Shown here: positions 1-64,000 of the stretch, piece after piece
Numbering within the stretch: the stretch's first letter is position 1
Layout: every line of letters begins with the position of its first letter
Notes under the pieces: generated by a model
Databases searched by the model: none
The model's input: only the letters and a program-made list of their open reading frames with translations
What the model was told of the DNA's origin: nothing
Program-made: the position numbers and the translations under genes
Assembly: GCA_009773185.1 (NCBI GenBank)
Contig: WPIF01000007.1
Location: 48,206-112,205, forward strand
DNA from: Nitrospirota bacterium
GTDB taxonomy: Bacteria > Nitrospirota > Thermodesulfovibrionia > Thermodesulfovibrionales > UBA1546
DNA length: 64,000 nucleotides
Direction: 5' to 3'

Positions 1-1
1 A

Positions 2-79
2 ATGTTAACTATATCCTTCAGGGCTTCAACTTTTTCATCTGTGAAAGAAGGAGACGAAGGAGGCAAAGGGGGCAAATGA
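2..79 (+). CDS. C-terminal end of upstream ORF, probably PilO (partial)
   Basis: Open frame from the window edge ending TGA at 79, overlapping the pilP start by ATGA; position upstream of PilP/PilQ. Confidence 0.45.
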   Translation: MLTISFRASTFSSVKEGDEGGKGGK

Positions 80-579
80 ACAGGGCAATCCTTCTATTTT
101 TTATTTTTGCAACCCTGATCTTCTTAGTCGCCTGCCAGGAAAAGGCTTCTGTCTCCAAGTCAGGACCTGCAAAGGCTGCCCAGAAAGTTGTTTCTCAGGG
201 AGACGAGGTAAAAGGGCCCAAAATAGAGGAAGAGGTTTTTTTATATGACAAAACCGGTAAAAGGGACCCATTTGTCTCTCTTCTCATAGCGGCGCAGCAG
301 GAACCGTCAAAAGGGGAAACCCCATTGGAAAGTTATGATGTTAACTCCATCAAGATATTAGGCATTGTGTGGGATGAGAAAGGCCATTATGCAGCAGTGA
401 TATTGCCTGACGGTAAGGCATATACACTGAGGGAAGGCATGACAATCGGTCTTCACAAGGGTAAGATACAAAGGATAAGCAAAAACAGCATTGTAATTAA
501 AGAGCGTGTAAAAGATTATACGGGAGAAATTAAATCAAAGGAAACAATATTGAAACTCCGCGAGGAGGAGGAAGAATGA
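76..579 (+). CDS. pilP: Type IV pilus assembly lipoprotein PilP
   Basis: Lipobox-like LVAC, motif KTGKRDPFVSLL, immediately upstream of secretin. Confidence 0.85.
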   Translation: MNRAILLFFIFATLIFLVACQEKASVSKSGPAKAAQKVVSQGDEVKGPKIEEEVFLYDKTGKRDPFVSLLIAAQQEPSKGETPLESYDVNSIKILGIVWDEKGHYAAVILPDGKAYTLREGMTIGLHKGKIQRISKNSIVIKERVKDYTGEIKSKETILKLREEEEE

Positions 580-2912
580 AACAAAAATTGATAAAAAACA
601 TTGGGGCATTAGTAATCTTAATTTTCGCCTTAGGGTGTGCAACCGGAGGTGGCAAGCAGGGAGCGGTTCAGGGAGCTCAAAATCCGGTGTTGACCGGGAT
701 AGACGTAACGGATAATAAGCTTAATATTGTTGTTGATAAGCCGTTTACATATACCATATACAAATCGTCTGACCCATATAAAGTGATTGTGGAACTTCCG
801 GATGTGCGCATGGGTTTTGCTCCTAATAAAATAAAATCTGATAAGGCAGGGATAACAGAGATTACACCCTCCCAGACAGAAGACCCGGTATCAACCAAAC
901 TCGAGATACTTCTTTCGTCTCCTGTGACTGTAGAGCCTGTGTATAAGGATACCACGCTGGCTCTCAAGGTAAAAGAAGAGCCCGAAGCAAAGGGGGCAGA
1001 GATAACATCTGAAGCGCCAAAGGCGGAAGAAAAAGTTCAGGAGGTTAGTGTTCCAACGGCAAAAGCTGAAGAGCCTGTAAAATGGGCAGAGGTAGCACAG
1101 CCGGAACAAAAGGCAATACCTGCGGCAGAAAGCAAAGAGGAACCTGCAGCTGCCGGAGCAGAACAAAAGGCGATAATGGCAGCAGCAGTTAAAGAAAATG
1201 ATACAACTACTGCCAAGCCTGAGCAAAAAACAACTGTTGCAAGAGAGCTTCCTTCTGCAACGTCAATTTTACAGGTCAAGATAGAAAAAGGGCGGGATGT
1301 CTTAAAGGTAGTAATAAAGGGTAACGGGTCTTTGAATCCTAATGTGTTCCGGCTTGATAACAGAGCTGTATTAGATATACCCAGTGTTGACATGGCTGCG
1401 GTGTTGCCTGCTGCAGTGCCATTGCCGCTTACAAGCATCAGGGCAGGCAGGCATAAAGACAAAACAAGGCTTGTGCTTGATATGAAAGAGGGGACAAGCT
1501 TTGATGTTGCAGCAATAGAGGATTCTGTAATAATTTCCTTCCGTTTGCCTGAAGAAAGATATGCGGCAAAGGCAGCCGTGGGAGAGACAAAGGTTGCTGA
1601 AGTTGAGGCAAAGGCTGTGGTTGAAACTCAGGAAAAACCCGGCGAGAGTAAATATAAAGGCCAGAAGATATCTCTTGATTTTCAGGACGCAGACATAGGC
1701 CCGATATTCAGGCTTCTGGCTGATATCAGCGGGTATAACTTTATTATTGACCCGTCTGTAAAGGGCAGGATTACAATGAAGCTTATGAATGTGCCCTGGG
1801 ACCAGGCGCTTGATATAATACTCCAGACCTTTAGTTTTGGAAAATCCGTTGAAGGCAACATAATATGGATTGCTCCTACCAGTCTGTTTGCCAAAATTGA
1901 CACTGAAAAAACAGCTGAAAAAATCCGGATGGAAAAACAGGAAGACCTTGTGCAGGAGATAGTACGGATAAATTATGCAGAGGCAGGCACTATAAGCGGC
2001 GCAATTAACAACGGCAAGTTACTCAGTACAAGAGGCACCATAACAATAGATGCCAGGATGAATACGCTCATCATACAGGATACCCAAACGAGCATTAACA
2101 AGATAAAAGAGCTTGTAAAGATAATGGATGTCTCAAAACCTCAGGTGATGATAGAGGCAAAGATAGTAACTGCCAGCACTTCCTATACCAGCCAACTTGG
2201 AATAAGGTGGGGAGGAACATTTGAGGGTGCCCCGGGTAGAACATTTGCGACCCAGACACCGGGTGCCATTACGTACGGGGGTGACACAACAGGCGCGGGA
2301 GGCATTAAGAACCTGGGCAATGAGGTGCTTGGTGCTGTCTCAGTGAATACCCCTTTGTCTTCTGTAACAGGCGCTGGCGGAGTTGTAAGTATGCTTATAG
2401 GGAGCGCCAACAGCTCACAGATAGCCCTGTCACTTCAGGCCCTTGAAACCATTAAGAAATCCAAGACATTGTCAAACCCGAGGATCTTAACAATGGATAA
2501 TGAACCTGCCACCATCACACAGGGCGTGACCTTTTATACTACCAGTATAAGCGCCGAGGGCACAAAAACAGAGGCTCAAAATGCAGCCTTAAGCCTATCG
2601 GTCACTCCCAAAATAACGCCTGATGGTTATATATCTTTAAAATTGACAGTATCCGATGACAGCCTTGCCAGCGTGACACCGCCTGTCAAGAACACCAAGA
2701 CCCTAAGCACGCAGGCCCTGGTGAAGGACGGCGATACGCTGGTCCTGGGCGGAATTTATACTGATACCGAAGTAAACGATACAACAGGAATTCCTTTGCT
2801 GAGCAAGATTCCAATTCTGGGATGGCTCTTTAAAACAAAGCAGGATACAGGCCCTGGCCCTTCAGAGATGCTTATATTCATAACTCCAAGAGTTGTGAGC
2901 AAGCCAATATAA
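576..2912 (+). CDS. pilQ: Type IV pilus secretin PilQ (AMIN + secretin domains)
   Basis: AMIN-like repeats, ISLDFQDADIGPIFRLLADISGYNFIIDPSVKGRITMKL, secretin C-term VLGGIYTDTEVNDTTGIPLLSKIPILGWLFKTK. Confidence 0.95.
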   Translation: MKQKLIKNIGALVILIFALGCATGGGKQGAVQGAQNPVLTGIDVTDNKLNIVVDKPFTYTIYKSSDPYKVIVELPDVRMGFAPNKIKSDKAGITEITPSQTEDPVSTKLEILLSSPVTVEPVYKDTTLALKVKEEPEAKGAEITSEAPKAEEKVQEVSVPTAKAEEPVKWAEVAQPEQKAIPAAESKEEPAAAGAEQKAIMAAAVKENDTTTAKPEQKTTVARELPSATSILQVKIEKGRDVLKVVIKGNGSLNPNVFRLDNRAVLDIPSVDMAAVLPAAVPLPLTSIRAGRHKDKTRLVLDMKEGTSFDVAAIEDSVIISFRLPEERYAAKAAVGETKVAEVEAKAVVETQEKPGESKYKGQKISLDFQDADIGPIFRLLADISGYNFIIDPSVKGRITMKLMNVPWDQALDIILQTFSFGKSVEGNIIWIAPTSLFAKIDTEKTAEKIRMEKQEDLVQEIVRINYAEAGTISGAINNGKLLSTRGTITIDARMNTLIIQDTQTSINKIKELVKIMDVSKPQVMIEAKIVTASTSYTSQLGIRWGGTFEGAPGRTFATQTPGAITYGGDTTGAGGIKNLGNEVLGAVSVNTPLSSVTGAGGVVSMLIGSANSSQIALSLQALETIKKSKTLSNPRILTMDNEPATITQGVTFYTTSISAEGTKTEAQNAALSLSVTPKITPDGYISLKLTVSDDSLASVTPPVKNTKTLSTQALVKDGDTLVLGGIYTDTEVNDTTGIPLLSKIPILGWLFKTKQDTGPGPSEMLIFITPRVVSKPI

Positions 2913-2924
2913 GATTTATCCGGA

Positions 2925-4145
2925 ATGGGCATTAGATTTTTCACTGCAGGCGAGTCACATGGCAAAGCCCTGACAGGAATCCTAGATGGGGTTCCTTCAG
3001 GGCTTTTTATTTCTGCAGATGATATAGACAAAGACCTCAGAAGACGACAGGGCGGTTACGGCCGGGGCGGCCGGATGAAGATTGAAACAGACCATGCTGA
3101 AATCCTCTCTGGTGTCCGCCGGGGCAAAACCATAGGCTCTCCAATAACAATCCTCATCGAAAATAAAGACTGGGCTAACTGGCAGAATATTATGAATCCT
3201 GAGTTAAATCCGAAATCCGAAATCCGAAATCCGAAATCAATTATTACCCGGCCAAGGCCGGGGCATGCTGACCTTGCAGGAGCTATCAAATATGATACCC
3301 ATGACATAAGAAATATCCTCGAACGGTCGAGCGCAAGAGAGACAGCGATGCGTGTGGCGCTTGGCGCAGTAGCAAAAAAGTTTCTCTCTGATTTTAATGT
3401 GATGATTGGGAGCTATGTAATAGAGATAGGCAAAATACAAGTTTCAAGTTTCAAGTTTCAAGTTTCAAGTTCAGAAAAAGAACTTTTAGAGATTTTCAAA
3501 AAAGCTGAAAAATCGCTGGTAAGGTGTCCTGACAGGAATGCTTCACAAAAAATGGTTAAATTAATTGACAGGGCAATAAAAGAGGGAAATTCTCTCGGAG
3601 GAATTTTTGAGGTGTTTGTAACAGGGCTACCTGTTGGTCTTGGGAGTCACACCCAATGGGACAGGCGGCTTGATGGCAGGCTAGCACAGGCATTGATGTC
3701 TATTCAGGCAATAAAAGGCGTTGAGATTGGCATGGGCTTTGAAATGGGCAGGAGATTTGGCTCAGAGGTTATGGATGAAATTTTTTATAGCCAGGAGCCA
3801 GGAGCCAGGAGCCAGAAGTCAGGAGGTTTCTTCCGCAAGACTAATAATGCAGGCGGAATTGAAGGGGGCATGACAAATGGAATGCCGGTAATCCTCAGGG
3901 CAGTGATGAAGCCGATACCCACATTAAGAAAATCTCTTGGTTCAGTTGATATAAATACAAAGAAGCCTTTCAAGGCAGCCTATGAGCGCTCTGATGTATG
4001 TGCTGTGCCGGCTGCAGGAGTTGTAGGCGAGGCAATGGCAGCGCTTGTTATTGCAGATGCATTTCTGGAAAAATTCGGCGGTGACAGCATGGCAGAAGTT
4101 AATAGGAATTATAATTCCTATCTTAAATATATTTCAAAATTCTGA
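2925..4145 (+). CDS. aroC: Chorismate synthase with three short-repeat-derived insertions
   Basis: MGIRFFTAGESHGKALTGILDGVPSG, TRPRPGHADLAGAIKYD, RSSARETAMRVALGA. Confidence 0.95.
   Translation: MGIRFFTAGESHGKALTGILDGVPSGLFISADDIDKDLRRRQGGYGRGGRMKIETDHAEILSGVRRGKTIGSPITILIENKDWANWQNIMNPELNPKSEIRNPKSIITRPRPGHADLAGAIKYDTHDIRNILERSSARETAMRVALGAVAKKFLSDFNVMIGSYVIEIGKIQVSSFKFQVSSSEKELLEIFKKAEKSLVRCPDRNASQKMVKLIDRAIKEGNSLGGIFEVFVTGLPVGLGSHTQWDRRLDGRLAQALMSIQAIKGVEIGMGFEMGRRFGSEVMDEIFYSQEPGARSQKSGGFFRKTNNAGGIEGGMTNGMPVILRAVMKPIPTLRKSLGSVDINTKKPFKAAYERSDVCAVPAAGVVGEAMAALVIADAFLEKFGGDSMAEVNRNYNSYLKYISKF
3204..3238 (+). repeat. 7-nt tandem repeat (aaatccg)n inside aroC
   Basis: aaatccg x4 plus aaatc, read directly. 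Confidence 0.95.
3437..3473 (+). repeat. 7-nt tandem repeat (caagttt)n inside aroC
   Basis: caagttt x4 plus caagttc, read directly. Confidence 0.95.
3789..3826 (+). repeat. 7-nt tandem repeat (agccagg)n inside aroC
   Basis: agccagg x3, agccaga, agtcagg. Confidence 0.95.
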
Positions 4146-4188
4146 TAAAGGCTTTAAGAAGGGCTGTCTTTCGCTTGTTACAATTTTA

Positions 4189-4308
4189 TTAAGGCATGGC
4201 ATTATTTTTTCACTCATTCTCGCTGCGCTCCGAGGATTTTGCCTCTTTATTTTTAAAAATTTAATGGGCTTCGGCAAAATAAACCGCTCAAATACTATAT
4301 CCAGCTTG
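4189..4308 (-). repeat. Structured intergenic element, copy 1 (degenerate outer stem)
   Basis: Minus-strand core GAGCGGTTTATTTTGCCG ... AGAGGCAAAATCCTCGGAGCGCAGCGAGAATGAG. Confidence 0.85.
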
Positions 4309-4354
4309 TAATATTTAGATGCAATCTTGAAAAGCATTCATGTAAAATATCGTC

Positions 4355-4864
4355 ATGAAAAACATCGTGCTTACAGGGTTTATGGGAACCGGGAAATCCG
4401 AGGTGAGCAGGGAGCTATCGCGGATTCTTGGCTGGAAGTCGATTGATATTGATGCTGAGATAGAAAAATCACAGAAGATGGCAATAACAGAAATATTCAG
4501 GCAATCCGGAGAACCGAAATTCAGGGACATTGAGACAGAGACGATAAAAAAGTTTTCAGGAAATAAAAATGTTATTATTTCAACCGGAGGCGGGGCTGTT
4601 TTAAGACAGGAGAATATGGATGTCTTGAGGGAAAAGGGAGTTATTGTATGCCTTGCAGCAAGGCCTGAGACCATACTTCAGAGGACGAGCAAGAATAATG
4701 ATAGGCCATTACTGCAGGTTGATGAACCATTAAAAAAAATCAAGGAACTCCTTGAATTCAGAAAGCCTTATTATGAAAAGGCGGATATAATGATAGATAC
4801 GGAGGGAAAGACGCCTCTGGAGGTTGCGGAGGAGATAATTGAGAAGGTGAAAAATGAAGGTTAA
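4355..4864 (+). CDS. aroK: Shikimate kinase
   Basis: NIVLTGFMGTGKSEVSRELS P-loop, STGGGAVL. Confidence 0.95.
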   Translation: MKNIVLTGFMGTGKSEVSRELSRILGWKSIDIDAEIEKSQKMAITEIFRQSGEPKFRDIETETIKKFSGNKNVIISTGGGAVLRQENMDVLREKGVIVCLAARPETILQRTSKNNDRPLLQVDEPLKKIKELLEFRKPYYEKADIMIDTEGKTPLEVAEEIIEKVKNEG

Positions 4865-4988
4865 AATACAAGGGATAACTCTTTCTCTCATTCTCGCTTC
4901 GCTCCGAGGATTTTGCCTCTTTATATTTGAAGTTGGCTGTAGGACTATCGGCAAAATAAACCGCTCAAGAGTCATCCCTTGCATTTTA
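4862..4988 (-). repeat. Structured intergenic element, copy 2
   Basis: Outer arms TAAAATGCAAGGGATGACTCTT / AAGAGTTATCCCTTGTATTTTA (22 bp, 2 G.U) around conserved core. Confidence 0.92.
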
Positions 4989-5017
4989 GAAAGCTATTTT
5001 AAAAATGAGAAGTTGGA

Positions 5018-6115
5018 ATGGATAAGGTAAGAGTTAAGCTCAAAGAAAGAAGTTATGACATCTGTATTGGGAGCAATATACTCGGTGATATTGGGGCAAG
5101 GCTCAAATCATTTAAGATAAGTCCGAAAATTGCAATAATAAGCAATCCTGCTGTATTTACCCTCTATGGCAAAAAAGTTCTGGCTTCAATGAAAAAGGCC
5201 GGCTTTGATGTTAAGACAGTTATAATTCCTGATGGAGAAAAATATAAAGACATAAACACTGTGCAAAAAATTTATGGAGAACTCCTGAGGCAGAGGCTCG
5301 ACAGGAAATCTGCTCTCATAGCGCTCGGAGGCGGGGTGATTGGAGATATAACCGGGTTTGTTGCGTCAACGTATATGAGAGGGATAGATTATATCCAGAT
5401 TCCGACTACTCTCCTTGCGCAGGTTGACAGCTCTGTCGGAGGCAAGACCGGAGTCAATCACAAACTCGGGAAAAATATGGTAGGCACGTTCTACCAGCCA
5501 AAACTTGTGTGGATTGATATTGATACACTGAAAACTCTGACTAAAAGGGAACTCGTTGCAGGGCTAGCTGAGGTTATCAAATACGGCGTGATAAAGGATA
5601 AGAAACTATTCGATTTTTTAGAAGACAATATGAGGAAAATCTCTTATCTTGACAAAAGTGCATTGCACCATATCATCAAACGCTCATGCGAGATTAAGGC
5701 AGATGTTGTTTCAAAGGATGAGAAAGAGTCAGGCCTGAGGGCGATATTGAATTACGGGCATACAGTCGGCCATGCTATCGAGACGGTTACAGAATATAAA
5801 AAATTCCTGCACGGCGAGGGAGTGGCTATAGGGATGTCCCTTGAGGCAAAGCTGGCTGAGATTATGGGCTTTCTCAGGATACATGATGCGCTGAGGATAA
5901 AAGCCCTGATTAATTTCTACGGCCTTCCATCAGAAATGCCAAAAAACCTGAATATAAATTCTCTCATGTCTGCGATGCAGCTTGATAAAAAGGCAGTTGC
6001 AGGGGAGTTGAAATTTATATTGCCTGAGAGAATTGGGAAGGTGAGGATTGAGAAAGGAATTTCGATAGATAAGATCAAGCAGGCATTGGGACAGAAGTCA
6101 AAAGTAAAGGCCTGA
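5018..6115 (+). CDS. aroB: 3-dehydroquinate synthase
   Basis: GGGVIGDITGFVASTYMRGIDYIQIPTTLLAQVDSSVGGKTGVNH. Confidence 0.95.
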   Translation: MDKVRVKLKERSYDICIGSNILGDIGARLKSFKISPKIAIISNPAVFTLYGKKVLASMKKAGFDVKTVIIPDGEKYKDINTVQKIYGELLRQRLDRKSALIALGGGVIGDITGFVASTYMRGIDYIQIPTTLLAQVDSSVGGKTGVNHKLGKNMVGTFYQPKLVWIDIDTLKTLTKRELVAGLAEVIKYGVIKDKKLFDFLEDNMRKISYLDKSALHHIIKRSCEIKADVVSKDEKESGLRAILNYGHTVGHAIETVTEYKKFLHGEGVAIGMSLEAKLAEIMGFLRIHDALRIKALINFYGLPSEMPKNLNINSLMSAMQLDKKAVAGELKFILPERIGKVRIEKGISIDKIKQALGQKSKVKA

Positions 6116-6130
6116 ACTCAGCCTCTCTTA

Positions 6131-8011
6131 CTACCCTTTCACCAAAAACTTTCTCACATCTCCCACGCGCATTGTGATGCGCTGGGTATCGAGGTATTCG
6201 AGGAAGGGGAGGGCGTATTTGCGGGATGTTCCAAGCACATCCCTGAATTCCGCTACTGTCATCTCTTTTTTCTTATTGTAAAAATCTTTGAGCATGGCAA
6301 GCATTTTATCGTAAACAATTTTTGTAATATAAATCGTCTCATTAATCCTCACGAGCTTTCCTTGTTTTGTCATGAGCTTAAGGATGTCATCGAGCTGTTT
6401 CGGCTGCATTTTGAGAGCGGTTAACAGCTCCTCTTTCAACAAAGGCTGGAAACCTGCCTGTTCAAGTATGGTTATAATCTTTGTCTCTATGCCCTTATCT
6501 ACCTCTGAGAGCGTTGCCTTGAAACTTGCCGAGCGCAAAAGGTCTTTATCGCTTACAACATCTTTCATTGCGCCAATCAGGGCATTAAATATCTTCTGCT
6601 CTATTTTAAGCTGTGCCCTGACCTCTTCCTTGGGCATTCCTGATTGCAAAGGGTTTTGTTTATGGAATGGGATAAGGATTTTATTAATGCCTTCTTTTAT
6701 TGAATTAACCGCACTGTCATGAATAAGAATATCCTCGAACCGGACTACGGCAGTTTTTTCTTTTAAAGAGCGGATTGCATCCCTGATTGCAGGGGTATCT
6801 GCATTTATCCAGCCTTCAATCAGAGAAACAGGCATCCCATGAACACCTGCCTTTTTAATCTTCATGGCTATTTTTTCATCAAGCACTCCTTTTTCAAAGA
6901 CCTCCAAATCTCCCAGGCCCTCGCTCTTTTTCCTTCTTGAAGGATAGGCATCAAGTATTTCACCGCCTCCGATTGTCTCGACAGGCGAGAACCTTCTTAT
7001 GATGTATCTGTCCCCTGACATTGAAATTACAGGCTCCTGTAGCCTAAACTGGCAGAAACAGCCCTCCGCAGGCTTTAGTTCGTCTCTGTCATATAAAATC
7101 ACCCTTGCAATCACCTCCGATGTCCCTGAATGAAAGTGAACAAGGCTCTTGTTCTTTAAGACAGGAGAATCCTTGAGAAGCTCGATCTTTGCATCTATTG
7201 TTTTTGTGGGCGAGAATCTCTCCGGTATAACTACCACATCGCCTCTTCTTAAACTGTCTTTCTCAACCCCTGTGAGGTTTATGGCAACCCTCTGACCTGC
7301 ATATGCGGTCTTTATCGCCTTGCCGTGGCTGTGAAGCCCTCGAACCTTGGTGCTTATATTAGACGGCAATATATCAACCGCATCATCAACAGATATGCTT
7401 CCTGAAATAGCAGTTCCTGTAACAACAGTCCCGAAACCTTTTAATGTGAATACCCTGTCTATTGGAAGCCTGAAAAGTCCTTTGGTAAGCTTTGGCTGAA
7501 TCTTTAGAGCGACTTCTTTTATTTTTTCTTTTAAGGTATCAATATTTTTCCCTGTCTTTGATGAAACAGGAATTATCTCTGCATTTTCAAGAAAAGTGTC
7601 TTTTACAAAGCCTCTTACTTCGTCTGAAACAAGCTTAACCCAGTCTTCCTCAACAAGGTCTGTCTTTGTTATTACTATGAGGCCGGATTTAATCTTCAGA
7701 AGGTTGCAGATTGCAAGATGCTCCCTGCTCTGGGGCATTATGCCTTCGTCAGCGGCAATTACAAATAGAACAATGTCTATTCCGCCTGCGCCTGCAAGCA
7801 TGTTCCTTACAAGCCTTTCATGCCCCGGCACGTCAACTATCCCGACTGTAAGGCCGTCAGGGTATACAAGGTCGGCAAAACCGAGGTCAATCGTGATTCC
7901 GCGCTCTTTTTCCTCTTTCAGCCTGTCAGGGTCTATGCCTGTCAGGGCTTTAACAAGAGCGCTTTTCCCGTGGTCTATATGGCCGGCTGTGCCGAGGATT
8001 ACGTAATGCAT
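6131..8011 (-). CDS. selB: Selenocysteine-specific translation elongation factor SelB; start placed at [17 protein letters not shown], not the longer ORF-track start
   Basis: [41 protein letters not shown]-terminal winged-helix repeats; upstream ORF extension is repeat-derived. Confidence 0.9.
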
Positions 8012-8058
8012 ACTCTGAAAATTATATACGAAATCGGTAGTGTTTTGTAACTTATTGC

Positions 8059-8191
8059 AAAAGGCAGGCATAATATCCTCGCTCATTCTCGGGCTGACGC
8101 CCTCCGAGGTATTTTGCCTCTTTGTCTTCAATATGGATTACTGTAGGACTATCGGCAAAATAAAACCGCTCGAATACTATGCCTGCCTTTT
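8059..8191 (-). repeat. Structured intergenic element, copy 3
   Basis: Outer arms AAAAGGCAGGCATAGTATTC / GGATATTATGCCTGCCTTTT around conserved core. Confidence 0.92.
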
Positions 8192-8282
8192 TAACAACGA
8201 ACAGGATAGGAGCAAGAATTGACAAATATAGGGACAACAAATACAATAAATCAGTAAATTTACATAAAGGACGGATATAAAA

Positions 8283-9242
8283 TTGACTCTTAAAGAACTT
8301 TACAATAAGGCAATATCAACAGGCATTGAAAATGACCCGCGCAGCAAAGAGTTTGTTTTAAAAGAACTCGAATCAAGGAAAAAAGACTTTGAGAAACTGA
8401 AAGATGACGAAAAGGAATTTTTTGATAATGAGACATTGAATAACCCTTATTCAGATTCAAGGATATTAAACGGCACAGGCGAAGAGAAGATAAAGTCTGC
8501 GCTTATCGGGATAGATATAGAGGTTGGAGAGATACTTCTTGCAGACAGCCTTAAGGCAAAAGGCAAGGGAGTAGACCTTTTGTTATCACATCATCCTGAG
8601 GGCAGGGCCTATGCAAACCTGTATTCGGTCATGCAGATGCAGTCAGACATACTTCACAGATTCGGCGTGCCCATAAATATAGCTGAAGACCTTATGGAAG
8701 GAAGGATAAAAGAGGTTGAAAGAAGGCTTATGCCTGTTAACCATACAAGGGCGGTTGATGCTGCAAAACTTCTGGGGATTCCTTTTATGTGCCTTCACAC
8801 CCCGGCTGACAACATGGTTGCCACGTATCTGCAAAAGATTTTTGATGAGAAAAAGCCTTATAAGATTTCAGATGTGCTTGATATTCTGAAAAACATTCCC
8901 GAATATAAAACAGCTGCTTTTAACGGCGCAGGGCCAAAGATTTTGATTGGTTCCAAGAACAGGAAGGCAGGAAAGATTTTTGTTGATATGACAGGCGGGA
9001 CAGAAGGCTCCAAGGAGATTTTCAGCAGCCTTACGGCAAGCGGTGTGAACACGATTGTCGGGATGCACCTCGGTGAAGAGCATCGGAAAGAAGCAGAGAA
9101 GAATCATCTCAATGTTGTTATTGCAGGGCATATCTCGAGCGATAATCTTGGGCTGAATCTGCTTCTCGATGAGCTTTCACAAAATAATTCTTTCGAAATA
9201 CTTGAGTGCTCTGGGTTTAAACGGGTCAGCAGGCTAAAATAG
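8283..9242 (+). CDS. NIF3 (NGG1p-interacting factor 3) family protein
   Basis: LIGIDIEVGEILLADSLKAKGKGVDLLLSHHPEGRAYANLYSVMQMQ; TTG start likely. Confidence 0.75.
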   Translation: MTLKELYNKAISTGIENDPRSKEFVLKELESRKKDFEKLKDDEKEFFDNETLNNPYSDSRILNGTGEEKIKSALIGIDIEVGEILLADSLKAKGKGVDLLLSHHPEGRAYANLYSVMQMQSDILHRFGVPINIAEDLMEGRIKEVERRLMPVNHTRAVDAAKLLGIPFMCLHTPADNMVATYLQKIFDEKKPYKISDVLDILKNIPEYKTAAFNGAGPKILIGSKNRKAGKIFVDMTGGTEGSKEIFSSLTASGVNTIVGMHLGEEHRKEAEKNHLNVVIAGHISSDNLGLNLLLDELSQNNSFEILECSGFKRVSRLK

Positions 9243-9248
9243 TGACTG
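9213..9248 (+). repeat. 36-bp direct repeat, left copy (overlaps 3' end of NIF3 gene)
   Basis: gggtttaaacgggtcagcaggctaaaatagtgactg. Confidence 0.95.
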
Positions 9249-9269
9249 TCTATTGGAAGGCGCGAGAAT

Positions 9270-9767
9270 TTATAAAAGATTCTTTATTGAACTTACCGGC
9301 GAATAAAAACCGCTTGCAATCATATGATTTAATATCACATCTGCCTCCTGGCTGCTTATAACTTTCTTTTTAACTGTCTTTATAATAATGCCTATCGTGC
9401 CTGTCAGTTTCACGGCGAGCAAGTCTGCCTCTCTCCTTGCAGCCCTGTCATCACAGGCAAATATATAACCCCTTGTTTTTGCAATAGCAATACTGGATGA
9501 CTCGCCGAAACCGAGAGATACAGAAAGCGTCGTGAACAAAGCCTTTTCTTTTTCGCCTTTCAATGCTATCTCCTTAATCCAGCCCTCTTTTATGGTTTCG
9601 TTAACACTCGCAAGTTTATTATGGCCGCTAAGTATTCCCCTCAGATTTTCAGCCGCCACAAAATTAGTTAGGTATGAAGAATTTGCATAAAGTTTTTTGA
9701 TGATATGCAAGGAACCTGAGAGAGCGAAATTGCTCAGCACACAGCAATCGAATATAATCTCAGGCAT
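9270..9767 (-). CDS. PIN-domain toxin-like protein (DUF3368-like)
   Basis: MPEIIFDCCVLSNFALSG start, GESSSIAIAKTRGYIFACDDRAARREAD; paired with small upstream regulator. Confidence 0.75.
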   Translation of the reverse strand: MPEIIFDCCVLSNFALSGSLHIIKKLYANSSYLTNFVAAENLRGILSGHNKLASVNETIKEGWIKEIALKGEKEKALFTTLSVSLGFGESSSIAIAKTRGYIFACDDRAARREADLLAVKLTGTIGIIIKTVKKKVISSQEADVILNHMIASGFYSPVSSIKNLL

Positions 9768-10068
9768 TCACTGCATCCTGCAGAACCTCAGACTGTTTTT
9801 GCAGCATTATGCGTATGCCGTGTTTTTTCAAATAGAGTCGTGCGCTCACAACATCTAAGCCGAGGACTTCTGACAGTTTGCCGAGGCTTATAAGTCCCTC
9901 TTTATATGCTTCAAGGGCAACTGATTTTCTATGCTCAAGGGCATCTTTCCCATAAGTCACATCAAGCGCTTCCCTTACAAGACCGCCGAGGGTGCCTTCT
10001 CCCCTCTTCGCATATGACTTAAGCTTTCTGTGCTGCTCATCGGTAAGCATTATATTGGTCCTTTTCAT
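9760..10068 (-). CDS. Antitoxin-like protein, RHH-type N-terminus plus UPF0175-like C-terminus
   Basis: MKRTNIMLTDEQHRKLKSYAKRGEGTLGGLVREAL followed by EAYKEGLISLGKLSEVLGLDVVSARLYLKKHGI; overlaps toxin by 8 nt. Confidence 0.75.
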   Translation of the reverse strand: MKRTNIMLTDEQHRKLKSYAKRGEGTLGGLVREALDVTYGKDALEHRKSVALEAYKEGLISLGKLSEVLGLDVVSARLYLKKHGIRIMLQKQSEVLQDAVNA

Positions 10069-10219
10069 CCTTGCCTCCATATGTGTAACTATATGTGTAA
10101 TGTTAACACTGTCAGCCATGGGGCGTCAAGAAAGATAACGGCAGGATCGGGGGTGAGAGGGGTCTGAGGAGGGTTATATTTCTGAAAAAATCAGGAAGTG
10201 GAGCTATGTTTCTTCTCCC

Positions 10220-10255
10220 GGGTTTAAACGGGTGAGCAGGCTAAAATAGTGACTG
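10220..10255 (+). repeat. 36-bp direct repeat, right copy beyond the TA cassette
   Basis: gggtttaaacgggtgagcaggctaaaatagtgactg (1 mismatch to left copy). Confidence 0.95.
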
Positions 10256-10455
10256 CCAGCGGCGCTGAACATCTTCTCCGGATTGTTTCACATGTTTGGT
10301 TTCAATTAACATAGATAGTTGTTTTTGTAACAGTATATTTTTTACCGCTTCCGCATTTTGATGGATTATATAAAGGGGAAGGGGTAGTGTCAAGCGAAAA
10401 AAGGCACTTTTTTTCAGGACTCTCAAATTACTCAATTTAAGGTAAAATAGGCATT

Positions 10456-12129
10456 ATGAAATCCGACAGGCTTCTGGAAGACATAAAATCACGCCTCGAT
10501 ATAATTGAAGTAATCTCAGACTATGTTGAACTAAAAAAATCAGGCCAGAACTACAAGGCAAACTGTCCTTTCCATTCAGAAAAGAGCCCATCATTTATGG
10601 TAAGCCCTGCCAAGCAAATATTCCACTGCTTTGGATGCGGGGCAGGAGGGGACATCTTTGGTTTTATCATGAAATATGAAAACCTTAATTTTCAGGAAGC
10701 AATTAAGATGCTTGCAAAAAAAGCCGGCATAAAACTTTCGGAATACAGGTTCGAGGCTGATGCCTCCGAAAAGAAAGAAAAACTTTATGCGATTCAGAAA
10801 GAGGCGCTTAATATCTATGTAGAAAATCTCAGGGAATCAAAAACAGCAGGTTCTTACCTTGCCAAAAGAGGCATAACAGGAGAGATGATTGAGGCTTTTT
10901 CTCTGGGGTATGCAGATAAAGAATGGAAGAGCATCTATGAACATCTTAAGGCAAAGGGGTTTGATGAGCCCCTGATTGTCCAGTCAGGGCTTGTTTTCAG
11001 CGGAGAAAAAGGGCTGTATGACATGTTCAGGAACCGGCTCATATTCCCTATATTTAATGTTCAGGGCGATGCCATGGCTTTTGGCGGAAGGGCCATAGAT
11101 GATTCAATGCCGAAGTACCTGAATTCTCCGGAGACGCCCTTATTTAAAAAAGGCGAGACCCTCTATGCCCTCAATATTGCAAAGGATGAGATACGGAAAA
11201 AAGACTATGTCATGATTACTGAAGGATATCTGGATGTTATCATGTGCCATCAGCATGGTTTTAGAAATGTGGTTGCACCCCTGGGCACAGCATTGACCGC
11301 AGGCCATTTACATAAGCTCGGGAGGTTTACAAAAAAAGTCCTGCTGGTTTTTGACAGCGATACAGCCGGAATTGCCGCTGCAAAAAGGTCCATAGCCCTT
11401 CTTTTCGAGCACGGTTTTAAGAGCAAGGTGCTGCTGTTGCCGGAGGGGGATGACCCTGACAGTTTTCTCAGGCAAAACGGGAGCAAGGCATTTCAGGCAA
11501 GGCTTGGGAAGGCAAAGACAATGGTTGATTTTATCCTCGGTTTGAAGGGGGATAAGACCGATAATGTCAGGGCAGCAGTCGGGATAGTGGCCAGTACAAA
11601 GGATTTAATCCTCAGAGAAGAGCTCTTCAGGGAACTCTCGGAAAAATCAGGCATAAGAGAGGCTGTCCTGAGGGGTGAATCTAAAGGGTACGGGCAGGAA
11701 CCAAGGCATAGTATAGCGGCTGCAGCCTCAAAGGCAACGACCTTTTTCTACAGTGAGGATATTTTGCTTTTAAGCGCTATAGTTTCATTTCCCGATAAAG
11801 CCCCTTATATCTTTGATAATTTAAATATAGACAGTGTGCGTAACCCCCTGGTTAAAAAAATTTTTCAAGAAATTAAACCTTCCGCCGATAAAGTAAGCAT
11901 GACTGAAATGCTTAGTGTTTTGGGGGAAGAAGAAAAGGCGCTTGTTACAAGGCTTTCGCTGACCCCCGGGTTTGACCTCGAGGACATTGACAAAAGCATA
12001 AAGGGCTGCCTCAGAAAGATAGCCCATTATGAGATTGAGGAAAAAATAAAAGAGGCGAAAAGCACAGGCGACCGCCAGCGTTTAAGGAGCCTGCTGGCAG
12101 AAAAGCAAAAAATAACAAGAGCTGTCTGA
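10456..12129 (+). CDS. dnaG: DNA primase
   Basis: CPFHSEKSPSFMVSPAKQIFHCFGCGAGGDIFGF zinc motif; Toprim VMITEGYLDVIMCHQHG. Confidence 0.97.
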   Translation: MKSDRLLEDIKSRLDIIEVISDYVELKKSGQNYKANCPFHSEKSPSFMVSPAKQIFHCFGCGAGGDIFGFIMKYENLNFQEAIKMLAKKAGIKLSEYRFEADASEKKEKLYAIQKEALNIYVENLRESKTAGSYLAKRGITGEMIEAFSLGYADKEWKSIYEHLKAKGFDEPLIVQSGLVFSGEKGLYDMFRNRLIFPIFNVQGDAMAFGGRAIDDSMPKYLNSPETPLFKKGETLYALNIAKDEIRKKDYVMITEGYLDVIMCHQHGFRNVVAPLGTALTAGHLHKLGRFTKKVLLVFDSDTAGIAAAKRSIALLFEHGFKSKVLLLPEGDDPDSFLRQNGSKAFQARLGKAKTMVDFILGLKGDKTDNVRAAVGIVASTKDLILREELFRELSEKSGIREAVLRGESKGYGQEPRHSIAAAASKATTFFYSEDILLLSAIVSFPDKAPYIFDNLNIDSVRNPLVKKIFQEIKPSADKVSMTEMLSVLGEEEKALVTRLSLTPGFDLEDIDKSIKGCLRKIAHYEIEEKIKEAKSTGDRQRLRSLLAEKQKITRAV

Positions 12130-12147
12130 TATGGAAGGGGGTAAATT

Positions 12148-13716
12148 ATGATGGAACAGCCTGATTATTTTGAGGTGAATGAAGACAGGGAAGGAATTGC
12201 CCTGCTCAAAGAAGAGATAGAAGAGGAATTTATTGAAGAAACAGGGAAAAAAACGGCATTTGCTGACCTGGAATATGACCCTATAAAGATTTATCTCAAA
12301 GAGATGAGCGGGGTCTCTCTTCTTACTAAAGAAGGAGAGGTTGAGATAGCAAAAAAAATCGAAAGCGGCAAAAGAAGGGTAGCAGAGATTATTTTTTCAC
12401 TTCCTTTTGCAGTTAAAAAGCTTGTTGCGCTCGGAGAACTTATTGAAAAAGGCGAGGCTCCATTAGGGGAAATAATACAGAACGGGGAAGATGCCCTTGA
12501 TGAAGATATCTTTGCTGAAAGGAAGAGATTCTCTGATATAGCAGCCCAGATAAACAAACTGTATGAGAAGAGGAAGGTTTATCTCAAAAAGCCTGCTGCA
12601 AAAGGCAGCCCGGCAGATAAAAGGGCGTCTCGCATGCTTGAAGATAATATGACTCAGATGCTGAATAAGATAAATCAACTGAAGTTAAAAGAGGATTCAA
12701 TAATTGCCTTCTCTGAGGAGATTAAAAAAATAATACTAAGGATTGATGAAATTGATAAGCAGATGGCATTTCTTAAAAAGAAACTTAAACAGAAGGGATT
12801 TGATAGTGACAGGCCTGAAAATAAAATCGGCAGAAAAATAAATAAAACCCTGAAGGAAGATACAAACATGCTCCTTAACGCCTATAGAGAATGCAGGAAA
12901 GAGAGAGCAGACAAGGAGGAAATGATTGGCGTTAAAGCAGGAGAAATGAAAAAAATACTTCAGCTTCTCATTGAAAGGGAAAGGGAGGTTATTGAGGCAA
13001 AAGGGGCGCTCATAGAAGCCAACCTCCGTCTTGTCATAAGCATAGCAAAGAAATATATGGGGAAGGGGCTCAGCTTTTCCGACCTTATTCAGGAAGGCAA
13101 CATAGGGTTAATGAGGGCCTGCGACAAGTTTGAATATGAGAGAGGTTATAAATTCAGCACTTATGCTACATGGTGGATAAGACAGGCAATTACAAGGGCC
13201 CTGGCAGACCAGTCCAGGACCATAAGAATCCCCGTGCATATGGTAGAGACGATGAACCGCATAACAAAGACGACAAGAGAGCTTGTACAGGAACTTGGAA
13301 GAGAGCCTGTTCCTGAAGAGGTTGCTTACAAGGTAGGATTGCCGATAGAAAAGGTCAGGGGGATATTAAAGATTTCAAGGGAACCCATATCACTGGAAAC
13401 CCCGATAGGAGATGAAGAGGACAGCCACCTTAGTGATTTTATTGAAGACAAGGCTATTCTTTCGCCTTTGGATGCTGCGATAGAGGGTGACCTGAAAAAT
13501 CAGATAGACAGGTCGCTTTGCACACTAAGCTCCAAGGAAGAAAAGATTTTAAGGAAGAGGTTCGGCATAGGAGAAGATGCACCCCAGACCCTTGAGGAAG
13601 TTGGAAAGGAATTCGAGGTTACAAGGGAGAGGATAAGGCAGATAGAGGTAGGAGCAATCAGAAAATTAAGACACCCTTCAAAACACAAGTGGTTGAGGTC
13701 TTTTATTAGGACTTGA
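12148..13716 (+). CDS. rpoD: RNA polymerase primary sigma factor
   Basis: [76 protein letters not shown]. Confidence 0.97.
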
Positions 13717-13756
13717 CCAAAGCACACCTTAAACTTTACAATTAAAAGCTTTGTGA

Positions 13757-13832
13757 GGGCCCATAGCTCAGTTGGTAGAGCTACCGGCTCATAACCGGTT
13801 GGTCCCAGGTTCGAGTCCTGGTGGGCCCACCA
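13757..13832 (+). tRNA. tRNA with CAT anticodon (elongator Met or lysidine-modified Ile2), CCA encoded
   Basis: gggcccatagctcagttggtagagctaccggctcataaccggttggtcccaggttcgagtcctggtgggcccacca: 7-bp acceptor stem, CTCATAA anticodon loop, GGTTCGAGTCC T-arm. Confidence 0.95.
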
Positions 13833-13841
13833 ACTAAATCA

Positions 13842-13912
13842 TGCAAAGTTTAAAATTAAAGATTCAAGATTAAGGAATTCTGTAATTTTGTATTTTGCAT
13901 TTTGAATTTTTT
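13842..13912. repeat. Degenerate 7-nt periodic tract downstream of the tRNA
   Basis: ...attttgt attttgc attttga attttttt and preceding ttaaaga ttcaaga ttaagga. Confidence 0.6.
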
Positions 13913-13926
13913 TTGGTGGAGGGTGT

Positions 13927-14640
13927 GTGCAGGAGAATATAAAACTACTTATCGAACTTCAGGGAACAGATTCTGTTATTTTCAGGGACAAGAATTTTAT
14001 TGATTCAATGCCTTCAAAGCTGCTTTCTGCTGATCAGGCCTTTAAAGAGATCCAATCTCTCTATGAGGGGGGAAAACAAAAAGTAACCCTGCTTGAGAAA
14101 AAGAAAAAAGACAAGGAAAAAGAGACCGAGGATATCAATGAAAGGATAAAAAAAATAAAGGCCCGCGCATCAGAGATAAAAACGAACAAAGAATATCAGG
14201 CGCACCTCAAAGAGATAGAAGCCATTGAGAAGGAACGTTATGCGATAGAAGATGAGATACTGTCTATCATGGAGGCGGTGGATGCAGCAGGCAAAGAATT
14301 AAAGGCAGAAGAGATTAAGGTAAAGGCTGAAAAAGATAAGGTGGAGGCATTCAAAAAACAGGTTGAGAAAGAGATGGCTGAGGCAGAAGGTGAATTGAGT
14401 GAAAAAAAGGCCAGGCGCTCAGACATAGCGGATAAGATAGACCCTGATATGTATAACGAGTATATGAAAGTACTCAAGGCGTGCGGCGGACTTGCGGTGG
14501 TAGAGGCAAGGGATGAGATCTGCCAGGGCTGTAACATGAACATACCGCCTCAGATGTTTGTGGAGATAAAGAAAAATGAAGAGATAAATCAATGCCCTCA
14601 ATGCAGAAGGATACTCTACTGGAAAGAAGTAAATGAATGA
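13927..14640 (+). CDS. Coiled-coil protein with C-terminal C4-type zinc ribbon
   Basis: CQGCNMNIPPQMFVEIKKNEEINQCPQCRRILYW; long coiled-coil N-term; GTG start likely. Confidence 0.85.
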   Translation: MQENIKLLIELQGTDSVIFRDKNFIDSMPSKLLSADQAFKEIQSLYEGGKQKVTLLEKKKKDKEKETEDINERIKKIKARASEIKTNKEYQAHLKEIEAIEKERYAIEDEILSIMEAVDAAGKELKAEEIKVKAEKDKVEAFKKQVEKEMAEAEGELSEKKARRSDIADKIDPDMYNEYMKVLKACGGLAVVEARDEICQGCNMNIPPQMFVEIKKNEEINQCPQCRRILYWKEVNE

Positions 14641-15053
14641 AACCCGGAATCGGCTCGCAACGAGATGCAGTTTTGTATTGTGATGGCGCATCAAGCGGCA
14701 ATCCGGGAAAATCAGGCATCGGGGCAGTGCTCACCTTTGGCGGCAAGACGTATGAGATATCGGAGAACATCGGGATAGCAACAAACAATATCGCTGAGTA
14801 TACGGCATTGATAAAGGGACTCTCAAAGGCAATATCATTAAAAATCGAAACCCTCAGTATCTTTCTTGATTCAGAACTATTGGTAAGGCAGATTGAAGGA
14901 AGCTATAAAGTAAAAAACGAAAAACTGAAAGAACTATACCTGGATGTAATCTCTCAGCTCAGAGCTTTTAAGGGTTACAGCATCCGGCATATCCCGCGGG
15001 AACAGAATAAAAAAGCAGATGCCCTCGCAAGAAAAGCCGTTTACCCACGGTAG
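14637..15053 (+). CDS. Ribonuclease HI-like protein
   Basis: AVLYCDGASSGNPGKSGIGAVL, NIAEYTALIKGL, DSELLVRQIEGSYKVKN, REQNKKADALARKA. Confidence 0.9.
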   Translation: MKPGIGSQRDAVLYCDGASSGNPGKSGIGAVLTFGGKTYEISENIGIATNNIAEYTALIKGLSKAISLKIETLSIFLDSELLVRQIEGSYKVKNEKLKELYLDVISQLRAFKGYSIRHIPREQNKKADALARKAVYPR

Positions 15054-15106
15054 AGAATCAGCTGGTTGAATTATTTCTTTATTTTATTCTATAATTAGCA
15101 AATCCT

Positions 15107-16030
15107 ATGGGAATGGAAGACCACAAACTAAAAGTTTTCTGCACGGTTGCGGAGACAAAGAGCTTTTCCAAGGCATCTGAGATAATACATCTCACACAGC
15201 CTGCGGTAAGCCTGCTGGTACAGGCAATAGAGGAGATATACGAGACAAAACTCTTTGACAGGGCCAGCAATACTGTAACGCTCACACCTGCCGGGGAGAT
15301 GCTCTATAAATACGCCAAGGAAATCCTTAACCTGTACGCTGCCGCAGAAAAAAATATCGGCGAGATAACAGGCTTTGTGAAAGGGAGTATAAGCCTTGGT
15401 GCAAGTTCGACTATAGGGAATTATCTCCTGCCAGGAGTTATAGCGGATTTTAGGAAAACCCATCCAAAGATAAAAGTCCATCTGCTTGTCGGCAACACAA
15501 AGAGGATAGTGGAGCTTTTGAATTCAGGCAATATTGATATCGGCCTGGTAGAAGGGGATGTGGCAAGGCAGAAGATGGTTGTAGAAAAACTTATTGCCGA
15601 TGAGCTTGTTCTGATTGTCTCGCCGCTGCATCCATGGGCAAAAAAGAAGAGCATATCTGTTGTGGAAATAGCAAAAGAACCATTTATCTTCAGGGAAGAA
15701 GGTTCCGGCACAAGGCAGGTAATAGAGAAATATCTTGGCAAATACAAGATAACGCCTCAGGATATGATGACATCTTTGGTGCTTGGAAGCACAGAGGCAA
15801 TAAAGGAATCGGTCGAGGGCACAATGGGGATTGCCATTGTATCAAGGTGGGCCATAAGAAAAGAAATGAGATACGGGACCCTTAAACCCCTGAGCTTTAA
15901 AGAGGAAAAGATGCTCAGGGAATTTTCAATGATCTTTCAGAAGAATGCTATCTCATCCCATGCAGTAGATGAATTCCTGTCATACCTTAAGTCTTACCCT
16001 TTTGAGAGACTGCTTTCATTGCCGGAATAG
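15107..16030 (+). CDS. LysR-family transcriptional regulator
   Basis: LKVFCTVAETKSFSKASEIIHLTQPAVSLLVQAIEE HTH, LysR substrate-binding domain. Confidence 0.93.
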   Translation: MGMEDHKLKVFCTVAETKSFSKASEIIHLTQPAVSLLVQAIEEIYETKLFDRASNTVTLTPAGEMLYKYAKEILNLYAAAEKNIGEITGFVKGSISLGASSTIGNYLLPGVIADFRKTHPKIKVHLLVGNTKRIVELLNSGNIDIGLVEGDVARQKMVVEKLIADELVLIVSPLHPWAKKKSISVVEIAKEPFIFREEGSGTRQVIEKYLGKYKITPQDMMTSLVLGSTEAIKESVEGTMGIAIVSRWAIRKEMRYGTLKPLSFKEEKMLREFSMIFQKNAISSHAVDEFLSYLKSYPFERLLSLPE

Positions 16031-17598
16031 ACGCGATAATCTATCCCGGAAAATATCCTGTCCTTATCTTCAAGCTCCGATAACTTTTTCTCGTCTATAT
16101 TTCCTGATTTTGCTGCTGAGTATAAATTACTGAACCTGTCTGCATGCCCGGTTATTCTTTTTACGGCATAGTCAGACGCTGCCCCTGTTTTCATTATGAA
16201 TGGCCAGTCGCTATGCTGAAGCAAAAGGACTTCTCTTGCAGCCTGATTCAGGGCCCTCTGCAGCAGGCCTTCGGCACGAGGAAACATATCAGAAAGCTCT
16301 ATCATCCTTTCGGCTGCCTTGTGCAGATGCCTGTAAACCCAGTCATTGGAGCTATTGACCCAGACCTCATTGTAGCCGTTGTGCCCCCAGCTTGACATGG
16401 AAGGAGTTATGCACTGGAATTCTGAATTTTCATTAAGATATTGCGAAGAGGTGATTGTCCTGAATGGATTCCGGTTTGCGATTTTTCTCAGGAGAAAATT
16501 AAGCCAGTCCGGCCCTTCAAACCACCAGTGCCCAAAGAGTTCGGCATCATAAGGCGCTGTTATCACAGGGGTAAAATCTGATGTCCGGGCCAGGAGTTCT
16601 ATTTGCTGCTTTCTGTTCAGCATAAAGCTTTCAGCATGTTTTTCTGCCCTGGCCATTGCCTTTTTTCTGTTGTAAGGCCGCTTATCATCTGTCTTGCCTG
16701 TTATCCTGTGGTATTTTATCCCTGTATATATCCTTATCTCGTCAGGGTGAATGTAAGGCCTGATATACTCGACCGGAAGGTCAAAGCCGGCGTCTCTGTA
16801 AAAATCCCTGTAAGCGAAATCTCCGGGGTAACCTTCGATTGAACTCCAGACCTGCCTTGAGGACTCAATATCCCTGCCGAATGCAATAACACCCGACGGA
16901 CAGGATACAGGTTTATATACACCATATTTTGGCGCCGGTTTTCCGTTCAGTATCCCATGTGTCTCCATGAAAAAAAATTTTATGCCGGCATCTTTCAATA
17001 TCCTGTCCAGGCCCGGATAATAGCCGCATTCAGGCAGCCATATGCCTTCAGGAGCTTTGCCGAAATTTCTTATATGGCTTTCTACCGCAACCTTTATCTG
17101 CGCCCTCACAGCCTGAGGGTAGTTGCTGAGTGTCGGCAGATAGGCGTGGGTTGCTGCGCATGTTATGATTTCAACTTTTCCGGTATCCTGTAATTTTTTA
17201 AAGGCAGATGTGATATCTTTTTTGTAACAGTCGTCGTAAAGATATTTAATTCTTCTAAAACGGTCATTATACATTCTTGCCAGTGGTTCAAATGACAGGT
17301 CTCCTCTTGTCCTCAGCAGCTCTTTTTCTGTAAGCTCAATAAGATTATTTATATACCTGAGGCACCTTTCTCTGAGCAGGCGGTCATTAAACATCTCAAC
17401 CAGTGTTGGACTGAGAGACAGAGTGATATTGAATTCCACATTATCATTCAAGAGACCGTCAAAGACATCGAGCAAGGGGATATAGCTCTCTGTAATGGCC
17501 TCATAAAGCCAGTTCTCTTCAAGAAAATAATCGTGTTCCGGATGCCTGATATAAGGCAGGTGGGCGTGGAGGACAAGGTTTAAATAGCCTTTATGCAT
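15994..17598 (-). CDS. Glycoside hydrolase family 57 protein (1,4-alpha-glucan branching enzyme-like)
   Basis: GYLNLVLHAHLPYIRHPEHDYFLEENWLYEAITESYIPLL, GIWLPECGYYPGLD, YDAELFGHWWFEGPDWL. Confidence 0.9.
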   Translation of the reverse strand: MHKGYLNLVLHAHLPYIRHPEHDYFLEENWLYEAITESYIPLLDVFDGLLNDNVEFNITLSLSPTLVEMFNDRLLRERCLRYINNLIELTEKELLRTRGDLSFEPLARMYNDRFRRIKYLYDDCYKKDITSAFKKLQDTGKVEIITCAATHAYLPTLSNYPQAVRAQIKVAVESHIRNFGKAPEGIWLPECGYYPGLDRILKDAGIKFFFMETHGILNGKPAPKYGVYKPVSCPSGVIAFGRDIESSRQVWSSIEGYPGDFAYRDFYRDAGFDLPVEYIRPYIHPDEIRIYTGIKYHRITGKTDDKRPYNRKKAMARAEKHAESFMLNRKQQIELLARTSDFTPVITAPYDAELFGHWWFEGPDWLNFLLRKIANRNPFRTITSSQYLNENSEFQCITPSMSSWGHNGYNEVWVNSSNDWVYRHLHKAAERMIELSDMFPRAEGLLQRALNQAAREVLLLQHSDWPFIMKTGAASDYAVKRITGHADRFSNLYSAAKSGNIDEKKLSELEDKDRIFSGIDYRVYSGNESSLSKG

Positions 17599-17686
17599 AT
17601 AACTTTAAGAATAATACACGATTGGGAATCGATGATACAAGGCTAATCTGCCCTCATTTTGCCCTTGACTTTTTTAATACAGCATT

Positions 17687-17699
17687 ATACACTTTGTAT
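17687..17699. promoter_or_regulatory. Putative operator ATACACTTTGTAT just upstream of the LexA-like gene
   Basis: Inverted repeat ATACA-CTT-TGTAT located 6 nt before the ATG, after an upstream TTGACT -35-like hexamer. Confidence 0.4.
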
Positions 17700-17704
17700 G
17701 AAAT

Positions 17705-18331
17705 ATGAATGTGCAGCTTAATCAAAAACAATCAGACGCAGTCCGCTGCATGCGAAACTGGCTTATGCACAAAGGGGAAATTCCGTCTGTACGTGAACTG
17801 ATGGCAGCGCTTAGATATAAATCTCCTCGCTCGGCTGCTTTAATTATTGAGGAATTAATCCAGAAAGGTATTTTGAGAAAGCGTTCAAATGGAGATTTGC
17901 AGCTAATTAAAGATATTGATGCAGATTCAGCCCATGCCCGCACAGTCGATATTCCTTTAGTCGGTATGGTAACCTGTGGAATGCCTATTTTAGCGCAGGA
18001 AAATATTGAGGGCTATATTCCTGTATCTGTTTCCCTTGCAAAATCCGGGAATAAATACTTCCTGGTCAGGGCTAAAGGCGATTCCATGAACAAAGCCGGC
18101 ATCAATGATGGTGATTTAATACTTGTCCGCCAGCAGTCAGCGGCACAAAATGGCGATATAGTTGTAGCCTTGATTGATGATGAAGCAACCGTGAAGGAAT
18201 TTCAGCATACTAAAAATTGTGTTGTTCTAATGCCGAGGTCGAATAATAAAAATCATAAGCCGATTATCCTGACTGAAAATTTTCAGGTTCAGGGAGTTGC
18301 AGTAACAACAATTCCAAAATTAGAGGTTTGA
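17705..18331 (+). CDS. LexA/S24-family autoproteolytic repressor
   Basis: N-terminal wHTH IPSVRELMAALRYKSPRSAALIIEEL; VTCGMP cleavage-like site; KGDSMNKAGINDGDLILV Ser; ATVKEF Lys. Confidence 0.85.
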   Translation: MNVQLNQKQSDAVRCMRNWLMHKGEIPSVRELMAALRYKSPRSAALIIEELIQKGILRKRSNGDLQLIKDIDADSAHARTVDIPLVGMVTCGMPILAQENIEGYIPVSVSLAKSGNKYFLVRAKGDSMNKAGINDGDLILVRQQSAAQNGDIVVALIDDEATVKEFQHTKNCVVLMPRSNNKNHKPIILTENFQVQGVAVTTIPKLEV

Positions 18332-18333
18332 AT

Positions 18334-18498
18334 ATGGTAAATTATCATATATCAAAAAAGACAGGACAGGTGAAGGAAATAAAAAAATCGCTTTTAAATC
18401 TTGGCGGAATTGCTAAAGACAGAAAAGTTGGAACTGGCAAAGAAAGAGAATTTGCAAAAAAGGTTGTTTCAAAAAAAATTGCACAAGAAGGATTTTAA
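18334..18498 (+). CDS. Small basic 54-aa ORF (MVNYHISKKTGQVKEIKKSLLNLGGIAKDRKVGTGKEREFAKKVVSKKIAQEGF), unknown
   Basis: Translated by eye; starts 3 nt after the lexA-like stop; below the ORF track length cutoff. Confidence 0.4.
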   Translation: MVNYHISKKTGQVKEIKKSLLNLGGIAKDRKVGTGKEREFAKKVVSKKIAQEGF

Positions 18499-18617
18499 GG
18501 TGGTGAGGAAAGAAAAGTAAGAAGCAGCATAATAAATAGATTGAGTAGGGATATAGAGAAGATTGGAAAATACAAATAGACAGATATTTTATGCATATAG
18601 AGGAATAAACTGAGATT

Positions 18618-19490
18618 ATGAAAAAAGTAAATACGAACATAATTTTAGGCGATTGCAAAGAAGTTTTAAAAAGCCTTGATGAAAATTCAATCGATTTAAT
18701 CGTAACATCTCCTCCTTATGCTGATAGCAGAAATGGCACATATGGGGGAATAAAGCCAGATCACTATGTTCAATGGTTTCTTCCTATTAGCAAAGAACTT
18801 CTGAGGGTTTTAAAGGCTGATGGTACTTTCATATTAAACATCAAGGAAAAAGTTGTTAATGCTGAGCGGCATACTTACGTAATTGAACTTATCCTCGAAA
18901 TGAAAAAACAGGGTTGGCTATGGACTGAGGAATTTATGTGGCATAAGAAGAATTGTTACCCCGGAAAGTGGCCTAATAGGTTCAGAGATTCCTGGGAAAG
19001 ATTATTACAGTTTAACAAAAGCAAAAAATTTCATATGTATCAGGAAGAAGTAATGATTCCTATGGGCGAATGGGCAAAAACAAGATTAAAAAAATTAAGC
19101 GAAACCGATATGATCAGGGATAATTCAAAAGTCGGAAGCGGTTTTGGAAAAAAGATTGCAAACTGGTTGAATAAGGATAAGGTCTATCCGACAAATGTGC
19201 TTAATATGGCGACTGAATGCTCAAATAGAAATCACAGTGCTGTTTTTCCTGAAGCACTCCCTGAATGGTTCATAAAATTGTTTACAAGAGAAGGTGATTG
19301 GGTATTAGATCCTTTTTCCGGCTCCGGCACAACTCTGAGAGTTGCCAATAGACTAAAGAGAAATTCTGTAGGTATTGATATATCTAAACAGTATTATAAT
19401 ATGGTCATGGAAGAGGCAAGTAGTTATAAAGATATGTCCCTTTTTGAAAGGCAGGCAAGGTATGGGAAAAATCGAAGACAAAAACATTAA
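18618..19490 (+). CDS. Type II DNA methyltransferase (N4-cytosine or N6-adenine, TSPPY motif)
   Basis: LIVTSPPYADSR catalytic motif before DPFSGSGTTLRVANRL SAM-binding motif. Confidence 0.92.
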   Translation: MKKVNTNIILGDCKEVLKSLDENSIDLIVTSPPYADSRNGTYGGIKPDHYVQWFLPISKELLRVLKADGTFILNIKEKVVNAERHTYVIELILEMKKQGWLWTEEFMWHKKNCYPGKWPNRFRDSWERLLQFNKSKKFHMYQEEVMIPMGEWAKTRLKKLSETDMIRDNSKVGSGFGKKIANWLNKDKVYPTNVLNMATECSNRNHSAVFPEALPEWFIKLFTREGDWVLDPFSGSGTTLRVANRLKRNSVGIDISKQYYNMVMEEASSYKDMSLFERQARYGKNRRQKH

Positions 19491-20217
19491 CGATTACATT
19501 GAGAAAAACATAAGCACTTTTCATTCAAAGAGGTTGCAGAATCTTGAAGAGTTAAAATTATCAACAATCCTTAAAAAGAAAAATCCCTATTTATTTAAGG
19601 CTAAAAATATTCATACAGCTCAAGACTTAGTTAAACCCCTTCTTGATGCCCATCTTTCTTCTCAGGAAGAAACAATATTCGGAGATTTCTTGGAAGGGCT
19701 TGCAATCTTTATTAATGGAAAAGTTTATGGTGGGAAAAAGTCAGCAGCCGAAGGCATCGACTTGGAGTTTGATAATGATAATATCTACTATATTATTGCA
19801 ATCAAATCGGGCCCTAACTGGGCCAATAGCCAACAGATAATAAAAATGAAGGACAATTTCAAAAAGGCTAAAAGAATACTTAGAACGAGCAATTCAAAAA
19901 TTAATGTTCAAGCAATTAATGGATGTTGTTATGGTCGAGATAACAGACCGGATAAAGGCGATTATTTCAAATACTGTGGACAAAGATTTTGGGAGTTGAT
20001 TTCCGGCAATGAAAATCTATATACGGAAATTATCGAACCTCTTGGTCATAAGGCAAAAGAACGGAATGAGGAATTTATAGTCGCCTATGCTCAAATTATC
20101 AATAAATTTACCTTGAATTTTATGAATGATTTTTGTATTGATGGTAAAGTTGATTGGAAGAAGCTAGTAAAGTTTAATTCAGGGAAAGATTCTTTATTGA
20201 AGAAGAAAATTATTTAA
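19462..20217 (+). CDS. PmeII-family-like type II restriction endonuclease
   Basis: FGDFLEGLAIFINGKVYGGKKSAAEGIDLEF...YIIAIKSGPNWANSQQIIKM resembles the PmeII REase family; overlaps methyltransferase by 29 nt. Confidence 0.8.
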   Translation: MGKIEDKNINDYIEKNISTFHSKRLQNLEELKLSTILKKKNPYLFKAKNIHTAQDLVKPLLDAHLSSQEETIFGDFLEGLAIFINGKVYGGKKSAAEGIDLEFDNDNIYYIIAIKSGPNWANSQQIIKMKDNFKKAKRILRTSNSKINVQAINGCCYGRDNRPDKGDYFKYCGQRFWELISGNENLYTEIIEPLGHKAKERNEEFIVAYAQIINKFTLNFMNDFCIDGKVDWKKLVKFNSGKDSLLKKKII

Positions 20218-20240
20218 GGAGGGAGGGTGGAGAATAGCCA

Positions 20241-20549
20241 GTGAGCAAAACATTTATTGATAAAGAAACAGGATGGGCAGGTTATAAACTACCTAACTCC
20301 TGCGATGCAAAATTTCTGATAGTGGCAGCGGAAGGCGGCAATGTTGTTGAGATTAATCATTTTGGTTCTTTCAAGGAAGCCAAGCAAGTCTTTGATGAAA
20401 TTGCAAGTGATCATGGGTTAGAACCTGAAACTGTAAACAAGTCTATCTACTATGATGTTTCTATTTGGCGATGGACGGAAAACAGATATGTGAGATTGAA
20501 GCATACGGATAAAACGACAGACGTAACCAAATTTCGGTTGATGAAATAA
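20241..20549 (+). CDS. Hypothetical 102-aa protein at the 3' end of the R-M locus
   Basis: ORF track, co-directional with short spacing. Confidence 0.5.
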   Translation: MSKTFIDKETGWAGYKLPNSCDAKFLIVAAEGGNVVEINHFGSFKEAKQVFDEIASDHGLEPETVNKSIYYDVSIWRWTENRYVRLKHTDKTTDVTKFRLMK

Positions 20550-20638
20550 GAAAGAAATTCCCGCACTTGCTAAAAAATCTTCAGCGAAATTAAATCAGAA
20601 TTTCCGCTAGGGCGCAAGATATTTAAAAAACAAATCCT

Positions 20639-22357
20639 CTACTTCCTCTTAAACATCTTCTTCAGGTCATCCAGCGAAAAGAAGAGCCTTGTCGGCCTTC
20701 CGTGAGGGCACTGGTCCGGGTGTTCTGTTTTATCGAGGTCAGCAATAAGCCTGGAGAATTCTTCCCTGTTCAGTATTTCTTTTCCGCGCACTGAGCTGTG
20801 GCAGGCGATCCTTGCTGCCAGGGCTTCCTTCAATGATTTGTCAGGGTGAACACCCTCGCTGATAGCTGATGCAATGTCAGAGAGTATTCCCCTTAAATCA
20901 GCGCTGTCCAATGCATCAGGGAGTGAACGGATAATGAGGGTATCATGCCCGAAATCATCTGCCTCAATTCCAAATTCATAAAGAAGAGTTCTATTTTCAA
21001 GTATGACCCTGTATTCCTTATGAGAAAGTTTTATCTGCTGCGGGAAAAGCAGCTGATGCGAGTCAAGGTTTATTTTTTTAAGGAATTTTTCATACAATAT
21101 CCTTTCATGTGCAGCATGATGGTCTATTATTGTTAAACCGCCTTTTCCAGAAACAGCTATAAAAGTATCTCCAAGATAGATAAAGGGCAGGGAAGGTTTA
21201 TATATCAGTTCGAGATTTTCAGAAACCCTTGCCCCGAATTGTTTAACCGGTGGTTCATAATGAGCTGCATTATCTGAGGAGAAAGCAGGTCGCAGACTCG
21301 GCTCTACGAGATGAACAGGTTCAGGTTGTAACCCGCCCGGGGCTTCAACAAACGGCCTTATGTATTCTGTCCGGGCCTCCTTTACTGCATCCCTGATACT
21401 CACATTCACAAAACGATATACACTTTCCTTATCTTCAAACCTGACCTCTCTTTTTGAAGGATGGACATTAAAGTCCACTTTTTTCGGGTCAAGGCTTAAA
21501 AACAGAAAGAATACAGGATGCTTGTCTTTTGGGAGAATGCCTTCATATGCATTATATACAGCATGTGAGAGAGAGGTGTCTTTTATCGGCCTTCTGTTTA
21601 TGAATATGAACTGGTGTGCCTTATTATTTCTGAAATTCAGGGCATCGGATACAAATGCTTTTATATCCATGCCTCCATACATATTATTAACACCGGTCAG
21701 GCCATTAAGAAACTCATCCCCGTATATCTGCATTATCCTTTCCCTGAAGCCTGAAGCCCTGGGGACAAGCATTGTTTCCTGATTTTCAGTGAAAAGCGTG
21801 AAACCGATCTCATAGTGTGAAAGCGCCTCTTTTGTCACAGTATCAATAATATGGAAAAGCTCTGTGCTATTTGTCTTGAGGAATTTTTTCCTTGCAGGGG
21901 TGTTAAAGAATAAATCTTTTATCTCTATTGATGTGCCTGAAAAAGAAGAATCTTTAACCTCTTTTTTCTCTCCGCCTGTTAATTCTATTGCGATGCCTGA
22001 ACCGGAATCTTTGACCCCGGTTATGATTTTGACCTTTGACACTGAGGCAATTGAGGGAAGCGCCTCTCCCCGGAACCCCATCGTCGTGATATTAAACAAA
22101 TCCGCCTCGTTATCAATCTTGCTCGTTGCATGGCGTTCAAAACACAAAAGCGCATCTTCCCTGTCCATGCCTGTCCCGTTGTCAGATACCTTTATTAACC
22201 GCTTGCCTCCGTAGAGCACCTCAATTCTTATGTCAGTGCTTTTGGCGTCTATGGCATTTTCAATAAGCTCTTTAACCACAGAGGCAGGCCTTTCTACTAC
22301 CTCACCGGCAGCGATCTTATTTCTCAGGCCAACTGGAAGAACCTTTATCTGCGGCAT
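20639..22357 (-). CDS. mutL: DNA mismatch repair protein MutL
   Basis: IKVLPVGLRNKIAAGEVVERPASVVKELIENAIDA; C-term ACHSSVRGKE, CPHGRPT. Confidence 0.96.
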   Translation of the reverse strand: MPQIKVLPVGLRNKIAAGEVVERPASVVKELIENAIDAKSTDIRIEVLYGGKRLIKVSDNGTGMDREDALLCFERHATSKIDNEADLFNITTMGFRGEALPSIASVSKVKIITGVKDSGSGIAIELTGGEKKEVKDSSFSGTSIEIKDLFFNTPARKKFLKTNSTELFHIIDTVTKEALSHYEIGFTLFTENQETMLVPRASGFRERIMQIYGDEFLNGLTGVNNMYGGMDIKAFVSDALNFRNNKAHQFIFINRRPIKDTSLSHAVYNAYEGILPKDKHPVFFLFLSLDPKKVDFNVHPSKREVRFEDKESVYRFVNVSIRDAVKEARTEYIRPFVEAPGGLQPEPVHLVEPSLRPAFSSDNAAHYEPPVKQFGARVSENLELIYKPSLPFIYLGDTFIAVSGKGGLTIIDHHAAHERILYEKFLKKINLDSHQLLFPQQIKLSHKEYRVILENRTLLYEFGIEADDFGHDTLIIRSLPDALDSADLRGILSDIASAISEGVHPDKSLKEALAARIACHSSVRGKEILNREEFSRLIADLDKTEHPDQCPHGRPTRLFFSLDDLKKMFKRK

Positions 22358-22518
22358 AAGACATTTTATAGATTAGGGGGATGATTTCGCAAGAGGCTGT
22401 AGCAGGGCAGGGCATAAAGAATCCAATTGTCTTGAATTAGCGGCCTATGTTAAACTTAAATCCTGCTGCTTCATATCTGAAGCGGCAGGGCAGCATATAA
22501 AGCAAAGACAGGAATCCT

Positions 22519-23619
22519 ATGGGCGCTAAGATAAAAGAGTTAAAAATCGGAGATTTGACAGCTAAGCTTCCTATAATTCAGGGGGGAATGGGAGTCGGGA
22601 TTTCTCTGTCCGGCCTGGCATCCGCAGTAGCCAATGAAGGCGCTATAGGAGTTATTTCTGCATCAGGCATCGGACTTTTTGAGCCTGATGGTTCCACAAA
22701 TTATCTGGAGGCAAATATCCGCGCCTTAAGAAAAGAGATTCGAAAGACAAGGGAGTTAACCAAAGGGATTATTGGTTTAAATATACTGGTGGCGTCATCA
22801 AATTTTGATGACATGGCAAGAACTGCCATTGAGGAGGGAATAGATATAATTTTTTCCGGCGCCGGCCTTCCCCTTAATCTCCCGCAATTCTTAAACGGAA
22901 GCAAAAAGACAAAATTGGTCCCTATTGTTTCTTCTGCAAGGGCAGCAAGAATCATTACCAAAAAGTGGGCGGAAAAATACAACTATATTCCTGATGCCCT
23001 TGTGGTAGAAGGCCCGATGGCAGGAGGGCATCTCGGGTTCAAGCTGGAACAGATTAGCGACCCTGAATATTCACTGGAAAAGCTGGTTGTGGAAGTAATT
23101 AAAGAGACAAAATTATTAGAAGAAAAATATAAAAAAACTATCCCTGTGATTGCTGCAGGAGGCATATATACAGGTGAGGATATTTATAAATTCCTGCAAA
23201 TGGGCGCTGCCGGGGTGCAGATGGCAACACGTTTTGTTACCACTTATGAATGTGATGCATCGCCGGACTTCAAGCAGGCTTATATTGACGCCAGGAAAGA
23301 AGATATTGTGATTATCAAAAGCCCTGTTGGCATGCCGGGGAGGGCAATCAGAAATAAATTTATTGATGATGTCAATAAAGGGGAGAGAAAGCCGTTTAAG
23401 TGCCCCTATCACTGTATTATAACCTGTGATTTTAAAAACAGTCCCTATTGCATTGCACTTGCTTTAAAGAGCGCGCAAAAGGGCAATCTGAACAACGGGT
23501 TTGCCTTTGCCGGCGAAAATGCCTATAGGGCAGAAAAAATAGTTTCTGTTAAAGAGTTGATAAAAACCCTGCTGAAAGAGTATGAAGAAGCAGTTAATAA
23601 AAATCAAAGTAATTCCTAA
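22519..23619 (+). CDS. Nitronate monooxygenase / 2-nitropropane dioxygenase family flavoprotein
   Basis: [64 protein letters not shown]. Confidence 0.88.
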
Positions 23620-23809
23620 TGCAAAAAAAGATAAGGTTGTTGAGAGCGAAGGTTTATTCAAGGTCTATGTAAATGCTCCTGCAGTTGATGGAAAGGCGAA
23701 TAAGGCGCTGATCGAAGTCATCTCGGAATATTTCAATGTAAGAAAAAGCAGCATAAAGATTGTCAGGGGTGAAAAGTCGCGAGAGAAGGTTGTGGAGATT
23801 ACAAGTTAA
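23582..23809 (+). CDS. DUF167/YggU family protein
   Basis: [44 protein letters not shown]. Confidence 0.88.
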
Positions 23810-23837
23810 ATATTAAACAGGCAGGGCATAGTATCAT

Positions 23838-25825
<1,988 letters not shown>

Positions 25826-25841
25826 TTAGGTTTAGCCTGAT

Positions 25842-25986
25842 ATAAGGGAGAATATAGTATTTGAACGGTTTATTTTGCCGATACTCTGATAACCCCCTGG
25901 GTACCCCCTTGTTAAGGGGGTTGTGAGGCAAAATCCTCGGAGGGCGACAGCCCGAGAATGAGTGAAAGTACTATGTTCTCCCTTAT
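25842..25986 (+). repeat. Structured intergenic element, copy 4, with nested CCCCCT/AGGGGG palindrome
   Basis: Outer arms ATAAGGGAGAATATAGTATTT / AAGTACTATGTTCTCCCTTAT around conserved core. Confidence 0.92.
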
Positions 25987-26009
25987 AAAACATTTTTTTA
26001 ATGTTTTAC

Positions 26010-26930
26010 TTACATCAGCAGGGGGCTTTTCAGCAGGTCGCTTCGTTTGGCAGACCTCGCGGTGTTCTCAATCAGCATTGCTATTGTTACAGGCCCAACG
26101 CCTCCGGGCACAGGCGTTATCAGCGAAGCCCTGTCCTTTACAGAATCAAAATCAACATCACCTACAATCCTGCCGTCACTCAGGACTTTTATTCCTATAT
26201 CAACAACAACAACCCCATCCTTGACCATATCCCCCTTTATAATCCCCTGCTGGCCTGTTGCCGTGCAGATGATATCAGCCTGTATTGTGAGTGCAGACAG
26301 ATTTTTTGTCTCCCTGTGGCATACTGTCACTGTTGCCTCTTTTGCAAGGAGCATCATTGACAGAGGTTTGCCAACAGCAAGGCTTTTACTGATAACAACA
26401 GCATGTTTTCCTTTCAGGTCCACGCCGTAGTATTCGAGGAACTTTATTACCCCGAAAGGCGTGCAGGGGATGAAGCTTGACATTGATTCTGATATCTCAT
26501 GCGAGTTATTTTTGAAGAGCTGGAATGTAGATTCGTCCGCGGCAAGCCTGCCCACAGATATAGCGCCAAGCCCGTCAACGTCTTTTTCCGGGGCTATGGA
26601 ATTTATGACTCTTCTTGCATTTATTCTCTTTGGCAAAGGCAGGAATATCAAAATACCATTAACCCGTTCATCAGTATTCAGGGAATTGATTATATTCAAA
26701 AGCTCATTAATTGTTACAGTATCGGGGAATTTGTGTTTATAAACAGTAATGCCGACATTTTTTGACGCCCTCATTATGGCAAGAAAATACTGTTCAGATG
26801 CAGGATTGTCTCCAACAAGCAGCACAGCAAGGCCAACATCAATCCCGTGTTCATTTAATAACCTGACCTCTTTTTTTACTTCCGCCTTTATTTCCTCAGC
26901 AAGCTTTCTTCCGTCCATTATTTTGGGCAT
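26010..26930 (-). CDS. folD: Bifunctional methylenetetrahydrofolate dehydrogenase/cyclohydrolase
   Basis: PKIMDGRKLAEEIKAEV; LPLPKRINARRVINSIAPEKDVDG; TPVPGGVGPVTIAML. Confidence 0.94.
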   Translation of the reverse strand: MPKIMDGRKLAEEIKAEVKKEVRLLNEHGIDVGLAVLLVGDNPASEQYFLAIMRASKNVGITVYKHKFPDTVTINELLNIINSLNTDERVNGILIFLPLPKRINARRVINSIAPEKDVDGLGAISVGRLAADESTFQLFKNNSHEISESMSSFIPCTPFGVIKFLEYYGVDLKGKHAVVISKSLAVGKPLSMMLLAKEATVTVCHRETKNLSALTIQADIICTATGQQGIIKGDMVKDGVVVVDIGIKVLSDGRIVGDVDFDSVKDRASLITPVPGGVGPVTIAMLIENTARSAKRSDLLKSPLLM

Positions 26931-27025
26931 AGAATGCCACCTCTCTTTTTTAAACAATCTTTTATAGTTTACACATTAGCAATAGATGTTGACAACCCTT
27001 CATTTTTATTGTATTTTCAACCACA

Positions 27026-27586
27026 GTGAAGAAAAAACTTACAGGGCTTATTTTTAACAGGGCTTTTAAATACAGCGAGGAGCCGGTATTTAAACTGGTA
27101 TCCGGCAGGATGTCCAATTACTATTTCAACTGCAAGGCAGTGACGCTCCACCCTGAGGGAATGCACCTGATAGGGAATCTTATCTTTGAAATGGTAAAGG
27201 ATTTGAATATAAAAGGCGTCGGAGGGCTTACTCTCGGAGCTGACCCTGTTGCATACGCTGTCTCGTATGCTTCATTTATAAAGGGCAACCCTATTGAGAC
27301 ATTTGTTGTAAGGAAATCTGCAAAGGCTCATGGCACCATGCAGTGGATAGAAGGAGATGTCAGGAAAGGCGACAGGGTTGTTATTGTTGATGACGTGATT
27401 ACAACCGGCAAATCAACGATTGAGGCAATCAGCAGGGCTAAAGAAGCAGGGCTTGAAATAGTAAAGGTAATCTGCCTTGTTGACCGGCAGGAAGGCGGCA
27501 GGGAGAATATCGAGGCACTGGGCTATAAGGTTGATGCCGTTGTTTTAAGAGATGAGGTTATGGAGCTTTACAGGAAACAAAAGTAA
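27026..27586 (+). CDS. pyrE: Orotate phosphoribosyltransferase
   Basis: GDRVVIVDDVITTGKSTIEAISRAKEAG PRPP-binding motif; SGRMSNYYFNCKAVTLHPEG. Confidence 0.92.
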   Translation: MKKKLTGLIFNRAFKYSEEPVFKLVSGRMSNYYFNCKAVTLHPEGMHLIGNLIFEMVKDLNIKGVGGLTLGADPVAYAVSYASFIKGNPIETFVVRKSAKAHGTMQWIEGDVRKGDRVVIVDDVITTGKSTIEAISRAKEAGLEIVKVICLVDRQEGGRENIEALGYKVDAVVLRDEVMELYRKQK

Positions 27587-27671
27587 GTCGTTTTTCCCCT
27601 TATTTACAAAAATCCTAACTAATTAATGGTAAGATGTCTTCATATCCTGAGAATAGCTAAAAGGGGGTTAT

Positions 27672-30368
27672 ATGCCCGTAAGATTATCAAAGATGGTAAT
27701 ATCAGTCTCGCTCGTATTGTTTCTTTCTCTGTTTTTTCTGCCCCAGTTTATTTCATTGTATATTGACTGGCTATGGTTTAAAGATGTCAATTTCGAAAAA
27801 ATATTCACTGTCAAATTAAATGCCCAGGCAATTATTGCATTGGCAGGCGGGCTGGCAGGTTTTGTTATCTCATATATAAATATCTGGGTTTCTATGCAGG
27901 CAACAAAGGGCAGGGCTGTTGCCATGACTTTTGGCGATCAGGCCATGCCGCAGCTTAATATCCTGAAATATTTTGACCGGTTGAAGATCATTGTACCGGT
28001 ATTGATCGGATGGTTTACGGGCTCATGGCTCAGTAATGACTGGCTGAAATTCCTCTATTATTTTAATGGTGTTGATTCCGGTTATTCTGATCCGATATTC
28101 GGCAAAGACGTCTCTTTTTACCTGTTTACCCTCCCTGCCTACGAGATAATATCTTCAATACTGATGTTCATCCTTGTAGCGTCTCTTGTTGTTTCTGCCT
28201 TAAACTACATATTGAAGGGCGCTGTATTCATGACTCCAAAAGGCATAGCCTCTGAACGAGCTGCCTCGGCGCATCTCGCTGTGATAGGGGCCCTTGTTTT
28301 TCTTGTGCTGGCATTCAAGACATATACAGGGATGCATGCCATCTTAAATTCTTCGCATGGCCATGTGGCAGGCGCGACCTACACAGACGTTCATGCAGTC
28401 ATCCCGTTTATGAAGGCACAGATATTTATCGCGCTCGCTTCGGCAGTCATTTTAATGGGCAATATTTTTCTGAGACGCAATCTGATATTCATCGGGACTG
28501 CAGCGCTCTATATCGCAGTATCGTTTATAGGCAATTCGATATATCCTGCTATCCTCCAGAAATTTGTGGTAGCGCCGAATGAACTCGTAAAAGAAACGCC
28601 ATATATCAGGAATAATATAGCTTCAACAAGGCAGGGCTTTGGCCTTGACAGGGTTGAAGAGAGGGACATATCAGGCAGCACCACGATCAGCAGGGAGGAC
28701 ATTACAAAAAACAGCGCAACCATAAAGAATATACGCCTCTGGGACCACAGGCCTTTGCTTGATACCTTCAGCCAGATACAGGAGATACGCACCTATTACG
28801 ACTTTACTACGGTCGGCAATGACCGTTATGTAATCAACGGCGAGTACCGCCAGACAATGCTTTCCCCCAGAGAATTGTCTTCGGAAAGCATACCGACCCG
28901 GAACTGGATAAACGAGACCCTGACCTTTACCCATGGATACGGCCTGACGCTCGGGCCTGTAAACCAGGTGACGCCTGAGGGGCTGCCGGTATTGCTTATC
29001 AAGGATATTCCTCCGGTATCAACTGCTGCGAACATAAAGGTCAGCAGGCCTGAAATCTATTACGGCAAGCTGTCCAGTAAATATGTGATTGTGAATACAA
29101 AGTCAAAAGAGTTCGATTATCCGTCAGGAGAGGCAAATGTCTTTACGGAATATTCAGGCAAAAGCGGGGTCGTAATAGATTCATTCTTCAAGAAACTCGT
29201 TTTTTCGGCTTATTACGGTTCGCTGAAGCTGTTTCTCTCAAATGACGTAACCGATAGAAGCAGGATACTGTTTAACAGAAATATCCTTGAAAGAGTCAGT
29301 AAGGCCATGCCTTTTCTTATGTTTGACAACGACCCGTACATGGTCGTGTCTGATGACGGACAGCTTTTCTGGATATACGATGCATATACAGTTAGCAGGA
29401 GATTTCCCTATTCCCAGCCGGTGGGAAACGGGATTAATTACATTAGGAATTCGGTGAAGGTGACTATTAACGCATACGACGGCAGCATGAAATTTTATAT
29501 GACAGACAAGGATGACCCCATTATCAGGACGATAAGCAGGATATTCCCCGGCACGCTTCAGCCCATATCAGAAATGCCGGCTGACCTGAAAAAACATATC
29601 AGGTATCCCCTGGATATTTTCGGTATCCAGACCATGGTTTACGCGACTTATCACATGGAGGTCCCACAAATCTTTTACAACAAGGAAGACCAGTGGGAGA
29701 TACCGTCAATGGGAAAAAGCGAGGAGGGTATGGAATCCTATTACACGATAATGAAACTGCCTGAAGAGAAGAAAGAGGAGTTCATCCTGATGCTTCCCTT
29801 TACGCCGAAGAAAAAAGACAACCTCTCGGCATGGATGGTTGCACGCAGTGACGCTGAAAACTACGGGCGGCTCATGGTATACCGCTTTCCGAAGGACAGG
29901 CTTGTTTACGGGCCGAAGCAGATAGTTGCCAGGATCAATCAGGATACCGAGATATCAAGGCAGATATCTCTATGGGACCAGCGCGGCTCACAGGTGATAC
30001 AGGGGACCCTGCTGGTCATACCTATTGAAAATTCCCTGATATATGTCCAGCCGCTGTATCTCCGGGCGGACAAGGGCAAGATACCTGAACTGAAAAGGGT
30101 TGTAGTCGCATACGAAAACCGGATCGCTATGGAGGAGACACTCGATGCCGCGCTTTCGAGGATATTCGGCGATGTCAGGGTCTCTGAAGAAGCAATGCCT
30201 TTGAAGCCCTCCCTGCGGCTTCCTGCTGCGAAGGACGACAGAGGGCTGTCTTTAACTGCCGGTGAGCATTTTGAGCGCGCCATGAAGGCCCAGAGGGAAG
30301 GGAACTGGGCATTATATGGAGAAGAAATAAAGAAGCTGGGCGAGGTCATCAGGAAGATGCAGAAATAA
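27672..30368 (+). CDS. UPF0182 family membrane protein
   Basis: N-terminal TM helices with DWLWFKDVNFEKIFTVKL; YIRNSVKVTINAYDGSMKFYM; C-term acidic region. Confidence 0.88.
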   Translation: MPVRLSKMVISVSLVLFLSLFFLPQFISLYIDWLWFKDVNFEKIFTVKLNAQAIIALAGGLAGFVISYINIWVSMQATKGRAVAMTFGDQAMPQLNILKYFDRLKIIVPVLIGWFTGSWLSNDWLKFLYYFNGVDSGYSDPIFGKDVSFYLFTLPAYEIISSILMFILVASLVVSALNYILKGAVFMTPKGIASERAASAHLAVIGALVFLVLAFKTYTGMHAILNSSHGHVAGATYTDVHAVIPFMKAQIFIALASAVILMGNIFLRRNLIFIGTAALYIAVSFIGNSIYPAILQKFVVAPNELVKETPYIRNNIASTRQGFGLDRVEERDISGSTTISREDITKNSATIKNIRLWDHRPLLDTFSQIQEIRTYYDFTTVGNDRYVINGEYRQTMLSPRELSSESIPTRNWINETLTFTHGYGLTLGPVNQVTPEGLPVLLIKDIPPVSTAANIKVSRPEIYYGKLSSKYVIVNTKSKEFDYPSGEANVFTEYSGKSGVVIDSFFKKLVFSAYYGSLKLFLSNDVTDRSRILFNRNILERVSKAMPFLMFDNDPYMVVSDDGQLFWIYDAYTVSRRFPYSQPVGNGINYIRNSVKVTINAYDGSMKFYMTDKDDPIIRTISRIFPGTLQPISEMPADLKKHIRYPLDIFGIQTMVYATYHMEVPQIFYNKEDQWEIPSMGKSEEGMESYYTIMKLPEEKKEEFILMLPFTPKKKDNLSAWMVARSDAENYGRLMVYRFPKDRLVYGPKQIVARINQDTEISRQISLWDQRGSQVIQGTLLVIPIENSLIYVQPLYLRADKGKIPELKRVVVAYENRIAMEETLDAALSRIFGDVRVSEEAMPLKPSLRLPAAKDDRGLSLTAGEHFERAMKAQREGNWALYGEEIKKLGEVIRKMQK

Positions 30369-30517
30369 TTGCGAGCCGATTTTTTAAAGCAGATGGAGAA
30401 ATCGAGGCAAGGGACGGTTGAAGGGATGCAAGAGAAGGTTTTGCAAGAGAGGTAAAGCTCTCTCAGATAATTTGTTGCTAAATTCAGTTTTTTTATGATA
30501 ATTTTAGGTATATAAGT

Positions 30518-30808
30518 ATGAGGCAGACTATGAGACGAGAGCAGATTATCAGAACAATAAAAGAAGTATTAAGCGGGCATGGGATAAGGGAAGCTTATCT
30601 GTTCGGCAGCTTTGCAAGAAAAGAAAGATACCGCGATATAGATATTGCCATCGAGCCTCCGAAGGAGAAATTTTCGCTGCTTGACCTTGTTGGCGTCGAG
30701 CAGGAACTGGAAGATGAAACCGGCAAAAACGTAGATGTTGTAATACTCCGTTCAATCAAACCACGACTTAAACAGTATATCGAAAAAGATCTGACCGCAA
30801 TACTGTGA
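30518..30808 (+). CDS. MNT-type nucleotidyltransferase (antitoxin-like)
   Basis: EAYLFGSFARKERYRDIDIAIEP GSF..RD.D motif; overlaps HepT-like gene by 4 nt. Confidence 0.85.
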   Translation: MRQTMRREQIIRTIKEVLSGHGIREAYLFGSFARKERYRDIDIAIEPPKEKFSLLDLVGVEQELEDETGKNVDVVILRSIKPRLKQYIEKDLTAIL

Positions 30809-31155
30809 AAAGAATCAGGAAAGATAATCTGGTTTATGTTGATGATATCCTAGTGGCAATAAAGAAAATAAACAAATTCTGCAAAGGCATTGAAAAAGAA
30901 GATTTCATGAAAAATGAATTACTGATGGATGCAGTTGTCAGAAACCTGGAGATAATAGGCGAGGCATCATCAAAACTCACGGCCCCTTTCAGAGAAAGAT
31001 ATAAGGGAATAGAATGGCGAAAGATAATTGGAATGAGGAATCGTATCATCCATGCTTATGATACTGTAAACTTTGAGATTGTCTGGGATGTGGTCCGGGA
31101 AGACCTGCCTGAGCTGAGGAAAAAATTGAAGGCGATTGTTTCAGTTCAATCATAA
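30805..31155 (+). CDS. HepT/DUF86-like protein
   Basis: GIEWRKIIGMRNRIIHAYDTVNFEIVWDVV (RxxxxHxY-type motif). Confidence 0.85.
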   Translation: MKRIRKDNLVYVDDILVAIKKINKFCKGIEKEDFMKNELLMDAVVRNLEIIGEASSKLTAPFRERYKGIEWRKIIGMRNRIIHAYDTVNFEIVWDVVREDLPELRKKLKAIVSVQS

Positions 31156-31407
31156 AAAACTGCCCTCCTTTTGTGCTACCGGCTTTGGAACTTATGACTA
31201 TGGCGCTATGGCTCTTCTGCGCTTTCGTGTGGGAGAGGATGGGAGGGGAAATAGAAGCGGTGTTCTGAGAAAAAAATCTCGGATTTACTGTTTATTGATT
31301 CCTGATGTTAAATGAATTTTGAAGGCACGACCCTTGTTGTCCTCTTCTGCACAGAACGAGATGCGTCACCCGCGCGGGAAAGAGCCGTTGCCGAAACCAA
31401 ACCAGCA

Positions 31408-32022
31408 TTATTCCGCGTCGGTGTGGACGCCGTTGTTAAGGCTCTCCATTTTCTGTTTTTTTATTTTCTCCCTGCTTTTGCAGAGAGACGCACCTATAAA
31501 TGCAAAGACATAGCTGGCGAGTACCTGGCCTATCAACACCATTATAATTTTTTGGCTGTCAGATATATGAAGAATAGAGTTAAACCTAATTACTGGATTG
31601 TTCATCAAAAAAGATATTCCGGGTAGAATTCCGACAACCAGCCATGTCTTTGTAGTTGCACCGCTGATCAGGCCAATTAGGCCAAACACAATTACACAGA
31701 CCGCCAAGGCTGAGCCAAAAGTCACGATTTCTTCTATTTTTACGGACTGCATAATTATTTTTTCAAACTCTTTTTTGTCCTCGGGAGAGAGATTCTCAAT
31801 CCATGCTTTGCTTTCGCTTTTTGAAGCTGATTCGGAAATGCCATGCTTTTTCATGAATGCCGTGACTTCATTTAATTTCTTCGGATCTTGAAATGACTTG
31901 CCAATTTTTATGCCGCCGAGTGTACCATGCACGCCTCCCCATACAGTTTCAGTGAGGAGCCACATAACTGGAATGAGAATTAGATAAACTATAACGACTC
32001 GCTTCATATTATTGTCTTTCAT
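31408..32022 (-). CDS. Uncharacterised membrane protein in possible cassette
   Basis: ORF track; hydrophobic segments; starts about 15 nt from an attC-like palindrome. Confidence 0.5.
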   Translation of the reverse strand: MKDNNMKRVVIVYLILIPVMWLLTETVWGGVHGTLGGIKIGKSFQDPKKLNEVTAFMKKHGISESASKSESKAWIENLSPEDKKEFEKIIMQSVKIEEIVTFGSALAVCVIVFGLIGLISGATTKTWLVVGILPGISFLMNNPVIRFNSILHISDSQKIIMVLIGQVLASYVFAFIGASLCKSREKIKKQKMESLNNGVHTDAE

Positions 32023-32039
32023 ATTTTATTTGCGCCTTA

Positions 32040-32168
32040 ACGCTAAGCTCAGTGAATCGAACCACTGAATGACTTCACAGAGCCAAACAACCGATTTGCA
32101 AATCTCAAACTCTAACCTGCCCAAAAAGCGCCGTGTGGTTCGATTTCACTGCAGCGCGTTGTTATCTG
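32040..32168 (-). other. attC-like imperfect palindrome (possible integron cassette recombination site)
   Basis: On the minus strand TAACAACGCGCTGCAGTGAAATCGAACCAC ... GTGGTTCGATTCACTGAGCTTAGCGTTA; ~19 bp pairing with two single-base bulges on one arm, long central spacer, terminal AAC/GTT. Confidence 0.4.
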
Positions 32169-32190
32169 ATTAGTCTCATATAAACAATAC

Positions 32191-32637
32191 TTAGATCCAC
32201 TTGACGTAAATAAAAAAGAACACTCCAATAGTAATAACTAATAGATCAATTATTAATAATATAAATGAGATGCGGACAAGCCTAAGTTCAGAATAAAATA
32301 ATTTTAGTAGGTCAGTTAATGCCTTGAGTTTTGTGGTTAATGCATATTTTTCTTTCAAAAAACTTGAAGTTATACTAAAGAAAATAGAGATGAGATTGAT
32401 AGATATAGCGCTGCCGAAAAGGATACCAAGTGTCATCATACTCCTTTGTGTTATTCCTCCTTTGTCTGAGAGGAATAACAAGAGTCCGAGCGTGGCCGAA
32501 AGTGTGATCCCTGATATAGTAAGGATCATATTTCCTGTAGTTCTAACTCTGTCCCTATTTTTTTCAATTATTTGAATTATGGTATCAAATTCAACTTTCT
32601 CATCCTTATGCTGCTCTTTGATAACACGAATAGACAC
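32191..32637 (-). CDS. Small membrane protein, unknown
   Basis: Hydrophobic segments LTISGITLSATLGLLLFLSD, LGILFGSAISINLISIFFSI, ISFILLIIDLLVITIGVFFFIYV. Confidence 0.55.
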   Translation of the reverse strand: MSIRVIKEQHKDEKVEFDTIIQIIEKNRDRVRTTGNMILTISGITLSATLGLLLFLSDKGGITQRSMMTLGILFGSAISINLISIFFSITSSFLKEKYALTTKLKALTDLLKLFYSELRLVRISFILLIIDLLVITIGVFFFIYVKWI

Positions 32638-32640
32638 TTC

Positions 32641-33213
32641 TCATCCTCCAGCTATTGCAACAACTACACAAAGTTCGATGTCCACAGGTTCATTAGTAGT
32701 CGGCCATGTAAAGGCCTTTTTAGGTTCATCGTTCGTGTTTAGCAAATTGCCATTTTTATCATATTTCTTCATCTTCTGATAGTAGCCTGTTTCAACTGGG
32801 TCGAATCCCGCAGTAGATGAACCAGCTTGAACTTCCATCCCAAACATTAAATATCCCCTAAACATATCTCTTTCATCATCTTCAAAATTGTCTGCTATTT
32901 TCCTAGATATGCTACCAAATCTTTCAAACGCTCCATTAAGCTCTTTTGATGACAAAGGAATGTTGTCTGACTCATGCAGAGGAACATATAAGCCATCAGC
33001 AGCTTTACCAACTATGTTCCAGCCTGCTCGCATGGGATTGTATAAAGTTTTTGTCACAGGAAGCTCAATACCCCATTTTTCCTTTAGTGCTTTAAGTAAA
33101 TCCGCAATCTTATCATTTGGAGTATACTCAACAATCATCTGTCCTTCATTCATTGGACACCAAATACATGCACGATAAATATTTTTATTTTTCTTTTCTT
33201 GATGATTCATCAA
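32641..33213 (-). CDS. Soluble protein of unknown function, 3 nt upstream of the small membrane protein
   Basis: ORF track; tight coupling with 32191..32637. Confidence 0.5.
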   Translation of the reverse strand: MMNHQEKKNKNIYRACIWCPMNEGQMIVEYTPNDKIADLLKALKEKWGIELPVTKTLYNPMRAGWNIVGKAADGLYVPLHESDNIPLSSKELNGAFERFGSISRKIADNFEDDERDMFRGYLMFGMEVQAGSSTAGFDPVETGYYQKMKKYDKNGNLLNTNDEPKKAFTWPTTNEPVDIELCVVVAIAGG

Positions 33214-33580
33214 GTGCTCCTATGTCCAAATATTTCGAAAGTCAACTTATTCAAGTTTGCCAAGTTCATATTTATTGTTTAGCATTATTTCATTTTCTAT
33301 TTACAGATAACATATAATCTACCTCGAAGGCATTTTCTGCTTTTACAGTGGCAATATAGCACATTTTGGTAAAAAGAGAAAATAAAAAAATCATTAAAAT
33401 CAATGGGAATAAAATGATTCTGCTTGGCATTTTGCGATAATAAGGACTAAAAACCCTGCTGGTCTTTTATGGCAAAAGTGTCCAACACCGTTTCTATTCA
33501 TTTGAAGTCTTCCATATTTTTGCTTATCTAAAAGATGCGGACTACTGGAAGAAGCGAGCATTCTATATGAACTGCATTTC

Positions 33581-36370
33581 TTAAACTACCAACTCGTCAT
33601 ATATATCTCTTACTTTTCCTCTTGTCTCATCCAAATTTTCAATTAACTCTTCCCCATCTTTAAATCCCAAAAATTCGGCAACAGCGCTTAATATATCCCC
33701 ATCGCTTTTTTTCAAGACATCTTTTTCCCTCAGTCTGAGATAGCTCTCAACAGTCCTGTAAAATACATAAGCCTTTTTCATGAAAGCTGCATCTGATTTG
33801 TTTATTATTCCTGATTGCTCCAATCTCAGTATCGCATCAAGAGTGCCATGAACAAGCAAAGAAGGAAATTTATTGCAGTTTTTGAGTTGCAGATACTGGA
33901 CTGTAAATTCCAGCTCTTCGAGCCCTCCAAATCCAAGTTTAATATCATAACCTTCTGTTTCTTTTGCAAGCTCTTTTTGTATCCTGTCACGCATCGCCCT
34001 TATGTCTGAGGCGGAAATAAGGCTGCCGTGTTTGATAAGGATATCCTTTGCCATATCAATAAAGCACTCACCTGTCTTAATATCTCCTGCAACAGGCCTT
34101 GCCTTTAAGAGCGCCTGAAATTCCCAGAATGCAGCATTCCCCGAATAATAATCTCTTAGTGCATCCACTGATGAGACCAGGGTGCCCTTTGTTCCGTCGG
34201 GCCTCAGTCTTGTATCAACTTTGTATGCGATTCCTTCGCGGGTGTATGAGAGAAGAAGCCTGAGAAGTTTTTCAGCAATCCTTGTCTGTTCCTCTTTAAC
34301 ATTATCAGGTGAGGTAAAGATAATATCAATATCCGAGTTGAAGGTTATTTCTCTGCCCCCGAGTTTGCCGAAACCCACTATTGCGAGATTCCCTCCCAGT
34401 TCTTCAACGCTTGCAGAAAGTATTGCCTCTGCGGTCTTGCTTAAACCCTTTATAAGTTCTGTCACATCTATCTTTTTCTCAAGGAACAACAGACTGAGCC
34501 TTATCTCCTCAACCTGACGCATAATACGCATTGCATCACTTAAGACCTGTCCGCCCCTGGCGCTCTTTTTTAGTTCATCCTTTAATGTATTCAGGCTTTT
34601 CTTAAGCACGATTTCATGCCCTATGAGTTCAAGATAATCAGGTTTCCTGATAATAGCTTTTGAAAGATATTCACTCTGTGAAAAAAGGTTGATAAGGACT
34701 GGGACGAGGTCTTTATTTTCCTTGAAGAGATCAAGGTAAGATTCTCTCACGCTGAGCATAGAGGCAAAGGCCTGCAGGTGATTCAGGGCCATATCAGGGT
34801 TGCTGCTTTTAACCGCTGCATCAACAAATACCGGAAGAATCTCGCTTAGCACCCTTCGCCCCCGGAGCGTCTGAAAATGGCTGGAGGCATCCCTGATATG
34901 CTGGATATTGCGCAAGCCCTTTTCCACATCTTTCAGCCCTATCCTGGCCAGATGTTCTTTAAGTTCAATGTCTGAAAGTTCCTCGTCAAACAGCACCACG
35001 CCGTCTGATAGTTCTTTTTTCTCTTCTTTAAAAAGAGAGTCATAGATGGTCCTTGTTTTATTTCTTCTGAGTTCAAGCTCTGATAAAAAAGAAGTTTTTT
35101 CTGGAAAACCCATTTTCCTTGCGAGGGCATTTAGTTCTTTTTCATCAGAAGGCAGGCTGTGTGTCTGCAGATCGTTAAGCTGCTGAAGCCTGTGTTCAAG
35201 AGTTCTGAGGAACGTGTAGTTGTCTGAAAGCATGGCATAGTCAGCCTGGCCGATAAGATTTTTCTGCAAGAGCCTGTGCAGCGCTTTTTGAGTGCCCCGC
35301 TCTCTTAACAGCGGCTCCTTGCCGGCATAAATAAGCTGCAGGGCCTGTATGAAAAATTCTATCTCTCTTATCCCCCCATATCCTCTTTTTATGTCATTTT
35401 TTTTGAATGTTGAATCTATCCTTGTCTTTATCTGCCGTATCTCATCTATTGCGCTGTAGTCGAGGTATTTCCTGTATACAAATGGTTTTATCATCTCGAG
35501 GAACTCATTTCCAAGAAACAGGTCTCCTGCAACCGGCCTTGCCCTGAGGAGCATGGCCCTTTCCCAGGCCCTGCCCCATGATTCATAGTATGTCTCATAG
35601 CCTGATAGAGGCAGCGCCAGGCTGCCTCTCTGGCCTTCCGGCCTTAACCTGAGGTCAACCCTGTATGCAAAACCATCCTCTGTGTTCATGGACAGAAACC
35701 TGTTCAGGTTTTCCCCCAGCTTGCAGTAATACTCATGGTTGCTTATCCTGTTGGCATTAATGCCCTGCGGTGTTATTGCCCCAGAGGTTTCCCCTTCTGA
35801 GGTCCCATACACAAGGATAAGGTCCACATCAGAGCTGAAATTAAGTTCTTCGCTCCCGAGTTTTCCAAGGGAGATGACTGTAAAGGCATCATTTTTCGGT
35901 TCGCCATATGTCTCATTCAGGGTTTTCTTTAAAACCTCTAATGACTCATTAATTATCGTATCTGCAAGCATGCTCAGTTCAAGCATGGTCTCTATGAGGT
36001 CGGACTTTTTAAGAATATCACGCAGGGTTATTCTGAGCAGTTCTTTTTTCCTGAACTTGCGAACAACCCTCATATGATCCCGATTATTCTCAAATTGTTC
36101 TTTTAAGGAGGCTGAAAGGATTTCCCTGTCAAGAGGGGTATTTATGTCAGCGAGAGTGTCAAAAAGAATATCTGGATTTGAGGCGCAGAAGACTGACAGG
36201 AACTGGCTGTAACTAAAGAGGAGGGATATTGGAGCAATATTCGCCTCAAGTTTTTCAACGGCATTTGGATTATTATCACAGAATGTTGAGAGGTTTTTAA
36301 AAGCCCTTTCAGGGTCAGGAGTTGATTGGCTGGCAGTTCTGATCAGTTTTTCCATGAGTAATTGTTGCAT
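33581..36370 (-). CDS. glnE: Bifunctional glutamine synthetase adenylyltransferase/deadenylase
   Basis: Two GlnE nucleotidyltransferase domains: LGKLGSEELNFSSDVDLILVY and FGKLGGREITFNSDIDIIF; YRVDLRLRPEGQRG. Confidence 0.94.
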   Translation of the reverse strand: MQQLLMEKLIRTASQSTPDPERAFKNLSTFCDNNPNAVEKLEANIAPISLLFSYSQFLSVFCASNPDILFDTLADINTPLDREILSASLKEQFENNRDHMRVVRKFRKKELLRITLRDILKKSDLIETMLELSMLADTIINESLEVLKKTLNETYGEPKNDAFTVISLGKLGSEELNFSSDVDLILVYGTSEGETSGAITPQGINANRISNHEYYCKLGENLNRFLSMNTEDGFAYRVDLRLRPEGQRGSLALPLSGYETYYESWGRAWERAMLLRARPVAGDLFLGNEFLEMIKPFVYRKYLDYSAIDEIRQIKTRIDSTFKKNDIKRGYGGIREIEFFIQALQLIYAGKEPLLRERGTQKALHRLLQKNLIGQADYAMLSDNYTFLRTLEHRLQQLNDLQTHSLPSDEKELNALARKMGFPEKTSFLSELELRRNKTRTIYDSLFKEEKKELSDGVVLFDEELSDIELKEHLARIGLKDVEKGLRNIQHIRDASSHFQTLRGRRVLSEILPVFVDAAVKSSNPDMALNHLQAFASMLSVRESYLDLFKENKDLVPVLINLFSQSEYLSKAIIRKPDYLELIGHEIVLKKSLNTLKDELKKSARGGQVLSDAMRIMRQVEEIRLSLLFLEKKIDVTELIKGLSKTAEAILSASVEELGGNLAIVGFGKLGGREITFNSDIDIIFTSPDNVKEEQTRIAEKLLRLLLSYTREGIAYKVDTRLRPDGTKGTLVSSVDALRDYYSGNAAFWEFQALLKARPVAGDIKTGECFIDMAKDILIKHGSLISASDIRAMRDRIQKELAKETEGYDIKLGFGGLEELEFTVQYLQLKNCNKFPSLLVHGTLDAILRLEQSGIINKSDAAFMKKAYVFYRTVESYLRLREKDVLKKSDGDILSAVAEFLGFKDGEELIENLDETRGKVRDIYDELVV

Positions 36371-36489
36371 GAAACAGCTAAATTCAACAAGGGGAATATT
36401 GCCGGCGTGGTGTTATATTTGACCATAAATAATTAATTACGGTACTATTATTGAGAAGAGCATATCTATAAGCCGGAGGGAGGCAATAA

Positions 36490-37167
36490 TTGATTCCGTT
36501 TAAAGATGATAACCCGACAAGCACATTCCCTTTTGTTACTATCGGGATAATTGCGATAAACATACTCGTCTATATATGGGAAATAATGTCGCCTGCAGGA
36601 GAGAAATATATTGTCTATAGTTATGGTGCAATCCCCTCGAACCTTATATCTTTTGATACGATGCAGCCATTACATCCGGTACTTACGATATTCTCGGCTA
36701 TGTTCCTTCATGGGGGGATATTGCACATCGCCGGGAATATGCTATACCTCTGGATATTCGGAAATAACATTGAAGACATGCTTGGCCATTTCAAATTTTT
36801 TATGTTTTATCTCACGAGTGGTATTGTGGCTGCTTACTCACATGCAATCATGGCGTCTTCTTCATCTGTGCCGATGATTGGCGCAAGCGGCGCAGTTGCC
36901 GGAGTGCTCGGGGCTTACCTGCTTTTATTTCCCCGCGCAAGAGTGCATACGCTGATATTTTTGGGATTCTTTATTGAGGTTGTCAAAATTCCAGCCTTGA
37001 TAGTTATTGGGTTTTGGGCTATTATACAGGTTGTCAACGGGCTTTTGACCCAGGGGAGCGCAGCACAAGGAGGGGTCGCGTGGTTCGCCCATGTCGGGGG
37101 GTTCTTGGCGGGGCTCCTGACAATTAAACTATGGTTGCCAGGGAGGAGGTTTAGAGAGTGGTCGTAG
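36490..37167 (+). CDS. Rhomboid family intramembrane serine protease
   Basis: MIPFKDDNPTSTFPFVTIGIIAINILVYIWE; GASGAVAGVLGAYLLLFPRARV; AHVGGFLAG; alternative TTG start. Confidence 0.93.
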   Translation: MIPFKDDNPTSTFPFVTIGIIAINILVYIWEIMSPAGEKYIVYSYGAIPSNLISFDTMQPLHPVLTIFSAMFLHGGILHIAGNMLYLWIFGNNIEDMLGHFKFFMFYLTSGIVAAYSHAIMASSSSVPMIGASGAVAGVLGAYLLLFPRARVHTLIFLGFFIEVVKIPALIVIGFWAIIQVVNGLLTQGSAAQGGVAWFAHVGGFLAGLLTIKLWLPGRRFREWS

Positions 37168-38075
37168 GCTGTCCGAAATGTAAAATAAAGCTTAAGGTTG
37201 CGGATGAAAAACTCACGCCTGAAGGCATACGCTTCAAATGCCCCAAATGCAGCACAGTGCTCCTGGTAAAAAAACCTGCAGTGCAGATAAAACCTTTGGA
37301 GAATAAGATTATTGTTGCGCATGAAAACCCTGCAATCGTTGAGAGGGTAAACAAATTACTGACACAAAAAGGTTACTCAGTTATTGTTTCATATGATGGA
37401 ATAGACACAATGATTAAGGCTGTAAAAGAACTCCCGTTTCTTGCAATCCTGGATGTTGCATTGCCCAAGATATACGGGTTTGAGGTCTGCAAGAGGCTGA
37501 AAGAACGGGCAGAAACAAAAGAGATAAAGGTCATACTGATAAGTTCGATTTACGATAAAACCAGATACAGAAGAGAGCCTACTTCTTTCCACGGAGCTGA
37601 CGATTATATTGAGGAGCATGAGATAGAACATTTGCTCATGGACAAAATTGATGTAGTAAGAGGTGTAAAACCGAAAGAAGAAATTGCGGAAAAGCCAAAA
37701 GAGCCGGTTGTTGAAAAACCCCAGCCAAAGGTTGAAATGCCGGCACCGCCCAAAGTTGAAGCAGTTCTTAAGGCAGCAGCCCCTCAGGCAGTACCGCCCC
37801 TGAAACCGGAAATAAAAGTAGAGGCAGATGAAGCAGTAGAAAAAGCGCGCCGGCTGGCCAGGACTATTATAGCTGACATCTATCTTTACAGTTCATCAAA
37901 GATGGAAGAGGCAATAAAAAATAACAATTTTTACACTGTGTTTGCCTCTGAAGTTAAAGAAGGAACGAAGCTTTATGATGGCCGGATATCGCCTGAAGTG
38001 CGCAGTAAAGGCAATTTTTTCCGCGAGGCTATTGATAATTTCATAGAAAACAAGAAGAAAGTCTTAAAAATTTAA
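37158..38075 (+). CDS. MJ0042-type zinc ribbon plus response-regulator receiver domain protein
   Basis: VGCPKCKIKLKVADEKLTPEGIRFKCPKCSTVL then KIIVAHENPAIVERVNKLLTQKGYSVIVSYDGIDTM...FLAILDVALPKIYGFEVCKRLKE. Confidence 0.82.
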   Translation: MVVGCPKCKIKLKVADEKLTPEGIRFKCPKCSTVLLVKKPAVQIKPLENKIIVAHENPAIVERVNKLLTQKGYSVIVSYDGIDTMIKAVKELPFLAILDVALPKIYGFEVCKRLKERAETKEIKVILISSIYDKTRYRREPTSFHGADDYIEEHEIEHLLMDKIDVVRGVKPKEEIAEKPKEPVVEKPQPKVEMPAPPKVEAVLKAAAPQAVPPLKPEIKVEADEAVEKARRLARTIIADIYLYSSSKMEEAIKNNNFYTVFASEVKEGTKLYDGRISPEVRSKGNFFREAIDNFIENKKKVLKI

Positions 38076-38172
38076 AAATAGAAGCAAAAAAGAGAAAGGA
38101 AGAGCTTTAGCGAGATTTCAAGGTTTTTATCCGTTTTAACTCCCCTTGCCTTAAGGGTCACATTCTAGTATA

Positions 38173-38199
38173 TTAGCACTCTCTGGCAGTGAGTGCTAA
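38173..38199. promoter_or_regulatory. CIRCE element (HrcA operator) upstream of groES
   Basis: Perfect TTAGCACTC-N9-GAGTGCTAA. Confidence 0.97.
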
Positions 38200-38259
38200 C
38201 AATTCTAAATCCCCGATATTATCGGGGCAGCTATGAGTTAAAAATATAAGAAAGGAGAC

Positions 38260-38556
38260 ATGTTTATGAAGTTTAAACCACTTAGAGACAGGGTATTTGT
38301 CAAATATTCCTCGGAAGAGGAAAAGACAGCAGGCGGCCTTTACATACCCGATGCAGCAAAGGAAAAACCGCAGAGAGGCACAGTAATAGCAGTAGGAACA
38401 GGACGGGTGACAGACGACGGTAAACGCCAGCCCATGGAGATTAAGGTAGGGGATACGATACTTTTTGACAAGTATTCAGGCTCAAAGATCAAGATGGACA
38501 ACGAGGAATATCTCATAATAAGAGAAGAAGACATCCTGGGAATCGTAGAGGGATAA
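38260..38556 (+). CDS. groES: Co-chaperonin GroES (start may be the second ATG at 38266)
   Basis: MKFKPLRDRVFVKYSSEEEKTAGGLYIPDAAKEKPQRG. Confidence 0.97.
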   Translation: MFMKFKPLRDRVFVKYSSEEEKTAGGLYIPDAAKEKPQRGTVIAVGTGRVTDDGKRQPMEIKVGDTILFDKYSGSKIKMDNEEYLIIREEDILGIVEG

Positions 38557-38583
38557 AAAACAGGTCGGTACGACTCGCAACCG

Positions 38584-38611
38584 AGCTGACAGCTATAAGC
38601 TTTCAGCTTTA
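38584..38611. repeat. Degenerate AGCTNNN heptad tract between groES and groEL
   Basis: agctgac agctata agctttc agcttta. Confidence 0.75.
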
Positions 38612-38634
38612 AATTAAAGAAGGAGGACTTACAA

Positions 38635-40275
38635 ATGGCTAAACAGCTTCTTTTTGATGAAGCAGCAAGGCATGAAATACTCAAAGGAGTGAGCATGCTT
38701 ACAGATGCAGTAAAGGCGACATTAGGGCCAAAGGGGAGGAATGCAATCCTTGATAAAAAATATGGCGCGCCGACAATTACAAAAGACGGTGTCACTGTTG
38801 CAAAAGAGATAGAACTAAAAGACCCATGGCAGAATATGGGCGCACAGCTTGTAAGGGAAGTCGCTTCAAAAACATCTGATGTAGCCGGTGACGGCACAAC
38901 AACAGCAACTGTGCTTGCGCATGCTATTTACAGAGAGGGCATGAAGCACGTTGTAGCTGGCGCAAACCCGATGGATATTAAGAGGGGGATAGAGAAGGCA
39001 GTAGAGGTGGTTATATCTGAGCTTAAGAAAATGAGCAAGCCTGTTCAGGATAAAAAAGAGATAGGGCAGGTCGGCACGATATCGGCAAACAGCGACCCGT
39101 CAATCGGTGAACTGATTGCAGAGGCAATGGACAAGGTCGGGAAAGACGGAGTAATCACGGTTGAAGAGGCCAAAAGCATGGCAACAACACTTGATGTTGT
39201 TGAGGGCATGCAGTTTGACAGGGGATATATTTCTCCTTATTTCATAACAGACCCTGAGCGCATGGAATGTATACTTGAGGACGTATTTATACTCATCCAT
39301 GAAAAGAAGATTTCAAGCATGAAGGACCTTCTCCCTGTACTTGAACAGACAGCAAAGATGGGAAAACCTTTAATGATTATTTCCGAGGAAGTTGAAGGCG
39401 AAGCCCTGGCAACATTGGTTGTGAATAAATTGCGCGGCACGATCCAGGTCTGCGCTGTTAAGGCCCCTGGCTTTGGCGACAGAAGAAAGGCAATGCTCGA
39501 AGATGTTGCTATTCTCACCGGCGGCACACTGATAGCAGAAGACCTTGGTATTAAGCTTGAGAGCATAAAGATTGCTGATCTCGGAAGGGCAAAAAAGATT
39601 ACAGTTGACAAGGAAAACACAACTATTGTTGAAGGCGCCGGAGACCATGCAAAGATTCAGGGAAGGGTAAAACAGATAAAGGCGCAGATAGAGGAAACAA
39701 CCTCTGATTATGACAGGGAAAAGCTGCAGGAGCGGCTTGCAAAGATAGTTGGCGGAGTTGCGGTTATCAATGTCGGAGCTGCAACTGAAACAGAGATGAA
39801 AGAGAAAAAGGCAAGAGTTGAAGATGCACTCCATGCAACAAGGGCTGCTGTTGAAGAAGGCATAGTCCCCGGCGGAGGTATCGCACTTCTCAGGACCTTG
39901 CCTGCTCTCAGCAAACTTAAACTGGAGACTGACCAGCAGGTAGGCGTTGAGATTGTTAAAAAATCTCTCGAAGAACCAATCAGACAGATTGTCAATAATG
40001 CAGGGCTTGAAGGTTCTGTGATTGTCGAGAAGGTTAAAAACTCAAAAGAGACAAACTATGGATTTGATGCAGATAAGGAAGAGTATGTTGATATGATAAA
40101 GGCAGGGATTATAGACCCGACAAAAGTGACAAGAACTGCGCTTCAGAATGCAGCTTCTGTTGCGGCCCTGATGCTTACAACAGCTGTTATGATTACAGAC
40201 ATACAGGAAGAAAAACCTGAGGCGCCTGGTGGAATGCCGCCTGGCGGAATGGGTGGAATGGGCGGAATGTACTAA
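38635..40275 (+). CDS. groEL: Chaperonin GroEL
   Basis: [41 protein letters not shown]-rich C-terminus. Confidence 0.98.
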
Positions 40276-40279
40276 AAAC

Positions 40280-40314
40280 AGCTATCAGCTTTCAGCAATT
40301 AGCTGGCAGCAAAA
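40280..40314. repeat. Degenerate AGCTNNN heptad tract downstream of groEL
   Basis: agctatc agctttc agcaatt agctggc agcaaaa. Confidence 0.75.
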
Positions 40315-40326
40315 CAAAAACCTGAT

Positions 40327-40352
40327 GGGGCGTGCTCTGCACGCCCCTTTCT
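40327..40352 (+). terminator. Rho-independent terminator after groEL
   Basis: GGGGCGTGC-TCT-GCACGCCCC followed by TTTCTTG. Confidence 0.8.
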
Positions 40353-40400
40353 TGTCTCTATCTCATTGACTCCGGGTGTTAATTCTGGCACACTAAAAAC

Positions 40401-41486
40401 GTGAGAAAAAATATTGCAGTTATGCTTTTATGCCTTGTATTTCTCTATCTCATATACATAGCAATAGAATTTCTGGTCCCGCTTCCAACAGGCACAAGGA
40501 CCTCTGAGATACAGATACCCCAGGGCGCTACATTCAGGCAGGCTATTGATATCCTGTCAAAGGAGAAACTGATAAGAGATAAAAACCTTTTCCTGTTCAT
40601 TGGCAGGCTGACAGGCCTGCACAGAAAAATAAGGGCTGGTTACTATTCGATCACAGGCTCCATGAACCCGCTGGATATTTTAATCCTCTTAAAGAACGGC
40701 CAGATTGTAGAATATGACATAACAGTGGTGGAAGGGGATTCTCTGCTGGAGATAGGAGAAAAACTTGTTGAGAAAAACATTGGGGACAGGGAGACATTCA
40801 GAAAGATTGCGAAGGACAGTGATTTTTTACAGTCATTCAAGATAGATGCTCCTTCAATCGAGGGATATCTTTTCCCTGATACATATAAAATGCCCAAGGG
40901 AATAGAGATTGAAAATGCCCTTGCCATGATGATAAACAGCATGCGTGCTAAATATTCGGCTAAATTACAGGGAAGAGCAGCAGAACTCGGACTTACTGAG
41001 AACGAGGTTCTTACGCTCGCATCCATAATTGAAAAAGAGGCAATTATAAACAGTGAAAGGCCCTTGATATCGGCTGTCTATCATAACAGGCTTAAAAAAA
41101 GGATGCTTTTGCAGGCAGACCCGACTGCAGTTTACGGCATAAAAAGTTCAAAGGAAAGAATAACCATGAGTGATCTCAGGCGTAAAACCCTGTATAACAC
41201 ATATGTTATTAAGAGCCTGCCTCCGGGGCCTATTGCCTCGCCAGGCATCAAATCAATTGAGGCAGCATTATATCCTGCAGATGAGAGGTATCTTTATTTT
41301 GTATCAAACAATGACGGCACGCATCAGTTCTCTGTCACGGCAGAAGAACACATAACTGCGGTGAAGGCGTACAGGGAGATGAGAAAGATAGATAAAGAGA
41401 TAGAGAAGCTGAAAGAAAAGGAAAAACAGAAAGAGACAGGAAAAGAGAAAAATAATAACGGGGTGAAGGTAAATGGCCGCTCGTAA
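40401..41486 (+). CDS. mltG: Endolytic transglycosylase MltG
   Basis: YSITGSMNPLDILILLKNGQ; EGYLFPDTY; LASIIEKEAIINSERPLISAVYHNRLKKRMLLQADPTAVYG. Confidence 0.94.
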   Translation: MRKNIAVMLLCLVFLYLIYIAIEFLVPLPTGTRTSEIQIPQGATFRQAIDILSKEKLIRDKNLFLFIGRLTGLHRKIRAGYYSITGSMNPLDILILLKNGQIVEYDITVVEGDSLLEIGEKLVEKNIGDRETFRKIAKDSDFLQSFKIDAPSIEGYLFPDTYKMPKGIEIENALAMMINSMRAKYSAKLQGRAAELGLTENEVLTLASIIEKEAIINSERPLISAVYHNRLKKRMLLQADPTAVYGIKSSKERITMSDLRRKTLYNTYVIKSLPPGPIASPGIKSIEAALYPADERYLYFVSNNDGTHQFSVTAEEHITAVKAYREMRKIDKEIEKLKEKEKQKETGKEKNNNGVKVNGRS

Positions 41487-42522
41487 GAAAACACGTACGA
41501 TTTATGTCGGAAAAGTTCCTATTGGCGGCGGACACTCAATAAGTGTTCAGTCAATGACAAAGACAGACACGAGGGATGTAAAGGCAACGGTAAAACAGAT
41601 TAAGGGACTGGAAAAGGCCGGTTGCGAGATTATAAGGCTTGCCGTGCCTGATATGGATGCGGCAAAGGCCCTGGGCAAAATAAAAAAATCCGTAAACATA
41701 CCAATAATAGCAGATATCCACTTTGACTGGAGGCTTGCACTTGAGGCAATAAATCAGGGAGTTGACGGCTTGAGAATAAATCCCGGCAATATCGGAGCCG
41801 CCTGGAAAGTGAAAGAAGTTGTTGCAGGCGCAAAGGATAAGGGGTTGCCTATCCGGATAGGCGTAAACGCAGGTTCGCTGGATAAAAGACTGCTTGCGAA
41901 GTACGGGCATCCAACACCTCAGGCCCTTGTAGAAAGCGCAGCCGGGCATATAAATATTCTGGAGGGATTAAAGTTCAGGGACATAAAGGTCTCTCTCAAG
42001 GCATCGAATGTGCCAACCACTGTTGAGGCATACAGATTGTTTTCAGGAAAATTTAAATATCCGGTGCATGTGGGTATATCAGAGGCAGGGCCGCCGTCAA
42101 CCGGCATTATAAAAAGCGCTGTGGGTATAGGCATATTACTTTCAGAGGGCATAGGAGATACCATCAGGGTTTCGCTGACTGCAGAGCCCGTTGAGGAAAT
42201 AAGAGTGGCTTACGGGATATTGAGCGCTCTCGGTTTAAGAAAAAGGGGCGCTGAGATTATCTCATGTCCTACCTGCGGAAGGTGCAATATTAATCTGAAA
42301 GGGCTTGCTGCGAAGGTTGAATCAAAATTAAAGTTAATTGATAAACCGATAACAGTTGCTGTAATGGGATGTATTGTCAACGGCCCGGGTGAGGCAAGGG
42401 AAGCTGATTTTGGAATAGCAGGCGGAAAAGGAAGAGGTATACTTTTCAAAAAAGGGAAGATAATAAAGGCCGTAAAAGAGGACAGGCTCCTTGAAGAATT
42501 GCTTAAGGAGATTGAAGGCTGA
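41473..42522 (+). CDS. ispG: 4-hydroxy-3-methylbut-2-enyl-diphosphate synthase
   Basis: SVQSMTKTDTRDVKATVKQIKGLEKAGCEIIRLAVPD; ISCPTCGRCNINL; MGCIVNGPGEAREADFGIAGG. Confidence 0.95.
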   Translation: MAARKKTRTIYVGKVPIGGGHSISVQSMTKTDTRDVKATVKQIKGLEKAGCEIIRLAVPDMDAAKALGKIKKSVNIPIIADIHFDWRLALEAINQGVDGLRINPGNIGAAWKVKEVVAGAKDKGLPIRIGVNAGSLDKRLLAKYGHPTPQALVESAAGHINILEGLKFRDIKVSLKASNVPTTVEAYRLFSGKFKYPVHVGISEAGPPSTGIIKSAVGIGILLSEGIGDTIRVSLTAEPVEEIRVAYGILSALGLRKRGAEIISCPTCGRCNINLKGLAAKVESKLKLIDKPITVAVMGCIVNGPGEAREADFGIAGGKGRGILFKKGKIIKAVKEDRLLEELLKEIEG

Positions 42523-42569
42523 TATTGTCTATTTCCCGATGAATCTGGTAATATTATTAAATTTTAAAA

Positions 42570-42968
42570 ATGGAGGGCATCATGGCAGATATAGTTAAAG
42601 TAGCAATAGTGGGTTGCGGAAGGACAGGGCAGCCACTGTTAAAGGAGCTGAAGAAGCATAAATATATCAAGGTCGTAGGTGTTGCTGACATAAACGAGAA
42701 ATCACCCGGAATGCAGTTTGCTAAAAAGAGCAGGATACCAGCCACAAAGAATTTTATGGACCTTGCGAAAAAAGGCAGGAATGTAGACATGATTATCGAT
42801 GTCTCAGGCAATAAAAAAGTAAGGGACACATTAAAAAAGTATTACAAGAAAACCAAAAATACACATACAATAATCGTACATGAGCTTATAGTAAGGCTTA
42901 TTATGTCAATGTCTCAGAGACTCGGAAAGCTTACAAAGACTTATCACCCGAATATCAAGGGGATTTAA
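42570..42968 (+). CDS. Stand-alone Rossmann NAD(P)-binding-like domain protein
   Basis: VKVAIVGCGRTGQPLLKELKKHKYIKVVGVADINEKSPGM. Confidence 0.6.
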   Translation: MEGIMADIVKVAIVGCGRTGQPLLKELKKHKYIKVVGVADINEKSPGMQFAKKSRIPATKNFMDLAKKGRNVDMIIDVSGNKKVRDTLKKYYKKTKNTHTIIVHELIVRLIMSMSQRLGKLTKTYHPNIKGI

Positions 42969-43008
42969 AAAAGGTTATTTAAAACAGCAGGAACCGGGCC
43001 TTCTCTGC

Positions 43009-43629
43009 TTATTGAAGTTTGGTTGCCAAAAGGTCAGCCCTTTTTATGGAGCTGAGAAGATACTCTTTAAATTTCGAAGGCAGCAGCCATTTGATGCCAA
43101 GCTTTTCAGCCCATTTTATTATCCCCTGGTCTGCTGTTACCAGCAGGGCGTCAAGTTCCCGCGCAAGAAGTATCAGGTCCACATCTTCTTTGCTGTCAAT
43201 GATTCCCTCTCTTAATGCCTCCCTGTATTTTCTTCTAAGGTCTTTAATAGTCTCTTCTTCCCCTGCTTTAGTGACACCCCTTACGGCCTTTTCAGCCACC
43301 CTGAGCCCCTTGTTTATCCTTTCTCTGATGTCCTCAATAAGTTCATAAAGCAAAAATGCAGGGCATGTGAGCTCATATTTTTTGGGAGGTTTCTGGTGAA
43401 GGATAACCAGCAGGTCTCCTGATATTTTTTCAGGCTCGATAAAGTTAAGCAGTTCCTCAAATATGGACGGCGGCATATAAAAATCAAGTAAATACGCCTG
43501 TGACGCCAGGGACAGGAAACTTTCGAATGCCTCCGTGGGTGTCCTGCCGAAACTATCGCGCACATCAGGGTTGACAAAGAGGCTTGTATCCAGGACAACA
43601 GCCTCTTTTTTAAATCTTGCCGGCGCCAT
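43009..43629 (-). CDS. RNA ligase partner protein-like PIN-domain protein
   Basis: [29 protein letters not shown]...[44 protein letters not shown]. Confidence 0.75.
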
Positions 43630-44923
43630 GTATATTGAAGGTAGAAGTGTTCCAGGTGTTGCAACTCGGGCACCTGCCGGACCATTCCTGGGAGTGGTAT
43701 CCGCAGACTGAGCACCAGTATGGAAGCCTGAAAGCCATTTTCATATCAACAGCCTTTTTGAATTCTGCCACAGCCCTGTCACATTGATCACGTTTGAGAT
43801 AAAGGTCGCCCATTATTTGATAAAGTTCCGGGGAGGCCATTCCGCTTGCATCAACATAGGTAAAAGTCTCGAATGCATCGTCTATCATCTCAAGCCTGTA
43901 ATAGAGTTTCCCAAGCAGAAACCTGAGGATATGGTTCTGTGGTTTTTTTGCCAGGCTGTTTTCATACAGCCTTATGAGCCTTGAGGGCTCTCCCAGGCTT
44001 ATAAGAAGGTCTTCAAGCCGTGCAAGGATTATCATGGATGATGTCTGCTCATAGCTTTTTTCAAGGAAATCTACTGTATCTTCAGACTCTCCTTCCCTGA
44101 GCATCACCTCTGCAAGCCCAAGATATGCAGGGATAAAATCTCCATTCAGCTTCAGGAGTGTCCTGAATGCTTTTTTTGCTTTTTCTATCTCTCCGTGCTC
44201 AAGGCTGTGCCTGCCATATTCGTACTTATAGCCGAGGAGATTGGTCTGTTCTCTCTGGCGGTCCTTTTCAGTATGCTCGTGTTTTAATATTGTCTTTTGC
44301 ACATCAACAAGTTCGTCCCATTTTTCATCCCTTTCGAGGATTGCCCTTTTTTTGTAGAGTGCACTAAGGTTGTCGGTATCTATATCAAGGATCTTTTCTA
44401 TGTAGTTCAAGGCGTCAGCCCACCTGCCTGTTTTTTCCATAAGGCTTTCGAGAGAGAAAAGCACCTCAAGGTTTTCAGGGTTAACCGAGAAGGCCTTATT
44501 GTAGAAATCTGCTGCCTTCTGATAGCCTTCCTCGGCAGCTGCAATATCTCCAAGCCTGAGAAGGGAATTAAGATGCTTTGGTTCTTCGATAAGGATGCTT
44601 TCAAGCGGTTTTTTGGCCTCGTCTTCATCATGGGCAAGGAGGGCATTCAGGGCATTTGAATACAGTTCCTGAATCTTTGCCTCTTTCTTCTGCCTGCGCT
44701 GATACTGCCAGTTATCTATAAAACGTTTTGTATCTCTTATTGTGAAGGTGATAAGCATTGCAAGGGCGCCTGCCACACATGAAAAGAGTATCAGGGCTAT
44801 CTTGGGAGTCTCATAGGTATTATCAAAAGGTATTTTGATTGTTGTTATTTCCTGGTTGACATATGCAAAGGCCCCAAGCCCTGCAAGAAAGAGAATAAAT
44901 ATAAATATTGCAATTTTCCCCAT
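43610..44923 (-). CDS. lapB: LapB/YciM-like TPR protein with C-terminal rubredoxin-like knuckle
   Basis: N-term TM, LapA-like segment, TPRs, terminal [24 protein letters not shown]. Confidence 0.85.
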
Positions 44924-45240
44924 TAGCGGTGGTAACCTTTCTCCTCTACAGGTATTCTCGGTGCATCGAGCCAGAGCTTCTCAAGCTGATAATACGCCCT
45001 TGTTTCCTCTTCGAAGATATGGATAATCACATCTCCATAGTCTATTAAGACCCAGCGTCCATGGTTTAATCCTTCGATTCCGATAGGACGGATGCGGCGC
45101 TTAGAGAAATTTTCCTCGATCGCTCCGAAGATTGCTTTTACCTGGGTAGTGCTTTCTCCTGAGCAGATAACAAAATAATCTGCAATGATGGACAGATTTT
45201 TTAGTTCAAGGATGAGTACATCCCCGGCCTTTTTCCCCAT
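44923..45240 (-). CDS. rsfS: Ribosomal silencing factor RsfS (N-terminus may extend upstream)
   Basis: GDVLILELKNLSIIADYFVICSGESTTQVKAIFGAIEE; DVIIHIFEEETRAYYQLEKLW. Confidence 0.9.
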   Translation of the reverse strand: MGKKAGDVLILELKNLSIIADYFVICSGESTTQVKAIFGAIEENFSKRRIRPIGIEGLNHGRWVLIDYGDVIIHIFEEETRAYYQLEKLWLDAPRIPVEEKGYHR

Positions 45241-45300
45241 TGCTGTTTTTGCTGCTTCAAGGGCTTTGGCTTTACTTTCTAAAGGTTTTTCCTCCTTTTT

Positions 45301-45963
45301 TTAAACTTTTAACTTATACATCTTATTAGAAATTATATAGGATTCAACTTCTTCTGGCAACAGGTATTTTATGCTTTTGCCCTGATATAACAGTTTCCTG
45401 ATTAAGGTTGCTGATATCTCAATCGGAGTAAGCCGCATCATTATTATATTCCTTCCGCCCGCAAGCGCTGTTTTATAGGATTCAATCTTTCCCGAATCAA
45501 GCCTTTTAAGTATATTGTTGTCTGCCTCAATATACGGAGAAGATGAAAGGCCTGCAAATTTAAAAGAGGGCCTTGATATAACGACAAAGTCTGCAAGCAT
45601 AACCAATCTGTCAGGCTGCCACCAGTTGGGTATATCAATAAAGGCATCAATGCCCAATATGAAATAAAGCCTTGCGCCCTTATAATGCCGCTGAAGTTCT
45701 TTCAGAGTGTTAACTGAATAGGATTTATTTTTCTTTTTATATTCGATGTCTGAGACTGTAAAAGAACGGTTTTTAAATGTTGCGAGCCGCACCATCTTAT
45801 ATCTGTTTCTTGCATCTGCAAGCTCTCTGTCCTTCATGGGAGGGTTGCCTGACGGTACAAAGATAATTTTGTCAAGATTCAGTTTGGCCTGCACTTCCTC
45901 AGCGGCCCTCAGGTGGCCGTAGTGGATTGGATTAAATGTCCCGCCGAATATGCCGAGTTTCAT
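45301..45963 (-). CDS. nadD: Nicotinate-nucleotide adenylyltransferase
   Basis: KLGIFGGTFNPIHYGHLRAAEEV; FVPSGNPPMK; FILGIDAFIDIPNWW. Confidence 0.95.
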   Translation of the reverse strand: MKLGIFGGTFNPIHYGHLRAAEEVQAKLNLDKIIFVPSGNPPMKDRELADARNRYKMVRLATFKNRSFTVSDIEYKKKNKSYSVNTLKELQRHYKGARLYFILGIDAFIDIPNWWQPDRLVMLADFVVISRPSFKFAGLSSSPYIEADNNILKRLDSGKIESYKTALAGGRNIIMMRLTPIEISATLIRKLLYQGKSIKYLLPEEVESYIISNKMYKLKV

Positions 45964-45968
45964 TTAAT

Positions 45969-46493
45969 CTAATAATACCCCTGTTCAGGTTTTATTTCTA
46001 TAGATGCCAGCCAATCGCTTATTATTTTTTTCATCGCCTTTGCGTTAAGGGCAAACCACTTTTCTCTGTACTGAGGATAATCTGCAAGCACCTTCTTGAA
46101 TCTGCTGAATGCGTTGTTAGTGCCAAGGGCAGAGAGAAGTTCATCATGGGGGTGGAGCTCTTCAACTCCTTCAGTAAATTTTTTCATAAGGTTATATGCA
46201 TCTGCTGATTCCCGCTCAGGAATTCTTAAATATCTGTCTTTTTCAGAAGAAAAGATTCTTACTGCCATCTCGACCTCTTTTTCAATCCATTCAGGCATGT
46301 CGAATTCTTCAAGCGAGGGTTCATCAATCAGTTCCTCGCCTTTGTAAAGACTGCCCTTTGCTCCTTCAAGCGCACCAACGGAGATTCTCTTAACCTCTCC
46401 TGTCTCAAGGTCAAGGAAATAGTCGAATGCATCCCTCGATACATCCTCCATTGCCTTTTGAATATCATTGAAGTCTATCTTTAAAAGTTTCAC
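45969..46493 (-). CDS. UPF0158-like family protein
   Basis: DVSRDAFDYFLDLETGEVKRI ... FRLFKKVL-type C-terminus (AFSRFKKVLADYPQYREKWFA). Confidence 0.7.
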   Translation of the reverse strand: MKLLKIDFNDIQKAMEDVSRDAFDYFLDLETGEVKRISVGALEGAKGSLYKGEELIDEPSLEEFDMPEWIEKEVEMAVRIFSSEKDRYLRIPERESADAYNLMKKFTEGVEELHPHDELLSALGTNNAFSRFKKVLADYPQYREKWFALNAKAMKKIISDWLASIEIKPEQGYY

Positions 46494-46515
46494 CTGCTCA
46501 AGTTCGATTCTTTAT

Positions 46516-46699
46516 AGGAAGGACATGGCATTTGAGCGGTTTTATTTTGCCGATAGTCCACCCCCCTACGTCCCCCCTCGGTAAGGTGGGAATTTAAGGG
46601 GGGTAGAGGCAAAATACCTCTTCGCCCCGGCGAATCCGCCTGAGGCGGAGGAGTCATTTGTCGAAGCCCGAGAATGAGCGGAAATGCTATGTCCTTCCT
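46516..46699 (+). repeat. Structured intergenic element, copy 5, with two nested inserts
   Basis: Outer arms AGGAAGGACATGGCATTT / AAATGCTATGTCCTTCCT around conserved core. Confidence 0.92.
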
Positions 46700-46731
46700 T
46701 GCTAAGCGAATCAATTCTAATTAAAATGAAA

Positions 46732-47994
46732 TCACTCCCTCAACTGCCCGTTCCCAAAAACAATAAACTTCGTGCACGTAAGTTCCTCAAGCCCCATCGG
46801 CCCGCGTGCGTGGATTTTATCTGTTGATATGCCTATCTCGGCTCCAAGCCCGAACTGATAGCCGTCATTAAGCCGGGTTGATGCATTTATAAAAACCGCC
46901 GATGAATCAACCTCGCGCAGAAACCTCATGCCCTTTGAATAATCTTTCGTGACAATCGAATCAGAGTGGGCAGAACCGTATTTTGCAATATGCTCCATCG
47001 CCTCATCAATATCTTTTACAGTGTGGATGTTGAGAATAAGGTCAAGATATTCTGAATAATAATCGTCTTCAATAACCGGAGAGAGCGATTTGTCGATCTT
47101 TCTTGTCTTAGCGCATCCTTTCAGGCGTACACCCGCTGCCCTGAATCTTTTAATCATTGAAGGCAGAAATTTTTTGGCTATGCCTTTATCAACGAGCATT
47201 GTCTCCATTGCATTACATGTCCCCGGCCTCTGGACCTTTGCGTTAAAGCATATATCTTCTGCCATTTTCAGGTCGGCATCCCTGTCAACAAAGACATGGC
47301 ATACCCCCTTATAATGTTTCAGCACGGGAATCCTGGAATTCTCTGTAACCGCCCTTATAAGGCTTTCGCCTCCGCGCGGGATTATGAGGTCAACAGTCCC
47401 CTCGAGCTTGAGCATTTCCATGACTGCCTCTCTCTCAGGTATATCAATGAATGTAATGGCATCCTCATGAAGCCCCGCAGCCTTCGCAGAATCCCTTAAA
47501 ATTTTTACGATAGCCTTGTTTGAATTTATGGCCTCAGAACCGCCGCGCAGTATAACCGCATTCCCTGCCTTCAGGCACAGGCTTGTTGCATCTGCAGTAA
47601 CATTCGGCCTTGATTCGTATATAATTCCTATCAATCCTATAGGGACACGCATTTTCCCGACAGTCATGCCATTCGGCCTCTGCCGCATTTTTATGATTTC
47701 GCCGACAGGGTCAGGAAGCGCTGCAATCTCTATCAGCCCCTGTGCCATCTCATTAATGCGCTTCTCATTTAATGTAAGCCTGTCTATCATTGCTTTTGAA
47801 AGCCCTTTTTCCCCTGCCGCAGCAATGTCTTTTTTGTTTTCTTTTATAAGCTCTTCACTGCGTTTTTTAAGGGCGTCAGACATCTTTAAAAGCGCGTTGT
47901 TCTTTTCTCCGGAAGATACTTTGGCAAGCTGCCTTGCGCCTTCCTTTGCTGCCTTTGCCTTATTGCGAACGAATGTTTTTATATCCATTTTCAT
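46732..47994 (-). CDS. proA: Glutamate-5-semialdehyde dehydrogenase
   Basis: PIGLIGIIYESRPNVTADATSLCLKAGNAVILRGGSEA; CNAMETMLVD; GLGAEIGISTDKIHARGPMGLEELT. Confidence 0.96.
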   Translation of the reverse strand: MKMDIKTFVRNKAKAAKEGARQLAKVSSGEKNNALLKMSDALKKRSEELIKENKKDIAAAGEKGLSKAMIDRLTLNEKRINEMAQGLIEIAALPDPVGEIIKMRQRPNGMTVGKMRVPIGLIGIIYESRPNVTADATSLCLKAGNAVILRGGSEAINSNKAIVKILRDSAKAAGLHEDAITFIDIPEREAVMEMLKLEGTVDLIIPRGGESLIRAVTENSRIPVLKHYKGVCHVFVDRDADLKMAEDICFNAKVQRPGTCNAMETMLVDKGIAKKFLPSMIKRFRAAGVRLKGCAKTRKIDKSLSPVIEDDYYSEYLDLILNIHTVKDIDEAMEHIAKYGSAHSDSIVTKDYSKGMRFLREVDSSAVFINASTRLNDGYQFGLGAEIGISTDKIHARGPMGLEELTCTKFIVFGNGQLRE

Positions 47995-48087
47995 ATTTTA
48001 CCTCGAATTACAAGTATTAGGGGATAAAATACAGGACATTTTTTATTTTTTCAAGGGAAGACGCAGACAAGGGGAATTTTTCGCTCA

Positions 48088-49350
48088 TCAACTAACGTGG
48101 CGGCGGAAATTTTCATACTCAGCAGATTCTTCTGACTGGGCAGCTATACGGATTGAATTAATCTTCGTGTAATTACGCTTGAGCACTGACACGATACCAG
48201 GGTCAACCGCAGAGTTTTTGGCCATGCTCATCAAGCCCTGAAGCACTCTCTCTCTTGACATCCCGACCCTGTAAGGACGATTTTCCGTAAGTGCAGTGAA
48301 GATGTCTGCAACTGCAATTATTCTTGCTCCCAAAGGAATATCCTTGCCCTTCTGCCTGAAAGGATAACCCTTGCCGTCCAGGCACTCATGGTGAAATGAC
48401 GCCCATGAATTTATAACGTCCAGCCCCTTAACGGTTTCAATTATCCGGTAAGTATAGTATGGATGCCGTTTGATAATATTATTTTCTTCCCGCGTTAAGC
48501 GGGACGGCTTTTCAAGGATTTCTGCGGGGATGGCGAGTTTGCCTAAATCATGCAGATAACCTGCAATCTTTATCAGACGGCACTCATATTCTTCTAACCC
48601 CAGCAATTTTGCAAGCGCTTCTGCACTTGCCGCTACCCCGCTTGAATGTGTGGCTGTAAAACAACTTCTGAAGTCAATAATCTTGCTGAAAAGCCCGGCG
48701 AGATTCAGCAGTTCTTTAAGGTTTAACTCTATTGTGGACGCACGTATCTTTCCTGTTAATACCAGGCTTATTGAAGACGACATGGTGTCGAACCAGAAAG
48801 ATTCCCTCTTAGACAGGCTGCAGAACGCATCAACAAATTCCGGCACAAATTTTTTGCCCGAATTTTTTGTAATTTTTCTGCAAATATTTTTAGACTGCCG
48901 CAATATCTCTTCTTTTGAATCTATAAGGACAGCGATACGGTCTGCAAGATGAAGCACATGGCAGAGCAACGGTACTTTGTTCCCCTTGAAATTCAGGCCT
49001 TTGCCGTTTTCCCACTGTAAATGGTGATAACGCACCAGCGGAGCTATACCAGAAAAAGCAGCAAACGTCTTGATAAGGCGATATCCTGATTCTGCATGAG
49101 AACCCGTAGAATCTGCCTCGAAACTGAGGACATCAAGCCTGTCTTTGAGAGATATAGCTCCGATATCATGAAGTATTCCGGCCATAATAAGGTCTTCCTG
49201 GGCCTTCTCCGGCAACCCAATCTCGGCTGCAATGCCGGAAGCAATATAGGCCACCCGCTTATGGTGGTCAACAACAGCAGGGCTGACCAAATCCATGGCA
49301 TTCGAAAGGCACATGCTCATCTCAAAAAGTGAAACCCGAAGTTCTCGCAT
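48088..49350 (-). CDS. Two-HD-domain protein, HD-GYP type
   Basis: HKRVAYIASGIAAEIGLPEKAQEDLIMAGILHDIG and GYLHDLGKLAIPAEILEKPSRLTREE...HHECLDGKGYPFRQKGKDIPLGARIIAVADIFTALTENRPYR. Confidence 0.9.
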   Translation of the reverse strand: MRELRVSLFEMSMCLSNAMDLVSPAVVDHHKRVAYIASGIAAEIGLPEKAQEDLIMAGILHDIGAISLKDRLDVLSFEADSTGSHAESGYRLIKTFAAFSGIAPLVRYHHLQWENGKGLNFKGNKVPLLCHVLHLADRIAVLIDSKEEILRQSKNICRKITKNSGKKFVPEFVDAFCSLSKRESFWFDTMSSSISLVLTGKIRASTIELNLKELLNLAGLFSKIIDFRSCFTATHSSGVAASAEALAKLLGLEEYECRLIKIAGYLHDLGKLAIPAEILEKPSRLTREENNIIKRHPYYTYRIIETVKGLDVINSWASFHHECLDGKGYPFRQKGKDIPLGARIIAVADIFTALTENRPYRVGMSRERVLQGLMSMAKNSAVDPGIVSVLKRNYTKINSIRIAAQSEESAEYENFRRHVS

Positions 49351-49418
49351 TACAGTAAGTTAACTCTTTCTGCATGCAGTCCCGGACTGTTTGTGTATCA
49401 CTGCATGCGTTTTTAGCG

Positions 49419-49823
49419 TCAGATTTTGGTTTTTAGAAATGCCCCCATCGCCTTGTCTACTTTTTTTATATGATTCTGTAACCATTGAACAACCATATGG
49501 TTAATGGTTACTACAAGATGAACACCCGGACCTTCTTTTTCAACTTGGGTCTTTAATTTGGAAAAATTCTCCATGAATTCCAAGTGCTGTGCCTTATGAT
49601 TTGTAAATCCCGGATAATCATATTTCCTCATATATTCTTCTTCAGCAGAGAAATGAGTAATAACATAATCATCCAGAAACTGTATTATCTTTCCGGTCTC
49701 ATCCCTGCCTTTCCCTTCCTTACAGGCATTAAGGAGATTATTTATTCGCTTGAAGAGCTCCTTGTGTTGATTGTCAATCTCATTAACACCGGTTGCTAAG
49801 TCTTTAGTCCATTCTATTGACAT
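49419..49823 (-). CDS. Bacteriohemerythrin
   Basis: IEWTKDLATGVNEIDNQHKELFKRINNLL; HFSAEEEYMRKYDYPGFTNHKAQHLEFM. Confidence 0.95.
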   Translation of the reverse strand: MSIEWTKDLATGVNEIDNQHKELFKRINNLLNACKEGKGRDETGKIIQFLDDYVITHFSAEEEYMRKYDYPGFTNHKAQHLEFMENFSKLKTQVEKEGPGVHLVVTINHMVVQWLQNHIKKVDKAMGAFLKTKI

Positions 49824-49862
49824 AACTTGTCTCCTTTACATCTTTAATAATTTTATTGCTGC

Positions 49863-50891
49863 TCAATAAGAGCCGCCTTCTTTCAGCACTTCATCAACAG
49901 TCAACTTCTGCCTGAAAATTCTGTAAACCCAGATTTGATAGCTGATTACGATAGGCACAAAAATCAGGGCCACTACTGTCATTATCTTCAGCGTGTATGG
50001 GCTTGAAGACGAATTGAAAATGGTAAGGCTGTAATTCTTGTCAAGGCTTGAAGGTATAAGATTCGGATACAGCCCTGTCACACCTGTAAATATAACAGTC
50101 AAAACAGTCAGGCAGGAGGCATAAAATGATCCAAGATAGCCGCCTTTCAATGCAAACAGCTTTATGCCCAGAAGCGCCAAAACAGCTGTCACGGGCACGA
50201 CAAACCAGACCGGGTTCTCAAGGTAGTTTGCGTAAAGATTTGTTGCAAATGCTGTATATATTAAAAACAGCACTGCAACAACAAGAAGCGCATACCATGA
50301 CTTGCCTGCAACAGAAGAAGCACGCCTGCTCAGGTCTCCGTTTGTCTTCACACTCAGCCACAATGCACCATGCACAATAAACAACAGCACAAACAGGATT
50401 CCCGTAAGCAGCCCGTACGGATTCAGGAGCCTTAACAGATTGCCGTGATAGCCGTTTGCATCCATAGGTATTCCCTGAAAGATATTTCCGAATGCGACAC
50501 CGAACAGCAGCGCCGGGAGGAGGCTCCCCGCGAAAATTGCAATATCACACCCTCTTTTCCATCCTGCATTCTCAACCTTTTCCCTGAATTCAAGCCCAAC
50601 CCCTCTGACTATCAGCGCAAACAATATAAGCAGCAGCGCCGAGTACAGGTAGCTGAACATCAGGGCATATGTAGCCGGGAATGCGGCAAATGTTGCACCG
50701 CCTGCAGTAACAAGCCAGACCTCGTTTCCATCCCATACAGGGCCTATTGTTCTGATTATGGTTTTCTTTTCTCCCTCGGTTTTCCCAATAAAACTGTGCA
50801 GTATTCCAACTCCAAAATCAAAACCGTCCACCATAAAATAAACAGCCCACAGAGTTCCCCATAAAATAAACCATATTATCTGAAATTCCAT
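49863..50891 (-). CDS. cydB: Cytochrome bd oxidase subunit II
   Basis: IIWFILWGTLWAVYFMVDGFDFGVGILHSFIGKTEGEKKTIIRTIGPVWDGNEVWLVTAGGA. Confidence 0.96.
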   Translation of the reverse strand: MEFQIIWFILWGTLWAVYFMVDGFDFGVGILHSFIGKTEGEKKTIIRTIGPVWDGNEVWLVTAGGATFAAFPATYALMFSYLYSALLLILFALIVRGVGLEFREKVENAGWKRGCDIAIFAGSLLPALLFGVAFGNIFQGIPMDANGYHGNLLRLLNPYGLLTGILFVLLFIVHGALWLSVKTNGDLSRRASSVAGKSWYALLVVAVLFLIYTAFATNLYANYLENPVWFVVPVTAVLALLGIKLFALKGGYLGSFYASCLTVLTVIFTGVTGLYPNLIPSSLDKNYSLTIFNSSSSPYTLKIMTVVALIFVPIVISYQIWVYRIFRQKLTVDEVLKEGGSY

Positions 50892-50892
50892 A

Positions 50893-52245
50893 TTACACCT
50901 CCTGATTCTTTGAAACTTTTAAAATAGCTGACAGGTCATCATCCGGCCCCTTTCTGGCATACGTTGTCAGCAGATATATATCCACAGCTACCAGCGTGCC
51001 GTAAAGAAGCGTAAACCCTGTAAGTGATGCAACAACCTGAGGCACGCTTATTGCCTTTGAAACTGCATCCGAAGTCTTAAGCAGGCCGTAAACAATCCAC
51101 GGCTGTCTGCCGAGTTCTGCAACGAGCCAGCCAAGCTGGGTTGCCAGATACGGCAATGGTATGGCAAAAAGCATCAACTTTAAAAACCATCTGCTGTCTT
51201 CAAGATTATCCTTTCCTGACATGACAGTTGCCATAAGAGAAAGCAGAACAAACAGGAACCCGAGCGCTGCCATTATCCTGAAACTAAAAAATACAGGAAC
51301 GACAGGAGGCCTTTCTTCCTTTGGAAATTCTTTTAACCCCTTAACCTCAGCGTTTCCGTCATGATATGCAAGCAGGCTTAAAAATTTCGGGATTCCTAAG
51401 GCCTCTACCGCATTCCTTTCATTTTCAGTGTCAGGTATAACCAGAAGATTATATGCCGCTCCTTTTTGTGTGTCCCATACGGATTCCATCGCTGCAAATT
51501 TTGTCGGCTGGGTCAGGGCAACTCTTTCAGCATGAAACGTACCTATGACAATCACCATAATTGACGCCGCAAGGCCAAAAACCGCAGCAATCCTGAAGGA
51601 CCGCTTGAAAAAGTCAGCCCTGTTTTTCTTGAGAAGATGATAGGCTGATACGCCCATCACAAAGAACGCAGCAAGGACATACCCTGAAAGCAGTGTATGG
51701 CCGAATTTAAGCCAGCCATAGATATTTGTCAGCAACGCGCTGAAATCAACCATCTCTGCCCTATTGTTCCTCAGGACATAACCAACGGGTTTCTGCATCC
51801 AGCCGTTTGCAAGGAGTATCCAGAGCGCTGAAAGGTTTGTTGCTATTGCAACGAGCCAGATAGAGAGGGCATGAACTTTTTTAGATACCTTGTTCCATCC
51901 GAAAATCCATAACCCTATAAAAGTGGATTCAAGGAAAAATGCAACCGTTGCCTCGATTGCAAGCGGAGCGCCGAAAATATCTCCGACATATTTTGAGTAT
52001 TCAGCCCAGTTCATCCCGAACTGAAACTCCATCGTGATTCCTGTCACAATACCGAGGGCAAAATTAATCAGGAATAATTTTCCCCAGAATTTTGCCATCT
52101 TCAGGTACATCTCATCATTTGTCCTGACATAGCGGCTTTCCATATACGCAATAAGTATTGAAAGCCCGAGCGTCAGCGGCACAAATATGAAATGAAAGGC
52201 CGCTGTTACAGCGAACTGTAATCTGCTTAATGTTAACGTATCCAT
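50893..52245 (-). CDS. cydA: Cytochrome bd oxidase subunit I
   Basis: LSRLQFAVTAAFHFIFVPLTLGLSILIAYMESRYVRTND; GRQPWIVYGLLKTSDAVS. Confidence 0.96.
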   Translation of the reverse strand: MDTLTLSRLQFAVTAAFHFIFVPLTLGLSILIAYMESRYVRTNDEMYLKMAKFWGKLFLINFALGIVTGITMEFQFGMNWAEYSKYVGDIFGAPLAIEATVAFFLESTFIGLWIFGWNKVSKKVHALSIWLVAIATNLSALWILLANGWMQKPVGYVLRNNRAEMVDFSALLTNIYGWLKFGHTLLSGYVLAAFFVMGVSAYHLLKKNRADFFKRSFRIAAVFGLAASIMVIVIGTFHAERVALTQPTKFAAMESVWDTQKGAAYNLLVIPDTENERNAVEALGIPKFLSLLAYHDGNAEVKGLKEFPKEERPPVVPVFFSFRIMAALGFLFVLLSLMATVMSGKDNLEDSRWFLKLMLFAIPLPYLATQLGWLVAELGRQPWIVYGLLKTSDAVSKAISVPQVVASLTGFTLLYGTLVAVDIYLLTTYARKGPDDDLSAILKVSKNQEV

Positions 52246-52288
52246 AAAATTAACCTCCTTTTGTTACCGAAGCATTATCCTGCTTAAA

Positions 52289-52696
52289 TCAAATCCTACT
52301 CTTTTTAGCGAGTTTTTCAAAATTTTCTTTTTTAAGTTCTTTTTCGACTTTTTCCCTTATCTTCACCCAGATAGGATGAACAGTGCATCTGCCGCTGAGG
52401 CGGCAAAGGCGACTGTCAATTGCGCAGATATTCGCAGCCGAGACGCCCTGAATGGCCTCTATGACCTCCAGAAGGTTGATATCCTTCGGGTCTTTTGCGA
52501 GCTGAAATCCTCCCTTGATCCCTCTCGTTGAACTTACAATGCCGGCCTTCATAAGACGTTGAAGGATCTTAGCCAGAAAACTCTTTGGCACATACATGGC
52601 GTTGGATATTTCATCAACACTGGTGACCCGCCAAGTATTTTTGGTCATATAAAGCACGCAGCGTATCGCGTAATCTGCCTTCCTTGTTACATACAT
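52289..52696 (-). CDS. Rrf2 family transcriptional regulator
   Basis: KADYAIRCVLYMTK...SFLAKILQRLMKAGIVSSTRGIKGGFQLAKDPKDINLLEVIEAIQG. Confidence 0.93.
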   Translation of the reverse strand: MYVTRKADYAIRCVLYMTKNTWRVTSVDEISNAMYVPKSFLAKILQRLMKAGIVSSTRGIKGGFQLAKDPKDINLLEVIEAIQGVSAANICAIDSRLCRLSGRCTVHPIWVKIREKVEKELKKENFEKLAKKSRI

Positions 52697-52835
52697 ATTA
52701 ATGCCCCCATTCTTTAAACAGGACTATTTTAGTCTTGTTTTATCACATTTTGAGATACTTGTCAAGTTTTTTTTACCGGCAGTTAAAAAATAAGCTTATA
52801 AAGAGGGGTGTTCAGGAGAATAATCCCGGATACAG

Positions 52836-53609
52836 CTACTTTGAATTTCCGCATGCCGGGCATTGAGGGTCTTTATATGCCTTATAGTTCCTGAATTCAG
52901 CCTTTGTGCCGTTCCAGACCATGAGCTTGCCTTTCAGGTTCTCGCCAACACCGGTGAGATATTTGATAACCTCAAGGGCCTGAAGGCTGCCAATGACTCC
53001 TGGCGTTGCGCCGACAACAGGGAATACCTCGGAAGGAGGCGCTTCAGGATAAATGCATTTAAGGCATGGGGTCTCAGGCGTTTTGATAAAGCTCAACCTC
53101 CCTTCCATACCCCAGATACTGCCGAAGACCAGGGGGATTTTTTTCCTTATTGCTGATTCATTCAATAAATACCTTGTTGGGAAATTATCCATGCAGTCAA
53201 GTATCAGGTCAGCATTTCCGACAAGTGTATCCACATTTTCAGCAACAATCTTGTCCGTAAACGCAGTTACCTTTATGTCAGGGTTCAATTCTTCAAGAGT
53301 CTTTTTTGCGGACACTGCCTTGTTAGTGCCAATGCGGTTGTGGTTGTGAAGTATCTGGCGGTTAAGATTGCTCCAGTCAGGGGAATCAAAGTCGCATATC
53401 CTTATGTTCCCTATGCCGGCAACTGCAAGATATATTGACACAGGCGAGCCAAGCCCTCCTGCGCCGGCAATAAAGACAGTTGATTTTTTCAGTTTTTTTT
53501 GTGTTTCTTCTCCCCAGCCGTCCATCAGCATCTGGCGGTTATATCTTTTTGTCTCTTCAGTAGAAAACATATTCCCTCCCCTTTTTGGAAAAACAACAGT
53601 TTTTAACAA
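52836..53609 (-). CDS. HesA/MoeB/ThiF family adenylyltransferase
   Basis: RYNRQMLMDGWGEETQKKLKKSTVFIAGAGGLGSPVSIYLAVAGIGNIRICDFD; two CxxC (CLKC, CPAC). Confidence 0.9.
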   Translation of the reverse strand: MLKTVVFPKRGGNMFSTEETKRYNRQMLMDGWGEETQKKLKKSTVFIAGAGGLGSPVSIYLAVAGIGNIRICDFDSPDWSNLNRQILHNHNRIGTNKAVSAKKTLEELNPDIKVTAFTDKIVAENVDTLVGNADLILDCMDNFPTRYLLNESAIRKKIPLVFGSIWGMEGRLSFIKTPETPCLKCIYPEAPPSEVFPVVGATPGVIGSLQALEVIKYLTGVGENLKGKLMVWNGTKAEFRNYKAYKDPQCPACGNSK

Positions 53610-53687
53610 TATCAGAAATATCCATGCTCTTGCAACAGGCTAATAAATCCTGGAATATGGAATCTAATTGCAATATAATTAAACAAT

Positions 53688-53850
53688 GATAGCAAGACAT
53701 AGCATTTTCGCTCATTCTCGGGCTTCGACAAATGACTCCTCCGCCTCAGGCGGATTCGCCGGGGCGAAGAGGATTTTGCCTTTTTATTTTATATTTAATG
53801 ATGTCTGACTATCGCCAAAATAAACCGCTTAAATACTATGTCCTGCTATC
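53688..53850 (-). repeat. Structured intergenic element, copy 6, with nested insert
   Basis: Outer arms GATAGCAGGACATAGTATTT / AAATGCTATGTCTTGCTATC around conserved core. Confidence 0.92.
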
Positions 53851-53871
53851 TAAAAACTTGGAGGAGTTCAA

Positions 53872-54981
53872 ATGATAATAGGCGTTCCGAAAGAGATAAA
53901 GAAAGAAGAATACAGGGTTGCCATGACGCCATTTGGAGCTGAAGAACTCAAGAAGGACGGGCATACAATCCTTGTTGAAACAGGCGCTGGTGAAGGGAGC
54001 GGATTTTCAGATGAAGAATATCTTCAGGCAGATGCTAATGTTGTTGACAGAAAAACCGTTTTCAAAAAAGCAGATCTCATTATAAAGGTAAAAGAGCCCC
54101 TGTCTCCTGAGTACGAACTGTTCAGGGAAGGGCAGGCAATATTTACATATCTGCACCTTGCACCGAATCGTGAACTAACTGAATTGCTTCTTAAAAAAAA
54201 GGTAACCGGCCTTGCCTACGAAACACTCCAGAAAGACGGCGCATTGCCTTTACTTGTGCCAATGAGTGAAATTGCAGGAAGAATGGCGCCGATTATGGGA
54301 GCATATTTTCTTCAAAGGATTCATGGAGGTGAAGGAGTGCTCGTTACAGGCGCAACAGGCGTGAAGCCGGCAAAGACATTAATACTCGGAGCAGGCGTTG
54401 TAGGTTCCAATGCAGTGCGCGTTTGTATTGGGCTCGGTATGGATACAATAGCCATGAATAAGGGAGTGGATAGATTACAGAAACTTGATGAGGAATTCAT
54501 GGGCAGGATAAAAACCCTGTCTTTGACATCTCACAATATTGCAGAAGAGATAAAAGATGCCGATATTATTGTCGGAGCCATCCTTGTGCCTGGCGGAAGA
54601 ACCCCTGTATTTATAACAAAGGAGATGCTTAAGACAATGAAAAAGGGCGCTGTGATAATAGATGTCTCAGTTGACCAGGGAGGGTGTGTTGCGACATCAA
54701 GGCCGACAACGCATGATAACCCGGTATATGAGATAGACGGCATTATCCACTACTGCGTCGCCAATATGCCGGGAGCATATCCCAGGACGTCAACACTTGC
54801 GCTCACAAATGCAACTCTCCCGTATATTAAAACCCTTGCTAATAAGGGAATTGAAAAGGCAATCAGGGAAGACTCAACAATAAAAAGCAGCCTTAATACC
54901 TACAAAGGACACATTGTTCACAGGACACTCGCAGACTCAATAGGAATTGAATATAAGAGTGTGGATGAAATTATAAATTAG
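53872..54981 (+). CDS. ald: Alanine dehydrogenase
   Basis: MIIGVPKEIKKEEYRVAMTPFGAEEL; PMSEIAGRMAPIMGAYFLQ; DVSVDQGGCVATSRPTTHDNPVY. Confidence 0.95.
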   Translation: MIIGVPKEIKKEEYRVAMTPFGAEELKKDGHTILVETGAGEGSGFSDEEYLQADANVVDRKTVFKKADLIIKVKEPLSPEYELFREGQAIFTYLHLAPNRELTELLLKKKVTGLAYETLQKDGALPLLVPMSEIAGRMAPIMGAYFLQRIHGGEGVLVTGATGVKPAKTLILGAGVVGSNAVRVCIGLGMDTIAMNKGVDRLQKLDEEFMGRIKTLSLTSHNIAEEIKDADIIVGAILVPGGRTPVFITKEMLKTMKKGAVIIDVSVDQGGCVATSRPTTHDNPVYEIDGIIHYCVANMPGAYPRTSTLALTNATLPYIKTLANKGIEKAIREDSTIKSSLNTYKGHIVHRTLADSIGIEYKSVDEIIN

Positions 54982-54986
54982 CAGCA

Positions 54987-56843
54987 ATGAACAGGAATAT
55001 AACCAGAAGGGATTTTCTAAACGGCGCTCTGATAGGCGCAGGTGTTGTGCTGCTTGACCTGCCGTCCCCTGTCAGGCTTTTTGCGCAAGCAAAGCAGTCG
55101 GGAGAATTTGGCGGAATCGGTGATTACGCTCTATCACATGGAAACACGGCAGAGGTCATCCGCATATTTCAGGCAATTGAAGGCGGCGCATACCGGAAAA
55201 CAAAGGATGAGATTATTGATAGGGATGAGCGATTTGAACTCGTTATAGCAGGAGGAGGGCTTAGCGGGCTTGGAGCCGCTTACGAGTTTTTTAAAAATGC
55301 GCCCAAAAAAGCAAAATGCCTCATCCTTGAAAATCATCCGATTTTCGGCGGCACAGCCAAGAGAAACGAATTTGTTGTTAATGGCGAGCATCTCATAGGC
55401 CCTCAGGGTTCAAATGCCTTCGGGGTCATAGACAGGCCTGAAATCCCAGGATACGAGATTTATTCCGAACTCGGGATTCCTACAGAGTTTGAATATGGCG
55501 AACTGCCTTCGGGACTTAAGCCTCTTGATTTTGACCCCACGAATTTTGGATACAAGCTCTGGTTCAGTTCTAAAAATATAGGCTACTATTTCAATAGTAC
55601 TGAGAAGGGCTCTTCAGGCAGATGGGAAGCAGGGTTCTGGGATAACGAGATGGAAGGCACACCCTACCCCAAAAAGGTTCGCGAGGATTTTATTAAATGG
55701 CGAAAAACAACTGAGCGTCATTATGACGGCAAGGACTATGAGCGATGGCTCGATTCCATGACGTATCAGCAGTATCTTGAAAATATGTTAAAACTCGATC
55801 CGGAAATTACCCGCTTCGCGCATCCTGTGCTTGCAAGCGTAGTCGGGCTTGGCTGCGATGTCATAAGCGCCTTTGCCGCCCGCCAGGTGCATATGCCCGG
55901 ATTTCCGGAATTTCAGGGGCTTCGTTCTCTTAAAAACAGCCATTGGCATTCCTTCCCCGGAGGAAACGATGTTTTCTGCAGGTATCTCGTCAAAACAATG
56001 ATACCTGCTTCGATTGAAGGCGGCAATAAATTTGATGACATCCATAACAGGAAGATACGCTTTCAGTCCTTGGACCGCAACGAAAATAGGGTGCGTATAC
56101 GGCTTGGAGCATCTGTCGTCCGCGTAGAGCATGAAGGCGGCACAACTTCAGGTAATGTTTCTGTCATATATCTGAAAGACGGCCGATTGTATCGTCTGAA
56201 GGCGCAAGGTTTAGTCATGGCCTCCGGCAGCCGGCTGTCGCGCAAGGTTGTCGCAGATCTGCCATCCAGTTATAAGGATGCCTATGACGGGTTTCATGTA
56301 TCACCTATCCTTGTAGTAAATGTTGCTCTCAACAACTGGCGTTTCCTCTACAGGCTTGGGTTTACTGCCTGCAAGTGGTTCGACGGATTTGGTTTCGGCT
56401 GTAATATCCGCAAGCCTATGTATGTCGGCAATTATAAACCTCCATTACATCCTGACAAGCCTGCTATACTAACCTTCTATGTTTCTTTCCATCAGCCTGG
56501 CCTTGCAATTGAAGAGCAGGGGGAGAGCGGAAGAAGGAAACTCCTTGGAACGAGCTATTCGGAATTTGAGTCTCAGGTAGCGGGGCAGATGAAGAGGCTA
56601 TTTGCCGATGCCGGCTTTAAGGCTGAAGATAACATCGCCGGGATAATCCTTAACCGGTGGACATATGCGTATGTCAACCCCCAGCCGGGCTTCTATTTTG
56701 GCAAAGATGGAAAGCCGGCTCCACGGGATGTTATACGCAAACCCCACGGGAGGGTAGCTTTCGCCCATTCAGAACTGAACGGTCATCAACACTGGCTCGC
56801 CGCAATAGATGAGGGCAAAAGAGCGGCAAGACAGGTGGTGTGA
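54987..56843 (+). CDS. Tat-exported FAD-dependent oxidoreductase resembling spermidine dehydrogenase
   Basis: NITRRDFLNGALIGAGVVLL Tat signal; ERFELVIAGGGLSGLGAAYEFFKNAP dinucleotide-binding motif; DWLRYR-free SpdH-like layout; C-term GRVAFAHSELNGHQHWLAAIDEGKRAA. Confidence 0.75.
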   Translation: MNRNITRRDFLNGALIGAGVVLLDLPSPVRLFAQAKQSGEFGGIGDYALSHGNTAEVIRIFQAIEGGAYRKTKDEIIDRDERFELVIAGGGLSGLGAAYEFFKNAPKKAKCLILENHPIFGGTAKRNEFVVNGEHLIGPQGSNAFGVIDRPEIPGYEIYSELGIPTEFEYGELPSGLKPLDFDPTNFGYKLWFSSKNIGYYFNSTEKGSSGRWEAGFWDNEMEGTPYPKKVREDFIKWRKTTERHYDGKDYERWLDSMTYQQYLENMLKLDPEITRFAHPVLASVVGLGCDVISAFAARQVHMPGFPEFQGLRSLKNSHWHSFPGGNDVFCRYLVKTMIPASIEGGNKFDDIHNRKIRFQSLDRNENRVRIRLGASVVRVEHEGGTTSGNVSVIYLKDGRLYRLKAQGLVMASGSRLSRKVVADLPSSYKDAYDGFHVSPILVVNVALNNWRFLYRLGFTACKWFDGFGFGCNIRKPMYVGNYKPPLHPDKPAILTFYVSFHQPGLAIEEQGESGRRKLLGTSYSEFESQVAGQMKRLFADAGFKAEDNIAGIILNRWTYAYVNPQPGFYFGKDGKPAPRDVIRKPHGRVAFAHSELNGHQHWLAAIDEGKRAARQVV

Positions 56844-57781
56844 ATTCCGCGAGTAGCGTCATGATACGAACAATTTTATTAATTGTTTTTTGTTTTATAG
56901 TGTTACCGGCCAAGGTGTCTGCACTTGAGCCTACGGAAAAACTGATTTTTGAGAAGAATTCTCTTTACCAATATATCTCTGTTATCGAGGATACTGTCAA
57001 GGGAGAGCGCTATGTGCGAAACCGGAAAAGGGAGTACGCACAGGGAGGCATTTACGTGAATGCCCCCGACAAACTCCTGTTTGAGTTCACGCAGATGGGT
57101 TTCATCTCTCTTGCCTTCCTGGACAGGGAACCGAAGGACGTTTTGTTTGTGGGGCTTGGCGCAGGAGCTATGCCCAGATACTTCAACAGGCATTACCCCG
57201 AAGCAAATATCGATATAGCGGAGATAGACCCTGATATGCTGGCTGTTGCGCAGAAGTATTTCTATTTAAAAGAGAACGAAATGATGAAAGTGCATATCGA
57301 AGACGGGAGGCTTTTCGTCAAAAGGTCAAAGAAGAAATACGATTGGATCATCCTTGATGCCTATCAGAATGACTACATCCCCTTTCATCTCACAACACTT
57401 GAGTTCCTCAAAGAGGTTAAAGGCAGATTGAAAGATGACGGCGTAATTGTTACGAACATAACGTCGCCATTCCGGAACAAGTTTTTTGACTCCATGATTA
57501 TGACCTACAAGAAGGCATTTCCTCATATTTACATTTTCAAGGGCAGGAAATCCGGCAATTTCATTTTTGTGGCAACAGCGGGCCGTAAGGCAAAGGACAG
57601 GAACGAGATAGAGTCAATGGCTGCCAGGATACAGTCGTCCAAAAAAGTGGACATAGATCTGAGCGGGATAGCAGCAAGATTTGAGCTTTCAACTGACTAT
57701 GAATGGGAGCGCGCAAAGATACTTACAGACGACTTTGCGCCTGTAAATCTCTATCAACACCAGAAGTCAGGGGCACAATGA
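56840..57781 (+). CDS. Spermidine synthase-like methyltransferase-fold protein with N-terminal signal/anchor
   Basis: MIRTILLIVFCFIVLPAKVSA leader; DVLFVGLGAGAMPRYFNRHYPEANIDIAEIDPDMLAVAQKYF; YDWIILDAY. Confidence 0.8.
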   Translation: MNSASSVMIRTILLIVFCFIVLPAKVSALEPTEKLIFEKNSLYQYISVIEDTVKGERYVRNRKREYAQGGIYVNAPDKLLFEFTQMGFISLAFLDREPKDVLFVGLGAGAMPRYFNRHYPEANIDIAEIDPDMLAVAQKYFYLKENEMMKVHIEDGRLFVKRSKKKYDWIILDAYQNDYIPFHLTTLEFLKEVKGRLKDDGVIVTNITSPFRNKFFDSMIMTYKKAFPHIYIFKGRKSGNFIFVATAGRKAKDRNEIESMAARIQSSKKVDIDLSGIAARFELSTDYEWERAKILTDDFAPVNLYQHQKSGAQ

Positions 57782-57791
57782 GGAGGTAATA

Positions 57792-58385
57792 ATGATAAAG
57801 ACAGTAGTTTTTATCTGCGGTTTAGTTGTTATGTCTTTTGAGATACTGGGCAGCAGGGTTTTAGCTCCGAATTTCGGAGGTTCTGTATTTGTCTGGGGAA
57901 GCCTGATAAGCGTTTTTTTAGCCGGACTTTCAGCGGGATACTATCTTGGAGGAAAATTTGCCGATATCAACCCATCTTCGCGAAAACTCAGTCTTATGAT
58001 TATTGCCGCAGGTGTTCTTCTCCTCTCATTTCCAATATACAGCGCACCGGTATCGGACTGGATTTTCACGAAGGACCTCGGCGTAAGGCTGAGCCCCCTG
58101 CTTGCATCTCTTGTTCTTTTCCTGATACCGTCTGTTTTCCTCGGCATTGTAAGCCCCTATACTGCAAAGCTTATGATCTGCAGCCTGCACACATCCGGCA
58201 AAACCATAGGGACGCTCTATGCGCTTTCTACCTTCGGAAGCATTATCGGCACTCTTCTCACATCGTTTTACCTGATTACTATTGCCGGTGTTAACGCACT
58301 GATAATCGGGCAGGGAGTGCTTCTCATTGTTTCAGCCATACCTCTTTTTTTCATGGGTTTAAGTTGCAGCAGGGAAAACGTGTAG
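57792..58385 (+). CDS. Multi-TM protein corresponding to the membrane half of fused spermidine-synthase-like proteins
   Basis: SFEILGSRVLAPNFGGSVFVWGSLISVFLAGLSAGYYLGGKFAD; GIVSPYTAKLM; GKTIGTLYALSTFGSIIGTLLTSFYLI. Confidence 0.8.
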   Translation: MIKTVVFICGLVVMSFEILGSRVLAPNFGGSVFVWGSLISVFLAGLSAGYYLGGKFADINPSSRKLSLMIIAAGVLLLSFPIYSAPVSDWIFTKDLGVRLSPLLASLVLFLIPSVFLGIVSPYTAKLMICSLHTSGKTIGTLYALSTFGSIIGTLLTSFYLITIAGVNALIIGQGVLLIVSAIPLFFMGLSCSRENV

Positions 58386-58562
58386 CCAGGCAGGACATCT
58401 TTGAATGGTGCTGTAAGGTGATAGGATTTCTATATAAAGGCTTTAATGCCAATCCCGGATACATGGAGGTAAAATGAACTGTGCAGAATTTTGTCCCGTA
58501 TCAGGATTGAGGAGAATCCTGTCTTGGCAGTCAGAATTCTCTAAAGCATAGAGACTATAAAT

Positions 58563-59780
58563 ATGCTGCAAATATTTTCTCCGTTCACAGCACTCTGTAC
58601 GGTCGGCTTCTTTGCAAGGTTGTCATACGCCCTTGCGCGAAGCCCTGTGCTCCCTCTGTTTGCGCTTTATGTTGGCGCAGGGCCTGAGGCAATCGGTTTT
58701 GCTGTAGGCATATCAACAGTAACAGGAATCTTCTTTAAACTTCCTTCCGGCGCTCTCTCTGATGTGATCGGGAGAAAGAGGGCGATGCTTGTAGGGCTGG
58801 TAGTATTTGCAGTCATGCCTTTCACCTATTTGTTTGTTAAGGATTATCAATTGCTCATCGTGATACGTTTCATCCACGGCCTTGCCACAGCGATCTACGG
58901 CCCTGTGTCAATGGCTGTTGTTGCCGATGCGGCAGGAACAAGAAAAGGTGAGATGCTTTCATGGTTTTCTTCTGTTACGATAATAGGGAACCTCCTGGGC
59001 GCCCCGCTCGGCGGGTTCATCCTCCACAGAACACCGGCATCCGGGAATCCTTCGCTGGGAGACTTCCAGACAGCATATCTTGTGAGTGGTTTTGCCGGTA
59101 TGATGGCACTTATTCTGGCGCTTGGAGTTCTCAGGGATAGCAGCCCTGCAGATAAGCATAACAATTTCAGAGAGACATATCGGAAGTTTATATCAGGCAT
59201 AAAGGAAGTGATGAGCGACAGGCGCATCTTAATCACCTCGAATATGGAAGGATTGCAAAACATGACTGTCGGCGCGCTGGAGGCCTTTCTGCCCATCTAC
59301 GCCGTAACAGTGGCAGGGTTGAATGAGTTTCAGGCAGGCATTCTCTGGGGTGTTCAGGTAGTGGCAACAATATTATCAAAACCTATTATGGGAAAGACAT
59401 CTGATAAGTACGGACGGAAGCCGTTAATAACAATCGGGATGTTCATGTGTGCAGTATCTTTTGGAGTAGTCCCATTATTAAATGATTTTTATCTGCTGAT
59501 GGTTGCTGCTGTATTTTTTGGCCTTGGAGAGGCGTTTGTTACATCATCATCAGCTGCACTTGTTGCAGACCTATGCAAGGAAAAGCATTTTGGGACAGCG
59601 ATGGGAACATTCGGGACTATCTTTGATATAGGACACGCCGCAGGACCAATACTTGCCGGATTTTTGATAGCACGATACAGCTATCTTTATTCATTCTGGA
59701 TAATGTCTGCAATTCTTATTTTGTCAGTGCCGGTATTTATAATGAATGTTAAATTGGGGCAGCATACAAATAATTTCTGA
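58563..59780 (+). CDS. Major facilitator superfamily transporter
   Basis: LPSGALSDVIGRKRAMLVGL; GKTSDKYGRKPLITIGM; 12-TM-like hydrophobicity. Confidence 0.93.
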   Translation: MLQIFSPFTALCTVGFFARLSYALARSPVLPLFALYVGAGPEAIGFAVGISTVTGIFFKLPSGALSDVIGRKRAMLVGLVVFAVMPFTYLFVKDYQLLIVIRFIHGLATAIYGPVSMAVVADAAGTRKGEMLSWFSSVTIIGNLLGAPLGGFILHRTPASGNPSLGDFQTAYLVSGFAGMMALILALGVLRDSSPADKHNNFRETYRKFISGIKEVMSDRRILITSNMEGLQNMTVGALEAFLPIYAVTVAGLNEFQAGILWGVQVVATILSKPIMGKTSDKYGRKPLITIGMFMCAVSFGVVPLLNDFYLLMVAAVFFGLGEAFVTSSSAALVADLCKEKHFGTAMGTFGTIFDIGHAAGPILAGFLIARYSYLYSFWIMSAILILSVPVFIMNVKLGQHTNNF

Positions 59781-59827
59781 GGTTTAACCACCAAAAGTCA
59801 AATCTTTTTGGTGTTATAATTATCTCT

Positions 59828-60559
59828 ATGGAAATTGTTACTGCAAAAGGGCTTGTAAAAGACTATGGCTCTCTCAGGGCTGTTGATAATATCAATTTTG
59901 AAATTTCAAGAGGCGAATGTTTTGGTTTTCTCGGGCCGAACGGCGCAGGCAAGACAACTGTAATGAGCATTATCTACTGTTTTATGCCGCCGACATCTGG
60001 AAATGTAAAAGTATTCAGCATGGATGTAACTGAAAACCGCAGTGAGATAAAATCAAGAATAGGCGTCATGCCTCAGGAGGACAATCTTGACCCGGACCTT
60101 ACAGTGCTTGAGAATCTTATTGTATATGCAAGGTATTTCGATATCTTAAAAAAGGAATCCCTGCCATTGGCAAAAGAGCTTCTTGATTTTGTGGAAATAA
60201 GTGAAAAGGCTGATGTAAATATAAAAGACCTTTCAGGAGGGATGAAACGCCGTCTCGTGCTTGCAAGGTCTTTAATAAACAACCCTGAATTATTAATACT
60301 TGATGAGCCGACCACCGGCCTTGACCCTCACAGCAGGCATTCGGTATGGGACAAACTGAATCAGCTTAAGGCAAAGGACACGACCCTGATACTTACGACC
60401 CATTATATGGAAGAGGCGGAAAAGCTCTGCGACAGGGTTGCTATCATGGATTTGGGAAAGATTGTGACGATTGATTCCCCTGCGGGGCTTATGAAAAAGC
60501 ACGGAGGGAATCTGGAGGAGGTTTATTTGAAATTAACAGGGAAACAGCTTAAGGATTAG
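59828..60559 (+). CDS. ABC transporter ATP-binding protein
   Basis: GFLGPNGAGKTTVMSII; DLSGGMKRRLVLARSLINNPELLILDEPTTGLDP. Confidence 0.95.
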   Translation: MEIVTAKGLVKDYGSLRAVDNINFEISRGECFGFLGPNGAGKTTVMSIIYCFMPPTSGNVKVFSMDVTENRSEIKSRIGVMPQEDNLDPDLTVLENLIVYARYFDILKKESLPLAKELLDFVEISEKADVNIKDLSGGMKRRLVLARSLINNPELLILDEPTTGLDPHSRHSVWDKLNQLKAKDTTLILTTHYMEEAEKLCDRVAIMDLGKIVTIDSPAGLMKKHGGNLEEVYLKLTGKQLKD

Positions 60560-60566
60560 CTATTTG

Positions 60567-60682
60567 ATAAGGGTGGCTACAGTATTCTCGCTCATTCTCG
60601 CTGCGCTCCGAGGTTTTGCCTGTCCATGCATTCTGCATAGAGGCACGCAAAAAAGCCGCTCGAATACAATAGCCACCCTTAT
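60567..60682 (-). repeat. Structured intergenic element, copy 7
   Basis: Outer arms ATAAGGGTGGCTATTGTATTC / GAATACTGTAGCCACCCTTAT; diverged P2 arm. Confidence 0.88.
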
Positions 60683-60697
60683 TAAGGTGATAATAGC

Positions 60698-61453
60698 ATG
60701 AAACTTAAACGCGCATTCAGGGTCTGGCAGAGGCACTTCACGGTTTATACAAAACTGTATAAATCGAGCTTTGCCCTGAACTTTGTTGAGCCGGTTCTCT
60801 ATCTTGCTGCATTGGGCCTGGGCCTTGGAGCTTTTGTAAAAGAGATAAATGGCGTGCCGTATATAAATTTCATAGCCCCGGGTATAATTGCTTCCTCTGC
60901 AATGTTTGCTGCGATTTATGAGTGCACGTATGGAACTTATGTGAGAATGACATATCAGAAGACCTTTGATGCAATACTCGCAACGCCTGTTAATATTGAT
61001 GACCTTGTGACAGGAGAGCTTATGTGGGGCGCTTCAAAAAGCCTGCTTTACGGCTCAACAATAATCATTGTCATATCCACATTCGGGCTCGTGAAATCTC
61101 CGCTGATACTCTTTGTGCTTCCTGTTCTTTTCATAAGCGGGCTGATATTTGCCGAGATATCCGTTATATTCACTGCTGTTGTACCGGGGATAGATTCATT
61201 TAACTATTTCTACACACTTCTGATGACCCCGATGTTTCTTTTTTCAGGGATATTTTTTCCCCTGGACACGCTTCCTCCTCTCGTCTCAAAGATAGCCTTT
61301 TTCACGCCGCTATACCATCTTGTGAACATATGCAGGGCATTAGCGCAGGGCAATTTTAAAAATGTTCAATGGGATGTTCTATGGGTCTTTGTTGTTGTCG
61401 CTGTTCTGGCCCCTTATCCATTCAGGTTGATGAGGAAGCGGATTATAAAATAA
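60698..61453 (+). CDS. ABC-2 type permease (NodJ-like)
   Basis: NFVEPVLYLAALGLGLGAFV; MTPMFLFSGIFFPLDTLPPLVSKIAFFTPLYHLVNICRAL. Confidence 0.9.
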   Translation: MKLKRAFRVWQRHFTVYTKLYKSSFALNFVEPVLYLAALGLGLGAFVKEINGVPYINFIAPGIIASSAMFAAIYECTYGTYVRMTYQKTFDAILATPVNIDDLVTGELMWGASKSLLYGSTIIIVISTFGLVKSPLILFVLPVLFISGLIFAEISVIFTAVVPGIDSFNYFYTLLMTPMFLFSGIFFPLDTLPPLVSKIAFFTPLYHLVNICRALAQGNFKNVQWDVLWVFVVVAVLAPYPFRLMRKRIIK

Positions 61454-61484
61454 AGCTGCTGGCTGTTCAGATTTGAATTTTTGA

Positions 61485-61520
61485 GAAGCAGGCGTTCTTT
61501 TGAACGCCTGCTTCTTTTGT
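61485..61520. terminator. Strong hairpin between convergent genes (bidirectional terminator)
   Basis: GAAGCAGGCGTTC-TTTT-GAACGCCTGCTTC followed by TTTTGTTTTG. Confidence 0.85.
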
Positions 61521-61525
61521 TTTGT

Positions 61526-62656
61526 TTATTCTTCGATTGGAGGTGGTGTATCCTCGGATGGAGGATTACTGACTGCAGGCCCCCCTGTAGTTTCTGATTT
61601 TGAGAATGCCAGGATACCCATCCATACAAAGCCTGCTATAGGCACAAGCAACAGGAGGCCTAGCCATTTGTTTTTCCCGAGGTTTTCTGTTATGCACATC
61701 CAGAGGTAAATGCCGATGAATGGCCCTGCTATTGGAATAAACATGAGAAGGATCCACCACCACGGCTTGCCGGCGGCAGTAACAACAGTCCACAGATTAA
61801 CCAGCGGAACCCATGCAGTCCATGGAGCGGACACATTGAGCTTCTTTGCAATAAGGAAAAGACATAAGGAACAAAATATATATACGGCGAGTACAATAAC
61901 TAACATAATTATACCAAAGCCTGCCATCAAACCAATCAAAAGTCCGGGGGCAACACCTGGTGTTCCTTTTTGAGGCATTGGCGTTGGCGGCATTCCTGCA
62001 GGCGGCTGGACTTCCTGAGCTTCAGTTTTTTGTTCAGTAACAGGAGCTTTCTTTTCGGGAGTAACTTTTTGTAGTCCGGGTTTCTGAGGTTGAATTGCCT
62101 TTGACGGCTGTTTTACATCAGGCTGTTTCGCAGGAACCGGTTCAGGTTTTGCCGGAGGTTGTTTTGAAGGGGCTGCTTCCTTTTTTGTCTCGGGCTGTTT
62201 AACTTTAGCCCCAGCAGATGGTTTTTGTTCAGATGGAACTTGCTCATCTGCCTGCTGCGCAATCTTCTCTTTGGTTTTACCTTCAGGCTGTTTTTGGATT
62301 AAACCTGCCTTTTCCAGTGAAAAATCAGGATCGAGCAGATATGCTTCATTAAAATATTGCGTTGCCTCATCGAATCTCCCGAGTTTGTAGAGCGAATAAC
62401 CCATAAGATAATATGCAGCAGGATTAGGAGTCTTTTTTACATATTCCTGTAATTGTTCTACAGCCTTTGCGTATTTTTTAGTATTGTAATATTTTAGCGC
62501 CTTGGAATATTCGGCATCTGTCTGTGCAAAGGTCGCGTGCGGCGCTGCAAAGAATAATCCCAAAAACATGATAATGACAAAAACAATCTTTTTCATAATT
62601 GCCTCCAGTTTTATAAGGCTTTTAAACTGCATATCACCACTCCAGGCTGTTACCAT
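61526..62656 (-). CDS. Exported TPR protein with Pro/Lys-rich linker and C-terminal DUF5684-like membrane domain (mature start likely MKKIVFVIIM)
   Basis: TPR YSKALKYYNTKKYAKAVEQLQEYVKKTP; KLNVSAPWTAWVPLVNLWTVVTAAGKPWWWILLMFIP. Confidence 0.8.
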   Translation of the reverse strand: MVTAWSGDMQFKSLIKLEAIMKKIVFVIIMFLGLFFAAPHATFAQTDAEYSKALKYYNTKKYAKAVEQLQEYVKKTPNPAAYYLMGYSLYKLGRFDEATQYFNEAYLLDPDFSLEKAGLIQKQPEGKTKEKIAQQADEQVPSEQKPSAGAKVKQPETKKEAAPSKQPPAKPEPVPAKQPDVKQPSKAIQPQKPGLQKVTPEKKAPVTEQKTEAQEVQPPAGMPPTPMPQKGTPGVAPGLLIGLMAGFGIIMLVIVLAVYIFCSLCLFLIAKKLNVSAPWTAWVPLVNLWTVVTAAGKPWWWILLMFIPIAGPFIGIYLWMCITENLGKNKWLGLLLLVPIAGFVWMGILAFSKSETTGGPAVSNPPSEDTPPPIEE

Positions 62657-62667
62657 TATATCAGATT

Positions 62668-63849
62668 TTATTTTTTTACAACAAACCCCTTTAACTCAAG
62701 GCCAGAGAGAATTTCGCCAAGGTGTTCACTGCTCCTGACTTCTACTGTAAAAATCACCTTTGTTTTGCCTATCGGCAAATCTGCCGCAACCCTTTCGTGG
62801 GCAACATTAAGAATATTACCCCTGTGTGAGGCGATGACACCGCTTATGCGATGCAGGCTGCCCGGTATGTCGTCAACAACAACTTCAAAGACCCCTATCC
62901 GGCCGCTCGATGCGAGGCCTTTGTGGATTATCCGGTCAATGAGTGTAAAATCTATATTCCCGCCGCTCACAACAAGGACAATGCGTTTACCTTTAAATCT
63001 CTCCTTATTCTCCATGAGGGCTGCTAATGGCACTGCTCCTGCTCCTTCTACAACCAGCTTTTTCCGTTCAAGGAAAAGGAGTATCGCCATTGCAATGGAG
63101 TCCTCATCAACCAAAACTATGTCATCAACATATTTATTCATGATATCAAAAGTGCTATCGCCTATTTTTCCGACTGCTATGCCGTCAGCAAGAGTGGGCA
63201 AAGGAGGATTTGAGGATATTTTTTTCTCTTTGAAAGAACTGTAGGCAGATGGTGCAGATTTGGCCTGGACCCCGATAACCTCTGTTCCGGGCGATAGAGC
63301 ATTCACGGCAATTGAAATGCCGGATATAAGCCCGCCTCCGCCTACAGGCACAAGTATAAAATCTATGTCTTTTAAATCTTCCGCAACCTCTATGCCTATT
63401 GTGCCTTGCCCTGCAATTATTTCTTCATCGTCAAAGGCATGGATGAATTTATAATTTTTTTGCGACATTGCATAATCCAGGGCTTCATTAAAACTTTCTC
63501 CGTAAAGTTCAACCTCAGCACCGTATCCCCTGGTTGCCTCCTGTTTTACTATAGGCGCTGTTACAGGCATGACTATCTTTGCGTGAAGCCCGAGCCTGCC
63601 TGCTGCAAATGCAACACCCTGCGCATGATTGCCCATTGACGCCGCTATCACATTCCCATTTTTTATTTGAGTCAGTTTATTGAAGGCGCCCCTGACTTTA
63701 AATGAGCCTGTCTTCTGAAGATTTTCAGCTTTCAGGTAAACATCGGCCTCTATTAATTTGCTGAAGGAGTTGGAATGGATTAAAGGAGTTTTATGGATAA
63801 AAGGCCGGATGTTTTTAATGGCATCTTCAATGTCTTTGATTCCTACCAT
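62668..63849 (-). CDS. ilvA: Threonine dehydratase with C-terminal ACT domain
   Basis: KTGSFKVRGAFNKL PLP lysine; VPVGGGGLISGI; C-term ACT RIGVFEVVVDDIPGSLHRISGVIA. Confidence 0.93.
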   Translation of the reverse strand: MVGIKDIEDAIKNIRPFIHKTPLIHSNSFSKLIEADVYLKAENLQKTGSFKVRGAFNKLTQIKNGNVIAASMGNHAQGVAFAAGRLGLHAKIVMPVTAPIVKQEATRGYGAEVELYGESFNEALDYAMSQKNYKFIHAFDDEEIIAGQGTIGIEVAEDLKDIDFILVPVGGGGLISGISIAVNALSPGTEVIGVQAKSAPSAYSSFKEKKISSNPPLPTLADGIAVGKIGDSTFDIMNKYVDDIVLVDEDSIAMAILLFLERKKLVVEGAGAVPLAALMENKERFKGKRIVLVVSGGNIDFTLIDRIIHKGLASSGRIGVFEVVVDDIPGSLHRISGVIASHRGNILNVAHERVAADLPIGKTKVIFTVEVRSSEHLGEILSGLELKGFVVKK

Positions 63850-64000
63850 GTCTTAAATTATATCACAGCCGTATTGGGTGTAATAATTTATTAAATATGA
63901 TGCCTATATTTCCTGATAAGCAGTCTGATAAACAGTAAAAGAGAAGGCACCTGTCGAGTTATAATGTCTAAGTTTCTGACGGAAACGACATTTCACCCTG

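Follow-up and report, generated by a model that had tools for sequence, protein, structure and literature searches.

Reports of heptanucleotide repeats in bacteria go back decades, and to our knowledge no mechanism for their formation has been established. In-frame insertion of repeats within genes is known from the Rickettsia palindromic elements and similar sequences, which represent one family of palindromic insertions. As with these elements, in-frame repeat peptides are tolerated in housekeeping proteins of the lineage studied here; the heptads, however, are non-palindromic and replace one another, and it is the GC-rich hairpins in some AroC loops that come closer to the Rickettsia type.

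Among prokaryotic repeats with units of 5-11 nt the heptanucleotides are the most abundant class according to Mrazek 2007, as summarised in PMC4679880, and a 7-nt polymerase contact was proposed by the same author to explain them (PMC4679880). The tracts described below are long simple sequence repeats in this sense, with units in the 5-11 nt range and lengths greater than expected by chance in the host genome (G000). They share with the long simple sequence repeats outlined in PMC4679880 and PMC4692102 a preference for heptanucleotides, a patchy distribution between lineages and few units per tract, but here two thirds of the tracts are intragenic and units are swapped at fixed sites between flanks that are ~95% identical. 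The TAACTGA repeats of marine Beggiatoaceae and some cyanobacteria, for which post-transcriptional control has been proposed, are likewise tandem 7-mers, typically in two to six copies and sporadic across phyla, as far as PMC4679880 describes them. They consist of one dominant unit and are mainly intergenic, near start codons, whereas the tracts here are built of dozens of units and are mostly coding (50 of 73 lie inside ORFs), so that we do not assign them to that class. The likeness to cyanobacterial heptanucleotide repeats in general would be one of kind only. Geobacter metallireducens carries heptanucleotide arrays of GGGACCG (49 copies) and MTYCTGA, the latter fitting TCAGAAG-type units found here; in the part of PMC2700814 that deals with them the arrays are read as regulatory elements, and replacement at orthologous sites is not reported there. 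The GGGNATC repeats of Xanthomonas and Nostoc are also heptameric, with a preference for about four units, but as presented in PMC4692102 they form G-quadruplexes, are mainly intergenic and are under-represented in genes, and most units here are not G-rich. Unit-for-unit replacement at fixed, frame-constrained loops of housekeeping enzymes is not described in the passages on heptanucleotides in these sources, nor did it turn up in our literature searches; those linking heptads to chorismate synthase or to Nitrospirae gave nothing specific. Bacterial heptanucleotide repeats are already known; a form of them in which units are swapped at such fixed loops appears to be new.

Period-7 tracts in aroC and its relatives

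The window (the whole stretch of DNA that was analysed, 64 kb, representing contig 38 of G000) contains an ORF whose product matched chorismate synthase 1q1l by phmmer (E=4e-145), and the best 28 Foldseek matches of its AlphaFold2 model were all chorismate synthases. By both sequence and fold the protein is a chorismate synthase (AroC), an enzyme that we take to be essential in this organism. Repeats were detected with Tandem Repeats Finder (TRF) and an exact-run scan, and were scored at lag 7. The first-pass annotation had claimed three 7-nt tracts in aroC; TRF and exact runs agreed on all three, shifting the boundaries by at most 1-2 bases (Table 1). The AGCCAGG tract of loop 3 is perfect at 3789-3815 and degenerate onward to about 3825. 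It had also been claimed that the frame is kept in each tract, and indeed aroC remains one ORF of 406 aa.

Table 1. Window positions of aroC and of strong period-7 tracts
Feature	Position	Strand	Encoded peptide or location	Basis
aroC, chorismate synthase, 406 aa, three heptad-bearing loops	2925..4145	+		ORF list, phmmer, AlphaFold2 model
Loop 1 tract, (AAATCCG)4.7, 100%	3206..3238	+	LNPKSEIRNPKS, residues 94-105	TRF, exact-run scan
Loop 2 tract, (CAAGTTT)4.9, 100%	3438..3471	+	QVSSFKFQVSSS, residues 172-183	TRF, exact-run scan
Loop 3 tract, (AGCCAGG)3.9	3789..3825	+	SQEPGARSQKSGG, residues 289-301	TRF 90%
Further strong period-7 tract, (AGCTCTC)3.6	25277..25301	-	inside tgt (24704-25813, -)	exact run

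The lag-7 scores of the aroC tracts (26, 27 and 21) exceeded those of codon shuffles (n=2000), which peaked at 11, and also those of a synonymous-only codon shuffle in which the protein was kept (maximum 19). When periods 2-30 were scanned over the 64 kb, comparable runs were seen only for period 7 and its multiple 14. The host of the AGCTCTC tract was identified by Pfam (TGT, E=1e-166). With three tracts at a score of at least 20, aroC has the most strong tracts per gene in the sample (P about 5e-4, corrected for 1057 genes), and it stands out even in the repeat-rich G000. A different, dispersed repeat of ~100-170 bp (TATTTGAGCGGTTTTATTTTGCCG ... CCTCGGAG...GAGAATGAG) occurred dozens of times in the family genomes that were examined, with two clear copies in the window at 8153-8176 (-) and 46529-46552 (+), another locus at L030:19433-19604 and a diverged copy, recognised by eye, at about 4205-4310, just downstream of aroC.

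Alignment of 48 AroC relatives, with a lag-7 score of at least 10 as the tract call, gave 4, 24 and 18 tracts in loops 1, 2 and 3, respectively, and none in the remaining aroC gene, which offers four times more DNA. Practically no tracts were found in the 48 AroCs at lags other than 7 and its multiples. The units vary from species to species and include AAATCCG, GAGGGCA and ATGCGGA in loop 1, CAAGTTT, AGTCAGA, TTCACGG, AAGTTCA and AATTTCA in loop 2, and AGCCAGG, TTCACGG, AAAATTC, AGTCAGA and CCGGAAG in loop 3. The host genome is a member of the Nitrospirota, very probably of the order Thermodesulfovibrionales; the nearest named relatives of its AroC are from uncultured Nitrospirota, some of them labelled Thermodesulfovibrionales or Thermodesulfovibrio; the AroCs of Paenibacillus, Aquificota, Magnetobacterium and several Thermodesulfovibrio lack loop heptads and have mostly shorter loops. 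The lengths of perfect AroC runs were bimodal, at 17-24 nt and 31-36 nt, with about 16 of 39 in the longer group and a maximum of 38. In about eight to ten AroCs a GC-rich hairpin element, e.g. CCCCCCTTTAGTAAAGGGGGG, occupies one loop in place of a heptad; such hairpin mini-elements, found in the AroC loops of L067, L069, L070, L072, L075, L080, L082 and L095, encode PPLxKGG-type peptides.

The loops themselves are variable. Residues 91-110, 170-193 and 289-301 have zero invariant columns in the 48-sequence alignment, and pLDDT values below 50 in the AlphaFold2 model are confined to residues 99-110 and 296-298, in loops 1 and 3. Both observations agree with the earlier idea that variable loops tolerate the heptads, and the alignment suggests that AroC supplies three such loops. 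The further idea that the tracts add peptides to the enzyme holds in part. Compared with Aquifex AroC (1q1l), loop 1 is ~4 aa and loop 3 ~8 aa longer, whereas loop 2 is about equal. Loop 2 has 35 aa in the host, about 33 aa in most relatives whether or not a heptad is recognisable, and 28 aa in Paenibacillus and Aquificota, and this nearly constant length with or without heptads rules out, for loop 2, a simple insertion into an otherwise unchanged enzyme.

Period-7 tracts across the genome

Of the 2.79 Mb of G000 (44 contigs), 1.07 Mb (39%) was scanned, together with samples from the congener G001 (0.39 Mb), the complete single-contig genome G026 (0.40 Mb) and G071 of the same order (0.40 Mb); N stretches at L049:1-2873 (the whole of contig 37) and L053:1-5000 (the start of contig 42) were left out of the counts. 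Strong period-7 tracts numbered 52 in G000 (about 50 per Mb), 32 in G001 and 17 in G026, as compared to 0-11 for other non-multiple periods across the three genomes. In G000 itself these other periods gave no more than 7 strong tracts each (0-7), and the proposal of a process that generates 7-mers is thereby strengthened. No strong period-7 tract was found in the 0.40 Mb sample of G071 (genus g14, 1.8 Mb). At a looser threshold G000 yielded 73 tracts, of which 50 lay within ORFs, 16 were intergenic and 7 fell at the edge of an ORF.

Going by Pfam-based names, the host genes include those for Tgt, UvrA, a FabF-type ketoacyl synthase, a MiaB-type methylthiotransferase, a CoaE-RibF fusion, HypF, Ddl, a MurD-type ligase, a MurG-type glycosyltransferase, a D-alanyl-D-alanine carboxypeptidase, MoeA, a UvrD-type helicase, SelA, TolB and Dxs. 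The densest stretch examined was the ddl-mur cluster (L030:11000-19800), with six heptad tracts in less than 9 kb. At L011:8513-9682 dephospho-CoA kinase and riboflavin kinase domains are joined in one ORF, with a GGTATCA tract in the riboflavin kinase part. Within coding tracts a stop triplet occurs in 8 of 50 sense units, as compared to 31 of 50 antisense units.

Exchange of units at orthologous sites

Around the aroC tracts G000 and its congener G001 are 93-98% identical, but none of the three loops has the same unit in both. Loop 1 has AAATCCG in G000 and G003 and GAGGGCA in G001; loop 2 has CAAGTTT in G000 and AGTCAGA in G001 and G003; in loop 3 the G001 tract is AGCCATC-like and degenerate, with the same length as the AGCCAGG tract of G000 (35 and 35). 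With G003 as outgroup the changes can be polarised: since G003 shares the loop 1 unit with G000 and the loop 2 unit with G001, G001 replaced loop 1 and G000 loop 2. Judged from these alignments, the AAATCCG of loop 1 is inherited, and the CAAGTTT of loop 2 replaces AGTCAGA in G000. The three tracts had been interpreted in the first-pass annotation as independent expansions inserted into aroC, an interpretation that found no support in this form, as the loops are old, order-wide repeat sites at which the tract is replaced over time and the loop 1 unit is inherited. Close relatives with the same segments but without repeat structure would have counted against the first-pass annotation; the close relatives in fact carry other heptads there.

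A similar exchange was seen elsewhere. At 24 orthologous tract sites (mean flank identity 94.5%) we found the same unit, allowing at most one change, in 9, another heptad in 6, one of which is two changes away, and no heptad at threshold in 9, some of which hold period-8 tracts or hairpins. In ddl, AGCGTTG in one of the two genomes corresponds to AGCTGAT in the other with site lengths of 50 and 50, the uvrA swap has site lengths of 47 and 47, and swaps were also observed in mur-region genes, tolB and others. From 15 nt outward of the tracts the flanks diverge at background level (4-7%). Within 15 nt the divergence was 11% at changed and 5% at unchanged tracts, possibly owing to alignment or relaxed constraint, and we gave this weak excess no weight as a signature of mutagenic repair.

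Length comparisons point to selection on the coding tracts. The comparison was confined to internal coding sites; three lying at the start or end of a gene were excluded, as was one at the very N-terminus of a peptidase gene. All 16 length differences were multiples of 3, and among the eight nonzero ones a single difference was a multiple of 7. That lengths change by threes in spite of a seven-base unit shows that the tracts are translated and that the frame is under selection.

Two further sites show other arrangements. In G000 the AAATCCG tract of a miaB-type gene (L010:8367-8392) adjoins a hairpin, and the G001 orthologue (L239/L235) has at this place a period-8 GGGTCAAA repeat in four copies; among the short periods of G001, 8 ranks second in frequency. 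In dxs (L060:5400-5436) AGCTGAT and GGCTGAT alternate as a 14-nt higher-order repeat, which is identical in G000 and G001.

Possible origins of the tracts

The units are reused. Same-unit pairs numbered 38, 31 and 12 against 3.3, 1.0 and 0.4 expected from genome 7-mers (12-33 times), AGTCAGA in three copies was present in 16 of 101 relatives with no matches for the reversed control, and 22 of 73 units contained TCAG/CTGA against 5.5 expected, AGCT-rich units being over-represented as well. We consider it fairly probable that the tracts stem from a heptanucleotide process that acts throughout the lineage and turns over whole tracts, with selection as a filter for frame, for freedom from stops and for what the loops tolerate. 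The tracts seen are perfect runs of about 4-5 seven-base units, and the units come from a limited set that recurs; different species have them at the same positions, but the unit is swapped while the flanks stay ~95% identical to within ~15 nt. One swap would replace most of the tract in one or few events and not in single-unit steps. Most likely a swap begins with a break or gap in an old tract, and a candidate polymerase would resynthesise this tract while repeatedly misaligning by seven bases, which would echo the polymerase contact suggested by Mrazek (cited in PMC4679880). Within genes the survivors are mostly tracts in stop-free orientations and of frame-keeping lengths, and tracts for this reason collect in variable loops. 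The pattern can be explained without any benefit to the enzyme.

We infer whole-tract replacement from the peak of perfect lengths at 31-36 nt together with the equal site lengths after several swaps. The bimodal lengths favour the birth of whole tracts at about 4-5 units over stepwise growth without an upper limit, although the 31-36 nt peak may also reflect selection on loop length, since it is clearest in AroC. The ~5% difference between G000 and G001 at the compared flanks leaves time for many small steps, and the block mechanism of the swaps is a putative one.

Ordinary slippage is a serious possibility, even if we think it will probably not suffice. Short chance duplications at a 7-nt offset, favoured by polymerase geometry, would then grow and shrink unit by unit, point mutations would erode old tracts before new ones formed nearby, and the loops would just permit survival. 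The reported abundance of heptanucleotides in the 5-11 nt class and the proposed 7-nt contact, as given in PMC4679880, speak for slippage, and so do the common short runs of 17-20 nt and degenerate tracts, the two-unit alternation in dxs and at L060:9094-9124, and near-unit matches such as CCCTGCT/CTCTCTG and AGGTGTC/AGCTGTC, which resemble drift. On the other hand, tract lengths in the AroC loops do not fall off steadily, one-unit steps would break the frame of housekeeping genes, unrelated units interchange at equal length with intact flanks (ddl, uvrA and aroC loop 3), and same-unit pairs exceed the expectation from genome 7-mers 12-33 times.

An unlikely source is a dispersed mini-element of REP/MITE type, copied from site to site, possibly by Y1 transposases, with the GC-rich loop hairpins belonging to the same class. 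Hairpins such as CCCCCCTTTAGTAAAGGGGGG do occupy the same AroC loops in other species, one perfect unit recurs at many sites, and a 26-nt imperfect stretch is common to two unrelated genes (L005:14859-14893 and L008:8624-8654). Still, the order of variant units is no more shared between non-orthologous tracts than in shuffled ones, which leaves copying of ready-made blocks between sites unsupported: an initial count of 21 shared-tract pairs against 4-9 was inflated by orthologous duplicates, and in a within-genome, in-register permutation 12-13 were seen against 8-11 expected, which is not significant. No conserved tract end was seen, Y1_Tnp was present in 24 of 28 genomes with a tract-bearing AroC and in 15 of 20 without (p=0.46), and it was not found in tract-bearing G009. 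Within the 39% of G000 that was scanned we found no second copy of CAAGTTT that could have served as donor for the replaced loop 2. The heptad tracts are non-palindromic and show no association with PF01797, which speaks against REP/RAYT elements. Ku-dependent end joining was likewise set aside, with Ku in 4 of 28 genomes with tracts and in 6 of 20 without; no Ku was found in G000, G001 or G005, nor in most of the other genomes that bear tracts.

Even less probable, in our view, is homologous recombination between strains, in which each site would have a pool of tract alleles and short-patch exchange would produce the differences between G000 and G001. Patch exchange would give sharp edges and equal lengths, and could account for the raised divergence within 15 nt of changed tracts, but beyond 15 nt the flanks show no donor signal. 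Recombination moreover creates no new units, so a generator would still be needed. We give a similarly low chance to a dedicated, telomerase-like polymerase or reverse transcriptase that would write tracts of ~32-35 nt de novo, also over old ones, at fixed permissive sites; if it exists, such a repeat-writing activity would mean a continual re-invention of loops in essential enzymes.

It is highly unlikely that the tracts are functional DNA or RNA signals (regulator sites or post-transcriptional control) or contingency loci for phase variation. The MTYCTGA arrays of G. metallireducens are annotated as predicted regulator sites in the relevant part of PMC2700814, the TCAGAAG-type units here fit this consensus on the other strand, and TAACTGA arrays lie upstream of start codons in the Beggiatoaceae described in PMC4679880; here, however, the unit changes or vanishes at orthologous sites, and the genes that contain two thirds of the tracts are unrelated in function. 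Phase variation was rejected because every compared coding length difference (16 of 16) keeps the frame, the opposite of switching, and the hosts are housekeeping enzymes. Most genomes here are metagenome assemblies, but an assembly artefact is practically inconceivable: heptads recur in the same three loops of AroC across many genomes that were assembled independently, the single-contig G026 among them, and the tracts, at ~35 nt, are much shorter than ordinary sequencing reads and keep the frame.

For the lineage-wide process that we favour, the different units at orthologous sites between ~95% identical flanks mean that births and replacements can be polarised and dated. Why the unit is seven and how it is made thereby become questions that can be tested by comparing closely related genomes. 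For the organisms themselves, the heptads supply housekeeping enzymes, among them AroC, Ddl, MurD, Dxs and UvrA, with new peptide loops that stay in frame.
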